This document shows positions 1 to 64,000 of a stretch of 64,000 nucleotides of DNA, one piece after another. This DNA is from Corallococcus macrosporus DSM 14697 (lineage in GTDB: Bacteria; Myxococcota; Myxococcia; Myxococcales; Myxococcaceae). A program made the position numbers and the translations under genes. Below the pieces are notes generated by a model. That model had not been told where the DNA came from and did not search any database. It saw only the letters and a list, made by a program, of their open reading frames with translations. The stretch spans positions 1 to 64,000 of the forward strand of contig NZ_CP022203.1 in the NCBI RefSeq assembly GCF_002305895.1. The letters are read 5' to 3'. Each line of letters begins with the position of its first letter. Within the stretch, counting starts at the first letter, position 1.

Positions 1-86
1 GGCCGGTTGCTTGATCCACCAGGAACCGTCTGTTAGCACCGCCGAACGCCTCGTTTTCCCCCTGCTTCTGCACGTTTGAGACACGC

Positions 87-1439
87 GTGAACGCCCTCGC
101 CCAAGCCGCGACCCCCTCCCCAAGTGCTGGAATTCTCTGGGCTCGGATGCTGGATGCCATCCGCCAGGAGAAGTTCGACTACGCGCTGCGGTGGCTGGAG
201 CGGATGCGCCCGCTGGAGGTGCGTGACGGCGCCCTGGTGATGGGCGTCCCGGACCGCTTCTTCCGCGACTGGGTGGATGACCACTACCGGCCCCTGCTGG
301 ACACGCAGCTCGCGCGGATGGGGGAGGGGCTGAGCACCATCGCCTACGAAGTGGTGGAGGGCCTGGAGCCGGACCCGCACTTCCCACCCACACCCTCCGT
401 CAAGGCGAGCGCCACGCGCCCGGGCCGGCTGAACGCGCGCTTCACCTTCGACACCTTCGTGGTGGCGGACAGCAACCAGCTCCCGGCCGCGGCGGCGCAG
501 GCCGTGGCGGACAAGCCGGGCCACCACTACAACCCGCTCTACATCTACGGCGGCACGGGCCTGGGCAAGACGCACCTGCTCCAGGCCGTGGGCAACTTCA
601 TCTGGGAGCGAGACCCCACCCAGCGCGTGGTGTTCCTCTCCAGCGAGCAGTTCACCAACGAGTACGTGGAGAGCGTCCGCGAGCACCGCATGGGGGACTT
701 CCGCCGGAAGTTCCGTGAGGAGTGCGACGTGCTCCTCATCGACGACATCCAGTTCCTCGGCAAGCGTGAGGAGACGCAGAAGGAGTTCTTCTACACCTTC
801 AACACGCTCTACGAGATGAACAAGGCCATCGTCCTCACCAGCGACACGGTGCCCGCGGAGATTCCGGGCCTGGAGGACCGGCTGCGCAGCCGCTTCGCCA
901 TGGGGCTGATGACGGACATCCGCGAGCCCACCTACGAGACGCGGGTGGCCATCCTCCAGAAGAAGGCCGTGGCGGAAGGGTTGGATTTGCCGGACTCGGT
1001 GGCGCACTTCATCGCCAAGCACATCCAGAAGAACGTGCGCGAGCTGGAAGGCGCGCTGGTGAAGCTGTCCGCGGTGCACAGCCTGACGCGCCAGCCGGTG
1101 ACGGAGGACTTCGCGTCGCAGGTGCTGCGCGACATCCTCCCCGCCCAGAGCGCGGTGGACGTGGAGTCCATCCAGCGCGAGGTGGCCCGCTTCTACAAAG
1201 TCACGGTGGAGTCCTTGAAGGAGGACCGCCGTCACAAGGCCCTGGCCCACGCGCGCCAGGTGGCCATGTACCTCAGCCGCAAGCTGACCAAGAGCTCCTT
1301 CCCGGAGATCGCCGCGCGCTTCAGCAAGGACCACTCCACCGTCATCTCCGCGGTGCGCAAGGTGGAGGGCCTCCGCCTCACGGACGCCACCGTGCAGCGC
1401 GAGCTGGCGGAGCTGGAGTTGAAGCTCGGCAACCCCTGA
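87..1439 (+). CDS. dnaA: Chromosomal replication initiator DnaA
   Basis: DnaA binds DnaA boxes at oriC and, in its ATP form, melts the origin and helps load the helicase. The 450-residue protein has the full layout: N-terminal helicase-interaction domain (about 1-85), a linker, an AAA+ domain with Walker [11 protein letters not shown] near residue 155 and Walker B LLIDDIQF near 217, and a C-terminal DNA-binding domain with the DnaA signature around [15 protein letters not shown] near 415-430. The start is GTG at 87, giving a normal family length. Only 86 bases of upstream sequence are in the window. It is not followed by dnaN, recF or gyrB; the next gene is a HEAT-repeat protein 60 bases on. 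Identification is certain. Confidence 0.98.
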
Positions 1440-1499
1440 GACAGCCGCGCACAGCCAGGATTGGCTCACGGTCGCGTATGCGGGGGAGTGAGCCCGCGC

Positions 1500-3524
1500 G
1501 TGAAGAGCCTGGTCGTGCTGCTCGCCGTGCTGACGGCAGGTGCGCTGTGGCGTGCGGGCCAGGGGACGCGGGTTCCGGAGGTGCCGCCGGCTGTCACGGG
1601 CCCCGTCACGCCGCACCTGGATGAGGACGCACCCACACCGGACCCCGAGGAAGTCCTCCCCGGCGTGAAGGGGCGGGAGCGGGTGCTCGTCGTGGGGCAC
1701 CGGCTCCGCTACACGTTCGACCTGGACACCCGGACCCACACGGAGCCTTCAGCGGGCGCGCGGGAGTCCCTGCACACGGGCTGGAGCGGCCTGCTCGAGC
1801 TCACCTACCTGGGCCAGGAGGGCGACCAGCACCTGTTCTCCGCCCAGCTCGTGCCCACGCGGATGGACGTGGAGGCCGGTGAGACGCCGCTGACGGGTGA
1901 CGCTGCGCTGCAGGTGCTCCAGGCCATGTTCGAGCGGCCGCTGTACGTGGGTCAGGACGTCCGGGGGAGGGTGATGGCCGTGCACTTCGATGCGGCGCAG
2001 GACGCGACGGCGCGGAGGCTCGTGCGGCGGCTGCTCGCGGCGACGCAGTTCGTGGCGGAGGACGGCTCGCGCTGGAGCACCGAGGAGTCGGACACGCGGG
2101 GTGACTTCGAGTCCGTGTACCGCGCGGGCGGCAGCGCCAACACCTACGTGAAGACGAAGCGGCGGTACCTGCGCGCCACCTCGCCGCTGCTGCCACGGCT
2201 GCAAGGCCACCTGGACTTCGCCCTCTTCACGGATGGGCATGTGAGGGACGTGACGGGCTCGGACGTGGTGGAGCGGGGTGGGGGGAGCGGACTGCCGCGC
2301 ATCCGAGAGGAGACGCGGGTCGCGATGATCAACGTGGGCGTGGACTACCGGCTCTCGTCGCTGCGGCCCTTCCACGCCACGCGGGCGACGCTGCGGGCGG
2401 AGCGGCTCACGGCCTCGGAGGCGCCGGCTGGAGGGACGGGCGTTTCGCTGGAGGCGCGGGATGGCCTGCCGCGGACGGAACGGCATACGGCCTCGGAGGC
2501 GCCGGCTGGAGGGACGGGCGTTTCGCTGGAGGCGCGGGATGGCCTGCCGCGGACGGAACGGCTCACGGCCTCGGAGGCAGTGCCTGGAGGGGAGGGGGCT
2601 TCGCTGGCGACACGAGACAGGGAGCTCGTGAACGGGGCGAAGCTGGATGACCTGCTACCGACGCTGGCGAAGCGCGAGCGCCGGGACGCGGCACGACTGA
2701 CGGCCCTGTTCCGCGTGAATCTGGCGGAGGTGGACCGGGCCGTGACGCTGCTGCGTCAGGGCGCCTCGGAGGAGGTGCACTCCGAGCAGATACTGGAGGC
2801 GCTGGCCAGCGCGGGGACGCCTGAGGCCCAGCGGGCGCTGGTATCCGTGCTGGAGGGGGAGCGGATCCACCCGAAGACGCGGGCCCAGGCCGCACGGGCG
2901 GCGGGGCGGATGGATCGGCCTTCACTGCTGCTGGGCGATGCGCTGGAGCGTGTGCTGGAGGAGGCGACGGGTGACGCAGGTGTGAGGCGCGAGGCGGCGC
3001 TGTCGGTGGGGGCGCTGTCGAAGGCCCTGGAGGTCCCGGAGCCGGGCCGGAGCAAGGCGCTGGTGGAGGGCCTCGTGAGACGCTGCCGCGCGGGCTCGTT
3101 GGAGACCGTGGTCTGCCTGGATGCCCTGGCCCGAGCAGGCGCTCTGGCGGGGCTCGATTACGTGAAGTCGGCGCTCGTCCACCCGGAAGCGGAAGTGCGT
3201 GGCGCGGCGACGGGGGCGCTTCGCTCCATCCCTGGCGCGGCGGTGGATGCCTTGCTGGACCAGGTGATGCTCGACGACCCGAGCGCGAGGGTGCGTGCGC
3301 TCGCGGTGAAGGCGATTTCCCAGCGGGTGGCCGGCGCCCACATGGAAGCGTTGGCCCGGGCACTGCGCGCGGAGCGGAGTGAGCGTGTCCGCATCGAAGT
3401 GGTGCGGCTGCTGGGCCACCTGCGGACCGTGGAGCCTCCCACCATGGCCTTGCTTCGCGACGTCGCCGCCAACGATGGGTCCGCGAAGGTGCGCGCGCTG
3501 GCGGCGGCGCTGCTCGGTGAGTAG
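1500..3524 (+). CDS. Secreted HEAT-repeat protein
   Basis: About 674 residues, function unknown. The frame opens at TTG 1461, but GTG 1500 is preferred: a GGGGGAG ribosome site lies 11 bases upstream and the protein then begins with a clean signal peptide (KSLVVLLAVLTAGALW). The region to about residue 280 is beta-rich and faintly recalls lipid-transfer (vitellogenin N-terminal) folds. Residues from about 390 to the end are Ala/Leu-rich HEAT-like helical repeats (for example EVRGAATGALRSIPG, RVRALAVKAIS). Between them lies a 26-residue tandem repeat (RLTASEAPAGGTG and following). A terminator-like hairpin follows the stop. Its position just behind dnaA suggests co-transcription, but nothing in the protein points to replication. 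Confidence 0.85.
   Translation: MKSLVVLLAVLTAGALWRAGQGTRVPEVPPAVTGPVTPHLDEDAPTPDPEEVLPGVKGRERVLVVGHRLRYTFDLDTRTHTEPSAGARESLHTGWSGLLELTYLGQEGDQHLFSAQLVPTRMDVEAGETPLTGDAALQVLQAMFERPLYVGQDVRGRVMAVHFDAAQDATARRLVRRLLAATQFVAEDGSRWSTEESDTRGDFESVYRAGGSANTYVKTKRRYLRATSPLLPRLQGHLDFALFTDGHVRDVTGSDVVERGGGSGLPRIREETRVAMINVGVDYRLSSLRPFHATRATLRAERLTASEAPAGGTGVSLEARDGLPRTERHTASEAPAGGTGVSLEARDGLPRTERLTASEAVPGGEGASLATRDRELVNGAKLDDLLPTLAKRERRDAARLTALFRVNLAEVDRAVTLLRQGASEEVHSEQILEALASAGTPEAQRALVSVLEGERIHPKTRAQAARAAGRMDRPSLLLGDALERVLEEATGDAGVRREAALSVGALSKALEVPEPGRSKALVEGLVRRCRAGSLETVVCLDALARAGALAGLDYVKSALVHPEAEVRGAATGALRSIPGAAVDALLDQVMLDDPSARVRALAVKAISQRVAGAHMEALARALRAERSERVRIEVVRLLGHLRTVEPPTMALLRDVAANDGSAKVRALAAALLGE
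2403..2620 (+). repeat. 78-bp coding tandem repeat (2.8 copies)
   Basis: Two copies, 2403-2480 and 2481-2558, are identical apart from one small change (CTC versus CAT), and a third, diverged, partial copy runs 2559-2620. Each unit encodes 26 residues that begin RLTASEAPAGG or RHTASEAPAGG. The near identity of the first two copies points to recent slippage or unequal exchange in a linker between the beta-rich and HEAT parts. Confidence 0.9.
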
Positions 3525-3530
3525 GGCGAA

Positions 3531-3558
3531 GTGCCGGGCGGCTGCGTTCGCCCGGCAC
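3531..3558. terminator. Hairpin between convergent genes
   Basis: Perfect 10-bp inverted repeat, GTGCCGGGCG at 3531-3540 and CGCCCGGCAC at 3549-3558, with an 8-base loop, 6 bases after the HEAT gene stop. There is no U-tract, as is common in high-GC genomes. It may serve both this gene and the convergent gene ending at 3642. Confidence 0.6.
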
Positions 3559-3641
3559 CCGCTCATCGTCGCGGTGCTGACCAGGCAGGGCGATGTGCAG
3601 AACGCGTGAGCCCATCCGGCACCCGCTCTCAATCTCCGGAG

Positions 3642-5309
3642 CTACGCGCCCTTGCGGCGGCGGCCCACGACGACCCGCATCAACCCCACGAGCATCCACG
3701 GGAGCAGCGCGGCGGGAGACGCGGACTGGCAACCGCAGCCGCTGTCCGGAGGCGGGGGCGGCGGAGACGTCCCCGCGTCCTGCCTTGAACCGGCGTCGGT
3801 GCCCGGCTCCGTCCCTGAGTCAGGCGCTTCGCCCGGGCCGGCGTCCGGCTCCGTGCCTGCATCCTGCTCACCAGCGCCCGCGTCCGGCTCCTCACCTGGG
3901 CCCGCGTCCGGCTCCGTGCCTGCATCCTGCTCACCGGCGCCCCCATCCGGCTCCTCGCCCGGCCCCGCGTCCGGCTCCGTCCCAGTGCCTCCATCGGTTC
4001 CACTGTCCGGGTCCTCACCCGTTCCGCCGTCCGTATGCGCGAGCGACGCCCGCGCGATGAACACGGCCGTGCCCCACTCCTCCTGGTCGTTGTCCGGCGG
4101 CGCCAGCCCCGCGGCCAACGCGACATCCCCCCGCAGGTTGATGCTGGGCGCGCCAGCGAACACCGGGTTGGACGGCGTCTCCTGGTCGATGCGCGCCGGG
4201 CCCAGGTCCGAGTCCACGAGGTCGTGCTCGCTCACGACCCGCTTCAGCGCATTGCCGTCGCTGACCCACACCGCGCGCAGGTTCGCGGCGTCAATGGCCC
4301 GGAACACCACGAGCCCATGGTCGTTCATGTCCGGCGGGAAGAACTCCAACTGCCGGATGTCCCCCACGCCGTCCTGGGCAATCACCCGCAAATCCGTCCC
4401 ATTCCAGAACCACAGCGTCGTGACGTTCCGCTCGGACGCATCCCGGGCCGACCCCAGGAACGCCACCTGTCCCACGTTGTTGAACGCCGGCTGCACGGAC
4501 GCGAAGCGGTACACCGGTGAGCTCGCGTCCAGCCCACGCGTCCGCGCCACGAGCCGCGGCTCCGCGTGCGGGCTGAAGATGCGCAGCTCCTGGAAGAACT
4601 CCGAGGACGCGGACGCGAGGTCCACCACCCCCGCCATCTGCTCCCCGTCGTTCAGCCTGGGTGAGTACAGGAACGAATAGGGGCTCGTGCTGTCGGCGAC
4701 CTCGTCGCTGGCCAGGAGGGTCGCCGAGCTCTGGACCGAGACGACATAGGATTGCCCTCCTCCCCCATACGAAGCGCGAAAGCCGGTCCTGTCGGCCTCG
4801 TTGAGCTGCAAGCTGCTCCAGTTCGAGGCGCCAATCGGGACGCGGTCGATGCGCACCGTGTCCGGACTGGCGACATTCAACTGATAGATGCCGTTCTGGT
4901 TCGCCGCGGAAGCCCCGGTGACGGCGAAGGTCAACGTGCCGGAGGAGCTGAGCCCCGGGTCGCTGAGGCGGGCGTCTTCACCCAGGTCCGGGAGCATGTA
5001 GATGCGCTGCCCCGTGCCCTCCCGGCCCCACCACACCGCCTCGCGTCCCTCGGGGGTAATCGCCAGGCGGAAGGCAAGCTGCCCATCGTCGGTGAGCGGT
5101 ATCTGGAGACTCCCCGCCAGCAGGTTGCCCGGCGCCAGGTTGTAGGCGCCGGACGCGTTCCCTCGCAGGTTGGTCCGCGCCTGGAGCTCCAGGGTGTATT
5201 CGGGCATCGCCGCCCAGGCAGGCGCGGCCAGCGCGAGCACCCCCAGCGCCAGCGTCTTCCCACGGACCTGACAGGCCCGCGCACTCCACTTCCGTCCCGC
5301 GAGTGACAT
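3642..5309 (-). CDS. MYXO-CTERM surface protein
   Basis: A 555-residue exported protein. It has an N-terminal signal peptide ending near PAWA at residue 34, then a beta-propeller-like body (about 35-430). A low-complexity Asp/Gly/Thr/Glu/Pro linker follows (about 435-520, repeats of TEPDAGPGEEPDAG type). The C-terminus is a tripartite tail: a CGC motif, a hydrophobic helix (LLPWMLVGLMRVVV) and a basic RRRKGA end. This tail matches the MYXO-CTERM sorting signal used for cell-surface anchoring in myxobacteria. A GGGAGG ribosome site lies about 9 bases before the ATG. The function of the body is unknown. Confidence 0.85.
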   Translation of the reverse strand: MSLAGRKWSARACQVRGKTLALGVLALAAPAWAAMPEYTLELQARTNLRGNASGAYNLAPGNLLAGSLQIPLTDDGQLAFRLAITPEGREAVWWGREGTGQRIYMLPDLGEDARLSDPGLSSSGTLTFAVTGASAANQNGIYQLNVASPDTVRIDRVPIGASNWSSLQLNEADRTGFRASYGGGGQSYVVSVQSSATLLASDEVADSTSPYSFLYSPRLNDGEQMAGVVDLASASSEFFQELRIFSPHAEPRLVARTRGLDASSPVYRFASVQPAFNNVGQVAFLGSARDASERNVTTLWFWNGTDLRVIAQDGVGDIRQLEFFPPDMNDHGLVVFRAIDAANLRAVWVSDGNALKRVVSEHDLVDSDLGPARIDQETPSNPVFAGAPSINLRGDVALAAGLAPPDNDQEEWGTAVFIARASLAHTDGGTGEDPDSGTDGGTGTEPDAGPGEEPDGGAGEQDAGTEPDAGPGEEPDAGAGEQDAGTEPDAGPGEAPDSGTEPGTDAGSRQDAGTSPPPPPPDSGCGCQSASPAALLPWMLVGLMRVVVGRRRKGA

Positions 5310-5367
5310 GGATGCTGCCTCCCATTTTTCAAAGGAAGGCAGATTATCACTGACTCCCGACGCTCAG

Positions 5368-5802
5368 TCAGTGCGCCGCGGGGGTCGGCGCCGTGGAGAT
5401 GGTCTCCAATGTTTCACTGACCTCCGCCTCCGCCAGCTCCTCCAGCAAGTCACTCAGCGCGACAATCCCCACCAGCTTCTTGTTCCGGTCCAGCGCGAGG
5501 ATGCGGCGGACACCCTTCGCCCTCATCATCTCCGCCACCACGGAGAGGTCCTCGTCCTCGAAGGCGTATTCGAGCTGCCCCGTCATCGCCTCCGCCACCG
5601 TCGTGCCGTTGGGGTCCTTTCCCTGGGACACCGCCCGCACCACGATGTCGCGGTCGGTGATGATGCCCGTCAGCCGCTCACCGTCGCACACGGGCAGCGG
5701 GCCCACGTTCTGCTCGCGCATCTTCAACGCGGCGGCCTTCAATGAGTCCTTCGCGTTGATGACCGTGGGGTCCTTCGTCATCACGTCTCGTAGCTTCTTC
5801 AT
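5368..5802 (-). CDS. CBS-pair domain protein
   Basis: A 144-residue protein made of two CBS motifs (about 8-58 and 73-125), which usually form a Bateman module binding adenosyl ligands. It begins KKLRDVMTKDPTVI and shows the typical GIITDRDIV and GIVALSDLL segments. The open frame extends upstream, but ATG 5802 is chosen because AGGAG lies 8 bases before it and the first CBS motif starts right there. It follows the DUF2267 gene in the same direction, 35 bases apart, a pairing that suggests a general stress role. No catalytic domain is attached. Confidence 0.9.
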   Translation of the reverse strand: MKKLRDVMTKDPTVINAKDSLKAAALKMREQNVGPLPVCDGERLTGIITDRDIVVRAVSQGKDPNGTTVAEAMTGQLEYAFEDEDLSVVAEMMRAKGVRRILALDRNKKLVGIVALSDLLEELAEAEVSETLETISTAPTPAAH

Positions 5803-5837
5803 CACTCGGCTCCTTGCTCGGGTTCGAGCCCCACCGC

Positions 5838-6320
5838 TCAGGCCTCGGGCACCCACAGCGAGCGCAGGTCGGCGGGGAGCTGGCCCATGACGTCGTCGGC
5901 CTCGCCCTCGCTGATGTGATTGCGCACCGTGGTGAACACGGCGCGGGCCAGGCGCTCGGCCTCGTTGGGCGTGGTGTCCAGCTCCTCGGCCACCACGGCG
6001 AGGAACTGCTCCAGCTTGTACTTCCTGGCCACCTTGCCCTCGTGACGGGGGCACCGCTTCAGCATGTCCGTCACCTTGCGCGGGAGCTGGGCCTCCAGGT
6101 GCTTCGCCTCGGTGTCCATGAGGCGCTGCTCCAGCAGGCACAGCACGGACTGCGTCGCCTTCTCCGCCAGGTCGCGGACGACGCCCGCGTTGGCTTCGAG
6201 GTCCTTCAGGAAGACGGCATAGGTGCTCGCCGCATGTGATTCGCTGCGCTGCTCCTTGAGGCTGGGCGTGGCGCCCCGGCGCTCCCCTGCCTCTGCCTGT
6301 TCCTCACGAATGTTCGCCAT
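5838..6320 (-). CDS. DUF2267-type protein
   Basis: A 160-residue helical protein starting ANIREEQAEAGE. Residues about 30-155 match the look of DUF2267 proteins: a leading helix, a run like QLPRKVTDMLKRCP, then helices with EELDTTPNEAERLARAVF and ending in QLPADLRSLW. ATG 6320 has GGGGAGG about 9 bases upstream. Molecular role unknown; members are often found beside CBS and universal-stress genes, as here. The assignment is based on pattern only. Confidence 0.75.
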   Translation of the reverse strand: MANIREEQAEAGERRGATPSLKEQRSESHAASTYAVFLKDLEANAGVVRDLAEKATQSVLCLLEQRLMDTEAKHLEAQLPRKVTDMLKRCPRHEGKVARKYKLEQFLAVVAEELDTTPNEAERLARAVFTTVRNHISEGEADDVMGQLPADLRSLWVPEA

Positions 6321-6462
6321 GACGGTGGCCTCCCCGGTGTCGGGCTTGGGTGTCTTCCGTGAGCGTGAGCACCCCACGTCCCCCAGGCACCCGCCGCCCC
6401 CCGCGCGCCGGGGTGACGGGGTGGGGAGCGAGCCATGCACCGGCGGGACCGCCTCGGCGCCG

Positions 6463-7314
6463 TCAGTCCACCGCACCGCCGAACAGCGCCACCATCCGCT
6501 GCCAGTGCAGCACGCCCCAGAGCACCAGCGCGGTCAGCGCCAGGCCCACCGCGCCGAGCGACTCCCAGCGCCGGCCAATGGGCGGCCGCGCCTCCGGGTC
6601 CACCCGCCGCAACGCCACCACGCCCAGGATGAGGGCCAGCATGGCCATTCCCAGGAAGAGGACGCTCAGCACCCACCACACGCCGAAGAAGGAGAGCAGC
6701 GACGCCAGCACGGGCAGGAACAGCGAGCCCACGCCCAGGGACAGCGCGTGCCGGGCGAGGGGGTTGTTGACCCGCAGGTCCCAGAGCCGGTGCAGCTCAC
6801 GCTCGGGGACGTCCAGGCGGAAGAAGAGCCGGCTGCGCGTGTCACGGAAGACGTTCACCGCGACCATCAACGGAACGAAGAACAGCAGCGCGGGCGCGCC
6901 CAGCGACGGCGCGGTGAGCAGCATGGCCAGCAGCGGGACGGCCAGCAGGCCCAGGCGAGCCCAGCGCATACCCAGGAAGAACGCCACGCCCACGCCCGCG
7001 CTGGCCAGCCACGCCAGCGCGATGCCGAAGGTCCCCGCCACCAACGCCACCAGTCCCAACCCGACGAGCACCACCGTGACGAGCCCCACCAGCCAGGCGC
7101 TCGCGTCCCGCCTTCCCCAGAGCTTGAGCCGGAAGTCCTCCAGGTAGTTCACCTCCGGGCGGACCGCGCAGGCCGGGCAGTACATCCGGCCCATCACCCA
7201 GGTGGTGCACACGCCGCAGACGAAGCTGCCACAGCGCTGACAGGTGGCGCCCGCGAACGCGTCCGGATGGAGGGCGCAGCAGGGCAGCGCACCGGATGAG
7301 ACATCAGCCGTCAT
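6463..7314 (-). CDS. Zinc-ribbon/B-box-like multi-pass membrane protein
   Basis: A 283-residue protein. The first 45 residues hold a cysteine/histidine cluster (CCALHP, CQRC, CGVC, CPAC), a probable zinc-binding B-box or double zinc-ribbon that would sit in the cytoplasm. The rest contains about six hydrophobic segments, for example WLVGLVTVVLVGLGLVALVAG and LFLPVLASLLSFFGVWWVLS. There is no enzyme motif and the function is unknown. It is divergent from the M16 operon. Confidence 0.75.
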   Translation of the reverse strand: MTADVSSGALPCCALHPDAFAGATCQRCGSFVCGVCTTWVMGRMYCPACAVRPEVNYLEDFRLKLWGRRDASAWLVGLVTVVLVGLGLVALVAGTFGIALAWLASAGVGVAFFLGMRWARLGLLAVPLLAMLLTAPSLGAPALLFFVPLMVAVNVFRDTRSRLFFRLDVPERELHRLWDLRVNNPLARHALSLGVGSLFLPVLASLLSFFGVWWVLSVLFLGMAMLALILGVVALRRVDPEARPPIGRRWESLGAVGLALTALVLWGVLHWQRMVALFGGAVD

Positions 7315-7460
7315 GCGTTCAGTCTCTCACGCTGACCAGGAACCAACATCCTGGCGCGCTGCGTCTTCCCTCCACCATTCCCTACCCACACCGCCAGACC
7401 TGCGTGCTAAGCGCGTCACGTGAGTCATTGGCATCAAGACTTGGAGGCACCTTGTTCCGA

Positions 7461-8873
7461 ATGAAGGCCCTCGTCGCCGCAGCCCTCGTGTTCAGCGGGG
7501 CGCCGGCGCTTGCCCAGACACCGACACCCCAGGAGGCGAAGCCGCTGGAGCCCGGCCGCGAGGCGCTCGCCATCCCGTATGAGAAATACGCGCTGCCCAA
7601 CGGCCTGGAGGTCATCCTCTCCGTGGACAAGAAGCTGCCGGTGGTGGCCGTCAACGTCTGGTACCACGTCGGCGCGTACCACGAGCAGCCCGGCCGCACC
7701 GGCTTCGCGCACCTGTTCGAGCACATGATGTTCCAGGGCTCGCGCAACGTGGCCGACGACGTCCACATCGCCCTGCTGGAGAAGGTGGGCGCCACCGACC
7801 TCAACGGCACCACCAGCTTCGACCGCACCAACTACTTCGAGACGGTCCCCAGCAACCACCTGGAGACGGCGCTGTGGCTGGAGAGCGACCGCATGGGCTT
7901 CTTGCTGGACGCGCTCTCGCCCCAGAAGCTGGAGACGCAGCGCGAGGTGGTGAAGAACGAGCGCCGCGAGTCCATTGAGACCGCGCCCTACGGCGCCGCC
8001 CGCGAGCAGGCGTGGCACGCGCTCTTCCCGCTGCCGCACCCGTACCACGGGGACGTCATCGGCTCGATGAAGGACCTGAACGCGGCCGACGTGGACGACG
8101 TGAAGGGCTTCTTCCGCCAGTGGTACGCGCCGTCCAACGCCACGCTGGCCATCGTCGGTGACTTCGACCTGGCGAAGACGAAGGCGCTGGTGGAGAAGTA
8201 CTTCGGCTCGCTGCCCAGCCACCCCCGGCCGCAGCGGCCGGAAGTGGCGCCCGTGAGTCTCACCGCGCCCGTGGTGCTGCGCGAGGAGGAGCGCGTGGCC
8301 CGGCTGCCGCTGCTCTCCATCCAGTGGCTCACGCCCGCGTACCTGGAGGAAGGGGACGCCACCGCGGACGTGCTGGCCACGGCGCTGTCCACCGGCAAGG
8401 CCAGCCGCCTCTACCGCCGGCTGGTGCTGGACAAGGAGCTGGCCCAGAGCGTCAGCGCCATGCAGCAGAGCCAGGGCGCGCAGTCCGTCTTCACGGTGGA
8501 CGTGGTGGCGCGGCCCGGCGTGTCCACGGACACGCTGCTCCAGGAGGTGGACGCGGTGCTGGATGAGGTCCGCCAGCAGGGCATCACCCCGGAGGAGATT
8601 GCCCGCGCCCGCACGCGCTACGACACGCGCACGCTGGCCGGCCTCCAGTCCGTCGGCGGCTTCGGCGGCAAGGCGGACGTCCTCCAGAGCTACAACCACT
8701 TCGTCGGCGAGCCCAACTACGTGGCCCAGGACCTGGCCCGCTACGAGTCGGTGACGCCCGAAGCCGTGAAGCAGTTCGCCCGGGACACGCTGCGCCCCGG
8801 CGCGCGCGTCATCCTCCACGCGGTGCCGCCCGCTCGCCGGCAGGCGCCCCTCGACTCGAAGGAGCGCCACTGA
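7461..8873 (+). CDS. M16 zinc metallopeptidase (active subunit)
   Basis: A 470-residue exported M16B (pitrilysin-type) peptidase. A signal peptide ends near ALAQ at residue 22. The inverted zinc motif HxxEH is present as HLFEH, followed by the downstream Glu region (ETQREVVKNERRE). The typical NGLEVILSVDKKLPVVAVNVWYH segment opens the domain. The frame extends upstream; ATG 7461 is favoured by the signal peptide, although GGAGG lies 13 bases away and an in-frame TTG at 7452 sits at shorter spacing. Its stop overlaps the next start (ATGA). The partner lacks the zinc site, so the two probably form the usual active/inactive pair in the periplasm. Confidence 0.92.
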   Translation: MKALVAAALVFSGAPALAQTPTPQEAKPLEPGREALAIPYEKYALPNGLEVILSVDKKLPVVAVNVWYHVGAYHEQPGRTGFAHLFEHMMFQGSRNVADDVHIALLEKVGATDLNGTTSFDRTNYFETVPSNHLETALWLESDRMGFLLDALSPQKLETQREVVKNERRESIETAPYGAAREQAWHALFPLPHPYHGDVIGSMKDLNAADVDDVKGFFRQWYAPSNATLAIVGDFDLAKTKALVEKYFGSLPSHPRPQRPEVAPVSLTAPVVLREEERVARLPLLSIQWLTPAYLEEGDATADVLATALSTGKASRLYRRLVLDKELAQSVSAMQQSQGAQSVFTVDVVARPGVSTDTLLQEVDAVLDEVRQQGITPEEIARARTRYDTRTLAGLQSVGGFGGKADVLQSYNHFVGEPNYVAQDLARYESVTPEAVKQFARDTLRPGARVILHAVPPARRQAPLDSKERH

Positions 8874-10393
8874 TGCGCCGCCTCCTCTCCGCCCTGGTCG
8901 TCACCTCGCTGGCCGCCTGCGCCAGCAACCCGAAGCCCGCGCCGGCCAGCCCGGACTCGCCCGCGCTGGGACAGAAGCCCGCCCCGGCCGAGCCCACCGC
9001 CGACGCCGAGTCCTTCCGCGCCACGCCGCCCCAGCCCGGCAAGACGCCGGACCTGGTGCTGCCCACCTTCCAGAGCGCGAAGCTGGACAACGGCCTCACC
9101 GTGCTGGTGAGCACGCGGCGGGAGCTGCCGCTGGTGTTCGCGGGCGTGGCCTTCGCCGCGGGCAGCGCGCAGGACCCCCAGGGCAAGGAAGGGCTCGCCG
9201 AGCTGACGTACCGCATGCTGCTGGAAGGCGCGGGCAAGCGGGACACGGTGCTGCTGGACAACGCCTTCGCGGACCTGGGCGTGTCCCCCGCCATGGACGT
9301 GCAGGCGGACGGCGCGCAGGTGGGCGTGCGCGTGCTGACGCGCAACCTGGACGCGGCCCTGGCCCTGCTGTCGGACGTGGTGCTGCGGCCCAGCTTCAGC
9401 CCCAAGGCCTTCGAGCGGCGCAAGAAGCAGCAGCTCGCGGACCTGGCGCGCGCCATGGGCCAGCCCGGCGTGCTGGCGCAGCTCGCGTACCTGGAGGCCG
9501 TGTTCGGACTGCAGCACCCCTACGGGCACCTGCCCGACGGCACGCCCGCGTCCGTGCAGACGCTCACGCTGGCGGACGTGAAGGACTTCTACCAGAAGCA
9601 CACCGGCCCCCAGGCGCAGGCGGTCATCCTCACGGGTGACATCAGCCTGGAGGAGGGCGTGGCCCTGGCGAAGAAGCACTTTGGCGGGGCGAAGGGCAAG
9701 GCCACGCCGCCGCCTCCGCCGCCGGCCACGCAGGCCCCCCCGCGTCAGCAGGTCTACGTGGTGCCCAAGCCGGGCCTGGACCAGACGCTGGTGCTGGTGG
9801 GCCGCGCCGGCATCGCCGCGGGCAACCCGGACGAGTACCCGCTGGAGCTGGCCACCACGGTGTTCGGTGGCTTCTTCGGCAGCCGCCTCAACATGAACCT
9901 GCGGGAGGACAAGGGCTACAGCTACGGCGCGGGCGCCAGCCTGGCGCCGCGCCTGGGCGTGGGGTCGCTCACCGCGTACAGCTCCGTGCGCCAGGACGTG
10001 ACGGGCCCGGCCCTGAAAGAGGTGATGAAGGAGCTGTCGGGCCTCACGACCAAGCCCATCTCCGCCGAGGAGCTGGAGGCCGCGCGCGAGGGCCTCATCC
10101 GCGCCTTCCCGGGCGCCTTCGAGTCGGTGGAGGGCCTGGGCGCCAGCGCCGCGGCGCTCTTCATCACCCGCCGCCCGCTGGACGAGTTCAACCGCACCGT
10201 GGAGGGCCTGCGCGACGCCAGCGCCGCGGAGGTGCAGCGCATGGCCGAGCAGTACCTGGACCCGGCCCGGATGCAGATTGTGCTCGTGGGGGACCCGGCG
10301 ACGATTCAGGAGCAGGTGACGCCGCTCGGCCTGGGCAAGCTGGTGCCCATCGAGCCGGATGAGGCTCCGTCGCCGCGCGCGGCGGCGAAGTAG
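8873..10393 (+). CDS. M16-family lipoprotein lacking the zinc site
   Basis: A 506-residue M16-like protein translationally coupled to the preceding peptidase. It has a lipoprotein signal (LAAC lipobox around residue 16) and a Pro/Ala-rich tether. The N-terminal M16 domain keeps NGLTVLVSTRRELPLVFAGV, but the place of HxxEH reads AELTYRMLLEGAG, so zinc cannot be bound in the usual way. The C-terminal domain keeps the family segment RLNMNLREDKGYSYGAGA, a substrate-binding loop. It is inferred to be the non-catalytic half of a membrane-anchored heterodimer. Confidence 0.9.
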   Translation: MRRLLSALVVTSLAACASNPKPAPASPDSPALGQKPAPAEPTADAESFRATPPQPGKTPDLVLPTFQSAKLDNGLTVLVSTRRELPLVFAGVAFAAGSAQDPQGKEGLAELTYRMLLEGAGKRDTVLLDNAFADLGVSPAMDVQADGAQVGVRVLTRNLDAALALLSDVVLRPSFSPKAFERRKKQQLADLARAMGQPGVLAQLAYLEAVFGLQHPYGHLPDGTPASVQTLTLADVKDFYQKHTGPQAQAVILTGDISLEEGVALAKKHFGGAKGKATPPPPPPATQAPPRQQVYVVPKPGLDQTLVLVGRAGIAAGNPDEYPLELATTVFGGFFGSRLNMNLREDKGYSYGAGASLAPRLGVGSLTAYSSVRQDVTGPALKEVMKELSGLTTKPISAEELEAAREGLIRAFPGAFESVEGLGASAAALFITRRPLDEFNRTVEGLRDASAAEVQRMAEQYLDPARMQIVLVGDPATIQEQVTPLGLGKLVPIEPDEAPSPRAAAK

Positions 10394-10409
10394 CGCGCTG
10401 CAGTCACTG

Positions 10410-10451
10410 CCGGGCCGTGGTGGCGAGTCACGCTCGCATGCCACGGCCCGG
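10410..10451 (+). terminator. Strong hairpin terminator after M16 operon
   Basis: An 11-bp perfect stem, CCGGGCCGTGG at 10410-10420 with CCACGGCCCGG at 10441-10451, contains an inner GCGAG/CTCGC stem and is followed by TTTCATT. It lies 16 bases after the operon stop. Confidence 0.75.
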
Positions 10452-10596
10452 TTTCATTGGGGGCGTGGGCCTCCGCCGGCCCGCCCCGCATGCGGCCTCT
10501 CCTGCACGCCGGGGCCCGGTCCGTTCACCGCGAGGCCAGACGCCGTGGCCCGCCCCGGAGCGGACCTCCACGCGCCGTCTCCTCGCGCCGCGCGGC

Positions 10597-10905
10597 TCAG
10601 CGGTTGCGCGCCTCGTCGTCCTCGTCGGAGACCTGGCGCTCCTCGGCCTTCTCGCGGCCCCGGCGCTCGCGCTCCAGCTCGTCCGCCTCGTCGATGGGGC
10701 TGCGGATGTCCGGGACGTAGCCGCCCACCTCGGTGTCACTGTCCAGGGCGAACTTCTGCTCGCGCGTGTCGCGGATGGAGTCCGCGGCGTACAGCGGCAG
10801 GGTGTCATCGGCTTCCAGTCCCCGCTCCACGCGGTCCGGCGCATAAGGGGGCTTCTTCGCCGCCTCCTTGCCTCCCGTGTACGGGTCGTACTTCCTGTTG
10901 GGCAT
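10597..10905 (-). CDS. Small charged hypothetical protein
   Basis: A 102-residue hydrophilic protein starting PNRKYDPYTGGKEAAK, with no signal peptide or membrane segment. The C-terminal third is a strongly charged Glu/Arg helix (DEADELERERRGREKAEERQ). ATG 10905 is preceded by GAGGAG at 8 bases. I do not recognise the family. It could be a small nucleic-acid or stress-associated protein, but nothing proves this. Confidence 0.65.
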   Translation of the reverse strand: MPNRKYDPYTGGKEAAKKPPYAPDRVERGLEADDTLPLYAADSIRDTREQKFALDSDTEVGGYVPDIRSPIDEADELERERRGREKAEERQVSDEDDEARNR

Positions 10906-11081
10906 GGTGCGCTCCTCGTCGAAGTGGGTACCGCTCCGAAGCTGAATGTCGGAGCGGGACGCCCGCGCACCAAGGTCCCCCCGCAGGGCCGGGGGCACGC
11001 CCGGCCGCCCGGCTCACGAGGAGGGCGGGGCCGCTCGAAGGCATCCCCAAGTTGCCCACAGGGGGGCGACGCGCCGCCGCG

Positions 11082-12086
11082 TCACTTCCCGAGGAAGTCG
11101 ATCAACGCCGCGTGGAACTTCTCCGGCGCCTCGAAGTGGGGGATGTGGCCCACGCCGGGCAGCTCCACCAGCGTCGCGTTGGGGATGGCCTTCGCCACCT
11201 TCTTCCCCAACCGTGGGTACTGCCCCAGCGTCGCGGCGTCCGCGGCGGGCACCCGGCCCCGGCCGATGTACGTCCGGTCCTCCTGGCCCAGGTACAGCAG
11301 CGTGCGCGGCTTCACGAAGGGGAACTCGTGCACCACGGGCTGCTCGTAGATCATGGTCGCCGTGGCGGCGGACACCCACGCGAGCCGGGGGTACTCGGCG
11401 CTCTGGAGCTGGCGGCCGGCGACCTTCACCCAGGTGTCGTACTCCGGCTTCCACTTCACGTAGTACGTCTGGTGGTACTTGCGGGTGCCCTCCTCGGTGG
11501 CCTTGAGCTGGTGCTTGTAGTCGGCCTCGGTGGAGACCCAGGGCACCTTCTCCCGGTAGTCCTCCAGGCCAATGGGGTTCTCCAGCACCAGCTTGGAGAC
11601 GGTGTCCGGGTACATGAGCGTGAAGCGCGTGGCGAGCATGCCGCCCATGGAGTGGCCCACGACGGCCGTCTGCTTCACCCCCAGCGAGTCCAGGAGCTGC
11701 TTCGTCAGCGAGGCCAGCGTGTGGAAGCTGTAATGGATGTCCGGCTTGGACGACTTGCCGAAGCCGAGCTGGTCGGGCACGACGACGCGGTACCCCGCGC
11801 CGGTGAGGGCGCGGATGGTGCCCTCCCAGTACGCGCCGAAGAAGTTCTTTCCGTGCAGCAGCACCACGGTGCGCCCGTTGGCCCGGCCCGTGGGCTTCAC
11901 GTCCATGTAGGCCATGCGCACGTCCTGGCCCTCGACGGTGAGGGGCAGGTACTGCACGGGGAAGGGGTACGCGTAGCCCTCCAGGGCGATGCCGAGCGGC
12001 TCGGCGGGGCGGGGCTCCTGCGCGAGCACGGGCGAGCTGGCCAGGAGCAGCGCGGTGAGGGCCAGGGCGGGCTTGCGGACGGGCAT
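11082..12086 (-). CDS. Secreted alpha/beta hydrolase
   Basis: A 334-residue hydrolase with a signal peptide ending at VLAQ near residue 23. It shows the alpha/beta-hydrolase pattern: oxyanion region VVLLHGKNFFG, nucleophile elbow GHSMGG (Ser near 160), a cap region, an acid-containing strand region around YLGQEDRTYIGRG, and the catalytic His in ELPGVGHIPHFEAPE near 315. The start ATG 12086 has GAGGAG 8 bases upstream. The substrate is unknown; haloperoxidase, epoxide-hydrolase or esterase activity are all possible. Confidence 0.9.
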   Translation of the reverse strand: MPVRKPALALTALLLASSPVLAQEPRPAEPLGIALEGYAYPFPVQYLPLTVEGQDVRMAYMDVKPTGRANGRTVVLLHGKNFFGAYWEGTIRALTGAGYRVVVPDQLGFGKSSKPDIHYSFHTLASLTKQLLDSLGVKQTAVVGHSMGGMLATRFTLMYPDTVSKLVLENPIGLEDYREKVPWVSTEADYKHQLKATEEGTRKYHQTYYVKWKPEYDTWVKVAGRQLQSAEYPRLAWVSAATATMIYEQPVVHEFPFVKPRTLLYLGQEDRTYIGRGRVPAADAATLGQYPRLGKKVAKAIPNATLVELPGVGHIPHFEAPEKFHAALIDFLGK

Positions 12087-12250
12087 GGACTCACTCCTCG
12101 GCGGGGACGTCTCTGGGTGGAGGGACGTCTGTAGCGCGGAGGAGGCGCGGGCGCAGGCCCGCCGAACGGAAAATGACCTTCCCATCATCAGCCCGGATTC
12201 ATGAGCTGTCAGGCCCTTCAGGCAATGGGACGGGATGGGAGGAACCGCCA

Positions 12251-12892
12251 TTGAAGATGCGCGCAACGGTGCTGGTCTTGGTCCTCGCCGGGTGCTCCAC
12301 AACACACGGGACGGGTGGGTCTGGTTCCGTCCCATCACCCGGGGTCCAGCCCGCGACGAGGAAGGAGTTGCCCTGGATTCCAGTGCTCGGCGGGCGGATG
12401 AAAACGACCCTCTTCTACGGTCCCTGGCAATGCAGGCTGGAGTTCATGCGAACGTGCCAGCGGGAATGCGCCCGGGTCATGGGCTGCCTATGGCTGGCCG
12501 ACATCAAGCTGGATTGGGAAGGGCGCCTGGTCGTCCCGCCGATTCCAATCAAAGCCAGCAGTCGCTACGGCATCTTCCACTGCTGCTGCGACCATCCCAA
12601 GGTGTCACCGGACAAGAATGAGGCTGAGCGGAAAAGGTGGGAGAACTTCCGGACATCCTTCCGGAAGGACTGGAGCAGGAAGTTCGGTGATTGGCCCGAA
12701 GAGGACGGCGTGGCCTGGCCCGGGCACCACATCCGGGACCTTCATCATGGCGGCGATCCGGTGGACCCCAGCAACATCATCCCCGTGAAGCCGGGCGTGC
12801 ATACCGTCTTCAACAGGGCATATCCCGCCTGCTACAGAGGTGAGGCACCGTGGAATACAGTGGGGCTCAATCTGCCCTACTCGGATAAATGA
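12251..12892 (+). CDS. Lipoprotein with C-terminal HNH/Endo VII-like nuclease domain (SitA-like toxin candidate)
   Basis: A protein of about 213 residues. It begins with a type II signal peptide (RATVLVLVLAGCS; lipobox LAGC). A cysteine-rich middle follows (WQCRLEFMRTCQRECARVMGC, then HCCCDH). The C-terminus carries the histidine-rich signature GHHIRDLHHGGDPVDPSNII ... PVKPGVHTVFN, typical of HNH/Endo VII-fold toxin nucleases with a GHH motif. TTG 12251 is preferred, with GGGAGGAA 6 bases upstream; ATG 12257 is the alternative and also gives a lipoprotein. Its stop overlaps the start of an SMI1/KNR4 immunity-type gene (ATGA). Lipoprotein signal plus nuclease tail plus coupled immunity matches the architecture of Myxococcus SitA toxins passed by outer-membrane exchange. 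That role is inferred. Confidence 0.8.
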   Translation: MKMRATVLVLVLAGCSTTHGTGGSGSVPSPGVQPATRKELPWIPVLGGRMKTTLFYGPWQCRLEFMRTCQRECARVMGCLWLADIKLDWEGRLVVPPIPIKASSRYGIFHCCCDHPKVSPDKNEAERKRWENFRTSFRKDWSRKFGDWPEEDGVAWPGHHIRDLHHGGDPVDPSNIIPVKPGVHTVFNRAYPACYRGEAPWNTVGLNLPYSDK

Positions 12893-13368
12893 CGATGGCC
12901 ACGTCCATGAGCAGCCTGCTCGAAGAGGTCTCCCGCGAGCACTTCCCATACCCGCCCGCCGCACTCGAGGAGGTTGATGCGTTCGAGCGCCGGGTCGGCT
13001 GGAAGTTGGATCCGGACCTGCGCGCCTTCTACTTGCATTGCAATGGAGCGGAGCTGATTGCGCGGCTACCGGACACCCCTTACCGCATCCTCCCGCTGCA
13101 CAAAATCGTCCGGGCGAGGGTGGCCATCTACGGCGAGGATGACGACAAGTGGGGCCCCCCCTCGGTGTACGCGCTCTGCGATGTGCAGGACGGCAACTAC
13201 GTGCTGCTGAGCGTGGCCCGACTGGAAAATGGCCGCTACCCCCTCTTCGACGGCGACCACGAAGCGTGGCCGGACCCGGCGTACTGCAAGCAGATCGCCC
13301 GTTCCTTCTCGGAGTTCCTGGAGCAGGCGCTGCGAACGCGCCGCAGCCTCTACTGGCTGGGGGAGTAG
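12889..13368 (+). CDS. SMI1/KNR4 (SUKH) family immunity protein
   Basis: A 159-residue soluble protein. Its N-terminal part (LLEEVSREHFPYPPAALEEVDAFERRVGWKLDPDLRAFYLHCNGAEL) has the SUKH hallmark: an opening helix, a G-x-x-L-P/D-x-D-L-x-x-F/Y-x-x-x-N-G segment, then beta strands (YRILPLHKIV). SUKH proteins are the commonest immunity superfamily for nuclease toxins. It starts within the stop of the toxin gene, so the two are translated together, and it would neutralise that nuclease in the cytoplasm. Confidence 0.85.
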   Translation: MTMATSMSSLLEEVSREHFPYPPAALEEVDAFERRVGWKLDPDLRAFYLHCNGAELIARLPDTPYRILPLHKIVRARVAIYGEDDDKWGPPSVYALCDVQDGNYVLLSVARLENGRYPLFDGDHEAWPDPAYCKQIARSFSEFLEQALRTRRSLYWLGE

Positions 13369-13465
13369 AGATTTCGTTCAACCGATTCCGCACCGGAGAC
13401 TACCTACGTCGCCTGAGCCTTCTCCTGAACTCGTGGGAGCAATCCACGCATTGCGGTTGAAGCTC

Positions 13466-13762
13466 ATGCTGGTCGATATGGCCGAACAGCAGCGGGGCCT
13501 CGGAGGAGGACTTGGTGTCCTCGTAGACCGCATCGGCCAGCTCCGCATCGTCAGTCACCCCAACGAGCATGGAGTCCCGCACTTCCATGTCGAAATGCGA
13601 AGCGGGCAGGACGCCGCCGTCTACCGAATCGACACGCTGGCGCGCCTTGAGGGCAAACTTCCGCCGAAGTTCGAACGGGTGGTTCAGGCATGGGGGCGCA
13701 CCAACCAGCAATTGCTCCAGAGAACCTGGGATCGCACGCGCCCGACGGATGCTTCATGCTGA
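13466..13762 (+). CDS. DUF4160-like small protein
   Basis: A 98-residue protein. Its core resembles DUF4160: IGQLRIVSHPNEHGVPHFHV, then a segment like YRIDTLARLEGKLPPKFERVVQAW and a C-terminal helix NQQLLQRTWD. DUF4160 genes are often next to small toxin-antitoxin style partners. There is no clear ribosome site; in-frame GTG near 13431 and ATG 13478 are other possible starts. It lies about 100 bases after the SUKH gene, so it may be part of the same accessory block. Confidence 0.65.
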   Translation: MLVDMAEQQRGLGGGLGVLVDRIGQLRIVSHPNEHGVPHFHVEMRSGQDAAVYRIDTLARLEGKLPPKFERVVQAWGRTNQQLLQRTWDRTRPTDASC

Positions 13763-13803
13763 CCATTTCACCGGAAGGTGGCGCGGAGACGCGGCGGTAG
13801 AGG

Positions 13804-15057
13804 TCATCCCCTGACGCGCGCCTCCGCGCTGGCCCCATCGAAGCGCCGCGGGCGCAGCAGCCGCAGCGTCAGCACCAACGCGAGGAACAGCACGCTGGCG
13901 CTCACGGTGACGAAGCGGAGGCCCAGCCGGTCGGCCAGCGCGCCCAGGCCCCACACGCCCGCCGCGTACGCGCCGCCGAGCACCATGCTGAACAGGCTGC
14001 TCATCCGCGCCTGCAGCTCGCGGGGCACGCGCGACTGGCAGTACGCGTGCATCCCGCTCATCAGCATCATGTAGTTGGCGCCCAGCACGCAGATGACGGC
14101 GGCGGCCACCTGCAGCGTGGGTGACAGCCAGTACAGCGTGGCCACGCCGCCAATGGACGTCGCCGCCAGCCCCAGCAGCCTGCGCTGGCCCAGCGTGTCC
14201 ACCAGCGTGCCCACCAGCAGCGCGGCCGTCACCGCGCCCACGCCCTGGCAGGTGACGAGCAGCGACGTGGCCGCCGCGCCCTGGCCGAACACGCGGATGG
14301 CGAACACCGGCACCAGGCCGATGAAGGGCGCCACCAGGCCCGCGGACAGCAGCGTGCCCCACAGCATCAGCGAGATTTCCGAATCGCCCCGCGCCACGGA
14401 GAAGCCGTGGGCAATCTGCTTCCACAGGCCCTGCGTGGCCCGCGCCGCCGTCCGCGTCAGCGTCTTCACCTGCGACAGCGCCACCAGCACCGCGACGAAG
14501 GACAGCGTGTTGACCAGCAGCGCCCACGACGTCCCGCCCACGCTCAGCACCAGCGCGGCCAGCGCCGGGCCAATGATGCGCCCCAGGTTGAACTGCGCCG
14601 AGTTGAGGCTCATGGCGCTGTGCAAATCCCGCGGCGGCACCAGCTCCGCGAGCATCGCGGAGAAGGCCGGGTTGATGAGCGTGCTGGCGCAGCCGTGGAC
14701 GAAGGAGATGACGCCCACCACGGGGACGCTGAGCCGGTGCGTGAAGGCCAGCAGCGTCAGCACGCCCGCGAGCACCAACTGCACCACCGTGCCCAGCGCG
14801 ACGTAGGCCCGCCGGTCGAACCGGTCCGCGAGCGCGCCGCCCACGGGCGACAGCACCACGGCGGGGAGGAAGGTGAGGGCCACGATGCCACCGGTCCACT
14901 CGGCGCGGCCGGTGGCCTCGGTGACGTAGACGCCCATGGCCACCGTCTCCATCCAGGTGCCGATGGTGGAGACCAGGGCTCCCACCCAGACCGCGAAGTA
15001 GCCGGGGTGCTCGAAGGCGCGAAGCGAGGAGAGACGTGGCAGTCGGAGGGCGCGCAC
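13804..15057 (-). CDS. MFS transporter (EntS/MFS_3-like exporter)
   Basis: A 417-residue protein with about 12 hydrophobic helices and the MFS motif A region GGALADRFDRRAYVALG after helix 2. The layout (RAFEHPGYFAVWVGALVSTIGTWMETVAMG at the start, NPAFSAMLAELVPPRDLHSAMSLNSAQFNLGRIIGPALA in helix 4-5) matches the MFS_3 group that includes the enterobactin exporter EntS. It would export a small molecule from the inner membrane; the substrate cannot be told. It is convergent with the DUF4160-like gene. Confidence 0.9.
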   Translation of the reverse strand: MRALRLPRLSSLRAFEHPGYFAVWVGALVSTIGTWMETVAMGVYVTEATGRAEWTGGIVALTFLPAVVLSPVGGALADRFDRRAYVALGTVVQLVLAGVLTLLAFTHRLSVPVVGVISFVHGCASTLINPAFSAMLAELVPPRDLHSAMSLNSAQFNLGRIIGPALAALVLSVGGTSWALLVNTLSFVAVLVALSQVKTLTRTAARATQGLWKQIAHGFSVARGDSEISLMLWGTLLSAGLVAPFIGLVPVFAIRVFGQGAAATSLLVTCQGVGAVTAALLVGTLVDTLGQRRLLGLAATSIGGVATLYWLSPTLQVAAAVICVLGANYMMLMSGMHAYCQSRVPRELQARMSSLFSMVLGGAYAAGVWGLGALADRLGLRFVTVSASVLFLALVLTLRLLRPRRFDGASAEARVRG

Positions 15058-15260
15058 GGCGGGGACCTTTGTACCCCGGAGCCGCGCGACGAGCCGGCGG
15101 TTGCTTTGAGCCGCTATGACGAAAGGCGGGGCACAGCCAGCAGTCGCGCTTCAGCCCGGGGAGCGGACAGCGACGTCATGAACACGGCGGCCATGACGGG
15201 GCTTCCCGGACGCGCTGCCCGTGAAGCCCCTACATGTCGCCGTGTGCACAGCCCGCCGTG

Positions 15261-16892
15261 TCAGCGCCGAGCCCCGTCCAGCATGGAGACGGGGCCCTTG
15301 CCACGGCGCTTCACGGTGCCGTCGTCGGAGATGCGCGCGCCCGTCTCCGGGAAGTCGTCCTGGGTGAGCTTGCGCATCAGCTTGAGGACGGCGCCCTTCG
15401 GGTCCGGCACGGCGATGCCCCGGTCCACCTGCTTCGTGGGGAGGATGCGGCCGGCCGTGAAGTCGCCGTCGCGGTCCAGTTCCACCTCCAGCACCATGCC
15501 CAGGCCCTGGGGACCGCGCAGGTTGAAGCGGCCGTAGGTGGCGAAGTTCCCCAGCGAGTAGGCGATGAGCCGGCCCTTGTAGAACTCCATGCCGCGCACC
15601 ACGTGCGGCCCGTGGCCGATGACCAGGTGCGCGCCCGCGTCCACCACCGCGCGCGAGAAGGCGCGCAAGTCGCCCCGGTCCTCGCCGTAGAACTTCTCCC
15701 GGCCCCTGGGCACGTGCAGCGCCTTGCTGCCCTCCGCGCCGCCGTGGAACGACACGATGACGATGTCGTTCTCGGCCGCGGCGATGCGCACCAGCCCCGT
15801 CGCCGTGGTCAGGTTGTTGAGGTGGTTGCAGGCCGGCGAGGTGTGGAACGCCACCATGCCGATGCGCAGCCCGTTGCGCTCCACCGTGGCGATGGTGCCC
15901 GGCGCGCCGCTCCACGCGATGCCCAGCGTGTCCAGCGTGGACTCCGTGGTGCGGCGGCACGCCTCGCCGAAGTCACCCGAGTGGTTGTTCGCCGTGGACG
16001 CCAGGTCCACCCCGGCCTCCTTCAAATACTGGCCGTACTCGGTGGGCGAGCGGAACGCGTAGCAGTTCTTCGACGAGCGGCACTTCTTCGTCTCGCCGGT
16101 GTCGCACAGCGGCCCCTCCAGGTTGATGAAGGTGAGGTCCGCGTCCTCCAGCAGCGGGCGCACGCCGGCAATCACGCTGCCGGCGCCGTCCGGAGGCAGG
16201 TGGCCTTCGGGCACGGTGGTGCCCAGCATGACGTCCCCCACGGCGCGGAGGCGCACCTTCGCGTCGGCCGGCGGGGGAGGGCGGTCGATGATCCGCGGCC
16301 CCTCGGCCAGCCTCGCCTGGAGCATGGCCTGCCCACGGGACTGGGCCAGCGCGCCCTCCAGGTCCGGGTGGTCCGGCTGGAGCTTCTGCACCTCGGTCCA
16401 CTGCGCGTGGGCCTCCACCCACTGGTTCTCCAGGGAGTGCGCCCAGCCCAGCTCCCACCGGCAGTCCACGCGCGAGGGCGCGGCCTCCACACAGGCGGAG
16501 AGCTGGGTGATGGCCGTGGGGAAGTCCTTCGCCTTGAGGGCCTCCATGCCCTGGGCGTAGCTGACGTCCGGGTCGGGCAGCGGGACGCGGGGGGCGGCGG
16601 CCTCGTGCAGGGCCAGGGCCGCGGCGCGCAGGGCGGCGGCGCCGGCCTCCGCGGCGGCGCGGCCCAGGTCCAGCACCGCGCCAGCCTCACCCGCGCGGGG
16701 GTAGGCGTTCAGGTCGGTGATGACGGTCTCCGGCGCGGGCGCCGGGCGCTGCGTCCCCGGGCCCGGGTTGGCGCTCGGGCCCGCGTCGGGCGCTTGCGAG
16801 GGAGCGACGTGCTGCGCGGGGGCGGGCTCACGCGCCGGAGCGGCATCCGGCGTGGACGCGAGCGCCATCAGGAGAAGGACGGACGAGGGCAT
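15261..16892 (-). CDS. CapA-family (PGA_cap) metallophosphatase-like protein with TPR region
   Basis: A protein of about 543 residues. It has an N-terminal signal-like segment, a Pro/Ala-rich spacer, and a TPR-like helical region about 120-220 (YAQGMEALKAKDFPTAITQLS). From about 235 it carries a CapA domain with the conserved segments GDVMLGT, FINLEGPLCDTGE, STANNHSGDFGE, VSFHGGAEG, GHGPHVVRGMEFY and YSLGNFA. CapA homologues act in poly-gamma-glutamate capsule synthesis. No other cap genes are near, so an envelope role is the safest statement. ATG 16892 is used; the ribosome site is weak. Confidence 0.88.
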   Translation of the reverse strand: MPSSVLLLMALASTPDAAPAREPAPAQHVAPSQAPDAGPSANPGPGTQRPAPAPETVITDLNAYPRAGEAGAVLDLGRAAAEAGAAALRAAALALHEAAAPRVPLPDPDVSYAQGMEALKAKDFPTAITQLSACVEAAPSRVDCRWELGWAHSLENQWVEAHAQWTEVQKLQPDHPDLEGALAQSRGQAMLQARLAEGPRIIDRPPPPADAKVRLRAVGDVMLGTTVPEGHLPPDGAGSVIAGVRPLLEDADLTFINLEGPLCDTGETKKCRSSKNCYAFRSPTEYGQYLKEAGVDLASTANNHSGDFGEACRRTTESTLDTLGIAWSGAPGTIATVERNGLRIGMVAFHTSPACNHLNNLTTATGLVRIAAAENDIVIVSFHGGAEGSKALHVPRGREKFYGEDRGDLRAFSRAVVDAGAHLVIGHGPHVVRGMEFYKGRLIAYSLGNFATYGRFNLRGPQGLGMVLEVELDRDGDFTAGRILPTKQVDRGIAVPDPKGAVLKLMRKLTQDDFPETGARISDDGTVKRRGKGPVSMLDGARR

Positions 16893-16975
16893 GTCCCGCC
16901 ATTCTAGAGGCCCTCCCGGGATTCTGTGACAGGGGAGATGGCCTCGCCCTGCCAGCAGCCGGGCAGGCGACACTC

Positions 16976-17482
16976 TCACCCCAGCGCGTCGAGCAGCATC
17001 GAGCGGCGGCGCTGACGCGGCAGCAGCCTGAAGCGCCGCAGCTCCTTGCGCTTCACGCGGCGCTCGATGGCGCTGTGGACGGAGAGCGGCCCCGGCCCGC
17101 GCAGCAGCAGGCCGAGCGCGATGGCGCCCAGGGCCAGGTTGAACTCGAAGCCGCCCTTCGTGTTGTCGAAGCCCTTGGGGCCGTGGACCTTGGCCACGGC
17201 GACGGCCTGGGTGACGAGCACGGCCAGCGCGGCCGGGCGTGTGGCGATGCCGAGGATGGCGCTCACGCCCGCGAGCAGCTCCGCCACGCCGGTGGCGACG
17301 ACCCAGGGCTTGCCCGGCTTGAAGCCGAGCTGCTCGAAGAAGCCCGCGTGTTGCTCGGTGCCCTCGGGCCGGAGCTTGGACACGCCGTGGACCAGCATCG
17401 TCGACCCGAGCGACAGGCGCGGCGGGAGCAGGGCCGCCGCCTTGAGGATGCTCGGTTGCTCGGTGAGGGTCGCCACGTTCAT
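16976..17482 (-). CDS. DoxX-family membrane protein
   Basis: A 168-residue protein with four hydrophobic helices and the DoxX pattern: LPPRLSLGSTMLVHGVSKL, GVAELLAGVSAILGI, RPAALAVLVTQAVAVAKVH, and NLALGAIALGLLLRGPGPLSVHS. DoxX proteins are small inner-membrane oxidoreductase-associated proteins of unclear function. A basic tail (VKRKELRRFRLLPRQRRRS) is cytoplasmic. ATG 17482 has AAGGAG 8 bases upstream. Confidence 0.85.
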   Translation of the reverse strand: MNVATLTEQPSILKAAALLPPRLSLGSTMLVHGVSKLRPEGTEQHAGFFEQLGFKPGKPWVVATGVAELLAGVSAILGIATRPAALAVLVTQAVAVAKVHGPKGFDNTKGGFEFNLALGAIALGLLLRGPGPLSVHSAIERRVKRKELRRFRLLPRQRRRSMLLDALG

Positions 17483-17696
17483 ACCTTGCACTCCTTGTGG
17501 GGGCCGGGGCCCGTGAGCGGAAACCTGGGTAGGTTGGGCCCGGCGCGGGCGCATGGCACGCCCCGGCGGTTCCGCCTCCCTTGGCTGGTGGGCATACTGG
17601 CGGCCTCACGGGGCCTGACACCTGGGCGCGAGTGGACCTCGCGTCGCAGTGCGGGCCCGGCGTGAATACCCCCTGGTCCGAGGCAGTCACCCCGTC

Positions 17697-18617
17697 ATGT
17701 TCCTCCGCTGGCCGCTGCTGTCCCTGTCGCTGTTGGTGTCCACGCCGGTGCTCGCGGAGGACGGCGTCGCCATCCGGGTCCGGTGCTCGGAGAAGTGCAC
17801 GGTGGTGCTGGATGGGAAGCATGGCTTCCGGGTGAATGACTCCACCTGGGAGTTCAAGGGCATTGCCCCGGGCAACCGGCGCATCGACGCCACGGGGGTG
17901 CTGAACCGGCCGCTCGCCGGCAGCTTCGTGTTCATTCCGGACGTGGCGACGGCGGACGTGTTCCTCGCCAGCAACAAGCGCATCATCATCGAGCCCGGCA
18001 GCTCCACGATGCCCGGCACGCCGGACTGGGCCGAGCCGAACCCGCCCGCGCCGGCCTCCACGTCCAGGGCGCCGAGCGTGGCCACCGTGAGGTGCCAGGA
18101 TGACTGCACGGTGCTGCTCGACGGGAAGCGAGGCCTCCGCCGGGACAACCGGACCTGGGAGTTCCGCGACGTGGCGCCGGGTCAGCGCCGCGTGGAGGGC
18201 ACCGGTGGCTTCTTCAACCAGCAGCAGTTCGTGGACTACGTGGAGATACCGGGCGGCGCGGAGGTCACCCTCTACGGAGACGCCAAGGGCCGGGTGACGC
18301 TCACGCGGCAGGAGGACCTGGAGGCGGCGCGGCGGCCCCAGGCGAGCGCCACGATGACGTCCATGGTCCACGTGCGCTGCCCGAAGGCGTGCACCGTGAT
18401 GATGGACGGACAGCGCCGGGGCACGAGCAACGCGACGAACCTGAGCCTGCGCGACGTGCCGCCTGGAGCGCACGAGCTGGAGGTGGTCTTCACGGTGGGC
18501 GGGAAGCCGCGGCGCTCGACGCTGGAGGTCCCCGCGAGCCGCGAGCTGTTCGTCACCGTGTCCGAGGAGCACGGCGTGCAGGTGACGAACACGAAGCCGC
18601 TCACGGCCACGCCGTAG
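17697..18617 (+). CDS. Secreted protein with three PEGA-like repeats
   Basis: A 306-residue exported protein with a signal peptide ending VLAE near residue 20. It holds three copies of a beta-rich unit of about 90-100 residues. Each opens with a cysteine pair and a binding-loop-like stretch: VRCSEKCTVVLDGKHGFR, VRCQDDCTVLLDGKRGLR and VRCPKACTVMMDGQRRGT, followed by a DVAPGQRRVEGTG-type strand. This resembles a cysteine-stapled PEGA fold. The function is unknown. The stop lies 8 bases from the stop of the convergent methylase-like gene. Confidence 0.75.
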   Translation: MFLRWPLLSLSLLVSTPVLAEDGVAIRVRCSEKCTVVLDGKHGFRVNDSTWEFKGIAPGNRRIDATGVLNRPLAGSFVFIPDVATADVFLASNKRIIIEPGSSTMPGTPDWAEPNPPAPASTSRAPSVATVRCQDDCTVLLDGKRGLRRDNRTWEFRDVAPGQRRVEGTGGFFNQQQFVDYVEIPGGAEVTLYGDAKGRVTLTRQEDLEAARRPQASATMTSMVHVRCPKACTVMMDGQRRGTSNATNLSLRDVPPGAHELEVVFTVGGKPRRSTLEVPASRELFVTVSEEHGVQVTNTKPLTATP

Positions 18618-18625
18618 GCGCCTGT

Positions 18626-19408
18626 TCAGGTCCTCTCGGCGAGCGGCGGATCCATCAGCGCCGCCACCTCCGGGGTGTAGCCCCCGGGTCCTTCCCCATG
18701 GACGATGAGGGGCGGGCGCACGGCGAGGCCCCGGTCCCTGTCCCGCAGCGCATGCACCAGGAAGCGCGTGGCCGGGGCGCCTACGCGCGCGTGGACGAAG
18801 CGCAGCGCGGTGGGGTGGAGCTTCGCCTGGGCCAGCAGGCCGAGGACTTCAGCCACGCGCGCGGCCGGGTACACCAGGCTCACGCCGCCGCCGGGTGCCA
18901 ACGCGTACCGGGCCGCCGCGACGACGGATTGCGCGTCACAGGCCACCTCTGACTTGGACATGGCGCGCTCGTCATCGGGGCTGCGGACGCCTGCGTCGGC
19001 GAGGCGGAAGGGCGGGTTGGAGACGACGTGGGCGTACAGGCCTCCGGGGACATGTTCGCGGATCCGCCGCAGGTCCCCGAGCAGCGGGGTGACGTGGGCC
19101 TCGCACGCGTTGAGCGCCACGGCGCGCGTCAGCCGGGCGTGCACAGAGGGTTGGAACTCCAGGGCGTCCACGGGCCCCAGGCCGAACTGCTTCACGAGCA
19201 GGAAGGACACCACGCCGCTGCCGGCGCCCAGCTCCAGCATCCGCCCGGGTGTGCCGGCGCCCTCGGTGGCCGCGAAGTGGGCCAGCAGCACGGCGTCCAG
19301 CGTGAAGCGGTAGCCCGTCCGCCGCTGGAGCACCCGCACCCCCGCCGTGCCAATGGAGTCGAGCGTTTCGTCCGGGCCGGGCCCCGGCGGCAGGGTGGGT
19401 TCAGGCAT
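18626..19408 (-). CDS. tRNA1(Val) adenine-N6 methyltransferase-like protein (TrmN6/YfiC type)
   Basis: A 260-residue Class I SAM methyltransferase. It has RRTGYRFTLDAVLLAHFA before motif I, the SAM-binding LELGAGSGVVSFLL, and the N6-adenine catalytic motif NPPF (VVSNPPFRLADAG). TrmN6 enzymes methylate A37 of tRNA1(Val) and share exactly this order. ATG 19408 has GGAAAG close upstream. A 36-bp piece of this gene (19265-19300) is copied about 1.9 kb downstream in a scar next to hipA. Confidence 0.85.
   Translation of the reverse strand: MPEPTLPPGPGPDETLDSIGTAGVRVLQRRTGYRFTLDAVLLAHFAATEGAGTPGRMLELGAGSGVVSFLLVKQFGLGPVDALEFQPSVHARLTRAVALNACEAHVTPLLGDLRRIREHVPGGLYAHVVSNPPFRLADAGVRSPDDERAMSKSEVACDAQSVVAAARYALAPGGGVSLVYPAARVAEVLGLLAQAKLHPTALRFVHARVGAPATRFLVHALRDRDRGLAVRPPLIVHGEGPGGYTPEVAALMDPPLAERT
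19265..19300 (+). repeat. Source copy of 36-bp scar repeat (methylase side)
   Basis: These 36 bases inside the methyltransferase gene recur at 21185-21220 with one mismatch (CAGCAGCA versus CAGCGGCA), in the same orientation. Confidence 0.85.
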
Positions 19409-19517
19409 GGGCTTTCCGCGCTGGGCAGCCGTGTCCCAGACCCGGAGGCTGGTGTCCAGGGCGCGCGCCCAAGCCACCGACCTGACAGGCGGTGCGTCGG
19501 TGGTTGGCTGCCGCCAT

Positions 19518-19564
19518 CTTCAATCTATTGACTCTAATACGGCTAGAGCTTCAATAGATTGAAG
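19518..19564. promoter_or_regulatory. hipBA operator palindrome and promoter
   Basis: A perfect 14-bp inverted repeat, CTTCAATCTATTGA (19518-19531) and TCAATAGATTGAAG (19551-19564), sits directly before the hipB ATG at 19566. A TTGACT -35-like hexamer (19528-19533) with TCAATA 17 bases on is embedded in it. HipB-type antitoxins repress their own operon through such dyads, so the site is a probable autoregulatory operator. The stretch is AT-rich compared with the rest of the window. Confidence 0.75.
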
Positions 19565-19565
19565 C

Positions 19566-19907
19566 ATGCCGCGACAGAACCTGACGAGCGACACGGCGCC
19601 TCTGGCGGTGGTCCGGGCGGTGGAGCGCCTGGGCCAGAACATCGCGCGGGCGCGGATCCGACGCGGGTTGCGGCAGGTGGATCTCGCGAAGAAGACGGGG
19701 CTGGCGCTTGGAACGCTCAAGCGAATCGAAGAGGGCAGTCCCACAACGGGACTCAGCGCCTACTTCACCGTCCTCTGGGCCCTGGGCCTGGAGCAGGAGT
19801 TTGACAACCTCGCCGCTCCGGAGCGAGACGAGGAGGGCAAGACGCTCGAGTTGGCACGACAGCCGCAGCGGGTGCGTCTGAAGAAAGGCCTGGATGCGGA
19901 CTTCTGA
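19566..19907 (+). CDS. hipB: HipB-type XRE antitoxin/repressor
   Basis: A 113-residue protein with an HTH_XRE domain about 22-80 (LGQNIARARIRRGLRQVDLAKKTGLALGTLKRIEEG). The C-terminal tail would contact HipA. It overlaps the hipA start by 14 bases, so the two are coupled. Expected role: bind and inhibit the HipA kinase, and repress the operon at the palindrome just upstream. There is almost no leader between palindrome and ATG, so the transcript may be nearly leaderless. Confidence 0.9.
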   Translation: MPRQNLTSDTAPLAVVRAVERLGQNIARARIRRGLRQVDLAKKTGLALGTLKRIEEGSPTTGLSAYFTVLWALGLEQEFDNLAAPERDEEGKTLELARQPQRVRLKKGLDADF

Positions 19908-21144
19908 AGACCCAACCTGTTTTGTGTACGTCCAACTGCCGGAATCCATGGAGGTCGTCACCTGCGGACGCTTCCAACAACAAGGCGAGGTCGGACGCTT
20001 CGTCTACGGCCGGAGCTATCTGGCCAACCCGCGCGCCGTCGAACTGGAGAAGTTCGAATTGCCGCTCCGCCCGGGCACCTTCGAGACAGCCCGACTCGGC
20101 GGCATCTTCGGCTCCCTGCGCGACGCCTCTCCGGATGCGTGGGGCCGCAGAGTCATTGAGCGGCAGTTGGAACGTGTGGCCCTGAGCGAGGTTGATTTCC
20201 TCCTCAACTCTCCCGAGGACCGCGCGGGGGCGCTGTCATTCGGCACCAGTCCCACGCCGCCCGCGCCCGTCCATCGGTTCAACAAGGTCCTGCGGCTGGA
20301 CCTGTTGCTTGAAGAGGCAAGGCGCGTCGAACAAGAGCTGCCGCTCTCCGGCGTCCAGGTCAGTGACCTGGTGAACCCCGGCAGTTCCATGGGCGGCGCC
20401 CGGCCCAAGAACGTCGTCGAGGATGAAGAAGGCCTGTGGGTCGCCAAGTTCCCGGCCCGAGGCGACCGTTGGAACAACGCGGCGGTCGAAGGGGGCATGC
20501 TGAGGCTTGCCCGCGAATGCGGCTTGAAGGCCGCCGTGAGCAAGCGCACGCACGTCGCGGGACAGGACGTATTGCTGGTCCGGCGATTCGACAGGCAGCG
20601 GGTCGATGGCGGCTATCACCGGCACCGGATGGTCAGTGCCCTGACCGTCCTGCGTGCCGATGAGCATCCCCAGGACCGCTCGAAGTGGTCCTACATCCTG
20701 CTGGCGGATGAGCTGAAGCGGTGGGTCGGCGACCCGGACGAGGACCTGCGCGAGCTGTTCTCGCGGATGGTGTTCAACGCCCTCATCTCGAACGTCGACG
20801 ACCATCCGAGGAACCACGCACTCATCGCGGCAGGGACGGCGTGGAACCTCTCTCCGGCCTATGACTTGACGCCCTCGCCGCAGGCCAGCCTGGAGCGTCA
20901 CCTGGCCATGGAAGTCGGCAGCGCGCAGCACCGGCGTGCCACCCGGCTGAATCTCTTGAGTGAGTGCGGCCGCTTCCGGCTTTCGAAAGAGGCCGCCAAT
21001 CACCTCATCGACACGATGAAGGCCACCGTGACAGCCCGCTGGCGTGGTGCCATCAAGGACTGCGGTGGCACCGACGCGGACGTGACGGCGGTCGAGCGGG
21101 CGTTCGACTCCGAGGGCTTCGAGTACACGCATTACAGCGTGTAG
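19894..21144 (+). CDS. hipA: HipA-family serine/threonine kinase toxin
   Basis: A 416-residue HipA kinase. The N-terminal HipA_N (couple) domain runs about 1-110 (GIFGSLRDASPDAWGRRVIE). The kinase core has the P-loop NPGSSMGGARPKN with the autophosphorylatable Ser, the catalytic loop NVDDHPRNH, and the metal site YDLTPS. E. coli HipA phosphorylates GltX and halts translation; the target here is unknown. The last few codons and the stop fall in a sequence copied from the 3' end of the esterase gene, so the C-terminus (HYSV) may be a recombination product. Confidence 0.92.
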   Translation: MRTSEDPTCFVYVQLPESMEVVTCGRFQQQGEVGRFVYGRSYLANPRAVELEKFELPLRPGTFETARLGGIFGSLRDASPDAWGRRVIERQLERVALSEVDFLLNSPEDRAGALSFGTSPTPPAPVHRFNKVLRLDLLLEEARRVEQELPLSGVQVSDLVNPGSSMGGARPKNVVEDEEGLWVAKFPARGDRWNNAAVEGGMLRLARECGLKAAVSKRTHVAGQDVLLVRRFDRQRVDGGYHRHRMVSALTVLRADEHPQDRSKWSYILLADELKRWVGDPDEDLRELFSRMVFNALISNVDDHPRNHALIAAGTAWNLSPAYDLTPSPQASLERHLAMEVGSAQHRRATRLNLLSECGRFRLSKEAANHLIDTMKATVTARWRGAIKDCGGTDADVTAVERAFDSEGFEYTHYSV

Positions 21145-21220
21145 ACGACCGTCAGCACCGCGTTCGCCCCATCCCGGATGAACAGGTGGCCGCGAAGTGG
21201 GCCAGCGGCACGGCGTCCAG
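21133..21220 (+). repeat. Scar of two fused gene fragments
   Basis: Bases 21133-21187 match 22731-22785 (3' end of the esterase gene) with two mismatches. Bases 21185-21220 match 19265-19300 (inside the methyltransferase gene) with one mismatch. Both keep the orientation of their source. On the minus strand the first piece still encodes RDGANAVLTVVY and a stop, as in the esterase. The pieces come from opposite sides of the hipBA/yjjJ block, so they record a recombination that placed this block here. Confidence 0.85.
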
Positions 21221-21341
21221 GTCGAGGCGAGCCTGCTTGACTGAGAAGTGCCCGCCCGGGACGTTCGGCTCCATCCTTCGGCCCCGAAATCACCTCACCA
21301 GCGTGCATTGACGGATAAAAACTCATTTAAATTCAGTAGTT

Positions 21342-21359
21342 TATACGGATTATACCGAT
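21342..21359. promoter_or_regulatory. Tandem 9-bp repeat in AT-rich yjjJ upstream region
   Basis: TATACGGAT and TATACCGAT lie head to tail (one mismatch) in an unusually AT-rich stretch, about 21310-21390, before yjjJ. The product has an N-terminal HTH, so this could be its own binding site. TTGACG at about 21309 is a possible -35 element. The role is inferred from position only. Confidence 0.4.
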
Positions 21360-21396
21360 CAAAAATCACTTCACGGATCCTTTCAGGAATCTGTTC

Positions 21397-22707
21397 ATGG
21401 CCACCTTGGAACAGTTGCTCGCGGTGCTCGGGCGTCAGGTCGAGGTGAAGGGGGGCGAGCTGGCGACCCAGCTCCGGGTCTCACGCCCGACGGTGTCGCG
21501 GCTGCTCGCCTCGGCGGGTCCGAGCGTGTGCCGGATGGGGCAGGGGCCCGCCACGCGCTATGCGCGCGCCCGCTCCATCGCCGCCCTGGGAGAGCAGATA
21601 CCGCTGTACCGCGTCGGCGAGACGGGCCGTCCCTCCGAAGCAGGCATCCTGTACCCGCTCTGGAACGGGGGCTGCTGGGTCGCGCAAGCAGAGGGGGTGG
21701 GGGAGCGGTTCGCCGGGCTCCCGCCCTTCGCCGCCGACATGAGCCCCCAGGGCTATCTGGGCCGAGGCTTCGCGAGTCGTCACCCGGAACTGGGCCTTCC
21801 TCCCCGCATCACGGACTGGACGGAGGACCATCAGCTCATCGCGCTGGCGCTCCGAGGCGATGACTGCGTGGGAGATCGCATCATCGGCGCGGCCTCCCTG
21901 GACCGTTTTCTGGCCAGCCCGCTTCGGCCAGCCACCGAGGCCCAATACCCGGAGCTCGCCCGCTCATCGATGTCGAGCGAAGCAGGCTCCTCCGCGGGAG
22001 GCGAACAGCCCAAGTTCACGGCGTACACGGAAGGGCGCCACGTCCTGGTGAAGTTCGCGGCGAACGATGACGGCGCCGCCGCTCAGCGATGGAGAGAACT
22101 CCTCGTGTGCGAAGGCCTGGCACTCGAAGCAGTCCGCGCCGCTGGCATTCCCGCCGCCGCCACGCGCTCCCTCCGCGTGGAGGGCTACCAGTTCCTCGAG
22201 GTCGAACGCTTCGACCGCATCGGAGAGCGAGGCCGCAAGGCGCTGCTCTCCCTCAAGGCCATCGACAACGAGTACCTCGGCCATGAAGGCAAGGGGAGCA
22301 CCTGGACCAGCGCGGCCCACTACCTCCAGCAGAGCCAGTCCATCAGCGACGAGGACGCCCGGCGCATCCGCTGGCTGGACACCTTCGGGCAGCTCACCGG
22401 CAACACCGACCGGCACTTCGGCAACCTCTCCTTCTTCGAGGAGGGGCCGAAGCGGTTCAAGCTCGCCCCCGCCTACGACATGCTCCCGATGATGTTCGCC
22501 CCCGTGGGCACCACCATCGTCGAGCGCGCCTTCGAGCCCCGGCCTCCCACGTCGGAGACGCTCGACGTCTGGTCCGATGCCGCGCGGCACGCACTCGCCT
22601 ACTGGACCCGGCTTCTGGAGGCACAGGAACTCAGCCAGGCGTTCCGAGCCCGCTGCGCGCAATGCCGGGACTCGCTCGCCGCGCTGATGCAGCGGACGCC
22701 GGTCTGA
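21397..22707 (+). CDS. yjjJ: HipA-like kinase with N-terminal HTH (YjjJ type)
   Basis: A 436-residue single-chain relative of HipA. The N-terminus (about 1-60; GELATQLRVSRPTVSRLLASAG) is a winged-helix/HTH, so antitoxin-like DNA binding may be built in. The kinase part has P-loop SSAGGEQPKF, catalytic loop GNTDRHFGNL and metal site YDMLPMMF. E. coli YjjJ (443 aa) has this layout and is a HipA-type toxin without a separate HipB. The gene follows hipBA by about 250 bases in the same direction but has its own AT-rich upstream region. It is convergent with the esterase. Confidence 0.88.
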   Translation: MATLEQLLAVLGRQVEVKGGELATQLRVSRPTVSRLLASAGPSVCRMGQGPATRYARARSIAALGEQIPLYRVGETGRPSEAGILYPLWNGGCWVAQAEGVGERFAGLPPFAADMSPQGYLGRGFASRHPELGLPPRITDWTEDHQLIALALRGDDCVGDRIIGAASLDRFLASPLRPATEAQYPELARSSMSSEAGSSAGGEQPKFTAYTEGRHVLVKFAANDDGAAAQRWRELLVCEGLALEAVRAAGIPAAATRSLRVEGYQFLEVERFDRIGERGRKALLSLKAIDNEYLGHEGKGSTWTSAAHYLQQSQSISDEDARRIRWLDTFGQLTGNTDRHFGNLSFFEEGPKRFKLAPAYDMLPMMFAPVGTTIVERAFEPRPPTSETLDVWSDAARHALAYWTRLLEAQELSQAFRARCAQCRDSLAALMQRTPV

Positions 22708-22729
22708 GCCGGCGTCCGCCAGGAGCGCA

Positions 22730-24625
22730 CTACGGCGTGTAGACGACCGTCAGCACCGCGTTCGCCCCATCCCGGACGAACAGGTACTGCGTGGCCGTCT
22801 GCGCCTGGGTGAAGCGCAGCCGAAGCTGCGTCTTCCCCGCCTTGTTGATGGCGGACAGGCCCGCGGCGCTGAAGTCCCCGGAGCGCTTCGCCCCCGCGCT
22901 GAACCGCTCGATGCCCGCCACGCTGCTCGCGGCGGCCGCACCCGCCCAGTCCGCGGCCTCCGTGTTCGCCGCGTTGAACGTGCCCGTCTTCACGTCGATG
23001 ACCAGCGTGTTCCCCGCCGGCGTCGACCACGGGTCTCCCGAGCCCGACGAGTAGGTCACCGTCAGGAACGCCCGCGTCACGGTGGCCCCGTCCGGCAGGC
23101 CCGACGTGTCGAAGGACAGGAAGGAGCGGTTGTACTTCCCATCCGTCCCCCGGCCGAGCGCCAGGTTCGTCATGAACCCCAGCGCCGCCGCGCTGCCGTC
23201 CGCGTTCGCCTTCAGGTAGCCGTCCTCCGCCGCGATGCTCGTGAACTGCGCCGTCACCGGCGCCGGTGAGCCCGTGTTGCTCACCGTCACCACCGTGTCG
23301 TTGTCCGTCGCCTGGTTCCCCGCCGCGTCGAACGCACGCGCGCCCAGCCGGTGCTGCCCGTTGCCCACCGCCGCGCTGTTCCACGCGAAGGCATACGGCG
23401 CCTGCGAGTCCGTGGACACCACCTCGCCATCCACCAGGAACTCCACCCGGGTGACGCCCACCGCGTCCGCCGCGTCCGCGGTGACGTTCACCGTGCCACC
23501 CACCGTGGCCCCGTTCGCCGGCGCCGTCACGTTGACGGTGGGCGGCGTGGTGTCCCCCGTGGGCTCGCCGCCCCCGTCCAGCAGGCCGAAGAACCGCGCC
23601 TGGTGGTAGACGGAGCAGAGATTCACATCGTTCAGGTACGCGCCCACCGCGCCACACGCCGCGGTGCCTGTGCCACCCGGGAACTGGAACTGCGCGTCCA
23701 TGGCCACCCCGTGGCCCATGCCGGTGAGCTCCCACGTCTCCACCAGCGCGTTGCCCGCGCCGTCCCGGTACACCTTGTGCGGGAAGTTGGACACCGTCTC
23801 CACCGTGTCCGGCGTCTGGTCGATGCCATGGACGTTCGTCCACTGCTCCATCGCCTCGGTGAGGTTCATCACGTTCACCGTGTAGTCACTGGTGCCGTGC
23901 CAGATGGAGACGCGCGGACGCGGACCCGCGTAGCCCGGGTACGCGCCGCGCACCAGGTCTCCCCACGCGGCCGGCGCGCGATTCACGCCGGGGCTCATGC
24001 AATTGAAGCCCGCGGTCATCGACTCGGCGCACCGGTACGGGCCGCCGGAGTGGATGGCGCCCGCGGAGAAGACGTCCGGATACGCGGCCAGCAGCGCCGG
24101 CACCATGTACGCACCGGCGGAGAAGCCCGCCACGTACACGCGCGACGGGTCGACGGAGTACGTGGCCTTCATCGTGTCCACCATCTGCTTGATGGACAGC
24201 GCCTCGCCCCGGTCCCGGGCGATGTCGCCGGGCTCGAACCAGTTGAAGCAACTGGTCATGTTGTTGCCGCTCTGCTGCTGCGGATAGACGGCGTAGAACT
24301 TGTAGACGTCCGCCGCCGCGGACCAGCCGCTGCCCTCCATGCTCGCGGCCCGCTGCGTACAGCCGTGCAGCACCACCACCAGCGGCGCGTTGGCCGGCAT
24401 GCCGGACGGCACGTGGCGGAACATCTGCAGGTTGCCGGGGTTGCTGCCAAAGCCCGTCACCTGCGTGAGCAGGCGCTGTGGCTGCTCCGCCACCTCGGCC
24501 CCGGGCTCCGGCGCCTCCGAAACCGGACCGCCACAGCCCACGAGGCCCGCATACAGCCACGCGGCGAGGGGCACTCCGGCGGACCGCGACCACGGCCAGG
24601 AACGGCTGCAACGCTGCTTGAGCAT
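22730..24625 (-). CDS. Lipoprotein PHB-depolymerase-type esterase with Ig-like and C-terminal beta domain
   Basis: A 631-residue exported esterase with a lipobox (LVGC) near residue 31. The catalytic domain (about 60-330) resembles extracellular poly(3-hydroxybutyrate) depolymerase / feruloyl-esterase families: LVVVLHGCTQ oxyanion strand, nucleophile GFSAGAYM, and a His near TGMGHGVAMD. Then comes a Big_7-type Ig-like domain (about 345-440; DTTPPTVNVTAPANGATV) and a C-terminal DNRLRE/CBM96-like beta domain (RSFLSFDTSGLPDG). It would act outside the cell on polyesters or acylated polymers. Its last 55 bases are duplicated beside hipA. Confidence 0.88.
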   Translation of the reverse strand: MLKQRCSRSWPWSRSAGVPLAAWLYAGLVGCGGPVSEAPEPGAEVAEQPQRLLTQVTGFGSNPGNLQMFRHVPSGMPANAPLVVVLHGCTQRAASMEGSGWSAAADVYKFYAVYPQQQSGNNMTSCFNWFEPGDIARDRGEALSIKQMVDTMKATYSVDPSRVYVAGFSAGAYMVPALLAAYPDVFSAGAIHSGGPYRCAESMTAGFNCMSPGVNRAPAAWGDLVRGAYPGYAGPRPRVSIWHGTSDYTVNVMNLTEAMEQWTNVHGIDQTPDTVETVSNFPHKVYRDGAGNALVETWELTGMGHGVAMDAQFQFPGGTGTAACGAVGAYLNDVNLCSVYHQARFFGLLDGGGEPTGDTTPPTVNVTAPANGATVGGTVNVTADAADAVGVTRVEFLVDGEVVSTDSQAPYAFAWNSAAVGNGQHRLGARAFDAAGNQATDNDTVVTVSNTGSPAPVTAQFTSIAAEDGYLKANADGSAAALGFMTNLALGRGTDGKYNRSFLSFDTSGLPDGATVTRAFLTVTYSSGSGDPWSTPAGNTLVIDVKTGTFNAANTEAADWAGAAAASSVAGIERFSAGAKRSGDFSAAGLSAINKAGKTQLRLRFTQAQTATQYLFVRDGANAVLTVVYTP

Positions 24626-24845
24626 GGTGTCTCCCCGGCCGCCATGGGGGGAGCTGGGCGGCCGCGGGGCGAAACCTGACTCTCCAGACAGTCACTGATT
24701 CAAGGCGCGTTGCGTCGCGTCGCGCTGAAACATGAACCAGCATTCACATCACGCACCGCGTCGTGTGGATGGTGAAACATGAGTCACCCCTCAGCGCACG
24801 CGGAGCGCCGGGGGCCCAGGGCCACCGGCGTCCTCACGGCGGGGC

Positions 24846-25814
24846 TCAGCGCGCGGCGCGCTCGGCGGCCAGGCGCTCCGCCACGTCCAGCACCCGGGCC
24901 TCCACGCACACGTTGTCCAGGTGGTTGGCCTCCACCAGGCCGGTGGGGCTCGTCACGTTGACCTCGGTGAGATAGGTGCCCAGCACGTCGATGCCCACCA
25001 GCCGCAGCCCGCGCTTGACGAGCTCCGGCTTCAGGCGCTCGCAAATCTCCACGTCCCGGGGGGTGAGCACGGCCTTCTGGGGCACGCCGCCGGCGGCCAT
25101 GTTGCCGCGGTGGTCGTCGTCGGACGGGACGCGCAGCACGCCGCCCACCGGCTCGCCGTCCACCAGGAGGATGCGCTTGTCGCCCTGGCGGCTCTCCGGG
25201 ATGTACGCCTGCGCCATGACGGCCTCGCGGCCGCCCCGGGTGAGCATGTCCACCGCGGAGCGCGCGTTCCGGTCCGTGGCGGACAGGAAGAGGATGCCCT
25301 TGCCCGCGAAGCCATCCACCGGCTTGAGGATGGTGCCCGCCGCGTTGCGCGCGATGAAGTCCAGCAGCACCGGCAGCTCGCTGGTGACGCGCGTGTCTGG
25401 CATCAGGTCCGGGTAGCGCAGGGAGAAGAGCTTCTCGTTCGCGTCGCGGATGCCCGCCGGCTCGTTGATGAAGACGGGCGGCGGCCGCGTGCCGCACAGC
25501 TCCACGAGCTGCGTGGCGTGCAGGAACTCCGCGTCCACCGGCGGGTCCTTGCGCATGAAGAGCACGTCCAGCGCGGACACCGGGAGCGGGGCCTCGTCGA
25601 GGACGTCGAAGTGCCGCCCCGCCTCACGGCGCACGGTGACGTGGCGCATGCGCGCCTCCGCGCAGGTGCCGTTGAAGCGCAACCAGCCCTGCTCGAAGTA
25701 GCGCACCTGGTGGCCGCGCTGCTGCGCTTCGAGCATCAGCGCGAACGTGGAGTCGTGGTCCACCCGCACCGACTCGAGCGGGTCCATCAGGAAGCCAATG
25801 GTCAGAGAGGCCAT
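24846..25814 (-). CDS. gshB: Glutathione synthetase
   Basis: A 322-residue protein, close to E. coli GshB (316). It starts with TIGFLMDPLESVRVDHDSTFALMLEAQ, and has the MRKDPPVD segment, NEPAGIRDANEKLF, the ATP-grasp KPVDGFAGKGI loop, and the C-terminal GIDVLGTYLTEVNVTSPTG. It joins gamma-glutamylcysteine and glycine using ATP in the cytosol. The frame is open further upstream but ATG 25814 matches the family start. gshA is not adjacent. Confidence 0.95.
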   Translation of the reverse strand: MASLTIGFLMDPLESVRVDHDSTFALMLEAQQRGHQVRYFEQGWLRFNGTCAEARMRHVTVRREAGRHFDVLDEAPLPVSALDVLFMRKDPPVDAEFLHATQLVELCGTRPPPVFINEPAGIRDANEKLFSLRYPDLMPDTRVTSELPVLLDFIARNAAGTILKPVDGFAGKGILFLSATDRNARSAVDMLTRGGREAVMAQAYIPESRQGDKRILLVDGEPVGGVLRVPSDDDHRGNMAAGGVPQKAVLTPRDVEICERLKPELVKRGLRLVGIDVLGTYLTEVNVTSPTGLVEANHLDNVCVEARVLDVAERLAAERAAR

Positions 25815-25892
25815 GCAGTCCGGAGTGTTGGAAGAGGGGCGCGAAGATAACCAAGTGGCCTGGAACGTGCCCCTCAATCCCGGCGCCGGGCC

Positions 25893-27617
25893 TCAGCGCT
25901 CGGGGATTTCCCCCAGCTTCAGCTTGAAGCGGGTCGTCTCCCCGGCGGTGATGGGCACCATCAGCAAGCGCTTCTTGCCGTCCGGCCCCTTGAGCGTCAG
26001 CTCGTGGTTCCCCACGGGCAGGGCCAGGTTGAACATGGGCGTGCGGCCCAGCCGCTTCGCCCCCCGGAAGACCTCCGCCTCCGGCAGCACCACCAGGGTC
26101 AGCTTGCCCCGGCCCCTCGCCGCGGGGCGGGCGCTCGCCGTCTCCTTGGGAGGGGCGTCCGCCGCTTCCTCGCCGCCCACGGCCGCCCCCAGGGCCCTCG
26201 CGGGCGCCTCCGGGGTGCCGGCGTCGGGGGTGGGCGTGTCATAGCCCGGCACCGGGTAGACGGGCAGGTTCGGGTCATGGCGGGGGAGGGTGCGCAGCGC
26301 GCTGGCCGCCTCTTCCTCCACGGTTTCATTCAGCACCTTCGACAGGTGCCAGGCGGCATAGCCACCGCCCACCAGGATGCCCAGCAGCACCAGCCCCCAC
26401 ACCACGTTGGAGGACCTGCTCTCCGGTGCCGGCGGGGTGTCCGGGGCGGCCGCCCTCCGGGGCGCTGGCGCCGCGGGCACCTTGCGCGAGGGCTTGCGCG
26501 GCAGGCCCGACACCCCGTTCGACGGCGTGGGGAGGTCCTTGCGCTCGGGGAGGTAGGGCCCGTCGTCGCCGCGCAAGGCGCGCTTCGCGGACGCCAGGAT
26601 GACGCCGTTGGTGGTGCCGTCCGCGGACTCCAGCATGACGCGCGTGGCGGACATGCGCTCGGCGAACAGCTCCTGCATCAGCGCGGCCCGGTCCGTGGCG
26701 TCCAGCAGCAGCCTGCCCGCCGCCGCTTCAATCGCCTTGGCCATGTCCCGGCCGGTGGCGAAGCGCTTCTCGCGGCTGCGCTCCAGCGCCCGCATCACCA
26801 CCTTGGACACCTCTTCGGGCACGTGCGGGGCCACCGTGGACGGCCAGGGCACGGGCGCGTCGAGAATCTTCATCATCTCATCGCGCTCGTTCCTGCCCGC
26901 GAACAGGCGCGCGCCGGTGATGAGCTCGTGCATCATCACCCCGACGGAGAACAAGTCACTGCGGCCGTCCAGCGCCTCGCCCCGCACCTGCTCCGGGGAC
27001 ATGTACCCGGTGGTGCCCTTCACCGTGCCGACGTTGGTGCGCTCCAGGCTGTCCTTCGCCTTGGCGATGCCGAAGTCCAGCAGCTTCACCACGCCGTCGT
27101 ACGTCACCATGATGTTCTTCTGGGCGACGTCTCGGTGGATGACGGGGCTGGGCGCCCCGGAGGGCGCCGTATAGGTGTGCGCGTAGTGCAGCGCCATGCA
27201 GACGTCGCGCGCCACCGACAGCGTGAAGCCCAGCGAGAGCTGGTCATGGCGCTTCAGGCACGCGCCCGTAATCTGGTTCAGGTTCTGCCCGGCGATGAAC
27301 TCCATGGCCAGGTAGAGCCCGTCATCCTCGCGCCCCAAATCGAACACCTGGGCGATGTTCGGGTGGTTGAAGGCCGCGGTGATGCGCGCCTCGTCCAGGA
27401 ACATGCGCTCGAACTGCGCGTTGTCCCGCGCGTCCGGCAGCACCCGCTTGATGACCACGTACTTGCGGAAGCCACCCGGCCCGGAGGTGAACCCCAGGAA
27501 CAGCTCCGCCATGCCGCCCACGGAGAGCTGCGTGACGACCTCATACTTCCCGATGCGCTCGCCCCGATAGAAGTCGATGGGGAAACCCTCCGCCGGCACC
27601 CCACTGTCGGGGCGCAT
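25893..27617 (-). CDS. Transmembrane Ser/Thr protein kinase with PEGA domain
   Basis: A protein of about 574 residues. The kinase domain runs about 24-290: glycine loop LSVGGMAELFLG, VVIKR lysine, catalytic VIHRDVAQKNIM, LLDFGIAK and GYMSPEQV. A Pro/Ala linker follows, then one membrane helix (VVWGLVLLGILVGGGYAAW) near 405-425, and a C-terminal extracytoplasmic PEGA domain about 500-574 (VLPEAEVFRGAKRLGRTP). HRDVAQKN replaces the usual HRDLKPEN but the HRD Asp is present. ATG 27617 is used; the frame runs to TTG 27644 with no better ribosome site. Confidence 0.9.
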   Translation of the reverse strand: MRPDSGVPAEGFPIDFYRGERIGKYEVVTQLSVGGMAELFLGFTSGPGGFRKYVVIKRVLPDARDNAQFERMFLDEARITAAFNHPNIAQVFDLGREDDGLYLAMEFIAGQNLNQITGACLKRHDQLSLGFTLSVARDVCMALHYAHTYTAPSGAPSPVIHRDVAQKNIMVTYDGVVKLLDFGIAKAKDSLERTNVGTVKGTTGYMSPEQVRGEALDGRSDLFSVGVMMHELITGARLFAGRNERDEMMKILDAPVPWPSTVAPHVPEEVSKVVMRALERSREKRFATGRDMAKAIEAAAGRLLLDATDRAALMQELFAERMSATRVMLESADGTTNGVILASAKRALRGDDGPYLPERKDLPTPSNGVSGLPRKPSRKVPAAPAPRRAAAPDTPPAPESRSSNVVWGLVLLGILVGGGYAAWHLSKVLNETVEEEAASALRTLPRHDPNLPVYPVPGYDTPTPDAGTPEAPARALGAAVGGEEAADAPPKETASARPAARGRGKLTLVVLPEAEVFRGAKRLGRTPMFNLALPVGNHELTLKGPDGKKRLLMVPITAGETTRFKLKLGEIPER

Positions 27618-27699
27618 CCCGCGCCGGACGATAACAGGCGACAACAGGCCTGTGCGGGCCGGACGTGAGGTGAGGACAGGCCGTCACCCGGGGTGCCTG

Positions 27700-27964
27700 C
27701 CGCGTCCACCGGGAAGCTGTGGATGGCCTGTGGACAGCGGGGGAGCGGCTGTGGAGAAACCCCCGTGTGGATCAACACCTGTGGGTTCCCGGGGATAACC
27801 GTCACCTTACCCACATGTAGCAGACTCCAAATTCGTGAGTGTTCCCGCGAGCTTGCTGACTTGTCCCCAAGTCCCGGTCCCCTACTGCCACTACCAATAG
27901 ATCAATACCTCTATGAACCTTTAGAAGAAGCAGTGGGCGCTGGGGACGAAGTGCCTGTGGAATC
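27700..27964. other. Candidate replication origin (DnaA-box cluster)
   Basis: The gap 27618-27964 (347 bases) holds no gene but many 9-mers close to the DnaA box TTATCCACA/TTGTCCACA. On the minus strand: TGTGGATGG 27718, TGTGGACAG 27729, TGTGGAGAA 27750, TGTGGATCA 27766, TGTGGGTTC 27780, CGGGGATAA 27790. On the plus strand: TTACCCACA 27807 and TTGTCCCCA 27861. Weaker ones lie at 27941 and 27956. An AT-rich stretch (27886-27924), rare in this genome, lies beside them and could be the unwinding element. Clustered boxes plus an AT-rich tract is the classic oriC layout. dnaA is 27 kb away on this chromosome. Confidence 0.6.
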
Positions 27965-28261
27965 TCAAGGCAGCGCCAGGCGCAGCCGTTCGAGCAACGC
28001 GGGCAGCCGGGTCAGCAGCTCGCGGTCCATGTCCTCCAGGGCGCCGCGCAGGGCCGCCAGGTCGTCCGGGGCGCGCTCCGCGTTCACCATGCGCTGCAGG
28101 ACCCGCAGGCGCTGGTTGCGCTGCACCAGGCTGCCCAGGACGTCCTCCAGCTCCTCGGCGAGGACCTCATCCAGGCGCAGGTCGTGGCCGATCAGCTCCC
28201 GGAGCTGCTCCACCAGGTACGTGAGGTCCCAGGATTCCGCGTATCCGGCACGGCGCGACAT
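27965..28261 (-). CDS. Small helical hypothetical protein
   Basis: A 98-residue Leu/Arg/Glu-rich protein (LRELIGHDLRLDEVLAEELEDVLGSLVQRNQRLRVLQR), predicted all-helical and possibly coiled-coil. No known family recognised. It lies between the candidate origin and another 98-residue gene read in the same direction, 30 bases apart, so the two may form an operon. Its stop touches the last DnaA-box-like 9-mer. Confidence 0.65.
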   Translation of the reverse strand: MSRRAGYAESWDLTYLVEQLRELIGHDLRLDEVLAEELEDVLGSLVQRNQRLRVLQRMVNAERAPDDLAALRGALEDMDRELLTRLPALLERLRLALP

Positions 28262-28291
28262 CTCATCCTTGTCCCCGGCGGGCCGCCGGGC

Positions 28292-28588
28292 TCATTCCAG
28301 GGGTTGGGGCCGCAGCAGGCCCACCAGGGTGAGGCGCGAGCGGGACGGCTCCAGCTCCACGCTGACCTGACAGCCGGCCACGTCCAGCCGCAGCGTGTAG
28401 GGGAACTCGGGCGGCAACTGGCTCTCCTCCTGCCGGGCCAGGGCGGCCAGGCGGAACAGCTCGGCGAGCAGCTCCTGGCGGGTCTCCGCCGGAAGCCCCT
28501 CCACGGCCGCCTGCAGGCCGCGTGGGATGAGCACGGTGAAGGCCTGCGATGACGACGGAACGCACGAGGAGGATGCGGCAGAGGTCAT
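28292..28588 (-). CDS. Small hypothetical protein
   Basis: A 98-residue protein: an N-terminal Ser-rich stretch, a helix (LQAAVEGLPAETRQELLAELFRLAALA), then two or three beta strands (YTLRLDVAGCQVSVELEPSRSRLTLVGLL). No family recognised. ATG 28588 is used; a GGGG stretch is the only ribosome-site candidate. Probably co-transcribed with the following small gene. Confidence 0.6.
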   Translation of the reverse strand: MTSAASSSCVPSSSQAFTVLIPRGLQAAVEGLPAETRQELLAELFRLAALARQEESQLPPEFPYTLRLDVAGCQVSVELEPSRSRLTLVGLLRPQPLE

Positions 28589-28792
28589 GACGTACCCCGG
28601 GTGCCAGAACCGTACCCTTCTCGCTTTCAGGCATTTCGCGCGGTTGCATCCTGTAGCACTGGAACGGCCTGTAAAAAACACTGCCCCGGCACCCGCTGAC
28701 CCTGAAGTGTTGGGAGGTGGCGCGTCAGGAGGCGGGGGCCGCCACGGGGCCTTCAGGCGCGCGTATAGCCAGGGGGACGGGGGGAGCACGCC

Positions 28793-30982
28793 ATGGCGCA
28801 CGCGAAGAGGGTGGCCGCCGTCAGTGGCCTCTGGTGGGTGCTGGTGCTGGGGGTGGCGGCCTGCCGGGACGCCCCCTCCCTGTCGGGGGCGGTGGGGCGC
28901 CTGCGGCTGTCAGCGCAGCGCGTCGACTTCCCACCGGCCTACCCGGGCACCCGGCGGGAGGCCGAGGTCCGGGTGGTGAATGGCGGCCGGGCCCCGCTGG
29001 ACGTCACCTGGACGGAGGTGACGCCTCCCTTCTATTTGGAAGCGCCGTTGCCGGCCCAGGTGCTCGTGGGGGAGGTGCCCGTGCGCCTGCGCTTCGCGCC
29101 CGAGGCCGAAGGCACCTACGAGGCCACCCTCACCGGCACCGCGTCCGACGGCGGCCAGGTGCGGCTCGTGCTGGCGGGCGAGGCGCGGCCGGTGCCGGAG
29201 TGCTTCACGCCCGTGACGTGCGCCACGGCCACCTTCGACCTGGTGGCGGAGGCGTGCGTGGAGTCGCTGCTGCCGGATGGCACCGCGTGCGACCCCGGCA
29301 ACGCCTGCCTCACCGGCGCCACCTGCCAGGCGGGGCGCTGCCGGGGCGAGGAGCGCGCCTGTGATGACGGCAACGCCTGCACCACGGACGTGTGCCACGT
29401 GCTGGACGGGTGCCAGGCGGTGCCGGCGCCCCCCTGCGCGGCGGCGGGGCCCTGCCTGGTGGGCACCTGCGACCCGAAGCGGGGGTGCGTCATGGCCTCC
29501 GCGCCGGATGGCACCTTGTGCGGCGGCGCCCGCGACACCTGCGAGGACGTGGACGTGTGCCTGGACGGGGCCTGCGTGAAGCGCGACCTGCCGGAGGGCT
29601 TCCCGTGCGCGGCGGCCAGCCCGTGCCAGGCCGCGGGGCAATGCCGCGGCGGCAGGTGCGCGCGGCCGGAGGCCCAACCCCTGACGGTGGACTGGACCTA
29701 CGACGCCCAGGCGCAAGGGCAGCAGTTGCAGGACCTGCTGGTGGGGCCGGAGGGGGACGTGACGCTGTCGGGCTTCTACGGCACGCCCGTGCTGGACGCG
29801 GCGAAGTCACCGGTGCGGGCCTCCAACCCGGCGCGGCGCTGCATGCTGTGGAACGACCGGCTGCTGTGCATGGACATGCCGGTGGACGGGACGGTGTCGC
29901 TGCTGGAGCGCACCACCGGGGCGCCGCGGTGGACCTTCACCCTGGGCGACGCGCGGCCGGACTTCCGGGACAGGACGCGGACGCTCTTCCTGGCGCGGCT
30001 GGCGGTGATGGCGCCGGACCGGCTGGCGGCCCTCTTCGAGGCCTACCCCGCGGAGGAGCGCAGCGACACGGCGTGCCGCAGGTACTTCCTGGTGGTGCTG
30101 GATGCCTTCGGGCACATGGTGTCCGCGCGCGAGCTGACGGACCCGCTGCTGTCCGAGTGCGACCACCCGCACCCCTATGGCCTCGCCTCGGACGCGGTGG
30201 GGGACCTCTACGTCGCCTTCGGCCCGACGCGGAACGTGGGCGCGCCGCTGGCCTCGGGGGCGCCCACGCTGCTGATGGCCTTCTCCTCGGACGGGGTGCC
30301 GCGCTGGCGGAGGACGGAGTCGCAGCGCGCGGGCGAGCTCGCGGTGGCCAACGGCCTGCTGCTGCCGGAGTGGGGCCTCCAGGCGCTGAGCACCCGGGAT
30401 GGGACGCCGGTGGGCGCCTCCTTTCCCCAGCAGCTCGGCCGCGTGGTGGCCACCCGCGACGTGGTGGTGCCCAGCGCGCCGGGCACCACGGTGAACGCGG
30501 GCACCGCCGGTTCGAGCTCACCCCCCGCCGCCACGCGGCTCACGGGCTTCCGGCTTCCGGACCTGGAGCCGGCGTGGGCGTATTCGCTGAGGGAGGGGCA
30601 GCACCTGGCCACCAAGGAGCTCCGGCTGGCCACCTGGCCCGGGGCCGCGGGACTGCCGCCGGAGACGCTGGTGCTGACGCACGCGGTGGCGGCTGACCAC
30701 CCAGGGCTGCTGGTGGGCGTGCGCGCGCGGGATGGGAGCGAGGCCTTCCAGTGCTCCCTGGACTACGCGCCGCGCACCCTGCCGCAGTTGATGGAGCTGG
30801 GGCCCGGCGCCCTGTACCTGATGGAGGGCGCCACGAGCTGCGGTGAGTGCGATCCCCCCTTCGCCAACAGCCAGCCGCGCTTCCTGCGCTTCCGCGCGCC
30901 GGGGCTGATGCCCGCGCGTGAGCCCTGGCCCGGCACCTTCGGAGGACCGGGACACGGGCACCATGAGAACACGGTGCGCTGA
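28793..30982 (+). CDS. Cysteine-rich lipoprotein with ASH/MSP-like domain
   Basis: A 729-residue lipoprotein (lipobox GVAAC near residue 24). Residues about 38-130 look like an ASH/MSP-type Ig fold (RVDFPPAYPGTRREAEVRVVNGGRAPLDV ... LRFAPEAEGTYEATLTGTA). A cysteine-rich region of EGF-like spacing follows (about 135-300; CDDGNACTTDVCHVLDGC). The remainder is a beta-propeller-like body. This is a common design for myxobacterial outer-surface lipoproteins. Ribosome site GGGGGGAG is 6 bases before the ATG. The function is unknown. Confidence 0.8.
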   Translation: MAHAKRVAAVSGLWWVLVLGVAACRDAPSLSGAVGRLRLSAQRVDFPPAYPGTRREAEVRVVNGGRAPLDVTWTEVTPPFYLEAPLPAQVLVGEVPVRLRFAPEAEGTYEATLTGTASDGGQVRLVLAGEARPVPECFTPVTCATATFDLVAEACVESLLPDGTACDPGNACLTGATCQAGRCRGEERACDDGNACTTDVCHVLDGCQAVPAPPCAAAGPCLVGTCDPKRGCVMASAPDGTLCGGARDTCEDVDVCLDGACVKRDLPEGFPCAAASPCQAAGQCRGGRCARPEAQPLTVDWTYDAQAQGQQLQDLLVGPEGDVTLSGFYGTPVLDAAKSPVRASNPARRCMLWNDRLLCMDMPVDGTVSLLERTTGAPRWTFTLGDARPDFRDRTRTLFLARLAVMAPDRLAALFEAYPAEERSDTACRRYFLVVLDAFGHMVSARELTDPLLSECDHPHPYGLASDAVGDLYVAFGPTRNVGAPLASGAPTLLMAFSSDGVPRWRRTESQRAGELAVANGLLLPEWGLQALSTRDGTPVGASFPQQLGRVVATRDVVVPSAPGTTVNAGTAGSSSPPAATRLTGFRLPDLEPAWAYSLREGQHLATKELRLATWPGAAGLPPETLVLTHAVAADHPGLLVGVRARDGSEAFQCSLDYAPRTLPQLMELGPGALYLMEGATSCGECDPPFANSQPRFLRFRAPGLMPAREPWPGTFGGPGHGHHENTVR

Positions 30983-31465
30983 GCGCGGCCTCTCGCTGTG
31001 GAGAACTTGTGGGCGCATCCACCGCCTTGAGCGGCTGCGCGGGCGTAGCGGTTTCCCGCATATCGCGCTGCTTCATGACGCGCCCTGAAAGGAATTCAGT
31101 CTGCTGCGCGCCTGCTCACACTCTTCGTGAAGGCGCAACTGCTACGGGTCCTCACCACATCCGGCCTGTCACGGTGCTTGTGAGCGTCAGGACCCGACGG
31201 GTGGACAGGCACCGCGCAGCCGATATTCTTCGCCCACCGTAGCGTTGGAGTTCGTGGACGGTATTCCACGGTGCCCACGCGCAGGCCGCCCGGGAAGCAA
31301 CCCCCTTGTTCCCGGCGCTCGCGTGGAAGGAGTGCGGTTGCCCGGACGACCTTGGAGGTCCGGCGTGCGGCGGCTTCGTGGCATCGTGGGGGGCCCGCTC
31401 GGGCCCCGGGTGGAAGTTCCCGGGGCCCGAGAGACCTCGTTCCAGACGTCACTCCAGAGGTTGTT
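30983..31465. other. 483-bp gene-free region
   Basis: This is the longest gap in the window, between a lipoprotein gene and the 3' end of the GIN-domain gene. Apart from the hairpin at 31398-31431, I see no convincing gene, promoter or repeat. A 118-codon minus frame (31096-31452) is Arg-rich without protein-like structure. Confidence 0.6.
31398..31431 (-). terminator. Perfect 13-bp hairpin after GIN-domain gene
   Basis: CTCGGGCCCCGGG (31398-31410) and CCCGGGGCCCGAG (31419-31431) form a perfect stem with an 8-base loop, 34 bases past the stop of the minus-strand gene. There is no T-tract. Termination is the likeliest role. Confidence 0.55.
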
Positions 31466-32194
31466 TCAGTCCTTGTAGATGAGCCGCGAGCCGCCGCTGG
31501 TGCGCACGTCGCTCTGGCCTGGACGGGAGACGAGCTGGAGGATGCTGCCGCCGGAGGCCTCGCCGGTGACGCGCTCGGAGGCGTCCACCTCCACGCGGGA
31601 GCCGCCGCTGGCCTCGGTGTCCAGCGTCTTGACGCCCTTCACGTCCAGGGCGCGCACGGCGGAGCCGCCGCTGGCCTCGGCGTCGAACTCCGTCGCCCGG
31701 CCCGCCAGCGTCACCTGGGAGCCGCCGCTGGCCTCGGCCTCGACCTTGCGCGCGTCCACGCCGCGCACGGTGACGATGGCGCCGCCGCTGGCCTCGACGT
31801 CGAAGTCCTCCGCGCGCGTGGCGTCCGCCTCCACGTGGCTGCCGCCGCTGGCGCTGATGCCCTCCACGCGCGGGTTGGAGACGTAGAGGCGGACGTTGCC
31901 GCCCCGGAACCCGCTGAAGGTCCTCTTGGCCACGCGGGTCTTCAGCGTGCCGTCGTCGTCCACCTCCAACTGGATGCGGGACAGCAGCTCCGCCGGCCCC
32001 TCCAGGCGCACGGACTTGGGGCCGACCTTCACCTCGGCGCGGATGCCGTGGCTGACGGACACCTCGTTGAAGTCGGGCACCTCCCGGACGTCACCCCGTC
32101 CCTGCGCGGACGCATTGGCCTGGGAGTCCTGGGCGTGGGCGCAGGCACCAAAGAGGAGGAGGGAGGCGACGATTGAGACGCGGGCGGGGGACAT
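31466..32194 (-). CDS. Secreted GIN-domain (DUF2807) protein
   Basis: A 242-residue protein with a signal peptide or lipoprotein signal (LLLFGACAHA). The body is a DUF2807/GIN fold: VPDFNEVSVSHGIRAEVKVG at the start, then repeated ASGGS motifs about every 20 residues (ISASGGSHVEAD, VEASGGAIVTV, AEASGGSQVTLAG, AEASGGSAVRALD, TEASGGSRVEVD, VRTSGGSRLIYK), expected to stack as a right-handed beta-helix. Function unknown, probably envelope-associated. ATG 32194 with GGAG about 9 bases upstream. Confidence 0.85.
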   Translation of the reverse strand: MSPARVSIVASLLLFGACAHAQDSQANASAQGRGDVREVPDFNEVSVSHGIRAEVKVGPKSVRLEGPAELLSRIQLEVDDDGTLKTRVAKRTFSGFRGGNVRLYVSNPRVEGISASGGSHVEADATRAEDFDVEASGGAIVTVRGVDARKVEAEASGGSQVTLAGRATEFDAEASGGSAVRALDVKGVKTLDTEASGGSRVEVDASERVTGEASGGSILQLVSRPGQSDVRTSGGSRLIYKD

Positions 32195-32285
32195 GAGCAC
32201 GCTCCATTGGGAAAGGGGTCCGTGACACGGACTCCGACGTGCTCAAGGTACGCATGCCTTCGGAACCGATTGCCTGCCCTGAAGT

Positions 32286-35186
<2,901 letters not shown>

Positions 35187-35503
35187 CGAATGGCGTCGAA
35201 TGTACACCGTGAGCCGGATGGACGCGAAAGCCCCGTCCCCCATGGGTTTGTGACGGAACCCGGTGACTTCCCGGGTAGGGCGGAATTGAAGCCGGATTCA
35301 GGTGGGGAATCGTGGGCGCCCCGGACGGAGCGTGTCAGGGGCTGGGGGCTGGCCGCGTCCACGCCGGCAGCTCGCCAATCCCTGGCGATGGCTTTCCCGG
35401 TGAGACGCAGGCCCACGGGGCCGCGCTCCCGGGGGGCTGACACTTTCCCGCGCGCGCCCTGCTTCACACCGATGGAGTGGGCTAAGACGCGCCCCAAGGT
35501 TCC
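35187..35503. other. Intergenic region between divergent kinase and RNase R genes
   Basis: 317 bases without a gene that must hold promoters for both directions. A TAAGAC hexamer at about 35483, 16 bases after CTTCAC, could be a promoter for the RNase R gene, but the match is weak. Nothing else stands out. Confidence 0.35.
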
Positions 35504-37399
35504 ATGGATACTTCTGTTTCGCCCCGCACCGTCACCGGCCGTCTCGACGTCCACCCCCGAGGCTTCGGCTTCCTCACCGTGCAGACGCCCGGCTCGCCCG
35601 AGGTGCTGTCGGCCTTCGTCCCGCCGCCCGACCTCAACCCGTACTTCGCCGGGGACGTCGTCACGGCCACGGTGACGGCGGGCGCGGATGGCCGCTGGTC
35701 GGCCAGCAACCTGTCCCTGGTGGAGCGCCCGCGCACCCAGGTCTACGGCGAGGTGGTGCTGCGCAAGGGCGCGCCCCTGCTGCGGGTGGACCGCGAGGTG
35801 GCCAACGCGGACTGGACGCTCGACACGGCGGGGACGCAGGTGCAGGCCGGTGACGCGGTGGTGGCGCGCATCGACGAGGGCAAGGTGGTGTTGCTGTACC
35901 GGGTGGAGGCGGGGGAGGACCGCTCCCTGGAGCGCGTCATCGCCCGGCACGAGCTGCGCAAGGACTTCCCGGCGGAGGTGGTGGAGGAGGCGCGGAGCGC
36001 GCGCGCGGTGCCGCACGCGGCGGGGGCGCGGCGGGATTTGCGGAGCGTGCCCACGGTGACGGTGGATGCGCCGTCCACGCGGGACATCGACGACGCGATT
36101 TCGGTGTTGCCGGCGGGGCCGGATGGGGCGCTGCGGCTCTTGGTGTCCATCGCGGACGTGGGCGAGTACGTGAAGCAGGGCACGGCGCTGGACGCCGAGG
36201 CGCGCGAGCGGGCCACCAGCGTGTACCTGGCGGGGCGCGTGCTGCCGATGTTGCCGGAGGAATTGTCTTCGCACTGGCTGAGCCTGGTGCAGGGCGAGGA
36301 GCGGCTGTGCCTCACGGTGGAGCTGCGCATCGACCCGCAGGGGCGGGTGACGGCGGCGGACGTGTACGAGAGCATCATCCGCTCCTGGGCGCGGCTGGAC
36401 TACGACGAGGTGGCGGCCTTCCTGGACCGGGGCGAGGTGTCCGCGCCCATGGAGCCGGTGCGCGAGGTGATGCCCTGGTTCCGGCTGGCGGCGGCGCGGC
36501 TGGCGGTGGCGCGGGCGGCGCGAGGCGGCATGGAGTTCGCGCGGGACGAGGCGCGCTTCACCTTCGACCAGGCGACGGGCGAGCTGTCCGGGCTGGTGAG
36601 TGAGAAGCCGACGTCGGCGCACGCGATGATTGAGCGCTTCATGGTGGCGGCGAACGAGTCCATCGCCGGGTGGCTGCTGGCGCGAGGCCTGCCGGGCGTG
36701 TACCGGGTGCACGAGCAGCCGGACCCGCTGCGGGTGGCGGACCTGAACGCGTTCGCGGAGACGTCCGGCTTCGCGGCGGGCTTCGGGCGGGAGCTGACGC
36801 CCCTGGCGCTGGCGGCGTTCGACCGGCAGATCGCCGGGGCGGTGGCGGAGCCGGCGCTGCGCTCGGTGCTGCGGCGTTCGCTGGGGCCGTCGCGCTACAC
36901 GGTGAAGCCGGGGCCGCACTTCGGCCTGGCGGCGCCGCTGTACCTGCACTTCACGTCACCGATTCGGCGGTACGCGGACCTGGCGGTGCACCGGACGCTG
37001 AAGGGGTACCTGCAGGGGCGCCGGGACTTCGTGGACGAGGACCCGCGGGTGGAGGCGCTCGCGGCGCACATCAACGCGAAGGCGCGCGCGTCGACGCGGG
37101 CGGAGAACGACCGGCACCGCGAGCTGGAGGCGCGGTGGATGGCGGGGCACGTGGGCAAGCAATTCCCCGCGCGTGTGACGCGGGTGCGGCCCTTCGGCCT
37201 GGTGGCGCAGTTGGACGGCATGCTGGTGGAAGGCGTGGTGCCCACGGACGCGCTGACGGGAGGCCCCTTCCGCCCGGACGCGCGCGAGCTGTCCCTGGTG
37301 GGCAGGGAGCGGACCTTCACCGTGGGCATGCCGGTGACGGTGAAGGTGACGTCCACCGACGAGCAGCTCGGCCGCATCGAGCTGGCATTGGCGGAGTAG
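35504..37399 (+). CDS. rnr: RNase R/RNase II-family exoribonuclease
   Basis: A 631-residue RNB-family 3'-5' exoribonuclease. Cold-shock/OB domains about 1-150 (RGFGFLTVQTPG). The RNB catalytic domain has the four-acid motif DAPSTRDIDDAIS near 190, and the family segments YVKQGTALDAEARERATSVYLAGRVLPMLPEELS and FTSPIRRYADLAVHRTL. A C-terminal S1 domain follows about 545-630 (ARVTRVRPFGLVAQLDGMLVEGVV). It is shorter than E. coli RNase R (813), lacking long basic tails. It degrades structured RNA in the cytoplasm. The lipoprotein pair follows 31 bases after the stop. Confidence 0.93.
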   Translation: MDTSVSPRTVTGRLDVHPRGFGFLTVQTPGSPEVLSAFVPPPDLNPYFAGDVVTATVTAGADGRWSASNLSLVERPRTQVYGEVVLRKGAPLLRVDREVANADWTLDTAGTQVQAGDAVVARIDEGKVVLLYRVEAGEDRSLERVIARHELRKDFPAEVVEEARSARAVPHAAGARRDLRSVPTVTVDAPSTRDIDDAISVLPAGPDGALRLLVSIADVGEYVKQGTALDAEARERATSVYLAGRVLPMLPEELSSHWLSLVQGEERLCLTVELRIDPQGRVTAADVYESIIRSWARLDYDEVAAFLDRGEVSAPMEPVREVMPWFRLAAARLAVARAARGGMEFARDEARFTFDQATGELSGLVSEKPTSAHAMIERFMVAANESIAGWLLARGLPGVYRVHEQPDPLRVADLNAFAETSGFAAGFGRELTPLALAAFDRQIAGAVAEPALRSVLRRSLGPSRYTVKPGPHFGLAAPLYLHFTSPIRRYADLAVHRTLKGYLQGRRDFVDEDPRVEALAAHINAKARASTRAENDRHRELEARWMAGHVGKQFPARVTRVRPFGLVAQLDGMLVEGVVPTDALTGGPFRPDARELSLVGRERTFTVGMPVTVKVTSTDEQLGRIELALAE

Positions 37400-37430
37400 C
37401 CATTGATGAAAGTGTGGGAGGGACGCCCGG

Positions 37431-38057
37431 ATGAGCCTTCGTTGGGCCAGGATTGCCCTGTTGCTGACGGCGTGCGGTGGGGCGGGCTATCGCTACGCGG
37501 GAAGGGACATCTACTTCGGACCTGAGGGTGGCCAGGTCTGGGTCAGGGGCCCCTGGCCCGCCATCCAACCTTCCCGGAACGTAGATGACGTCATCGACCA
37601 GCTCTGCCCCATCATCATGGAGATGGATGGTGCGCGAGAGAAGGAGTACGGCCAGGAGTACTGCGGCGTCCTGTACTCGCTCGGAGATGGCGTCTTCCAC
37701 GCGAGCTATCCGTCGCCCATCGGTGAGATGCAGCGAATCGGTCCCAACAAGCGCAAGTCATGCACTTCACCACGCTACGTGCGAGACGCGCGTGGCCGGG
37801 CGGTCGGTATCGCGGACTACCACAGCCATCCCTGGGCGCCGTCGCCCCTGACTCCGGAAGACAGATGGGAGAAGAACCAGCGATGGCTCATCCGGATCCA
37901 GTTCGACACGGACTGTCACGTGATGAAGCTGGTTCCCCACTCGAATGAGCCTCGGCCCGGTGAGGTCTACCTTCGCAAGGGGCGGACCTGGGAACTCATT
38001 GGCATCATCAAGCCGGAGCACAAGCCACTCGGCATCGTCACGGACGTGGGCGGATAG
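37431..38057 (+). CDS. Lipoprotein with DUF4329/JAMM-like domain (toxin candidate)
   Basis: A 208-residue lipoprotein; signal and lipobox LLLTACGG at residues about 10-16. The body has an EYCGVLYSLGDGVF strand and then DYHSHPWAPSPLTPED, a match to the JAMM metalloprotease pattern HxHx7(S/T)xxD with Thr in place of Ser. This combination is typical of DUF4329 domains found at the C-termini of Rhs-type polymorphic toxins. ATG 37431 has GGGAGGG 8 bases upstream. A second small lipoprotein gene starts 9 bases after the stop, where an immunity gene would be expected. Enzyme activity and toxicity are inferred. Confidence 0.75.
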   Translation: MSLRWARIALLLTACGGAGYRYAGRDIYFGPEGGQVWVRGPWPAIQPSRNVDDVIDQLCPIIMEMDGAREKEYGQEYCGVLYSLGDGVFHASYPSPIGEMQRIGPNKRKSCTSPRYVRDARGRAVGIADYHSHPWAPSPLTPEDRWEKNQRWLIRIQFDTDCHVMKLVPHSNEPRPGEVYLRKGRTWELIGIIKPEHKPLGIVTDVGG

Positions 38058-38066
38058 GAGCGGGTC

Positions 38067-38486
38067 ATGAAGTGTCGAGCCCTGTTGCTGACGGTGGTGC
38101 TGCTCCCTGGTTGTGTTCTCTTCCAGCGACCCTTCCGGCCGGAACATGCACCCAAGGAGGAGGCGGCGAAGCTTCCCTATCCGCTGTGGCTTCCGTCGGA
38201 AGGCCGAGTGCAGGTGCCGGCGAACCTGGCCGCCGCCATCGGACTCGCGATGGACGACATGCTTCCTCGGGATGTGAAGCCTCCTCGCGACGCCACGCCG
38301 GATGATGTGTGCCTCCACCGCCGCGACTCCTATGATGTCGAGGCGGCTCCCCTGAACGAAGAGGTCGTCCTCGTCCGCTTCCTGGTGAAGGAGGGCGCAT
38401 GTCGCAGTGAAGGAGCCACCGCGACCGAGGCAGCCACGTACGCCATTGACGTACGGGGCTGGCGCATCCTCGCCGTCCAGCGATAG
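38067..38486 (+). CDS. Small lipoprotein, possible immunity partner
   Basis: A 139-residue lipoprotein (lipobox LLPGC at about 16). After the signal it is soluble: YPLWLPSEGRVQVPANLAAAIGLAMDDM, then beta strands ending YAIDVRGWRILAVQR. No known family recognised. GGAG lies 6 bases before ATG 38067 and the gene follows the DUF4329-like lipoprotein gene by only 9 bases, so both are on one transcript. An immunity protein placed in the same compartment as its toxin is a reasonable inference, not shown. Confidence 0.65.
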   Translation: MKCRALLLTVVLLPGCVLFQRPFRPEHAPKEEAAKLPYPLWLPSEGRVQVPANLAAAIGLAMDDMLPRDVKPPRDATPDDVCLHRRDSYDVEAAPLNEEVVLVRFLVKEGACRSEGATATEAATYAIDVRGWRILAVQR

Positions 38487-38496
38487 GCGCGCCGGC

Positions 38497-39225
38497 TCAA
38501 CCCGCGAGCGGCAGCCCGCCCGTCTTCTCCATCAGGTCCTTCGCGGTGGCCCAGCCGAGCAACCCCGTGGAGGACTTCACCAGGTAGAGGTAGCCCTCGC
38601 CCTTGCGGCTCGATGGCGACGCGGCGAGCACTTGAATCGTGGAGCCCTGCGCCAGCGTGGCGACAACCTTCTTGTCCGTGCGGCTGCGCGCCAGGGGGAA
38701 CGACTGCTTCACCGTGGCCTCGACGCCCACGGCGTACAGGTCCTGCGGCACCTCGGACACCTTGCCCGTCTTCGCGTCCAGCACGTACTTGTCGCGCCGG
38801 TTCCAGAAGCCCTGCCACGAATCGGACAGGATGATGCCGTTGCCCCTGGCCTCGGTGAGCGCGGGCACGGTGCCCAGCAGCTTCAGCGCCTTGCCGTCGA
38901 AGCCGTAGATGAACGAGCGCTGGTCGTAGTCCGTCTGCCCGGTGCGCACCACCAGCTCCTTGCGCGAGTCCCGGCTGTCCAGGTCCACGATGAACACGCC
39001 CGCGGGTTCATTGTCATCACCGGGGCCGCGGAGGGTGGCGCCGCCCGCCTTGAGGACGAACTCGTTCTTCGGCGCGTCGAACTGGATGGACACGGCCTCG
39101 GGCTTGCCGTCTCCGTTCAGGTCCACCGACGCGGACTTCACGGGCGCGGCGTCGTCCGCGATGGCCAGCGGCGCGGTCAGCAGGGAGCAGGTCATCACCG
39201 CCAGCACGTGCGCGTTCGTCTTCAT
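38497..39225 (-). CDS. Secreted protein with FG-GAP-like and SH3-type regions
   Basis: A 242-residue protein with a signal peptide ending LAIADD near 24. It continues with an FG-GAP-like start (SVDLNGDGKPEAVSIQFD; DxNxDGxxE calcium-loop pattern). The C-terminal 75 residues look like a bacterial SH3 domain (FPLARSRTDKKVVATLAQGSTIQVLA ... STGLLGWATAKDL), a fold that binds peptidoglycan or cell-wall peptides. ATG 39225 with GAGGA 7 bases upstream. Likely periplasmic or surface; role unknown. Convergent with the lipoprotein pair. Confidence 0.75.
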   Translation of the reverse strand: MKTNAHVLAVMTCSLLTAPLAIADDAAPVKSASVDLNGDGKPEAVSIQFDAPKNEFVLKAGGATLRGPGDDNEPAGVFIVDLDSRDSRKELVVRTGQTDYDQRSFIYGFDGKALKLLGTVPALTEARGNGIILSDSWQGFWNRRDKYVLDAKTGKVSEVPQDLYAVGVEATVKQSFPLARSRTDKKVVATLAQGSTIQVLAASPSSRKGEGYLYLVKSSTGLLGWATAKDLMEKTGGLPLAG

Positions 39226-39339
39226 CGAGGTCCTCGGTGTCCGTCTCACACGGGCCGCGAAGGCGCGGTCCGGAAGGTCGCGCCCGCATCGTAGCCACAC
39301 CCGTGTGCGCCGCGGCGGCGATTCACCGCGCCGCCCCGC

Positions 39340-39834
39340 TCACCCCCGCCGGCCGAGGCGCCCCCGGAAGTGCGTGTCCAGATAGGCCTCCGCGCGCTCG
39401 TAGGTGGCCAGGTCCGCCGAGGACAGGGGGCCGCCGTGCTCGGGCAGGTTCGCGCGCCGGGCCCGTTGCAACACGGAGCGCGGCGCGCCTTCCGCGGCAG
39501 GCGCCAGCGTCCGCGCCACGGCGTCCACCCGCGCATGGGCCTCGTCCACCACCGCGAGCGCCTCCTCCAGGGAGACCTCCTTCTCCGCCAGCGCGGCGAA
39601 GAGTTGGCAGTGATAACGCCGGCAGCTCGCCGGACGGTCCGTGTAGACGGTGCACGCGCGCCCATCCAACGCCGAGCAGTGCTGCATCAGGGCAGGGGTG
39701 CCATCCGTGCGCGAGCCGACCGCCAGCCCGCGCCGCCGCAGCGCCAGGGCCTCCTCCGGCTGGAGCGACACATGGGTGAAGAGGGTCCCGTCACAGCACA
39801 TGCCGCAACGAAGGCAGAGGGTGTTGAGCGGCAT
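39340..39834 (-). CDS. YkgJ-family cysteine-cluster protein
   Basis: A 164-residue protein with the YkgJ cluster: CLRCGMCCDGTLF at the N-terminus, and later CSALDGRACTVYTDRPASCRRYHC. Members are thought to bind zinc or an iron-sulfur cluster; the function is not known. The C-terminal helices are charged. No partner gene in the same direction nearby. Confidence 0.85.
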   Translation of the reverse strand: MPLNTLCLRCGMCCDGTLFTHVSLQPEEALALRRRGLAVGSRTDGTPALMQHCSALDGRACTVYTDRPASCRRYHCQLFAALAEKEVSLEEALAVVDEAHARVDAVARTLAPAAEGAPRSVLQRARRANLPEHGGPLSSADLATYERAEAYLDTHFRGRLGRRG

Positions 39835-40116
39835 CGTCCCTCCCTAACCCGCTGAAGGAAGGCGTTCCATCGCGGCGAGCAGCCGGCCGAGCCTTCATCT
39901 GCCCTCTCGTCGGAAAGGGCCTCGAAAGTGGGCCGCGTCGTGGGTGCAGGGGGACCCGATGGGAGGCTGACATACATCCATGAAAAATAAGACATCCAGA
40001 CCTGTCCTGGAGAGCAGCTTACGCATGGCTCTTTCGTGCCCACGCTTCCAGTGAGAATTCTCAAGTTTCGCACCTGTGAAGCCGTACAATCGGCGGCCTT
40101 GGACAACGGAGCTGTC

Positions 40117-42156
40117 ATGCAGACGGACACGCTGGAAGGGTTGAGCGGCCGGGCGTCGATGCTCGGTTACAGGATGGGGACGGAACTGACGGCGGTGGCG
40201 TCGTTCGGGAACCTCCAGGCGCCGTGCCGGTTGGTGCAGCTCTCGTTGGAGCACCTGACGCTGAACCTGGGCACGCAGGCGGCGCCGAAGCCGGGCGAGA
40301 CGGCCTCGGTGGTGCTGGGCCATGGCGAGCGCTGGGCCACCGCGCTGGACGCGGAGGTCATGGACGTGCGCGGCGCGCCGGAGGTGAGCCTGCGCTTCCT
40401 GGCGCCGCCGCTGGACGCGGGCCGCCGCATCGTCTCCGTGCTGGAGGCCCTGCGCGACAACGGCCTGCTGCTCCCGCCGGAGACACGGCCCGTGTGGAAG
40501 GAGCGCATCGACCATCCCGACCGCGTGCGGCGCATCTGTGACGCGCTGGTGGGCCGGCAGGCGCGCGGCATGGCCCGGGCCGCGGATGGCCGCAAGGTGC
40601 CGGTGACGGCCGCGTCCTTCGACGCGCACGAGGGCCTCTTGGGCTGGCGCTTCGAGGGCGAACTGCCCGCCCAGCCCTTCACCCTGGAGGCCTTCGGGTA
40701 CAGCAGCGTGGTGCACCTGGAGGTGAGCGAGGCGCGCGAGGCGTCCGGGCTCGTCGTCATGCCGCTGCCCCGGGAGCTGGTGCGCTACCGCCACCGCTGG
40801 CTGCGGCGCGCGGCGCCCAGCCGTCCCTGCACGCTGTCGTTCGACCATCCGCTGTGGCCGCAGGTGCATGTGCGGCGGCAGGTGGTGGACCTGTCCTATG
40901 AGGGCATCGCCTTCCTGACGGAGCCGGGCGAGGACCTGCTGTACCCCGGCCTGCGCCAGCCCGTGCTGGAGGTGGTGACGGAGGGCATGGCGCCGGTGCG
41001 GCTGCGCGCGGAGGTGCGCAACATCTCCAGCACCGCGGCGGGCCGCCGCTGCGGCATGTCCGTGCGTCCCCTGGATGCCTCGGGCGCGCAGGCGTGGCGC
41101 GCGCTGGTGGAGTCTCAGATGCACCCGGCCACACAGGTGGAGGGCGACTGGAACGACGCCACCTGGAAGCTCTTCGACGGCTCGGGGTACTTCCGGCTGC
41201 CGGGCAAGGCACCGGAGGACTTCGAGGACGCGCACCCCCGCTTCGACGCCACGCTGGCGCGGCTGGAGGGCCGCACGCGGCTGGGCTACCGGGTGGTGCA
41301 CCCGGAGGGCCAGTCGGTGGGCGCCACGCTGTCGGTGGTGAAGCCGTATGAAGGGAGCTGGATGGCGCACCAGCTCGCGCGGCAGCCGGTGAAGGGCAGC
41401 CGCACGTCGGCGCGCGAGGCGCTGCGCGACATCTACCTGCGCGGCTACGAGCCCACGCAGGTGGACCCGGAGGTGAAGTGGTTCTTCGCCTTCTGCGAGG
41501 CGCGCGTGCGCTGGGTGCGCTTCACCAAGTTCGACTTCGCCACCTGGTACGAGCACACGGGCCAGACGTGCCTGGTGCCCTTCCAGTTGATGGAGGCGGA
41601 GGTGGACGGCGCCTGGGAGATTCCCGCGGGCATCGAGGTGGGCACGCCCACCGAGGCGGAGCGCGAGGCCTTCTTCGACCAGGTGGCGCGCACGCGTCCC
41701 CTGGCCTACCGCGAGGCGCTGGACCTGGTGCCGGAGCGCTTCGACCTGAAGCGCGCGAAGGAGCGCTGGGGCGAGGCGGGGCTGGGCCGCGAGCGCGAGC
41801 TGGTGGTGGCGCGGCACGAGGGCAAGCCCGTCGTCCTCGCGGTGCTGGAGACGGCGCAGCCGGGCCTCAACCTCTTCAACGTGCTGGACGGCGTGCGGCT
41901 GGTGCCGCTGGTGGACGACGCGACGAAGGAGGCCCAGGACGCCATGGTGGCGCTGCTGGCCCACGCGGCGGACTGGTACCGGGCGCGGGAGCGCAAGGTG
42001 TTCATCCACTACGTGGAGGCGTCCTGCGTGGAGTACGTGGAGCGCGCGTCGCTGGCGGACCTGGGCGAAGGCAAGCTGTGGGTCATCTCCGCCAGCCTGC
42101 TGCCCGAGTTCCTCGAGCACCTCTTCGAAGCCACCACGCCCCCCGCGGGGGCGTAG
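40117..42156 (+). CDS. Large PilZ-domain protein
   Basis: A 679-residue protein. The N-terminal 110 residues resemble a degenerate PilZ barrel. A second PilZ-like domain lies about 225-340, with an RxxxR-like basic run (RYRHRWLRRAAPSR) and DLSYEG matching the D/NxSxxG c-di-GMP motif. The C-terminal half (about 345-670) is a conserved-looking enzyme-like domain with VVARHEGKPVVLAVLE, reminiscent of a GNAT fold, followed by KVFIHYVEAS. GGAG is 5 bases before ATG 40117; an upstream GTG at 40036 is less likely. A cytoplasmic c-di-GMP-regulated protein is the best guess. Confidence 0.75.
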   Translation: MQTDTLEGLSGRASMLGYRMGTELTAVASFGNLQAPCRLVQLSLEHLTLNLGTQAAPKPGETASVVLGHGERWATALDAEVMDVRGAPEVSLRFLAPPLDAGRRIVSVLEALRDNGLLLPPETRPVWKERIDHPDRVRRICDALVGRQARGMARAADGRKVPVTAASFDAHEGLLGWRFEGELPAQPFTLEAFGYSSVVHLEVSEAREASGLVVMPLPRELVRYRHRWLRRAAPSRPCTLSFDHPLWPQVHVRRQVVDLSYEGIAFLTEPGEDLLYPGLRQPVLEVVTEGMAPVRLRAEVRNISSTAAGRRCGMSVRPLDASGAQAWRALVESQMHPATQVEGDWNDATWKLFDGSGYFRLPGKAPEDFEDAHPRFDATLARLEGRTRLGYRVVHPEGQSVGATLSVVKPYEGSWMAHQLARQPVKGSRTSAREALRDIYLRGYEPTQVDPEVKWFFAFCEARVRWVRFTKFDFATWYEHTGQTCLVPFQLMEAEVDGAWEIPAGIEVGTPTEAEREAFFDQVARTRPLAYREALDLVPERFDLKRAKERWGEAGLGRERELVVARHEGKPVVLAVLETAQPGLNLFNVLDGVRLVPLVDDATKEAQDAMVALLAHAADWYRARERKVFIHYVEASCVEYVERASLADLGEGKLWVISASLLPEFLEHLFEATTPPAGA

Positions 42157-42172
42157 TCGCGGGGACGCAGGC

Positions 42173-43129
42173 TCAGCCTTCGTCCTCGTCCGGGTCCGGG
42201 TAGGACTCCAACTCGTCGTCCTCCTCGGCGGCGTGCGCGGGGCCGCGCTTCTTGCCCTTGCCGTCACCGCCGCCCATGTCGAAGTCCGCCGCCACCACGT
42301 ACCACTGGCGGCCCTGCTGGATGCGGCGCAACAGGCGCTCCTGCTCCAGCGCCGCCAGCAGCCGGGCGAAGGTGGAGAAGCCGTGCTCGCGCTCGTCGAA
42401 GTCCGGCTCCTTGCGGACGATGGCTTCCTTGATGAGCGACGGGTTCACCGGACCGGTGGCGCGCGCCAGCATGCTCTGCACCACCTCGCGGGCGATGTCC
42501 GGCACCTCCGTCTTCGACTGCGACTTGCCGCCACCCTGCGCCGCCTTCTCCTTGTCGCCCCGGCCCTTCTCGTCACGCCCTGGGCGGCCGCCGCGCTTGC
42601 CGTGGCCCGCCTCCTCGGCGGACACGCTCTGCCGGCCCTTGTCGCCCTTGTCGGAGCGTGACTGGCGCGGGCGCAGGTAGATGAACTCGTCGCAGGCCTT
42701 CACGAAGAGCGGCGACGTGGACTCCTTCACCGCCAGCCCGATGACGGTGCGGCCGTTCTCACGCAGCTTGTACGCCAGCGGGCAGAAGTCGCTGTCCCCG
42801 GAGCCGATGACGAAGGTGTCGATGCTCTCGCGCGCGTAGCACAGCTCCAGCGCGTCGATGACCAGGCGCATGTCCGCGCCGTTCTTCCCGGCCCGCGTGG
42901 AGGGCGGCACGTCGATGAGCTCCACGCCGAACTCGTGCAGGCGAATCTTGGCCTCGGCGAAGCGGGACCAGTCGCAGTAGGCGCGGCGGAAGACGACCTT
43001 GCCCTTCTCCAGCAGCCGGTCGAGCGAGGGCTGGAGGTCGAAGCTCGCGGAGCTGATGCCCGTGTTGGTGACGAGGTTCTCGAAATCGATGAAGAGGGCG
43101 ATGCGGTGCTCTGCGTTGCGACCGTTCAC
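42173..43129 (-). CDS. NYN (LabA-like) nuclease with OST-HTH/LOTUS domain
   Basis: A 318-residue protein. The NYN/PIN-fold domain covers about 8-160 with the acidic sites FIDFENL, NGADMRLVIDALE and IGSGDSDFCPLAYKL. A charged low-complexity linker follows (KGDKGRQSVSAEEAG, GRDEKGRGDKEKAA), then an OST-HTH/LOTUS domain about 225-285 (VVQSMLARATGPVNPSLIKEAIVRKEP), and an acidic tail (EEDDELESYPDPDEDEG). NYN domains cleave RNA; OST-HTH binds RNA, including G-quadruplexes. GTG 43129 has AGAGG 6 bases upstream. Cytoplasmic RNA processing is likely; substrate unknown. Confidence 0.88.
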   Translation of the reverse strand: MNGRNAEHRIALFIDFENLVTNTGISSASFDLQPSLDRLLEKGKVVFRRAYCDWSRFAEAKIRLHEFGVELIDVPPSTRAGKNGADMRLVIDALELCYARESIDTFVIGSGDSDFCPLAYKLRENGRTVIGLAVKESTSPLFVKACDEFIYLRPRQSRSDKGDKGRQSVSAEEAGHGKRGGRPGRDEKGRGDKEKAAQGGGKSQSKTEVPDIAREVVQSMLARATGPVNPSLIKEAIVRKEPDFDEREHGFSTFARLLAALEQERLLRRIQQGRQWYVVAADFDMGGGDGKGKKRGPAHAAEEDDELESYPDPDEDEG

Positions 43130-43437
43130 GTGCGGCCTCTGCGTGGTGCCGCCTCGAGGGCGGTGGGGAAAAGACGGCGCACCCTAGCCTGAATCGCCTG
43201 AGGGGTGAGGATGCACCCGGTGCGGACCGGCTGAATATCGGACGGTCCGAATGGAGGAGGTGACCCGCCCCCCGCGCGGACAGGGCCAGCGCAAGGGAGA
43301 GCCGGGTGACGGAGAATGTTACGCGGGGGCAAGCCTTGACGCAATACGAGTGAATCGGCAGGGTCGAAGCCGGCCGCTTGCTCAGGCCGAGGGGGAAGCC
43401 GCGTCGTCGACGCCACTTCAGGCTTCAAAGACATTCC
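43130..43437. other. Intergenic region before the split lipoprotein gene
   Basis: 308 bases between divergent genes. It holds an inverted repeat CGGACCG (43223-43229) / CGGTCCG (43243-43249) that could be an operator, and TTGACG (43336) followed at 17 bases by CAGGGT, a weak promoter candidate for the lipoprotein gene. No gene seen. Confidence 0.4.
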
Positions 43438-43634
43438 ATGCTCGATACGAAAAAAGTGGTGCGAATCATCTGTCTGATGTTGCTGGGTACGCTGGGGGGC
43501 TGCGCGCCCAGCTCTGCTGGCGACGCGGTGTCCACGGTCATCACAGACACCCTCGTCGGAGCGCCCGTCGGCGTCACCGTCCGGGTGGCGGCGGGCACGG
43601 CGACCCTGGCGGCCGGCTCCTGGTGCGAGGCGGC

Positions 43635-43643
43635 GCCTGGCAC
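43635..43643 (+). repeat. Left target-site duplication of IS
   Basis: GCCTGGCAC at 43635-43643 recurs at 44908-44916, directly after the right end of the element. The identity extends 3 more bases (CTG) because the element itself begins CTG. A 9-bp duplication fits IS4-family behaviour. Confidence 0.85.
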
Positions 43644-44907
43644 CTGAGAGATCCCCGCATTTGAGCGAGCGGATCGCCAGCCGCCTACTTGACAGCTCCG
43701 TGCAAGGCGGAGTGGTGGGCAGCAGGAGGAGAGGCCATGCTGGTACGCAAGGTGGCCATCAACGAAGAGCAGGTGCGGGCGTTCCTGGAGAACTTGTTCG
43801 AGGAGGACCTGCACGCCAAGCGGGTGCTGTCGCTGTCGCATGCGACGTTGGGCGTGGTGCATGCCGCGTCCTTGTCGGTGCATGCCATTGGCCAGGCCCT
43901 GGCATGGGCCCGAGGCGGCGTGCAGAAGCACGGCATCAAGCAGGTGGACCGGCTGCTGTCCAACGAGGCGGTGGACGTGTGGAAGCTGGCGGCCTCGTGG
44001 GTGCCGTACGTGCTGGCCGAGCGCACCGAAGCGGTGGTAGCGCTGGACTGGACGGACTTCGAGGCCGATGACCACACCACGCTGGTGGCCAGCCTCGTCA
44101 CCTCGCACGGGCGCACCACGCCCCTGCTGTGGCTGACGCTCAAGAAGAGCGCCTTGGCGGGCAACCGGGCTCAGGCGGAGGATGAGCTGCTGCTGCGGTT
44201 GAAGGAGTGCGTGCCTGAAGGGGTGCAGGTGACGATACTGGCGGACCGGGGCTTCGCGGACCAGCGGCTGTATGCCCTTCTGGCCCAAGCGGGCTTCGAG
44301 TACGTGGTGCGCTTCCGCAAGGATGTGCGGGTGGAGGTGGAAGGGGGCCATCAGCGTCCGGCGGCCGAGTGGATACCAGCCAGTGGGCACGCCAAGAAGC
44401 TGACGGAGGTGCACGTGACGGCGGACCGCACGCCGGTGCCCGCGGTGGTGCTGGTGCACCAGAAGGGAATGAAGGAGCCGTGGTGTCTGGCCACCAGCCT
44501 GGGAGCCGCCAGTGCGCGCCAGGTGGTGGACCTCTACGCCCGGCGCTTCTCGTGCGAGGAGACGTTCCGGGACGTCAAGGACTTGAGATTCGGGATGGGG
44601 CTGTCCACGGTGCGCGTGAAGAGTCCCGAGCGGCGCGACAGGCTGCTGCTGGTGAGCGCCCTGGCGCAGGTTCTCCTGACGCTGCTGGGCGCCGCTGGGG
44701 AGAGCCTCGGTATGGAGAAGGGCTTGAAGGCCAACACCGTCAAGACGCGCACCTACTCGCTCTTCCGGCAGGGCTGCATGTATTACCAGGCCATTCCCAT
44801 GATGAAGGAGGAGCGATTGCGGCCTCTCGTCGAGCGCTTCGCGGAACTCCTCCGCCATCACCCTGTCTTCAAAGAAGCACTTGGCTTCATATGAGGGGAT
44901 GGCTCAG
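43644..44907 (+). mobile_element. IS4-family insertion sequence, 1264 bp, intact
   Basis: The ends are imperfect 21-bp inverted repeats: left 43644-43664 (CTGAGAGATCCCCGCATTTGA) and right 44887-44907, matching at 17 of 21 positions. One complete transposase gene fills the element, with its last codons inside the right repeat. Identical 9-bp flanks and an unbroken transposase point to a recent insertion. Confidence 0.88.
43737..44894 (+). CDS. IS4-family DDE transposase
   Basis: A 385-residue transposase. The catalytic Asp residues are in VVALDWTDFE and ILADRGFAD, and the Glu in YARRFSCEETFRDVKD, which fits the IS4 YREK signature (Y-x2-R-x3-E-x6-K) exactly. The N-terminal region is helical and DNA-binding. 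ATG 43737 has a strong AGGAGGAGAGG site upstream; an in-frame TTG at 43689 is less likely. It catalyses cut-and-paste movement of the element. Confidence 0.93.
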   Translation: MLVRKVAINEEQVRAFLENLFEEDLHAKRVLSLSHATLGVVHAASLSVHAIGQALAWARGGVQKHGIKQVDRLLSNEAVDVWKLAASWVPYVLAERTEAVVALDWTDFEADDHTTLVASLVTSHGRTTPLLWLTLKKSALAGNRAQAEDELLLRLKECVPEGVQVTILADRGFADQRLYALLAQAGFEYVVRFRKDVRVEVEGGHQRPAAEWIPASGHAKKLTEVHVTADRTPVPAVVLVHQKGMKEPWCLATSLGAASARQVVDLYARRFSCEETFRDVKDLRFGMGLSTVRVKSPERRDRLLLVSALAQVLLTLLGAAGESLGMEKGLKANTVKTRTYSLFRQGCMYYQAIPMMKEERLRPLVERFAELLRHHPVFKEALGFI

Positions 44908-44916
44908 GCCTGGCAC
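44908..44916 (+). repeat. Right target-site duplication of IS
   Basis: GCCTGGCAC, identical to 43635-43643, immediately outside the right inverted repeat. Confidence 0.85.
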
Positions 44917-45258
44917 CTGCGCCGAGCTCGCGCACACCGTCCTGGCCCTGCGCCCCGCGGTGCTGACGGAGCCCCTCTGGCGGATGGCCGCGGAGCACAC
45001 GAGGGGCAAGCGCAAGTCCACCTGGGACAAGCACACGAAGACGCGCGCGGGCGGCAAGGAGAAGAAGGACGGCCGGATGCGCTTCAGCCACGGCGAGGAC
45101 GACAACAGCAAGGCGAAGAAGGAAGAGGCGCAGCGGAAGAAGGAGGAACAGAAGCGGAAGAAGGAGGAGGCGCGGCTGAAGAAGGAGGAGGCGCGCATCC
45201 AGCGGGAAGCGGACAAGCGGAACAAAGAGGCGAAGCGGAAGTGACGCGGGAGGTCCTC

Positions 45259-45831
45259 GTGGAGAAGACACACGCCACGCTGAGTGACGCGGAGAAGCGC
45301 CGCATCAGCAAGCGAATCGACGCGCTCTTCGCCGAGGCGCAGTGGGGCGAGCTGGACCAGCTCCTCTCCGGCTCCCTGCGGGGCACATCCGATGACCACT
45401 GGCTGCACGTCCGGCGGGCGGACGCCTGGTACGCGCAGGGGAAGTACGCCAGGGCGGAGCGCCTCTTCCAGCAGGTGCTCCGGGCCATGCCGCGGTGTCC
45501 CCTGGCGCGCTGGGGGCTGGCGAACACGCGCATGGCGCGGGGGAACGCGGAGGACGCGCGGAAGCTCTTCCTGTCCCTGGCCCGGCAGAAGCCGGAGGTG
45601 ATGGGCACCGGCGCGTGTGGCGAGGGCGTCCGGTGGGCGCGGGGGCTGGTCGCGGACGCGCACTTCCGGCTGGGCCAGTTGGAGGAACAGGCCGGCGCCA
45701 CGGCCGCGGCCCGGCGCCGCTACCAGGCCTACCTGCGAATCCTCCAGCAGCCGGCGTTCTCCCTCGAAAGCCGGAAGGCGGCGAACACCCGCCTTCGCGC
45801 GCTGGGCCTCCCGAAGCAGGCCCGGCGCTGA
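45259..45831 (+). CDS. TPR-like small protein, possible immunity partner of split lipoprotein
   Basis: About 190 residues, helical. It begins with a helix pair (SDAEKRRISKRIDALFAEAQWGELDQLL) and continues with TPR-like units (HVRRADAWYAQGKYARAERLFQQVLRAMP, ARWGLANTRMARGNAEDARKLFLSLA, VADAHFRLGQLEEQAGATAAARRRYQAYL). No signal peptide. GTG 45259 has GGGAGG 5 bases upstream; GTG 45241, overlapping the stop of the lipoprotein remnant, is an alternative. The close coupling to the split lipoprotein suggests the two work together; the TPR gene itself is intact. Confidence 0.75.
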   Translation: MEKTHATLSDAEKRRISKRIDALFAEAQWGELDQLLSGSLRGTSDDHWLHVRRADAWYAQGKYARAERLFQQVLRAMPRCPLARWGLANTRMARGNAEDARKLFLSLARQKPEVMGTGACGEGVRWARGLVADAHFRLGQLEEQAGATAAARRRYQAYLRILQQPAFSLESRKAANTRLRALGLPKQARR

Positions 45832-46017
45832 GGGCCCGGCGCCTCCGCCTGCTCGCGGCACGTGCGTGGACCCACGGCTCCGCGCGGGCCCCCGGCGCGC
45901 CGCATGGCGCACGGCCCATGGTGCGACGGTACGGCCCGCCCACAGGGCCGCGGCGTCACGTCAGGGCCTAGCTTGTCGGCATCGAGGGGCTCACCGCCCC
46001 TCCAGGAGGAGGACCCC

Positions 46018-46509
46018 ATGAAACGAATGCTTGCTGGGAGCGGGTGGCTCGTCACCATGGCGGCGCTGATGGCGCCAGCGGCCGTGCTGGCCCGTGAGCC
46101 CGTGAGCCCCGCGGGTGAGATCAATGGCTCCGGGAACATGCCAGCCCCGACTGGCCTGGACCAGAACTTCACCAACTTCGGCGCGTCGATGAACATCGAC
46201 CGCTCCAGCAGCGGCAGCCAGCGCAACCTGGACGTGGGCCCCCAGGCCAGCGGCGTGGGCATGCCCATCCGCGAGGTGACGCCGGACCAGGAGGAGATGA
46301 AGCGCCTGTCCGGCAAGGTGCTGAAGCTCAACGGGCAGATGCTCTACCTGGAGACGGAGCCCGGCGCCGTGGTGCCCCTGGACTTGAGCGCGCTGCGCAT
46401 CCGCAAGCAGCCGGAGAAGGGCCAGCGCGTGGTGGCCGTCTACCAGGTGGAGAACACGACGGAGAACGTGGCGCTGGCGCTCGCCGGTGAGGTGCAGCCG
46501 AAGGACTAG
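46018..46509 (+). CDS. Small secreted hypothetical protein
   Basis: A 163-residue protein with a signal peptide ending VLAR near 26 and a strong AGGAGGAGG site before ATG 46018. A Gly/Ser/Asn-rich stretch (NGSGNMPAPTGLDQNFTNFGASMNIDRSSSGSQRN) is followed by a small beta domain (SGKVLKLNGQMLYLETEPGAVVPLDLSALRIRKQPEKGQRVVAVYQVEN) resembling an OB-like or DUF1344-type barrel. Function unknown. Its stop shares bases with the stop of the convergent HAD gene. Confidence 0.75.
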   Translation: MKRMLAGSGWLVTMAALMAPAAVLAREPVSPAGEINGSGNMPAPTGLDQNFTNFGASMNIDRSSSGSQRNLDVGPQASGVGMPIREVTPDQEEMKRLSGKVLKLNGQMLYLETEPGAVVPLDLSALRIRKQPEKGQRVVAVYQVENTTENVALALAGEVQPKD

Positions 46510-47276
46510 TCCTCCGGGTGGAGCTGGACGAGCGAGGGCAGCTCCGCCGCCCTCGCCCGCAGCCGCGGCTTGGGGCGGATGGCCACCGGCACGCGCGAGG
46601 CCGCCAGCAACTCCAAATCAAACACGTTGTCCCCGAAGGCGGCATAGAGCGGCTGGGACGTGCGCGCGCGCAGGCAGTGCACCTTCCCGGCCGCGTAGGG
46701 GATGGGCTCGACGATGCGGGGCAGCACCGTCCCGTCCTCGGTGTGCGGCGTGCAGGCCAGCACGTTCGCCGGCTCCATTCCGAGCGCGCGCACCGCGGCC
46801 TCCACCACGGCCAGCGGCGAGGCGCTGACCACGTAGCAGGGGATGCCCTGGCCCCGCGCCCACTCGACGACGCGGCGGCTCTCGGGGTGGATGCGCTGCT
46901 TCACCTCGCGCCGGGCCACCACGTCCGCCGCGAAGTCGCGCACCGCGTCCACGCGCCAGCCGGCGAAGAGCCACGCCACCATCTCGTAGATGTCCTTCTC
47001 CGGAATCCGCCCCGCCTCGAAGGCGGCGAAGAGCTGGTGCGCCAGCTCGCGCGCGGGCTGGCCCCGGGCGAAGCCATGCGCGGCGGCCAGCCCCTCCAGG
47101 GCCTCCTGCGCCTGGGGGCGGATGCCGCCGTGCTCCAGCAGGGCGAGGAACACGTCATCCCCCACGTCCCCGCTCCACAGCGTGCCGTCCCCGTCGAAGG
47201 CCAGCACGCCGCCGGGGGCGCGCTCGGCCTCCAGGCGGATGCGCTCCAGCGTCTGCTCCACACGCTCCATCCTCAT
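46506..47276 (-). CDS. HAD-superfamily phosphatase (SerB-like)
   Basis: A 256-residue HAD hydrolase. Motif I FDGDGTLW near residue 28, a long helical C1 cap (about 40-115), motif II VVSASP near 150, and motif III/IV in the stretch GKVHCLRA ... YAAFGDNVFDLELL. This order matches the HAD-IB (phosphoserine phosphatase-like) group. The substrate is unknown. It is the last gene after the ABC importer, 58 bases from it, and may be in the same transcript. Confidence 0.85.
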   Translation of the reverse strand: MRMERVEQTLERIRLEAERAPGGVLAFDGDGTLWSGDVGDDVFLALLEHGGIRPQAQEALEGLAAAHGFARGQPARELAHQLFAAFEAGRIPEKDIYEMVAWLFAGWRVDAVRDFAADVVARREVKQRIHPESRRVVEWARGQGIPCYVVSASPLAVVEAAVRALGMEPANVLACTPHTEDGTVLPRIVEPIPYAAGKVHCLRARTSQPLYAAFGDNVFDLELLAASRVPVAIRPKPRLRARAAELPSLVQLHPED

Positions 47277-47334
47277 GGGCGCGCATCCTCTCCCGGCCCG
47301 GCGTCCACGTCACCCCGGGCGTGTCGAGTCGTCG

Positions 47335-48342
47335 TCACTTCGCGGCGCCTGCTCGCACCTCGTCCAACAGGCGCAGGTCCACCAGGCCGTCGAGGTTGGC
47401 GTCGGTGAGGAAGCCCAGGCTCTTCGCGTGCTCGGCCGCGGTGGCCAGCGCCTGGGGCACCGGGTCCAGGCTGGGCTCCAGCCGGGAGAAGGCCTGCTGG
47501 AGGATGGCGGGCGGCAGCGGCTTCTTCGTGATGTGTCCGAAGGCGGCGTTGGCCGCGGTGGTGAAGCCAGCAGGGTCCTGCTCCCAGCGCCCGGTGAGCT
47601 GCACGTGCGCCCGCAGCAGCGCGGCCACGCGTGGCCGCTGCGTCTCCAGGACCTTGCGCGTCGTCACCAGCACCGTGGTGGGGAACCGGCCGCCGGGCCA
47701 CAGGTCCTTCTCGTTGACGAGGATGCGGCCCTTGCCCTCGGCCACCAGCCGCGCGCCCCAGGGCTCCGGCACCCAGGCGCCCTCGATGCCGCCGCGCAGG
47801 AACTGCCCCAGGATGTCCGGGTTGCTGAGCGGGAAGATTCGCACGTCCCCCGTGCCGTCCAGGTTCGTCGTCAGGCCCTGCTGCTTCAGCCAGTAGCGCA
47901 GGGCGATGTCCTGCGTGTTGCCGAGCTGCGGGGACGCCAGCTTCTTGCCCTTGAGCTCCGCGGGCGTCTTCACCGTGCGCACCACCAGCACCGCGCCGTC
48001 GTTCACCGCGCCGGCGATGATGCGCAGCTCGCGCCCGGCCTTGAGGAAGGTGTTGATGGCCGGTCCGCTGCCCACGTAGGACACGTCCAGCGAGCCCGCC
48101 ACCAGCGCCTCCATGGCGGCCGGGCCGGCGTTGAACTGCAGCACCTCCAGCTTTCCGACGCCGGGCTGCGAGGCGAAGGTGCCCTCCTCGTTGCCCACCA
48201 GGGCCTGGGCATGGGTGATGTTGGGGAAGAAGCCCAGGCGCAGCGGGGCGTCCGGGCCGCGCTCGGACTCGCGCTTGCAACCGGCGCCGAGCACCGCCAG
48301 TCCGGCGACCACCACGGGCAACAGGGAGCGGAAGGCACGCAT
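47335..48342 (-). CDS. ABC importer substrate-binding lipoprotein (nitrate/sulfonate/taurine type)
   Basis: A 335-residue periplasmic binding lipoprotein (lipobox LGAGC near 22). It opens LRLGFFPNITHAQALVGNEEGTF and shows LDVSYVGSGPAINTFLKAG and the SsuA/TauA/NrtA pattern GKKLASPQLGNTQDIALRYWL. This family binds alkanesulfonates, taurine, nitrate or thiamine precursors. The ligand here is not clear. It is third in the ATPase-permease-binding protein order on the minus strand. Confidence 0.9.
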   Translation of the reverse strand: MRAFRSLLPVVVAGLAVLGAGCKRESERGPDAPLRLGFFPNITHAQALVGNEEGTFASQPGVGKLEVLQFNAGPAAMEALVAGSLDVSYVGSGPAINTFLKAGRELRIIAGAVNDGAVLVVRTVKTPAELKGKKLASPQLGNTQDIALRYWLKQQGLTTNLDGTGDVRIFPLSNPDILGQFLRGGIEGAWVPEPWGARLVAEGKGRILVNEKDLWPGGRFPTTVLVTTRKVLETQRPRVAALLRAHVQLTGRWEQDPAGFTTAANAAFGHITKKPLPPAILQQAFSRLEPSLDPVPQALATAAEHAKSLGFLTDANLDGLVDLRLLDEVRAGAAK

Positions 48343-48423
48343 GGGCGCTGAAGGTGTGACGCGGCGGCGGGATTTCAACGCCCGCGCGCACGCAAGCGTC
48401 GGGCGCCGCACGGCCGGAAAGCC

Positions 48424-49185
48424 TCACGTCGTGGCCGTCAGCCCCCACCGCCGCCGCAGCCGCGCCTCCACCGTCTGGAAGAGGACACGGTCCACCGTGG
48501 TGCCGATGATGACGATGGCCACCATGACGGCCATGACCTGGGGCACGTCCATCAGCTCGCGGCCCACGGTGAGGAGCTGGCCCAGGCCGCCGGAGACGAA
48601 GAGCAGCTCGCCGGCCAGCAGCGCGCGCCAGGCGAAGCTCCACCCCAGCTTCAGGCCGGTGACGATGCCGGGCAGGGCCGCGGGCAGCAGCACGCCGAAG
48701 TGGAAGCGCAGGCCGCGCACGCCCAGCGTGCTGGCCACGCGGGTGAGCTGCGGGTCCACGCCGTTGACGCTGTCCTCCGTCGCGATGGCGATGCCCAGCA
48801 CGCTGCCCATGACGACGACGAAGAGGATGGCGCCGTCCGTCAGCCCGAACCACAGCAGGGCCAGCGGCAGCCAGCAGATGGAGGGCAGCGCCTGCAGCCC
48901 CATCACCACCGGCTTCACCGCGTTGCGGAAGAAGGGGATGCGGGAAATCAGCAGGCCCAGGGGGACGCCCAGGGCCACGGACATCAGGTAGGCGCGCCCC
49001 AGCCGCCCCAGCGAGCGCCCCGCCGCGCCCGCCAGGCGCCCATCGGCCACCATGGCGGCCAGGCTGTGCGCCACCGTCATCGGTCCGGGCAGCAGGTGCG
49101 GAGACCAGAGGCCCAGCCGGGCGACCAGCTCCCACAGGCCCAGCAGCAACGCCACCACCAGCAGCTTCTGCGCAGCGTGTTTCAT
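48424..49185 (-). CDS. ABC importer permease (SsuC/TauC type)
   Basis: A 253-residue inner-membrane protein with about six helices and the EAA-type loop VASTLGVRGLRFHFGVLLPAALPGIVTGLKLGWSFAWRALLAGEL. It belongs to the binding-protein-dependent permeases of nitrate/sulfonate/taurine importers. It sits between the ATPase (9 bases upstream) and the binding protein (82 bases downstream). Confidence 0.92.
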   Translation of the reverse strand: MKHAAQKLLVVALLLGLWELVARLGLWSPHLLPGPMTVAHSLAAMVADGRLAGAAGRSLGRLGRAYLMSVALGVPLGLLISRIPFFRNAVKPVVMGLQALPSICWLPLALLWFGLTDGAILFVVVMGSVLGIAIATEDSVNGVDPQLTRVASTLGVRGLRFHFGVLLPAALPGIVTGLKLGWSFAWRALLAGELLFVSGGLGQLLTVGRELMDVPQVMAVMVAIVIIGTTVDRVLFQTVEARLRRRWGLTATT

Positions 49186-49194
49186 CGCGCACCT

Positions 49195-50094
49195 CTAGGG
49201 GCCGGGCAGCACCTGCGGACGGAGCACGGGCCGCGCGGGGACTCGGGCGGGCGCCGCGGGGAGCGACGTCGTATGCGCGCGGCCCTCCACCTCCCGCAGC
49301 AGCCCGCCGACGTGCCGCACCATCTCGTTGAGCGCCGCGTCCTCCGGCCGGCGCGGCATGGGCAGGTGGACCTCCAAATCCTTCACCACGCGGCCCGGCC
49401 GGGGCGCCATCAGCACCACGCGCGTGCCCAGCATCAGCGCCTCATGGACGTCGTGGGTGACGAACACCACCGTCTTGCCCGTGCGCACCCAGATGGATTG
49501 GAGCAGCTCCTGCATGTGGATGCGCGTCTGCGCGTCCAGCGAGCCGAAGGGCTCGTCCATGAGCAGCACGGTCGGGTCCACCGCCAGCGCGCGGGCGAGC
49601 GAGGCCCGCATCTTCATGCCCCCGGAGAGCTGGTGGGGCAGCGCGTCCTCGAAGCCGCCCAACTGCACGCGGTGGATATAGGTGTCCGCCCGCTCGCGGC
49701 GCTCGGCGCGCGGCACGCCCCGGGCCGCCAGCGCGAAGGTGATGTTGCCGCGCACGGTGAGCCATGGAAACAGCGCCGCCTCCTGGAACATCAGCAGCCG
49801 GTCCGGCCCCGGCCCGTGGATGGGCTGCCGGTCGATGGACACCGAGCCCCCCGTGGGCACCACGTGCCCGGCCAGCGCGTAGAGCAGCGTGGACTTGCCA
49901 CAGCCAGACGGGCCCAGCAGGCAGACGAATTCGCCCGAGCGGACGTTGAGGTCCACGTTCTGCAAGGCGACCACCTTGTTGGCGTACTCGTGGTCCAACC
50001 GGGCGACGCTGATTTTGGCGCGGTCCGCACCCACCTGCGCCGGCTGGAGCAGACGCAGGGAACTTCTCCAACGGCCAAGGAGGGCGCGCAGCAT
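49195..50094 (-). CDS. ABC importer ATPase (SsuB/TauB type)
   Basis: A protein of about 299 residues. Walker [13 protein letters not shown]-loop [16 protein letters not shown] signature [15 protein letters not shown], Walker [13 protein letters not shown] and switch His [11 protein letters not shown] are all present. The MFQE and DVHEA variants are typical of the nitrate/sulfonate/taurine group. It powers the importer with the two following genes. ATG 50094 is used; the frame opens at GTG 50112. Confidence 0.92.
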
Positions 50095-50247
50095 CGGCCA
50101 CAATCTAGGCACGTAGGTTCAGGTGGGAAGGGGGCACACGCAAGTGGCCCGCGGGACACCCTGGCTGCCCGGCTGCCTTCAACGAACCGGGTGACGGAGC
50201 CGGGCAGGTGTTTTCACCGCCCGCCCGGCAGCCTTAGACGTCGAGGC

Positions 50248-50598
50248 ATGCTGGCGGATGGGCTCATCGAGCTGATGCGGGGCGTTCTGGCGACCTACTC
50301 GGACAGGAGCCGCTTCGGCGCCGCCGGGCTGATGCTCCTGCTGGGCCTGGGGGTGCTGCTGGGGGCGGGCAGCCTGCTCCTCTCCGCCGAGCCCCTCATC
50401 GACGACGAGGGGCTGGCGTGGACCGTGGGCTTGCTGGCCCCCTTCGTCATGGGCGCCGTCGTGGCCGGCTTCCAGAAGGTGAAGCTTTGGGACTGGCAGC
50501 TCCGCTTCGACCTGGAGCGCTTCGGAGCGGCCTTCTGCGTCACCACGGGCTTCGTGCTGGCCCGCTGCGTCGGCGTCCTGCTGCTCGCCGGGAGCTGA
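50248..50598 (+). CDS. Small inner-membrane protein
   Basis: A 116-residue protein with about three hydrophobic helices (GAAGLMLLLGLGVLLGAGSLLL, WTVGLLAPFVMGAVVAGF, CVTTGFVLARCVGVLLLAG). No family recognised. It is divergent from the ABC operon and its stop is close to the stop of the convergent membrane protein gene. Confidence 0.65.
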   Translation: MLADGLIELMRGVLATYSDRSRFGAAGLMLLLGLGVLLGAGSLLLSAEPLIDDEGLAWTVGLLAPFVMGAVVAGFQKVKLWDWQLRFDLERFGAAFCVTTGFVLARCVGVLLLAGS

Positions 50599-50601
50599 GG
50601 C

Positions 50602-51180
50602 TCAGGCGGAGGCCGGACTCCGCTCGGCGCGCAGGTGCCTGCGCGTCCGCCACCCCAGCCACGCGGCGAAGACGAGCAGCAGCCCTCCCACGCCGCTGAA
50701 GGCGCCGCCCACGCGCAGGGAGGCGCCGCGGTCGTCCCGGACGAAGACCACCGGCTGCCCACCGGGGCTCGCGAGGGCCTGCTCCAGCTCCGCCTGCGCG
50801 CGCGTGGCCTCCGCCTCGTCGGTGGCCCACTGGAAGAAGAGGGGGTACTCGCCGTGCGCCGTCACCAGCGTGGGCCGGAAGATGGGCACGCGGTTGCGGC
50901 GGGCGGCGCGGGTCCGGTCCACCTTGACGCCCCGCACGTCCTTCATCGCGAAGCTGGCCACCTCGTCGCGGGTGAGCCAGCTCGAGTGGAACAGCAGACA
51001 CACGCCGCCGGGCTGGCAGCGCAGCTCCACGCGGGCCTTGGCGTTGAGCAGGTAGGGGCCCAGCACGAGGAAGGGCAGGGCGAGCAGCACGCACGCCGCC
51101 GCGGCGATGGCCGTGGTGCGGCTCTTGCGCGGCTCGTCATCGGAGTAGGAGGGCTGGGGCTCGCTCACACCTCTCCTCAT
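50602..51180 (-). CDS. Membrane protein with PH-like beta domain
   Basis: About 192 residues. A helix near residue 25-45 (TAIAAAACVLLALPFLVLGPYLL), an extracytoplasmic beta domain (FHSSWLTRDEVASFAMKDVRGVKVDRT ... PIFRPTLVTAHGEYPLF) and a second helix near the C-terminus (VGGLLLVFAAWLGWRTRRH). The layout resembles small bacterial PH-domain membrane proteins. ATG 51180 is used; GTG 51168 with AGGAG close by is possible. Function unknown. Confidence 0.65.
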   Translation of the reverse strand: MRRGVSEPQPSYSDDEPRKSRTTAIAAAACVLLALPFLVLGPYLLNAKARVELRCQPGGVCLLFHSSWLTRDEVASFAMKDVRGVKVDRTRAARRNRVPIFRPTLVTAHGEYPLFFQWATDEAEATRAQAELEQALASPGGQPVVFVRDDRGASLRVGGAFSGVGGLLLVFAAWLGWRTRRHLRAERSPASA

Positions 51181-51379
51181 AGACCTGGGCGGGCCGGGTG
51201 GGCAGCGGTTTCGTGCATGCACAGCGTTGACCCCTGGGCAACGTGGGAGCGGGCGCTGTTCACCAGCGGGTCCGTGACGCCACGGGTCCATGTCTGAGCG
51301 AGCAGCCGTTCGCGGCAGGCAGCACCGTGTCCCGTCCGTGCCTGGCCGCGCGCCGGGGCGAGCATCGCAAGGAGCCCGC

Positions 51380-52465
51380 ATGAAGGCCGTGGCCGTCTTC
51401 CCCCAGCAGCGCGAGGTGCGCGTCATCACCGACGCCCCCGAGCCCCGCATCCAGTCCCCCACGCAGGTGAAGGTGCGGACGCGGGAAGTCGGGGTGTGTG
51501 GCACGGACAAGGAAATCATCGAGTTCAAGCATGGCGCCCCGCCGCCGGGCTCGGACCACCTCATCCTGGGCCACGAGTGCCTGGGCGAGGTCGTGGAGGT
51601 GGGCGAGGCCGTCAAGGGCCTGAGCCGTGGGGACTGGGTGGTGCCGCGCGTGCGCCGCCCGTGCCCGCACGCCACCTGCCCGCCATGCCGCTCGGGCCAC
51701 CCGGACTTCTGCATCACCGGGGACTACACGGAGCGGGGCATCAAGGGCGCCCACGGCTTCGCCGCGGAGTCCTTCGTGGAGGACGTGGCCTACCTGCACC
51801 GCGTGCCCACGGAGCTGCGCGAGGTGGCCGTGCTCACCGAGCCGCTCACCATCGCGGAGAAGGCCCTCCGGCAGTTGGAGCACCTCCAGGAGCGGCTGCC
51901 CTGGAAAATCGGACCGGGCCGCGCGGTGGTGCTGGGCGCGGGGCCGGTGGGCCAGCTGGGCGCCATGGCGCTGGTGCGGCGGGGCTATGCCACCACCATG
52001 TACTCTCGCAGCCCCAAGCCGAACGTGAAGGCGGAGGCCTCGGAGGCGCTGGGCGTGCCCTATGTCTCGTCGAAGGAGGTGCGGCCGGAGGAGCTGGTGC
52101 GCCGGGTGGGCGCCGCGGACGTCATCTACGAGGCCGCGGGCGTGGCGAAGGCGGCGCTGGAGACGCTGAAGGCGCTGGGGCCCAACGGCGTCTGCATCCT
52201 CACGGGCGTGCCGTCCCAGGAGGAGCCCTTCGACGTGGCCCCGGTGCTCAAGGGCGTGGTGCTGGGCAACCAGGTGCTGCTGGGCACGGTGAACGCGGCG
52301 GACGTCGACTTCGACATGGCGCTGGAGGACCTGCGACACTTCCAGGCGCGCTGGCCCGGACAGTTGGAGCGGTTCATCTGCTCGAAGCACACGCCCGAGG
52401 ACTTCTGCGACGTCGTCACCGGCAAGAAGTCCGGCGGCATCAAGGACGTCATCCGCTTCATCTGA
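51380..52465 (+). CDS. Glucose 1-dehydrogenase-like medium-chain dehydrogenase
   Basis: A 361-residue zinc-type MDR enzyme. Catalytic zinc ligands are in [12 protein letters not shown] and [12 protein letters not shown], and structural-zinc cysteines in [17 protein letters not shown]. The Rossmann motif is [16 protein letters not shown]. The C-terminal part is that of the Glu_dehyd_C group, seen in archaeal-type glucose dehydrogenases that oxidise glucose to gluconolactone with NAD(P)+. AAGGAG is 5 bases before ATG 51380. A GH15 glucoamylase-type gene follows 22 bases later, so glucose released by it may be oxidised by this enzyme. Confidence 0.9.
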
Positions 52466-52487
52466 CCCCTTCGACGAGGAGCGATTC

Positions 52488-54353
<1,866 letters not shown>

Positions 54354-54418
54354 CGGGAGGGGAACGGCCACGCGCTCCGGTGGGCCGAGTGAAACCATGC
54401 TATTGAATCCGGCCAGTC

Positions 54419-56482
54419 ATGCACGAATCGGGCACTCCCTCCATGGCGGCGCACGCCGCCCGCGTCATTGAAGCGCTCGAACGACATGGGCGCTTCTGGG
54501 TCATGGGGCCTCCCGGAGCGGGTCGCTGGGAGCTGGCTCAACGAATCGCGAGAGAGGGGCGGACCCACGTCGTCCAACTGCCACCTTTGGACGATGCGGA
54601 CAGCGCGGTGCACGGGCTGCTCCAGTCCGCGGCCGTCCTGGGTGAAGCGTCCGTGCATGACGCCGCCGACGACTCGACACACCTTCGGTTCCGGGCACGC
54701 CGCGTCGCGGACGCGCTGGCCGCGGAGGGGTGGACGCTCGTCGTGTATCTGCCTGGGTCATGGTCATTCGGCGCACGGGCCAAGGACCCGGCGGGAATCA
54801 TCCATCAGCAGCGCGGACTCGAGCTTCTGGAGGGCTGGTCAGGCGCACAGGGCCTGAAGCTCGTCGTGTTGACCACGTCCCTGGCGTCCTCCAGGGTTCC
54901 GTCCTTCCTCAAGTCATTCAGGGCCGCTTCGCGCCTGACGTTGTCATCACCCATCGCCTCGCGGGAAACGCTCCATCGGCACGAGGCGTGGGGCGACTGC
55001 GCCGAGGCTGCGGACAGGTTGCGCCACGCGATGGACGCGGACATGGACGTGACGCCGCAGCAGCTCCGGTTGATGGTGGCGCTCGTTCAGCTCGGAGACG
55101 ATCCCAGCGCGTTGGTCCAGCATGCCTCCGCGTCTCAACGCATTCATGCCAGGGCGGATCTCGATGCGTTGGAGGCCCGCTTCGAGAACGTGTTGAGCCA
55201 GCCCGACCAGCAGGTCTTGCGCACCGGGCTTCATCGCGTCCTCCTGTCCCGCTTTCCGCTTCCCCTGGGGGCCGCACGGGAGCTGTCGGGCCTCTCTGGC
55301 GCGGGGCCTTCCTTGTTGAGCCGGTGCATCAGCTCCGAAGCGGATGTCGTGAGGGTGGGAGAGCGGGTCCGTCGACTTCTCTTGCCTCTGACCAGGCCCT
55401 TCTCGAATTCGGCCGAAGCCGCTGCGCATTACGACCTGGCATCCTTTCATCGGGGCCTGGACGGAGCGACCAGCGTCGAGCAGGCACGGGGCAGTCAGGT
55501 GCTGAACTGGTTGGAGAAGGTCCATCACCTGGGACACTCGGGAGCACGCGGGGCCGAGGAGTGGGCGGGGCTGAACCTCACGGCTCGCGAGTTCTTCTGG
55601 GATCGCGCTCGCGCGCTGAGCATCGGCCAGCGAGACTACGCTGCGGCCGCCGCTGTCTATCAGCAGTGCATTTCAAAGGTGGACGCTGAGGACGACTACG
55701 CGTGGCACTACCTGGGTTTCAACCTCGACCGCGCTGGCGGGCACCGTCAGCGCGCGGAAGAAGCCTTCCGCGAGGCAATCCGGCTGGAGCCGAACAACCC
55801 CTGGTGGAACGGGCGTCTGGTGACGTTCCTCATCGAGCAGTCACGCTTCCGCGCGGCGGAGTCCGAATGGAGAGCCCTCCAGGAGCGGGTTGACCCTGAT
55901 GGCACGCAGGTTCGCAAGGGCCCCTCACTCGCGCTGAATGTGCATCGTTGGGTCGCGCAGGCCTGGCTGAACAGTGGCGAGGTGGAGCGCGCCCGGAAGG
56001 TCTTTGACGACATCCCTCCTGACATCGTTGCCCTGCATCCGAAGCTGCAGCGCCTCCGCCAGCAACTCGGCGACGCGGAGGAGGTGCGCCAGTTGGGTGA
56101 GCCTGTCTATCCCGCGGACACGCCCGTGGAGCTTCGCTGGAAGCAGCCGCTCTACCTGGACCCCATCGATGCGCGAGGCCAACCCCTCCAGGAGTGGTTT
56201 CCGGGCCGGGTGGTTCGCGCCGTGGTGCATGGAATCCGTGTGGTCGTCGCGACGCCCGAACCTTCCCCGGAGTCGCGGCAGCTGGTCGTCAAGGACCTGG
56301 CTCGTGACGAATGGCGGAAGGCCACAGCGACTGCGTCGCTGCCACGGGTTGGCACCTTCATCGAGGTGGGGACATACCAGGATGGACGGCTTCGAATCGT
56401 CCTCGTCCCCAAGGACGCGACGCTTCGTCCAAGGCAACTGATGAGCAGCCGCGCCCTCCGTTACATGAGGCGCTGGGCGTGA
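54419..56482 (+). CDS. Degenerate P-loop/TPR protein of a two-gene system
   Basis: A 687-residue cytoplasmic protein, unrecognised as a whole. Near residue 30 is MGPPGAGRWELA: a P-loop scaffold with Arg-Trp where Lys-Ser/Thr is required, so nucleotide binding is probably lost. The middle (about 200-380) is helical, like an ATPase lid or winged-helix region. Residues about 400-560 carry TPR units (YAAAAAVYQQCISKVDAEDDYAWHYLGFNLDRAGGHRQRAEEAFREAIRLEP). The C-terminus (about 580-687) is a beta domain. Its stop overlaps the start of the metallo-beta-lactamase gene. Slightly lower GC at wobble positions than its neighbours hints at transfer. Confidence 0.75.
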   Translation: MHESGTPSMAAHAARVIEALERHGRFWVMGPPGAGRWELAQRIAREGRTHVVQLPPLDDADSAVHGLLQSAAVLGEASVHDAADDSTHLRFRARRVADALAAEGWTLVVYLPGSWSFGARAKDPAGIIHQQRGLELLEGWSGAQGLKLVVLTTSLASSRVPSFLKSFRAASRLTLSSPIASRETLHRHEAWGDCAEAADRLRHAMDADMDVTPQQLRLMVALVQLGDDPSALVQHASASQRIHARADLDALEARFENVLSQPDQQVLRTGLHRVLLSRFPLPLGAARELSGLSGAGPSLLSRCISSEADVVRVGERVRRLLLPLTRPFSNSAEAAAHYDLASFHRGLDGATSVEQARGSQVLNWLEKVHHLGHSGARGAEEWAGLNLTAREFFWDRARALSIGQRDYAAAAAVYQQCISKVDAEDDYAWHYLGFNLDRAGGHRQRAEEAFREAIRLEPNNPWWNGRLVTFLIEQSRFRAAESEWRALQERVDPDGTQVRKGPSLALNVHRWVAQAWLNSGEVERARKVFDDIPPDIVALHPKLQRLRQQLGDAEEVRQLGEPVYPADTPVELRWKQPLYLDPIDARGQPLQEWFPGRVVRAVVHGIRVVVATPEPSPESRQLVVKDLARDEWRKATATASLPRVGTFIEVGTYQDGRLRIVLVPKDATLRPRQLMSSRALRYMRRWA

Positions 56483-57480
56483 CGTCACCCGCATCGCTGG
56501 AGTCCCTGACGCGGCTGAACCGCGAGTGGCTGCACGTCTTCGTTGCCGGTCCTGGGCAAGGCGAAGGGCTCGCCGTGGCGCTACCGGAGCGTGGGTGGCT
56601 CCTCGTGGACGGCTGCTCGACGGCGGATGGCCGGTTTCCACTCGAGGAGGTTCTGCGGCGCTGGCGCGGGCCAGCGGACGACCCATTGCATGCCATGGTC
56701 CTGACGCACCCGCATGAGGACCATGTGGAGGGGTTCGCGGAGCTGCTCGAGGAGCTGAACCCCGAAAACGTGGCTGTCGCCGCGGCAGCGGCCCCTGGCA
56801 AGACGTTGCTGGATGTGGCGCGAGAGCTGATTCGAGGCGTTGATGAAGCCGCCCCGGAGCGGCTCCTCTCACGGAAGGTCGTCGCCGCGATGCGAGCCGT
56901 CGATACGTGGGAGGACCGCAACCCTGGCAGGCTCATGGGACTGTCTGATGGAATGAGCTTGCCCTTGAAGGGCCGCGCATCCGTCGAAGCGCGTGCGCCC
57001 GATGCGGAGGGAATCAAGGCGTTCCTCGACGCGAAGGGACTGGCTTCACGCCTACGCAAGCAGGCGAATCATCTCAGTCTCTTGCTGGAAGTCCGCTTCG
57101 GAACGCTGTGTCTGGTGCTGGCCGGTGACCTCCCATTCCTGAACGCGCGGGGCGGAACGCCGGTGCCGACCGGATGGGAAACCGCTTCAAGACGGCATTC
57201 CCATCTCGGGAGCCACCATGGACTCAAGGTCCCCCACCATGGCTCCACGGAGGCCATGCACCCGGGGTGGATGACCCCCAGGGGTACGGATTCGCGAGCA
57301 TGGCTCGTGACGCCCTACAACAGCTCCAAGCTGCCACGGCTCACGCGGTTGGAGGGACTGCCTCGCCTGCTTGAACACGAACCAGAAGTCCTGCTGACCG
57401 CCATTCCCGCGAGCAAGCGCGTGCAAGCGGAGCAGCAGGTGCATGGCCGAATCAGCATCGCCCAGTTGGTGGAGCGATAG
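56479..57480 (+). CDS. Metallo-beta-lactamase-fold hydrolase
   Basis: A 333-residue MBL-fold protein. The metal motif HxHxDH is present as THPHEDHVEGF near residue 75; later metal-ligand regions are LVLAGDLPF and KVPHHGSTEAMHPGW. The arrangement recalls the ComEC/Rec2-type MBL domain, which acts on nucleic acids or nucleotides, but no membrane part is present. GTG 56479 overlaps the TGA of the upstream gene by four bases (GTGA), so translation is coupled. Probably the effector enzyme of a system with the TPR protein as sensor or regulator; this is inferred. Confidence 0.85.
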   Translation: MTSPASLESLTRLNREWLHVFVAGPGQGEGLAVALPERGWLLVDGCSTADGRFPLEEVLRRWRGPADDPLHAMVLTHPHEDHVEGFAELLEELNPENVAVAAAAAPGKTLLDVARELIRGVDEAAPERLLSRKVVAAMRAVDTWEDRNPGRLMGLSDGMSLPLKGRASVEARAPDAEGIKAFLDAKGLASRLRKQANHLSLLLEVRFGTLCLVLAGDLPFLNARGGTPVPTGWETASRRHSHLGSHHGLKVPHHGSTEAMHPGWMTPRGTDSRAWLVTPYNSSKLPRLTRLEGLPRLLEHEPEVLLTAIPASKRVQAEQQVHGRISIAQLVER

Positions 57481-57507
57481 GCCGGGCAGAAGAGGGGGAC
57501 CTCTTTC

Positions 57508-57642
57508 TTGAATGGCGGAACGGTCATTCATCCGGGAAGCGCTGTCGAGCCCCTGGACCCGCTCTGGTGTGTGGCCTTCGATGGGCATGGGGTCGTCCAG
57601 GGGCGGTGGTACGGCCGCGCGGCACTCGCCGTGACTCCCTGA
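57508..57642 (+). CDS. Possible 44-residue ORF after the MBL gene
   Basis: TTG 57508 is preceded by GAGGGGG about 10 bases upstream and opens a 44-codon frame (NGGTVIHPGSAVEPLDPLW ... CVAFDGHGVVQGRWYGRAA) ending 57642. It follows the MBL gene by 27 bases. It could be a small third gene of the system or the remnant of a larger one. No family recognised. Confidence 0.3.
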   Translation: MNGGTVIHPGSAVEPLDPLWCVAFDGHGVVQGRWYGRAALAVTP

Positions 57643-57660
57643 GCATTCCCCTGGGGCGCC

Positions 57661-60375
57661 CTACACGCCCAGGAACTCGGGCCAGGCGCCGGGCGTCACC
57701 ACGCCGACCAGGCGGATGCCGAGGTCCCCGGGCCGCCGGACGACGTCCAGCGCGTCCAGCAGCCGGGGGTCGTCCGCGAACTGGCGGCGCTTGCGCTCCA
57801 CCAGCACGTCGAAGTCCCGGAGCATCAGCTCCCGGACGTCCCGGGGCATCCGCTTAACCGTGGCGCGCGCCCGCTCCACCCAGCCCTTCCCCGGCTCCCA
57901 GGTGTCCTGCACCACCGCGTTCCACGCGCTCAGGGCCAGCGCCAGACAGGTGAAGAGCTCGGCTTGGGGGTCATCCGATTCATCCACGCCGTCCAGGATG
58001 GGCTCGGCGAACTTGAGCAACGCCGCGGAGACCTTCCCCTCGGGGAGCTTGCGCCTGGGCGCGCGCTTCGCCTGGGTCCACTTGCGGGTCAGCGACAGCA
58101 GGTCGAGCTTCCCGACGTACCGGCCCGTCAGCAAGGGCAGGGGGACCTCCAGCCGCACCCGGACCTGGAGGTCCCCCACCTTCAGCGTCACGTCCACCTC
58201 GGGCTCCTCGGGCCGCGCCAGGGCGAGCGCCCGGGCCACCGCCGCGGCCAGCACCAGCTCCTCGGTGTTTCCCTGGCGCGGCGTGTTCCGCTGGACGCGC
58301 AGCACGTCGGGGACGAAGGGCAGGCCGGTGACGTCCTTCACCACCTTCGCCACCCACTCCGGTTCGTCGTCCAGCGTCACGCCCAGCGAGTCCGGGATGA
58401 GCACGTCGACGTTGCCGCCCGGCAGGCCGGACCTGCTCATCCGGTCCACGGAGCCGGCCCGGTCGAAGAGGGCGAAGCCGAACTCGCTGCCCCCTTCGCC
58501 CATGACGGACAGCTCCCGGGTGCCCCGCACGGCGCCCTCCAGGTGGACGGTGAAGACCTCGTCGTTCGTCCATTCCTCCCAGGGCTCCGCGCGGATGAGC
58601 GCGGCCAACGCGTCGAGGAGCGCCTCCGTCACCTCGGGCATCACCATGGCGCCTGGCTCCGCCGAGGCCCAGTGCATCTGGAGGGCCATCGCCGCCCGGA
58701 ACTGGTTGACGGAGTCCGGCATGGGCCGAGCCGCGAAGCCGCGGGCGGCTCCCGCGCGCGCCAGGCGGCTCTCGCAGTAGCGCTTGCGTCCGGCGTGGCC
58801 CTTCGCCAGGGCCTCCAGGCCCTCCGCGTCCCGGCGGCCGGTGACGGGCGGCAGGGCCTCGCCCTCGGACGTCATCGCGACGTAGACGTTGGTGCGTCCG
58901 TCCACGCCCACGTCGATGGGGCCCAGCTTGAAGGCATAGAGGCTCCCGGGCTCCAGCTCGGGCGCCGGGGCCTTGCGCCGGGGCTTGCGCCGGGCGGCCT
59001 CCTGGAAGGCCCGGGGGGGCGGGAGCGGCTCCAGGAACGGGGCCTCGGGGAAGCCGGGCAGTTTGGGTAGCGCGGTGGTGGTGAGCTCCGCGCGGACGGG
59101 CTCGAGGCGGGGGGGCTCCTTCGCGGTGTACACCTGGGTCAGCGGAATGCGCTCGTCGCGCGACAGGCCCAGCTCCGCGTAGAGGTCATCCCAGAGCGGG
59201 TCCGCGGCGCTGGAGAAATGGGACGCCTGCGACTCCCAGTCCTTCAGCCATTCGAGCACCTGGGCGCGGCCCTCGGTGGTGCGCACCAGGTCGCTGGCGC
59301 TCTTGCCACCCCAGGCGGGGACTCCACGGACCAGCTCCGCCCGAGCGCGCTGGGCGAGCAGCACCGCGACCGCGTCCGTCAGCTCCCGCGGCGCGTCGGC
59401 TGGCAGGGAGGGTCCGGGCGCTCCCTGAACGGACTGCACCGGCCCCAGCGTGTCCTCCTCGTGCTCGGCCTCGGCGCCCAGCAGCTCCGCCAGCATGGCC
59501 TTGCCCTTCTCCAGGCGCCGCGCGGAGTGGGTGTCGAGCGTCAGCGACTTGCCCTCCACCGTGAGGATGCCCCACACCACCGGGTCGCTCACGGGCGACA
59601 CCGGCGCTGGCCCCTCCCAGATGTAGCGGCCCTCGCCCTCGCGGAGGAAGCGCTCGTGCTGGCGCAGGCGCGCTTCCACCTTCGCCGGGTGGCGGACGTG
59701 GAAGCGCGCGGTGCACAGGCGCAGCGGCTCGCCATCGGCGTTGAGCAGGGGCTGGTCGGCGGTGAACAGCTCCAGCACGCGCGTGAAGAGGAGGGGCGCC
59801 AGCCTCCTCGCCTGCCTGCGGCGGCCGGCCACGTCCTCGGCCGGGGGCTGTAGGGCGGCGAACGCCTGTCGCGCGGCGATGACGACGTGCTGCCGCAGGG
59901 AGCGGGGGACCGCCATGATGGCTCCCAGCAGCTCCAGATGGTCCTCCGCGGGCATCACCCAGCCCGCCACCAGGTCATGGCGGGTCACCTGCGTGGTGAG
60001 GCTGCGCTCCCTCACCTCCAGCACCTCGTCCAGCACCAGGTCCCTCAACCGCAGCCCCTGCCCGAGCCGCACCTCCTCCACCTCGAACACCGAGCACCAG
60101 GACGCGGCCAGGGCCGCCAGCAGGCCGCGCTCGGCGCGCGACAGGTGCTTCCCTTCCTTCAAGCGCTGACGGTCCGCCGCGGTGTGGCCCTCGGCGTCCT
60201 CCCGGCCATGGAGGGTCCACGCCATCAGGCCGGCGTTCATCCAGGGGAAGCGCTGCTCATCCCAGGTGGCGGGAAAGTCGGCGCGTGCGCTCGCGGACAG
60301 CTCCGGCTCGGCGTTGGCGAAGGCGCGCAGGGACGCGAGGCCTCGGTCGAAAGCAGTTTGGCTCCAGGTTGCCAT
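57661..60375 (-). CDS. Large hypothetical protein of T6SS-linked operon
   Basis: A 904-residue soluble protein, not recognised. The N-terminal part (about 1-330) is helical and Leu-rich. A central segment is basic and Pro-rich (FQEAARRKPRRKAPAPELEPGS near 495). A C-terminal domain about 505-900 contains IDVGVDGRTNVYVAMT, DVLIPDSLGVTLDDE and VERKRRQFADDPRLL. No signal peptide or clear catalytic motif. It is the third gene of a minus-strand operon after the PAAR-like and HEAT genes, 41 bases after the latter. A role in handling the secreted toxin is plausible from context only. Confidence 0.7.
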   Translation of the reverse strand: MATWSQTAFDRGLASLRAFANAEPELSASARADFPATWDEQRFPWMNAGLMAWTLHGREDAEGHTAADRQRLKEGKHLSRAERGLLAALAASWCSVFEVEEVRLGQGLRLRDLVLDEVLEVRERSLTTQVTRHDLVAGWVMPAEDHLELLGAIMAVPRSLRQHVVIAARQAFAALQPPAEDVAGRRRQARRLAPLLFTRVLELFTADQPLLNADGEPLRLCTARFHVRHPAKVEARLRQHERFLREGEGRYIWEGPAPVSPVSDPVVWGILTVEGKSLTLDTHSARRLEKGKAMLAELLGAEAEHEEDTLGPVQSVQGAPGPSLPADAPRELTDAVAVLLAQRARAELVRGVPAWGGKSASDLVRTTEGRAQVLEWLKDWESQASHFSSAADPLWDDLYAELGLSRDERIPLTQVYTAKEPPRLEPVRAELTTTALPKLPGFPEAPFLEPLPPPRAFQEAARRKPRRKAPAPELEPGSLYAFKLGPIDVGVDGRTNVYVAMTSEGEALPPVTGRRDAEGLEALAKGHAGRKRYCESRLARAGAARGFAARPMPDSVNQFRAAMALQMHWASAEPGAMVMPEVTEALLDALAALIRAEPWEEWTNDEVFTVHLEGAVRGTRELSVMGEGGSEFGFALFDRAGSVDRMSRSGLPGGNVDVLIPDSLGVTLDDEPEWVAKVVKDVTGLPFVPDVLRVQRNTPRQGNTEELVLAAAVARALALARPEEPEVDVTLKVGDLQVRVRLEVPLPLLTGRYVGKLDLLSLTRKWTQAKRAPRRKLPEGKVSAALLKFAEPILDGVDESDDPQAELFTCLALALSAWNAVVQDTWEPGKGWVERARATVKRMPRDVRELMLRDFDVLVERKRRQFADDPRLLDALDVVRRPGDLGIRLVGVVTPGAWPEFLGV

Positions 60376-60416
60376 GGAGGCACCCTATTCACCGAGGTGG
60401 CATGGCTCCATGCCCA

Positions 60417-61763
60417 TCAGGCGGGAGTGTCGCTTCGGCGTCCCCGCGGCCAGCGCCCCGCCAGGGTGCGCGACTCCGGACGCTGCCCTCGCGGGGCATG
60501 TGCCTGCTCGCGCTGCACCTGGGTCCACTGGCGGGTCTCAACCCAGGGCGCGCCCCCGCCTCGCAGGGCCACCTCCCAGGCGAGCGAGGGGCGCCGCAGC
60601 ATGGGTTCGGTCTCCAGGGCGCTCGTCAGCACCTCCACGGTGACAGGCGCGCCTCGCAGGTAGCGAAAGCCCTCCGTGAAGTCGCCTCGCCGTCGTGTCC
60701 ACCACGCCTCCACGGCCAGGGCGTCCACCTCGCCGGGGAGCGCCCGGGGCGCGGGGAGCCAGGCCTCGCGGTCCTCGGCCTCGGGTTCGGCCTCCTCCTC
60801 GGAGTCCTCATCATCCGCGTCGGCGGGGGCCTCCACGAGGAACGGAGGCGCCATGGGAAGTCCGGTGATGGCGGCGAAGGAAGTCGCGGCCAGCGGGGCC
60901 TGGGCCTCCTCGCGCAGCAGCGGCAGCAACGCCTCGGCCGCCAGGAGCCTGCCGCTGAAGCCCGCCGCCCAGATGACCTCCGCCGCTGGGGAGCCACCCT
61001 TCAGGCGCGCGACGAGGTCCGCGAGGTCCTTCGACTCCCCCGCCACGGCGAGCGATAGGAGCGCGGCGCGCGACGTGGAGCCCCGGGCGTGCTCCCAGGC
61101 CTCTCGTGAGCCCAGCAGCAGCCCGGTCTCCAGGGCGGCGGCGCTGACGGTGGGATGGGCGTGGCTCAGGGCGCGTGCGAGCCGAGCGTCCCCTGCCTGC
61201 GTCCTGGGCGCGAAGGCCAGGGCACGAAGGGCCTCGGCATGCAGCGCCGGGTCGGCCTCCCAGTCGAGCTTCTCGAGCGCGGCGCTCGGGTCGAGGTGAC
61301 GGACTCGCGCGACCCGGAGGACTCCCGCCTGGAGGGCTGGAGGCAGCGCCGGCAGCTTCCGCAGGAGCAGGGCGTGGAGGTCCGGCCGGTCGAGCAGCTC
61401 CAGCGCGCGGAGGAGGCCCGGATGCGTCTCCTCGGCCCCCTGCTCCAACGGGTGGAACACAGGCTCGCGCCAGTCGGCATCCTCGGCGGAGAGCAGGGCC
61501 CAGGCAGCGCTGGCCACGCGCGCGGGGTCCTCGGAGGTCAGCGCGGGCAGCAGCAGGCGGGTGGCGACGGCGGTGCCCCCCAGCACGAGCGCATCCAGGT
61601 GGGCCCGCAGGCGCCCTTCATCGCCCTCGGCCACCGAGGCCAGGGTGTGCTCCGGGCTCCAGAGGGCGTGCTCCCACTGCGTCCACAGGAACTCGGCTTC
61701 CTCGAGGTGGCGTTCCAGAAGCTCCCAACGAACCGTGGGACGGCGTGTCGACAAGGACCTCAC
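60417..61763 (-). CDS. TIGR02270-like HEAT-repeat protein (T6SS-associated)
   Basis: A 448-residue HEAT-repeat protein: WELLERHLEEAEFLWTQWEHALWSPEHTLASVAEGDEGRLRAHLDALVLGG at the start, repeats such as RVASAAWALLS, LLRALELLDRPDLH and HAEALRALAFAPR, then an acidic insert (DADDEDSEEEAEPEAED) and a C-terminal LRRPSLAWEVALRGGG segment. The pattern and the neighbours match the TIGR02270 proteins that accompany type VI effectors in myxobacteria. GTG 61763 overlaps the stop of the PAAR-like gene by four bases. Probably an adaptor or chaperone for effector loading. Confidence 0.8.
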   Translation of the reverse strand: MRSLSTRRPTVRWELLERHLEEAEFLWTQWEHALWSPEHTLASVAEGDEGRLRAHLDALVLGGTAVATRLLLPALTSEDPARVASAAWALLSAEDADWREPVFHPLEQGAEETHPGLLRALELLDRPDLHALLLRKLPALPPALQAGVLRVARVRHLDPSAALEKLDWEADPALHAEALRALAFAPRTQAGDARLARALSHAHPTVSAAALETGLLLGSREAWEHARGSTSRAALLSLAVAGESKDLADLVARLKGGSPAAEVIWAAGFSGRLLAAEALLPLLREEAQAPLAATSFAAITGLPMAPPFLVEAPADADDEDSEEEAEPEAEDREAWLPAPRALPGEVDALAVEAWWTRRRGDFTEGFRYLRGAPVTVEVLTSALETEPMLRRPSLAWEVALRGGGAPWVETRQWTQVQREQAHAPRGQRPESRTLAGRWPRGRRSDTPA

Positions 61764-62224
61764 AGCTCCTTTTCACAGACGAGGCATTTGGCCTTTGTGA
61801 CGCCCTTGCCGAGCGCGATGACGGGCCCCTGGAGCAGCGGCGCGGGTGGGGTGTTCTTGTCGTTGTGGAGCATGAGGTCGAAGGTGCGAGCCACGCTCTT
61901 GCCCTCGAACTTCACGTCGAAGGAGTAGTTGACGAACTCGGCCTTGCCCTTCGTCTTGCCGGAGACGACACCGCCACCCGCGGAGCCCGCTTCGTCACCG
62001 GTGCTGGTGCTGAAGTTCGAGTCCTCGACGCAGACCGGCTTGCCATCCACCGACACCTTCTTCGTGCCCTTCGCCGTGTCCGACGACATGGCGACGTTGG
62101 GGTAGGGGATGGGCACGGGGCCGGCGGGGCTGGGTGTCTTGCAGACGTCCGGAAAGGCGATGCTCGTGCCTCCGGTGTCCTTGTGAACGACGGACAGCTT
62201 GTTGACACCGACGGTCGCGCTCAT
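61760..62224 (-). CDS. PAAR-like (DUF4150) T6SS spike protein
   Basis: A 154-residue DUF4150/PAAR-like protein. The start is the usual SATVGVNKLSVVHKDTGGTSIAFPDVCKTPSPAGPVPIPYPN, then VDGKPVCVEDSNFSTSTGDEAGSAGGGVVSGKTKGKAEF, and a C-terminal CLVCEKEL cysteine pair. Such proteins cap the VgrG spike of the type VI secretion system and carry effectors. ATG 62224 has GAGGAG 10 bases upstream. It is the first gene of the operon and is divergent from the thiolase-fold gene, 43 bases apart. Confidence 0.9.
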   Translation of the reverse strand: MSATVGVNKLSVVHKDTGGTSIAFPDVCKTPSPAGPVPIPYPNVAMSSDTAKGTKKVSVDGKPVCVEDSNFSTSTGDEAGSAGGGVVSGKTKGKAEFVNYSFDVKFEGKSVARTFDLMLHNDKNTPPAPLLQGPVIALGKGVTKAKCLVCEKEL

Positions 62225-62267
62225 GGCGGATGGCTCCTCGTCCCGGGAGTGTATCGCTCCTGGCTTC

Positions 62268-63467
62268 ATGACACGAGTCAGGGTGGTGGCCCGTTGTATC
62301 GGGCCGTGGAAGACTGGCGCTCCGGTGTGGGAGGTCGTTGCGCGCATGCTCGGATGGGTCCAGGCGGTGGGAATGGCGTCGTCACTGGGGGCGCTGGTCC
62401 CTGCCTCGGCCGCGTTCCGGGCGGGGATGTCGTGGCCCTCGGCGGCGCCGGACTTCGAGGTCTTCCTGAAGGGCGACGAGGCCCCGAGCTCCGTCACCGT
62501 GCACGCGGCGGGAGAAGCCACGCTGGGGTTCTCCGGGGTGGGCCGGCTGGTGGCGTTGCTGGCGGAGGCGCTGGTGGATTTGGGGACGCGGGTGGACGTC
62601 GCGGCGTTGGGGCCCGGCGTGGGGCTCTACCTGGTGCTGCCCGACCCGGAGGCGCGGGGCTTCACGACGGGGAAGGACCCCTCCGAGGAGGACCCGGACG
62701 ACGCCCGCGAGCGCATCGGGCTGTTGGTGGACCGGCTGGTGAAGGGGACGTGGCAGGCGCTGGGATGGCCCGCGTGGCGAGGGCCGGTGCGTGCGTTCCC
62801 CACGGGGAACGTGGCCTTCGCCCAGGCGCTGGCGGCGGCGGGCGAGGACCTGCGGACCTCCAAGGTGGAGCGCGCGCTCTTCTGCGCGGTGGACAGCTTC
62901 ATCTCGCCGGAGACGCTGACGTTGCTGCATCAGCAGCAGCGCCTGAAGACACCGGGGAGGCCCACGGGGTTGATGGCGGGGGAGGCCGCGGTGGCCCTGT
63001 TGCTCACGCGCGAGGAACCCGCGGAGCCCTCCATGGCCGTCGTGCGGGTGGCGCAGGGGCGTGACGTGGCGCCGTTGGATGGGGAGCAGCCACCGGATGG
63101 GCAGGAGCTGGCCCGGCAGGTCCTCGCGGCCTTGGGGCCCTTGGGGCAGGACGCGCCCGCGCCGCTGATGGTGTCGGACCACGACGGGCAATACGCGCGA
63201 GCCTTCGAGTGGGGGATGCTCCAGGTCCGTCTGAGGGAGACGGACGCCCGCTTCGAGCGAGGCGCGGTGTGGATGCCGGCCAAGAGCTTCGGGCACACGG
63301 GCGTGGCCTCGGGAGCGGTGGCCACGGCGTTGGTCTCCCGGGCGCTGGCGCGAGGTTACGCGCCGACGTCCTCCGTGCTGGTGCTCTCCTCCGCCGAGGC
63401 AGGGGAGCGCGCCGTGATTCACCTCACAGCGCCAGGCCGTTCCAACCCTCGGCTTCGTAGACCTTGA
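62268..63467 (+). CDS. Thiolase-fold (beta-ketoacyl synthase-like) protein
   Basis: A 399-residue protein that looks like a beta-ketoacyl synthase fold: FALFCAVDSFISPETLTLL around the nucleophile position, LMAGEAAVALLLTREE, and FGHTGVASGAVATALVSRALARGYAP near the C-terminus. The active-site Cys is not in a standard GxACS context (ERALFCAVDS), so condensing activity is uncertain. Related genes sit beside PAAR-like T6SS genes in several Proteobacteria. Starts at ATG 62268 with no good ribosome site. Confidence 0.7.
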   Translation: MTRVRVVARCIGPWKTGAPVWEVVARMLGWVQAVGMASSLGALVPASAAFRAGMSWPSAAPDFEVFLKGDEAPSSVTVHAAGEATLGFSGVGRLVALLAEALVDLGTRVDVAALGPGVGLYLVLPDPEARGFTTGKDPSEEDPDDARERIGLLVDRLVKGTWQALGWPAWRGPVRAFPTGNVAFAQALAAAGEDLRTSKVERALFCAVDSFISPETLTLLHQQQRLKTPGRPTGLMAGEAAVALLLTREEPAEPSMAVVRVAQGRDVAPLDGEQPPDGQELARQVLAALGPLGQDAPAPLMVSDHDGQYARAFEWGMLQVRLRETDARFERGAVWMPAKSFGHTGVASGAVATALVSRALARGYAPTSSVLVLSSAEAGERAVIHLTAPGRSNPRLRRP

Positions 63468-64000
63468 AGCCGGTGAGTCCTGCCTGGACGAAGGCGGCGT
63501 GTACGTCCTCACGGATGAGGATGAGGCGGCGCTCCATGGTGCAGCGGAACATCTTGGCCTGCGGGGAGATGGCCTCGTACTTCAGGGCCAGTTTCTTCAC
63601 GCGGCCAATCTGGTCCTTCGCGATGGCGTTCATCCTGTAGACGGAGCGCTCCATGTCGATGGCGTCTTCCGCGCCCTGCAGGTTGAGGAAGGCGTAGTCA
63701 GGGCTGACGACATTGCCTTTGTGGTCCTTGACGATGACGGGGAGCCACTCCGCGTTGGAGACGCCCAGTGACTCGATGAGCTTGCGCGCGCGTCCAGAGA
63801 CGAGCAGGCCGCTCATCAGGTTCGGCTGGAAGTCATGGAGGTCCCGAGCATCCGGACGGTTGTCCGAGAAAGTCACCTCGCCACCGACAGGGAACTCCTT
63901 GGTCAGGCTGATGCCTTTGTCGAACTTCCAGTCCGCCGGGCTCCCACGTGGGTAGGCGTCGATGAATCCCGCTTCGCCAAGCGTGACCTTGAGGATGAGG
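63424..64000 (-). CDS. Imm11-type (DUF1629) immunity protein, partial
   Basis: The frame stays open to the window edge, so the 5' end is missing; the visible part is about 192 codons. It reads GGEVTFSDNRPDARDLHDFQPNLMSGLLVSGRARKLIESLG, then NAEWLPVIVKDHKG, AFLNLQGAEDAIDMERS, and ILIREDVHAAFVQAGLTGFKV. This matches Imm11/DUF1629 immunity proteins, which are paired with T6SS or Rhs-type toxins. Its last 44 bases overlap the 3' end of the convergent thiolase-fold gene. The toxin should lie just beyond the window. Confidence 0.85.
   Translation of the reverse strand, partial: LILKVTLGEAGFIDAYPRGSPADWKFDKGISLTKEFPVGGEVTFSDNRPDARDLHDFQPNLMSGLLVSGRARKLIESLGVSNAEWLPVIVKDHKGNVVSPDYAFLNLQGAEDAIDMERSVYRMNAIAKDQIGRVKKLALKYEAISPQAKMFRCTMERRLILIREDVHAAFVQAGLTGFKVYEAEGWNGLAL

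Follow-up and report, generated by a model that had tools for sequence, protein, structure and literature searches.

The window, a stretch of 64,000 nucleotides from the social soil bacterium Corallococcus macrosporus DSM 14697, holds a two-gene cassette that we interpret, with a probability of about 0.77, as a kin-discrimination locus working like SitAI via TraAB outer membrane exchange. A short lipoprotein gene (12251-12892) whose C-terminal domain is predicted to be an HNH nuclease is followed by a SUKH-1 (SMI1/KNR4) gene (12889-13368). Both genes, and so the parts of their two products given below with coordinates, lie on the forward (+) strand. A SitA/SitI-like toxin and immunity pair had been proposed in the first-pass annotation of this DNA, and that proposal finds support in the predicted fold, in a lipobox that obeys a published sorting rule, in a constant SUKH partner, in a TraA-positive genome and in a distribution that follows TraA.

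A short predicted lipoprotein with a cysteine-rich N-terminal domain

The toxin gene encodes 213 amino acids, from a TTG start at 12251 to a TGA stop at 12890-12892. Its product opens with MKMRATVLVLVLAG, continues from the lipobox cysteine with CSTT, reads WPGHHIRDLHHGGDPVDPSNIIPVKPGVHTVF in its C-terminal part and ends in WPGHHIRDLHHGGDPVDPSNIIPVKPGVHTVFNRAYPACYRGEAPWNTVGLNLPYSDK. The short lipoprotein with a LAGC lipobox that had been noticed at first reading is indeed present at that place: signal peptide and lipobox span 12251-12295, and the cysteine, Cys15, is invariant in the 24 members of the family that we aligned. The signal peptide is short (14 amino acids), and its match to the LPAM_1 model falls below the cut-off of that model. 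The residue at +2 is serine and that at +7 threonine. Throughout the family, at the loci where they can be assigned, signal peptides end in a lipobox, with lysine never found at +2 nor alanine at +7. In Myxococcus xanthus, the absence of these two residues has been published as characteristic of lipoproteins sorted to the outer membrane (PMC5562445); the lipobox obeys this rule, and the protein is predicted from its sequence to be lipidated and to reside in the outer membrane. The linker that comes next (12296-12346) is probably disordered, model confidence remaining below 50 up to residue 27.

A cysteine-rich beta domain, residues 33-115 (12347-12595), separates this linker from the nuclease. 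Seven of its cysteines (61, 69, 73, 79 and 111-113) are invariant in the 24-member alignment, and we see in it a candidate escort domain. Its fold received no assignment, the Foldseek list obtained with the full-length model being weak and mixed. Profiles of the N- and C-terminal domains match the same places, which disposes of the idea that the same N-terminal domain is joined elsewhere to other toxins; a single match restricted to it, in genome G118, was considered as a separate module and turned out to be a decayed gene. As judged from these coinciding profiles, the family is non-modular.

No Pfam or NCBIfam model matches the toxin of the window, and 23 of its relatives gave at most weak chance matches or lipoprotein-signal matches. 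The gene is nevertheless no chance reading frame. Compared with three homologues about 87% identical, from three other genomes, the toxin has a dN/dS of 0.16-0.24 and the SUKH gene one of 0.12-0.20, values that indicate purifying selection and mark both as real, constrained genes, and the conservation of residues in the toxin leads to the same verdict.

A predicted HNH nuclease at the C-terminus

The last 98 residues (116-213; 12596-12889) are predicted, from structural models and profile searches, to form an HNH nuclease of the colicin, pyocin and Rhs2-CT type, with a beta-beta-alpha core carrying an HH-N-H motif. This motif, G158-H159-H160, N175 and H184 (12722-12802), is invariant in the 24 members, as is Cys194. 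The AlphaFold2 model of the full-length protein, built with the 24-member alignment as input, has a pLDDT of 82.9, residues 1-27 being of low confidence; a second-look alignment of this model with VIA placed HNH nucleases in all four top ranks (two Rhs2-CT entries, a type I-F HNH Cascade and Gme HNH), with Z between 5.0 and 5.5. Modelled alone (pLDDT 80.8), the C-terminal domain retrieved 36 matches with Foldseek, of which 35 were HNH-type nucleases. Rhs2-CT headed the list (probability 1.00, 26% identity, 1.8 A across 64 columns); Gme HNH, colicins E7 and E9 (ColE7, ColE9) and pyocin AP41 came next. With VIA the domain reached a Z of 6.5 with the GVE2 HNH endonuclease and of 5.8 with Rhs2-CT. 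These scores are moderate, with a best Z of 6.5 and no Foldseek E-value below 0.001; it is the agreement across the list that is striking. The lack of an HNH fold in the predicted structure would have counted against the first reading; this check was made and did not refute it.

Searched against the PDB, the profile of the domain found a single match, the AP41 DNase, at an E-value of 0.19 that is not significant alone; the alignment places the HH, N and H residues in register, without gaps. The profile also matches a PF01844 HNH protein from a distant genome of another family (E 5.9e-5). The third zinc-ligand histidine of AP41 aligns with a variable residue of the toxin family, so that the use of metal may differ between the two. 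As for the HNH/Endo VII-type GHH signature initially put forward, the GHH motif is there, but the Pfam models for Tox-GHH and Tox-GHH2 (Zhang 2012) match none of the 24 members at E-values up to 10, and the nearest structures are those of the colicin and pyocin type together with Rhs2-CT.

Rhs2-CT (8cm0, 9t38), an HNH endonuclease toxin paired with RhsI2, is the C-terminal tip of an Rhs protein, unlike the lipoprotein of the window. Colicins E7 and E9 and pyocin AP41 share the HNH core, and are diffusible bacteriocins with Im-type immunity and a third zinc histidine that is unconserved here.

A constant SUKH partner

The downstream gene (12889-13368; 159 amino acids) matches PF09346, SMI1_KNR4, with an E-value of 2.6e-18 and 67.2 bits against a gathering cut-off of 25.4; a search of the PDB with its sequence found no match. 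SUKH proteins are recorded partners of many HNH toxins, ColE7-like ones included (PMC3482391). The gene adjoins the toxin directly downstream at 31 of 31 genome loci and at 8 of 8 loci on viral contigs (39/39 altogether), which bears out the coupling with an SMI1/KNR4 gene announced at the outset. Its precise form is less general: the two reading frames do overlap by four bases (ATGA) at 12889, but in several close homologues the overlap contains no start codon and the SUKH gene begins 2 bp after the toxin stop, which makes the ATG at 12895 an equally good start in the window.

The SUKH gene also outlasts its companion. In Myxococcus sp. RHSTA-1-4 the toxin contains an in-frame stop, in Pyxidicoccus fallax it is broken up between two reading frames, and in both cases the SUKH gene is intact. 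Across 29 loci the identity of SUKH proteins correlates more closely with that of the nuclease domain (r 0.79) than with that of the N-terminal domain (r 0.67), values that none of 2000 permutations reached. Two orphan SUKH genes related to that of the window lie elsewhere in the genome, L044 (G000 4482346-4482804) and L045 (G000 4423862-4424332), the latter following what may be the decayed C-terminal end of a toxin of this family. Constant partnership, survival beside broken toxins, orphans and co-divergence would together be the marks of a toxin and its immunity protein.

One might argue that the lipoprotein serves the envelope of its own cell, degrading extracellular DNA as a nutrient, with the SUKH gene as an unrelated neighbour. 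Scavenging of DNA by lipoprotein nucleases is conceivable in principle; yet a scavenger working outside the cell would have no use for a cytoplasmic SUKH protein, an unrelated neighbour does not fit a gene present at every locus examined, outliving the broken toxin and diverging in step with the nuclease, and the cassette is both mobile and multi-copy. We hold this explanation to be very improbable, and retain the toxin and immunity pair.

A mobile insertion

The cassette lies within an inserted segment of approximately 1.67 kb (12158-13830), between a hydrolase gene and an MFS gene that relatives keep only about 30 bp apart; the bounds were set by the two closest genomes. The neighbouring hydrolase is present in 15 other genomes of the genus, and in 13 of these its gene adjoins the MFS gene with no cassette between them. 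GC content at third codon positions is 0.78 in the toxin and 0.87 in the SUKH gene, against 0.985 in the neighbouring hydrolase, and near homologues of the cassette have different surroundings in other genomes. A search for the terminal repeats that mark transposons gave short matches in GC-rich DNA alone; a perfect 10-bp inverted repeat (12133-12142 and 13821-13830) sits near both ends of the insertion and may be due to chance in GC-rich DNA.

Eight toxin loci are on contigs classed as viral, and in one provirus (L126) the toxin and SUKH genes are flanked on one side by a tail tape-measure gene and on the other by a BRO-N/P63C antirepressor. Published sitAI loci, too, are often on prophages (PMC10433427). 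Sequenced plasmids and phages yielded no member of the family. Two cassettes (L128 and L131) share another viral contig, 2832142748_000002, and a toxin cassette on a viral contig has a DndB-like gene (PF14072; L130, 1194-2699) at a distance of about 2 kb.

The same insertion contains a further reading frame (13466-13762, + strand) belonging to DUF4160 (PF13711, E 2.2e-10), with a weak match, under its cut-off, to the type II toxin DhiT. It was absent beside the other cassettes checked, and is probably a separate passenger. Some 2.8 kb beyond the end of the window, another frame (G000:C1:66767-67084) has an AHH nuclease domain, as judged by its match to PF14412 (E 3.6e-9), and lacks a lipobox; it is probably another polymorphic toxin.

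TraA and a probable route of delivery

Within the genome under study a second cassette is found at 1.40 Mb; a third candidate, at 1519775, was dismissed, since the match lies by chance in a gene for a patatin-like lipoprotein. Matches to the toxin occur in 60 of the order's 145 genomes, up to 10 per genome and about 200 overall (a sum over the table, in which some matches are pieces of split genes); Myxococcus eversor, Myxococcus sp. RHSTA-1-4 and Pyxidicoccus fallax are among the named genomes with relatives. The traA gene of C. macrosporus was identified from its anatomy at 8189278-8191425 (N-terminal domain, Cys-rich repeats, MYXO-CTERM-like end), and an OmpA-type gene that overlaps it was placed as traB (traB-like), traB being checked in this genome alone. 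TraA and the toxin are found together in 59 of the 145 genomes, the toxin alone in 1, TraA alone in 4 and neither in 81, counts that shared ancestry confounds. The toxin-positive genome without a TraA match, G065, is in 800 contigs. The distribution of the toxin follows TraA, in agreement with the published restriction of SitA genes to species with traAB (PMC5562445), but shared ancestry could produce the same pattern, since TraA and the toxin are both confined to one family.

The pair might of course be a genuine toxin and its antidote, delivered by another route (outer-membrane vesicles or some contact system yet to be recognized) against prey or kin. Anatomy alone leaves the route of delivery unproven, and the four TraA-positive genomes without toxin, like the toxin-positive genome without a TraA match, would be at home in such a scheme. 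Against it stand the distribution that follows TraA, the lipobox that meets the outer-membrane rule, and a profile search in which the C-terminal domain was not seen on T6SS or other carriers; the lipoprotein leader itself would speak against T6SS loading. We consider delivery by another route unlikely.

Under the preferred reading, delivery through TraAB, the toxin would be exported, would receive its lipid at Cys15 and would be sorted to the outer membrane; when membranes are exchanged, it would pass from there to a touching cell with a compatible TraA receptor. Helped by its Cys-rich N-terminal domain, it would then reach the cytoplasm of the recipient, where the HNH domain would cut DNA. 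In cells that own the cassette, the cytoplasmic SUKH protein would bind and block the nuclease, so that only neighbours without the cassette would die.

A possible place among the Sit families

Lipoprotein toxins of this sort are a known type of weapon, and the present family, widespread as it is, is nameless in the protein databases checked. Comparison with known SitA proteins, suggested when the locus was first noticed, reveals a SitA-like anatomy but excludes two of the families by their profiles. One of the closest known systems is SitA1/SitI1 of Myxococcus xanthus Mx-alpha (PMC5562445): a lipoprotein toxin with a C-terminal nuclease, a SUKH gene directly downstream, an association with mobile elements and a TraA-positive host. 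Its nuclease is of the WHH type; the pairing of an HH-type nuclease with SUKH is thus already found in SitA1/SitI1 (PMC5562445). Compared by description, SitA1 differs in having an upstream sitB and in belonging to a family with a longer escort domain, whereas here sitB is missing and the N-terminal domain has some 85-100 amino acids.

The genome also carries SitA5 and SitA6 loci, recognized by NCBIfam models. SitA6 (TIGR02269, PF09533) resembles our toxin as a short lipoprotein (about 210 amino acids), non-modular, with a Cys-rich N-terminal domain and an HH nuclease motif; it differs by a KHHIFPQ-motif nuclease and a double-CXXCG immunity family. Membership was rejected, for none of the 24 members matches TIGR02269 or PF09533, and hhalign gives a probability of 1.4%. 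SitA5, defined by the escort domain of NF050093, is likewise an outer-membrane-exchange lipoprotein toxin, unlike ours with an escort domain of about 260 amino acids and an AHH nuclease; it was rejected in turn, the NCBIfam SitA5 model matching none of the 24 members and hhalign finding only the signal peptide in common. NF050094, considered as a possible neighbouring Sit model, is unrelated. SitA4, compared by description, has an AHH nuclease (PF14412; PMC8546572), a model with no match in the 24 members.

The family may also have been published already, as SitA7, in which case the mechanism would be the one we propose and the naming alone would differ. By its published description (PMC8546572), SitA7 is a non-modular lipoprotein of the SitA kind that carries a predicted DNase; the present family is similarly non-modular, has a predicted DNase and abounds in TraA-positive genomes, a match by description, and NCBIfam models were seen for SitA5 and SitA6 only. 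On the other side, published escort domains have about 375 amino acids (PMC8546572) against about 85-100 here, yet SitA6 is short too (TIGR02269, 209 positions), and the TraA-positive genomes G106, G119 and G077 lack the family, though the authors say that genomes contain all six families. We find the identity with SitA7 possible and rather doubtful. Tentatively, at odds not far short of even, we would place the cassette in a family of outer-membrane-exchange toxins that is as yet unpublished, additional to the six SitA families and present in nearly all the TraA-positive myxobacteria examined. It would be very short, its Cys-rich N-terminal domain of about 85-100 residues serving as the whole entry module, with an HNH DNase and a SUKH antidote. 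Less probably, the family is a divergent branch of another SitA family.

Possible consequences for myxobacterial kin discrimination

If this is true, nearly every myxobacterium that exchanges outer membrane carries extra kin-killing cassettes that curated databases leave unnamed, so that predictions of strain coexistence would be incomplete. The entry module would be unusually small, and thus a convenient object for the question of how toxins pass from the outer membrane to the cytoplasm. Finally, comparison with the empty site displays the gain of a single cassette, an event of the kind thought to split social groups.

Follow-up and report, generated by a model that had tools for sequence, protein, structure and literature searches.

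The window analysed here (the first 64 kb of a single-contig genome of 8,973,512 bases; GC 70.6%) raises the question of where the replication of this chromosome starts: a dense cluster of DnaA boxes occupies an intergenic gap of 320 bases between a Ser/Thr protein kinase gene and a 98-aa open reading frame, and dnaA (87..1439, plus strand; PF00308, 7.9e-64) is located 26 kb to the left. The sequence-only reading had taken this cluster for a candidate oriC, a proposal now supported by GC skew and by conservation among relatives, and the segment at 27.7-27.93 kb, as judged from its sequence, very probably constitutes the predicted chromosomal replication origin. It combines the traits of DnaA-type origins, namely dense boxes, an adjacent AT-rich tract, a skew switch, an intergenic position, about one copy per genome and conservation.

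A motif search of the window identified 7 boxes within 2 mismatches of TTATCCACA inside 152 bp, and allowing 3 mismatches raised the number to 8, with 6 sharing one orientation, which agrees with the at least eight boxes in about 150 bases, six of them co-oriented, that had been read from the letters. The co-oriented boxes, all on the minus strand, are R1 (CCATCCACA, 27718..27726, 2 mismatches), R2 (CTGTCCACA, 27729..27737, 2 mismatches, 11 bp from R1), R3 (TTCTCCACA, 27750..27758, 1 mismatch), R4 (TGATCCACA, 27766..27774, 1 mismatch), R5 (GAACCCACA, 27780..27788, 3 mismatches) and R6 (TTATCCCCG, 27790..27798, 2 mismatches); on the plus strand they are followed by R7 (TTACCCACA, then TGTAGCA, 27807..27822) and R8 (TTGTCCCCA, 27861..27869), and no box of the array is a perfect match to TTATCCACA. 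The significance of the array derives from the clustering of the boxes and not from the plain one-mismatch count, given that the one-mismatch search for TTATCCACA over the whole window yielded 4 occurrences vs 1.67 expected, a non-significant excess. Conversely, none of 300 first-order Markov simulations of the window yielded more than 3 boxes, vs 7 per 150 bp in the real sequence, so that the density had rightly been called very unlikely by chance, and a scan of 200 kb around dnaA found elsewhere never more than 3 boxes per 200 bp.

Box R8 faces an AT-rich tract (27886..27924; 61.5% AT vs 29.4% for the window), which is probably the DNA-unwinding element, and 12 bp after R8 a DnaA-trio-like repeat begins (CTACTGCCACTACCAATA, 27882..27899, plus strand). 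This tract had been described as rare; its richness is real but modest, as 0.15% of the 39-base windows are equally rich and it is surpassed by tracts at 19.5 kb and at 21.3 kb. The oriC core (27717..27917, plus strand), the conserved element that served as the source of profile R1, comprises the array, the spacer in which box R8 lies, the trio-like repeat and the start of the AT-rich tract. To its left, the kinase gene noted in the earlier reading (25893..27644, minus strand; PF00069, 8.3e-36) is transcribed away from the origin; to its right, the 98-aa frame (27965..28261, minus strand) has no Pfam match.

Of the 96 family genomes, 65 contain the array region, nearly without exception in a single copy, and these include all 26 other genomes of its genus; a search with profile R1 recovered the element in 89 of 147 genomes of the class. 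The core itself scores 154.6 bits against this profile, whose alignment includes the window's own oriC sequence, and Myxococcus genomes carry one match each. In an alignment of 30 family members (A1), the box cores TGTGG or CCACA are invariant or nearly so, their spacing is constant over about 200 bases, and the mean pairwise identity is 0.79-0.91 in the boxes vs 0.60 outside them; TGTGG of R1 and GTGGA of R3 are invariant in 30/30 sequences, and R5 keeps its TGTGG core. The exception is R4, whose conservation is limited to Myxococcus (identity of 0.88 within the genus vs 0.37 family-wide). Box R7 and the ensuing TGTAGCA are invariant in the compared Myxococcus sequences (1.00) and reach 0.90 and 0.91 over the family, and TTACCCACATGTAGCA shows no variation across the Myxococcus alignment. 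Among the groups compared, g1 is Myxococcus and g5 is Citreicoccus, and we take g3 to be Archangium, g6 Corallococcus, g7 Cystobacter and g8 Stigmatella. The oriC boxes of g3 and g7 are about as conserved as those elsewhere, and in these two groups R8 mostly reads TTTTCCACA, which is nearer to the canonical box than TTGTCCCCA. The persistence of the 9-mers between species, proposed beforehand as a check, thus extends to genera. Elsewhere in the window, a reverse match to the oriC profile at 16368-16469 is weak (12.3 bits) and probably due to chance.

A second check set beforehand was the GC skew, a minimum elsewhere having been named as grounds for rejecting the site. Over -100 to +100 kb the cumulative skew declines to about 27.5 kb and then rises, and its minimum for -40 to +64 kb falls at 28,275, beside the box cluster; likewise, 20-kb skew samples were negative in 9/9 cases on one arm and positive in 11/11 on the other. 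Correction for gene orientation, in which genes were called by GC3 and a change point was fitted to third-position skew, placed the optimum at 23.7-25.4 kb and left -3 to 32 kb as the permitted range; this genome alone thus allows both oriC and dnaA, the gidB-gidA gap being 5 log units worse. Since the skew of this genome is compatible with dnaA, the working origin might instead adjoin that gene, on the rpmH-dnaA side, and the cluster would then act in the manner of datA in E. coli, as a reservoir of DnaA or a timing element; in favour of this explanation there are a few boxes upstream of dnaA (-79, +12), and several genera of the family carry an array about 300 bp upstream of the gene. However, in this genome just two weak boxes are found there, the AT-rich tract and its facing box belong to the element at 27.7 kb, and genome G036 separates the two sites clearly: its raw skew reaches the minimum at 66 bp from the element, with dnaA 147 kb and the gidB-gidA gap 252 kb off, and its corrected fit admits 5,821-5,828 kb only, with both dnaA and gidB-gidA down about 10 log units. 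We therefore regard an origin beside dnaA as very unlikely, and the element at 27.7-27.93 kb as the predicted oriC.

The usual companions of an origin are distant from this element. The gene order is parB (-52 kb), gidB-gidA (-39 kb), rpmH (-16 kb), dnaA (0), oriC (27.7 kb) and dnaN (299.7 kb), which places oriC 26 kb from dnaA, 272 kb from dnaN and 44 kb from rpmH, as the earlier reading had stated in general terms. In outgroup genomes, by contrast, the element is matched between dnaA and dnaN: in G138, with all three on the minus strand, dnaA is at 10212-11420, the match at 9765-9875 and dnaN at 8623-9726; in G130 they follow at 47102-48415, 48434-48634 and 48654-49778; and G115 and G137 display the same arrangement. 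These four outgroup matches are weak (17-21 bits), with an identical place each time. Within the family, G081 presents the element match (35 bits) and dnaN directly after dnaA. The distance from the element to dnaA amounts to 1.8 kb in G044, 2.8 kb in G045, 60-105 kb in g4 and about 17-147 kb in Myxococcus and near genera, the complete family genomes giving about 20-147 kb. In the genomes with both on one contig, the element invariably follows dnaA on its 3' side, the relative strand being constant.

Because this element separates dnaA from dnaN in the outgroups, sequence comparison indicates that an ancestral dnaA-oriC-dnaN block has come apart in Myxococcus (by 26 kb and 272 kb) without any change of order or orientation. 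In the simplest reading, DNA would have been gained on both sides of the origin, towards dnaA as well as towards dnaN, the origin staying put and thereby becoming solitary. Hence the neighbourhood, which had been called unusual, is indeed so, but as a consequence of the separation of the block and not of a new origin. The dnaA-oriC interval contains ordinary genes (peptidases, hydrolases and a HipA pair), the latter being two nearby HipA-like kinase genes at 19894-22704 (PF07804) of toxin-antitoxin-like appearance. As for dnaN, it stands alone at G000:C1:299709-300812 in this genome, and in g6 it is found inverted on the other arm, the pattern expected from a symmetric inversion about the origin. 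In addition, an array of 5-6 DnaA boxes similar to the left half of oriC lies about 300 bp upstream of dnaA in g4, g13, g25 and g26 (L165-L171), which suggests an ancestral bipartite origin. The outgroup arrangement also bears on the kinase gene: the array immediately precedes the kinase start (27644) and could be merely a DnaA-regulated promoter region of that gene, an explanation to which we give practically no credence, as eight near-evenly spaced boxes plus a skew switch are more than a promoter needs, and the element occupies the dnaA-dnaN interval in the outgroups.

A second cluster deserves consideration besides the predicted oriC. The gidB-gidA gap (L011:676-780; G000:C1 about 8,934,188-8,934,290) holds three DnaA boxes in this genome, TTATCCACA, TTTCCCACA and TTGTCCACA, with CCACA cores retained in 23/23 aligned sequences, and it is the second-best box cluster in 5/5 genomes scanned. 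In g3, furthermore, the skew minimum is near this gap: at 472,900 in G002 (gidAB at 469,258), at 13,482,602 in G003 (gidAB at 13,478,977) and within about 1.5 kb of gidAB in G007, in all three about 100-135 kb away from the oriC orthologue, where the skew switch seen here and in G036 is missing. The corrected fit places the g3 oriC orthologue 16-24 log units down, and the direction-corrected gidAB-oriC interval is rightward-leading in g3 (0.074, 0.101 and 0.085, with bootstrap ranges that stay above zero); in G000 and G036 it is slightly negative, with ranges that reach zero. Corrected skew was also fitted to G018 (g6) and G034 (g7), with no clear placement of the switch.

These observations prompt the explanation that the working origin would be the gidB-gidA gap at -39 kb in the present genome as well, the boxes there being conserved in all genera compared and the g3 switch lying 1-5 kb from the gap. 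We consider it highly improbable: the gap is 5 log units below the optimum here and 10 in G036, measures about 100 bp, and is modest in AT (0.45-0.52 over 60 bp vs 0.58 for oriC). Moreover, one of its boxes overlaps the gidB start (GTGGATAAC), and part of the conservation of the gap may therefore be coding. For this genome, the element at 27.7 kb remains the preferred origin.

With regard to the g3 shift itself, no newly arisen box cluster was found when the skew minimum of g3 was searched for one. An inversion of the interval was considered as the cause of the shift and rejected, since g1, g3 and g8 share the parB-gidAB-dnaA-oriC order and the relative strands. In the DnaA tree, g3 and g7 together are the sister of g1, g6 and g8. 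The main start may have moved in that clade, replication may begin at both sites, or the skew there may have another cause. One tentative proposal, to which we assign a low probability as the g3 data come from three genomes of one lineage and the g7 skew is ambiguous, is that Myxococcaceae carry two conserved clusters and differ in the main start, which would be oriC in Myxococcus and g8 and the gidB-gidA neighbourhood in g3.

The origin itself is already predicted for Myxococcus. For M. hansupus it was published as 8,613,829-8,614,077, on the basis of similarity to DoriC, with dnaA at 8,645,240-8,646,592 (PMC4765838), and DoriC lists predicted origins for M. fulvus HW-1 (ORI94030396) and M. 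xanthus DK1622 (ORI92210206). Our array region matches the M. hansupus genome (G060:C1) at 8,613,829-8,614,154, and dnaA at 8,645,243-8,646,592; the array match starts at the published coordinate, so the site was known as a prediction, and by sequence match the element described here is its orthologue; in M. hansupus, dnaA is about 31 kb away. Unlike the present account, the published one is a short similarity prediction without anatomy, comparison of genera or explanation of the distant dnaA (PMC4765838). In M. xanthus, the origin has been set at position 1 from skew (PMC3778016). According to PMC8538405 (citing Gao and Zhang 2008), Sorangium cellulosum is another myxobacterium with a predicted oriC split from dnaA, the distance to that gene being nearly 2 Mb, and it adjoins dnaN; it differs from the window's oriC, which is split from dnaN too and far closer to dnaA. 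New relative to the earlier predictions are the separation of the dnaA-oriC-dnaN block, the placement by skew in G036, and the second cluster at gidB-gidA with the skew conflict in g3. The oriC of E. coli is a DnaA origin located away from dnaA, with a box layout different from that of the array in the window. It sits at gidA-mioC (PMC10225481).

The anatomy of the element suggests how it may work. DnaA would fill the six co-oriented boxes (27718-27798) plus the two opposite ones (27807 and 27861), would be handed from the last box, R8, onto the trio-like repeat, and would melt the adjoining AT-rich tract (27882-27924), where helicase would be loaded for both directions. The arrangement resembles the basal unwinding system (BUS) of B. 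subtilis and C. difficile in its box facing an AT tract, its 12 bp spacer and its CTACTG... repeat, the letters of which and their place relative to the boxes are as in C. difficile, where the DnaA-trios read 5'-CACCTACTACTATTACTACTATGA-3' (PMC7561715). R8 (TTGTCCCCA) lies at 12 bp from the trios, within the 0-16 bp and 2 mismatches allowed for a facing box. It differs, however, in that a single facing box replaces the tandem pair and only two consecutive trios are present, short of the rule of at least three consecutive NAN trios (PMC8287927). Among the 30 aligned relatives, 19 show at least three trios, some at other offsets, and the mean longest run of 2.8 is barely higher than the 2.4 of shuffled sequences; the outgroup locus L173 has box, spacer and a fuller repeat (CTACTGCTTCTACTACTTAA). 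Given the two trios in the window and a family mean near that of the shuffle, we do not file the element as a BUS and regard the trio step as the least certain of the proposed mechanism.

Taken together, these results would locate the chromosome start of a bacterium that serves as a model of social behaviour with greater precision than the position 1 assigned from skew (PMC3778016), and provide an example of a dnaA-oriC-dnaN block that appears to have been pulled apart with the origin staying in place. The skew conflict in g3 further raises a testable question, namely whether the main start moves between two standing DnaA-box clusters; if true, members of one family would differ in which of two potential DnaA origins they use, or would use both, while the interval between the two stays unrearranged, a situation that would be unusual for bacteria.
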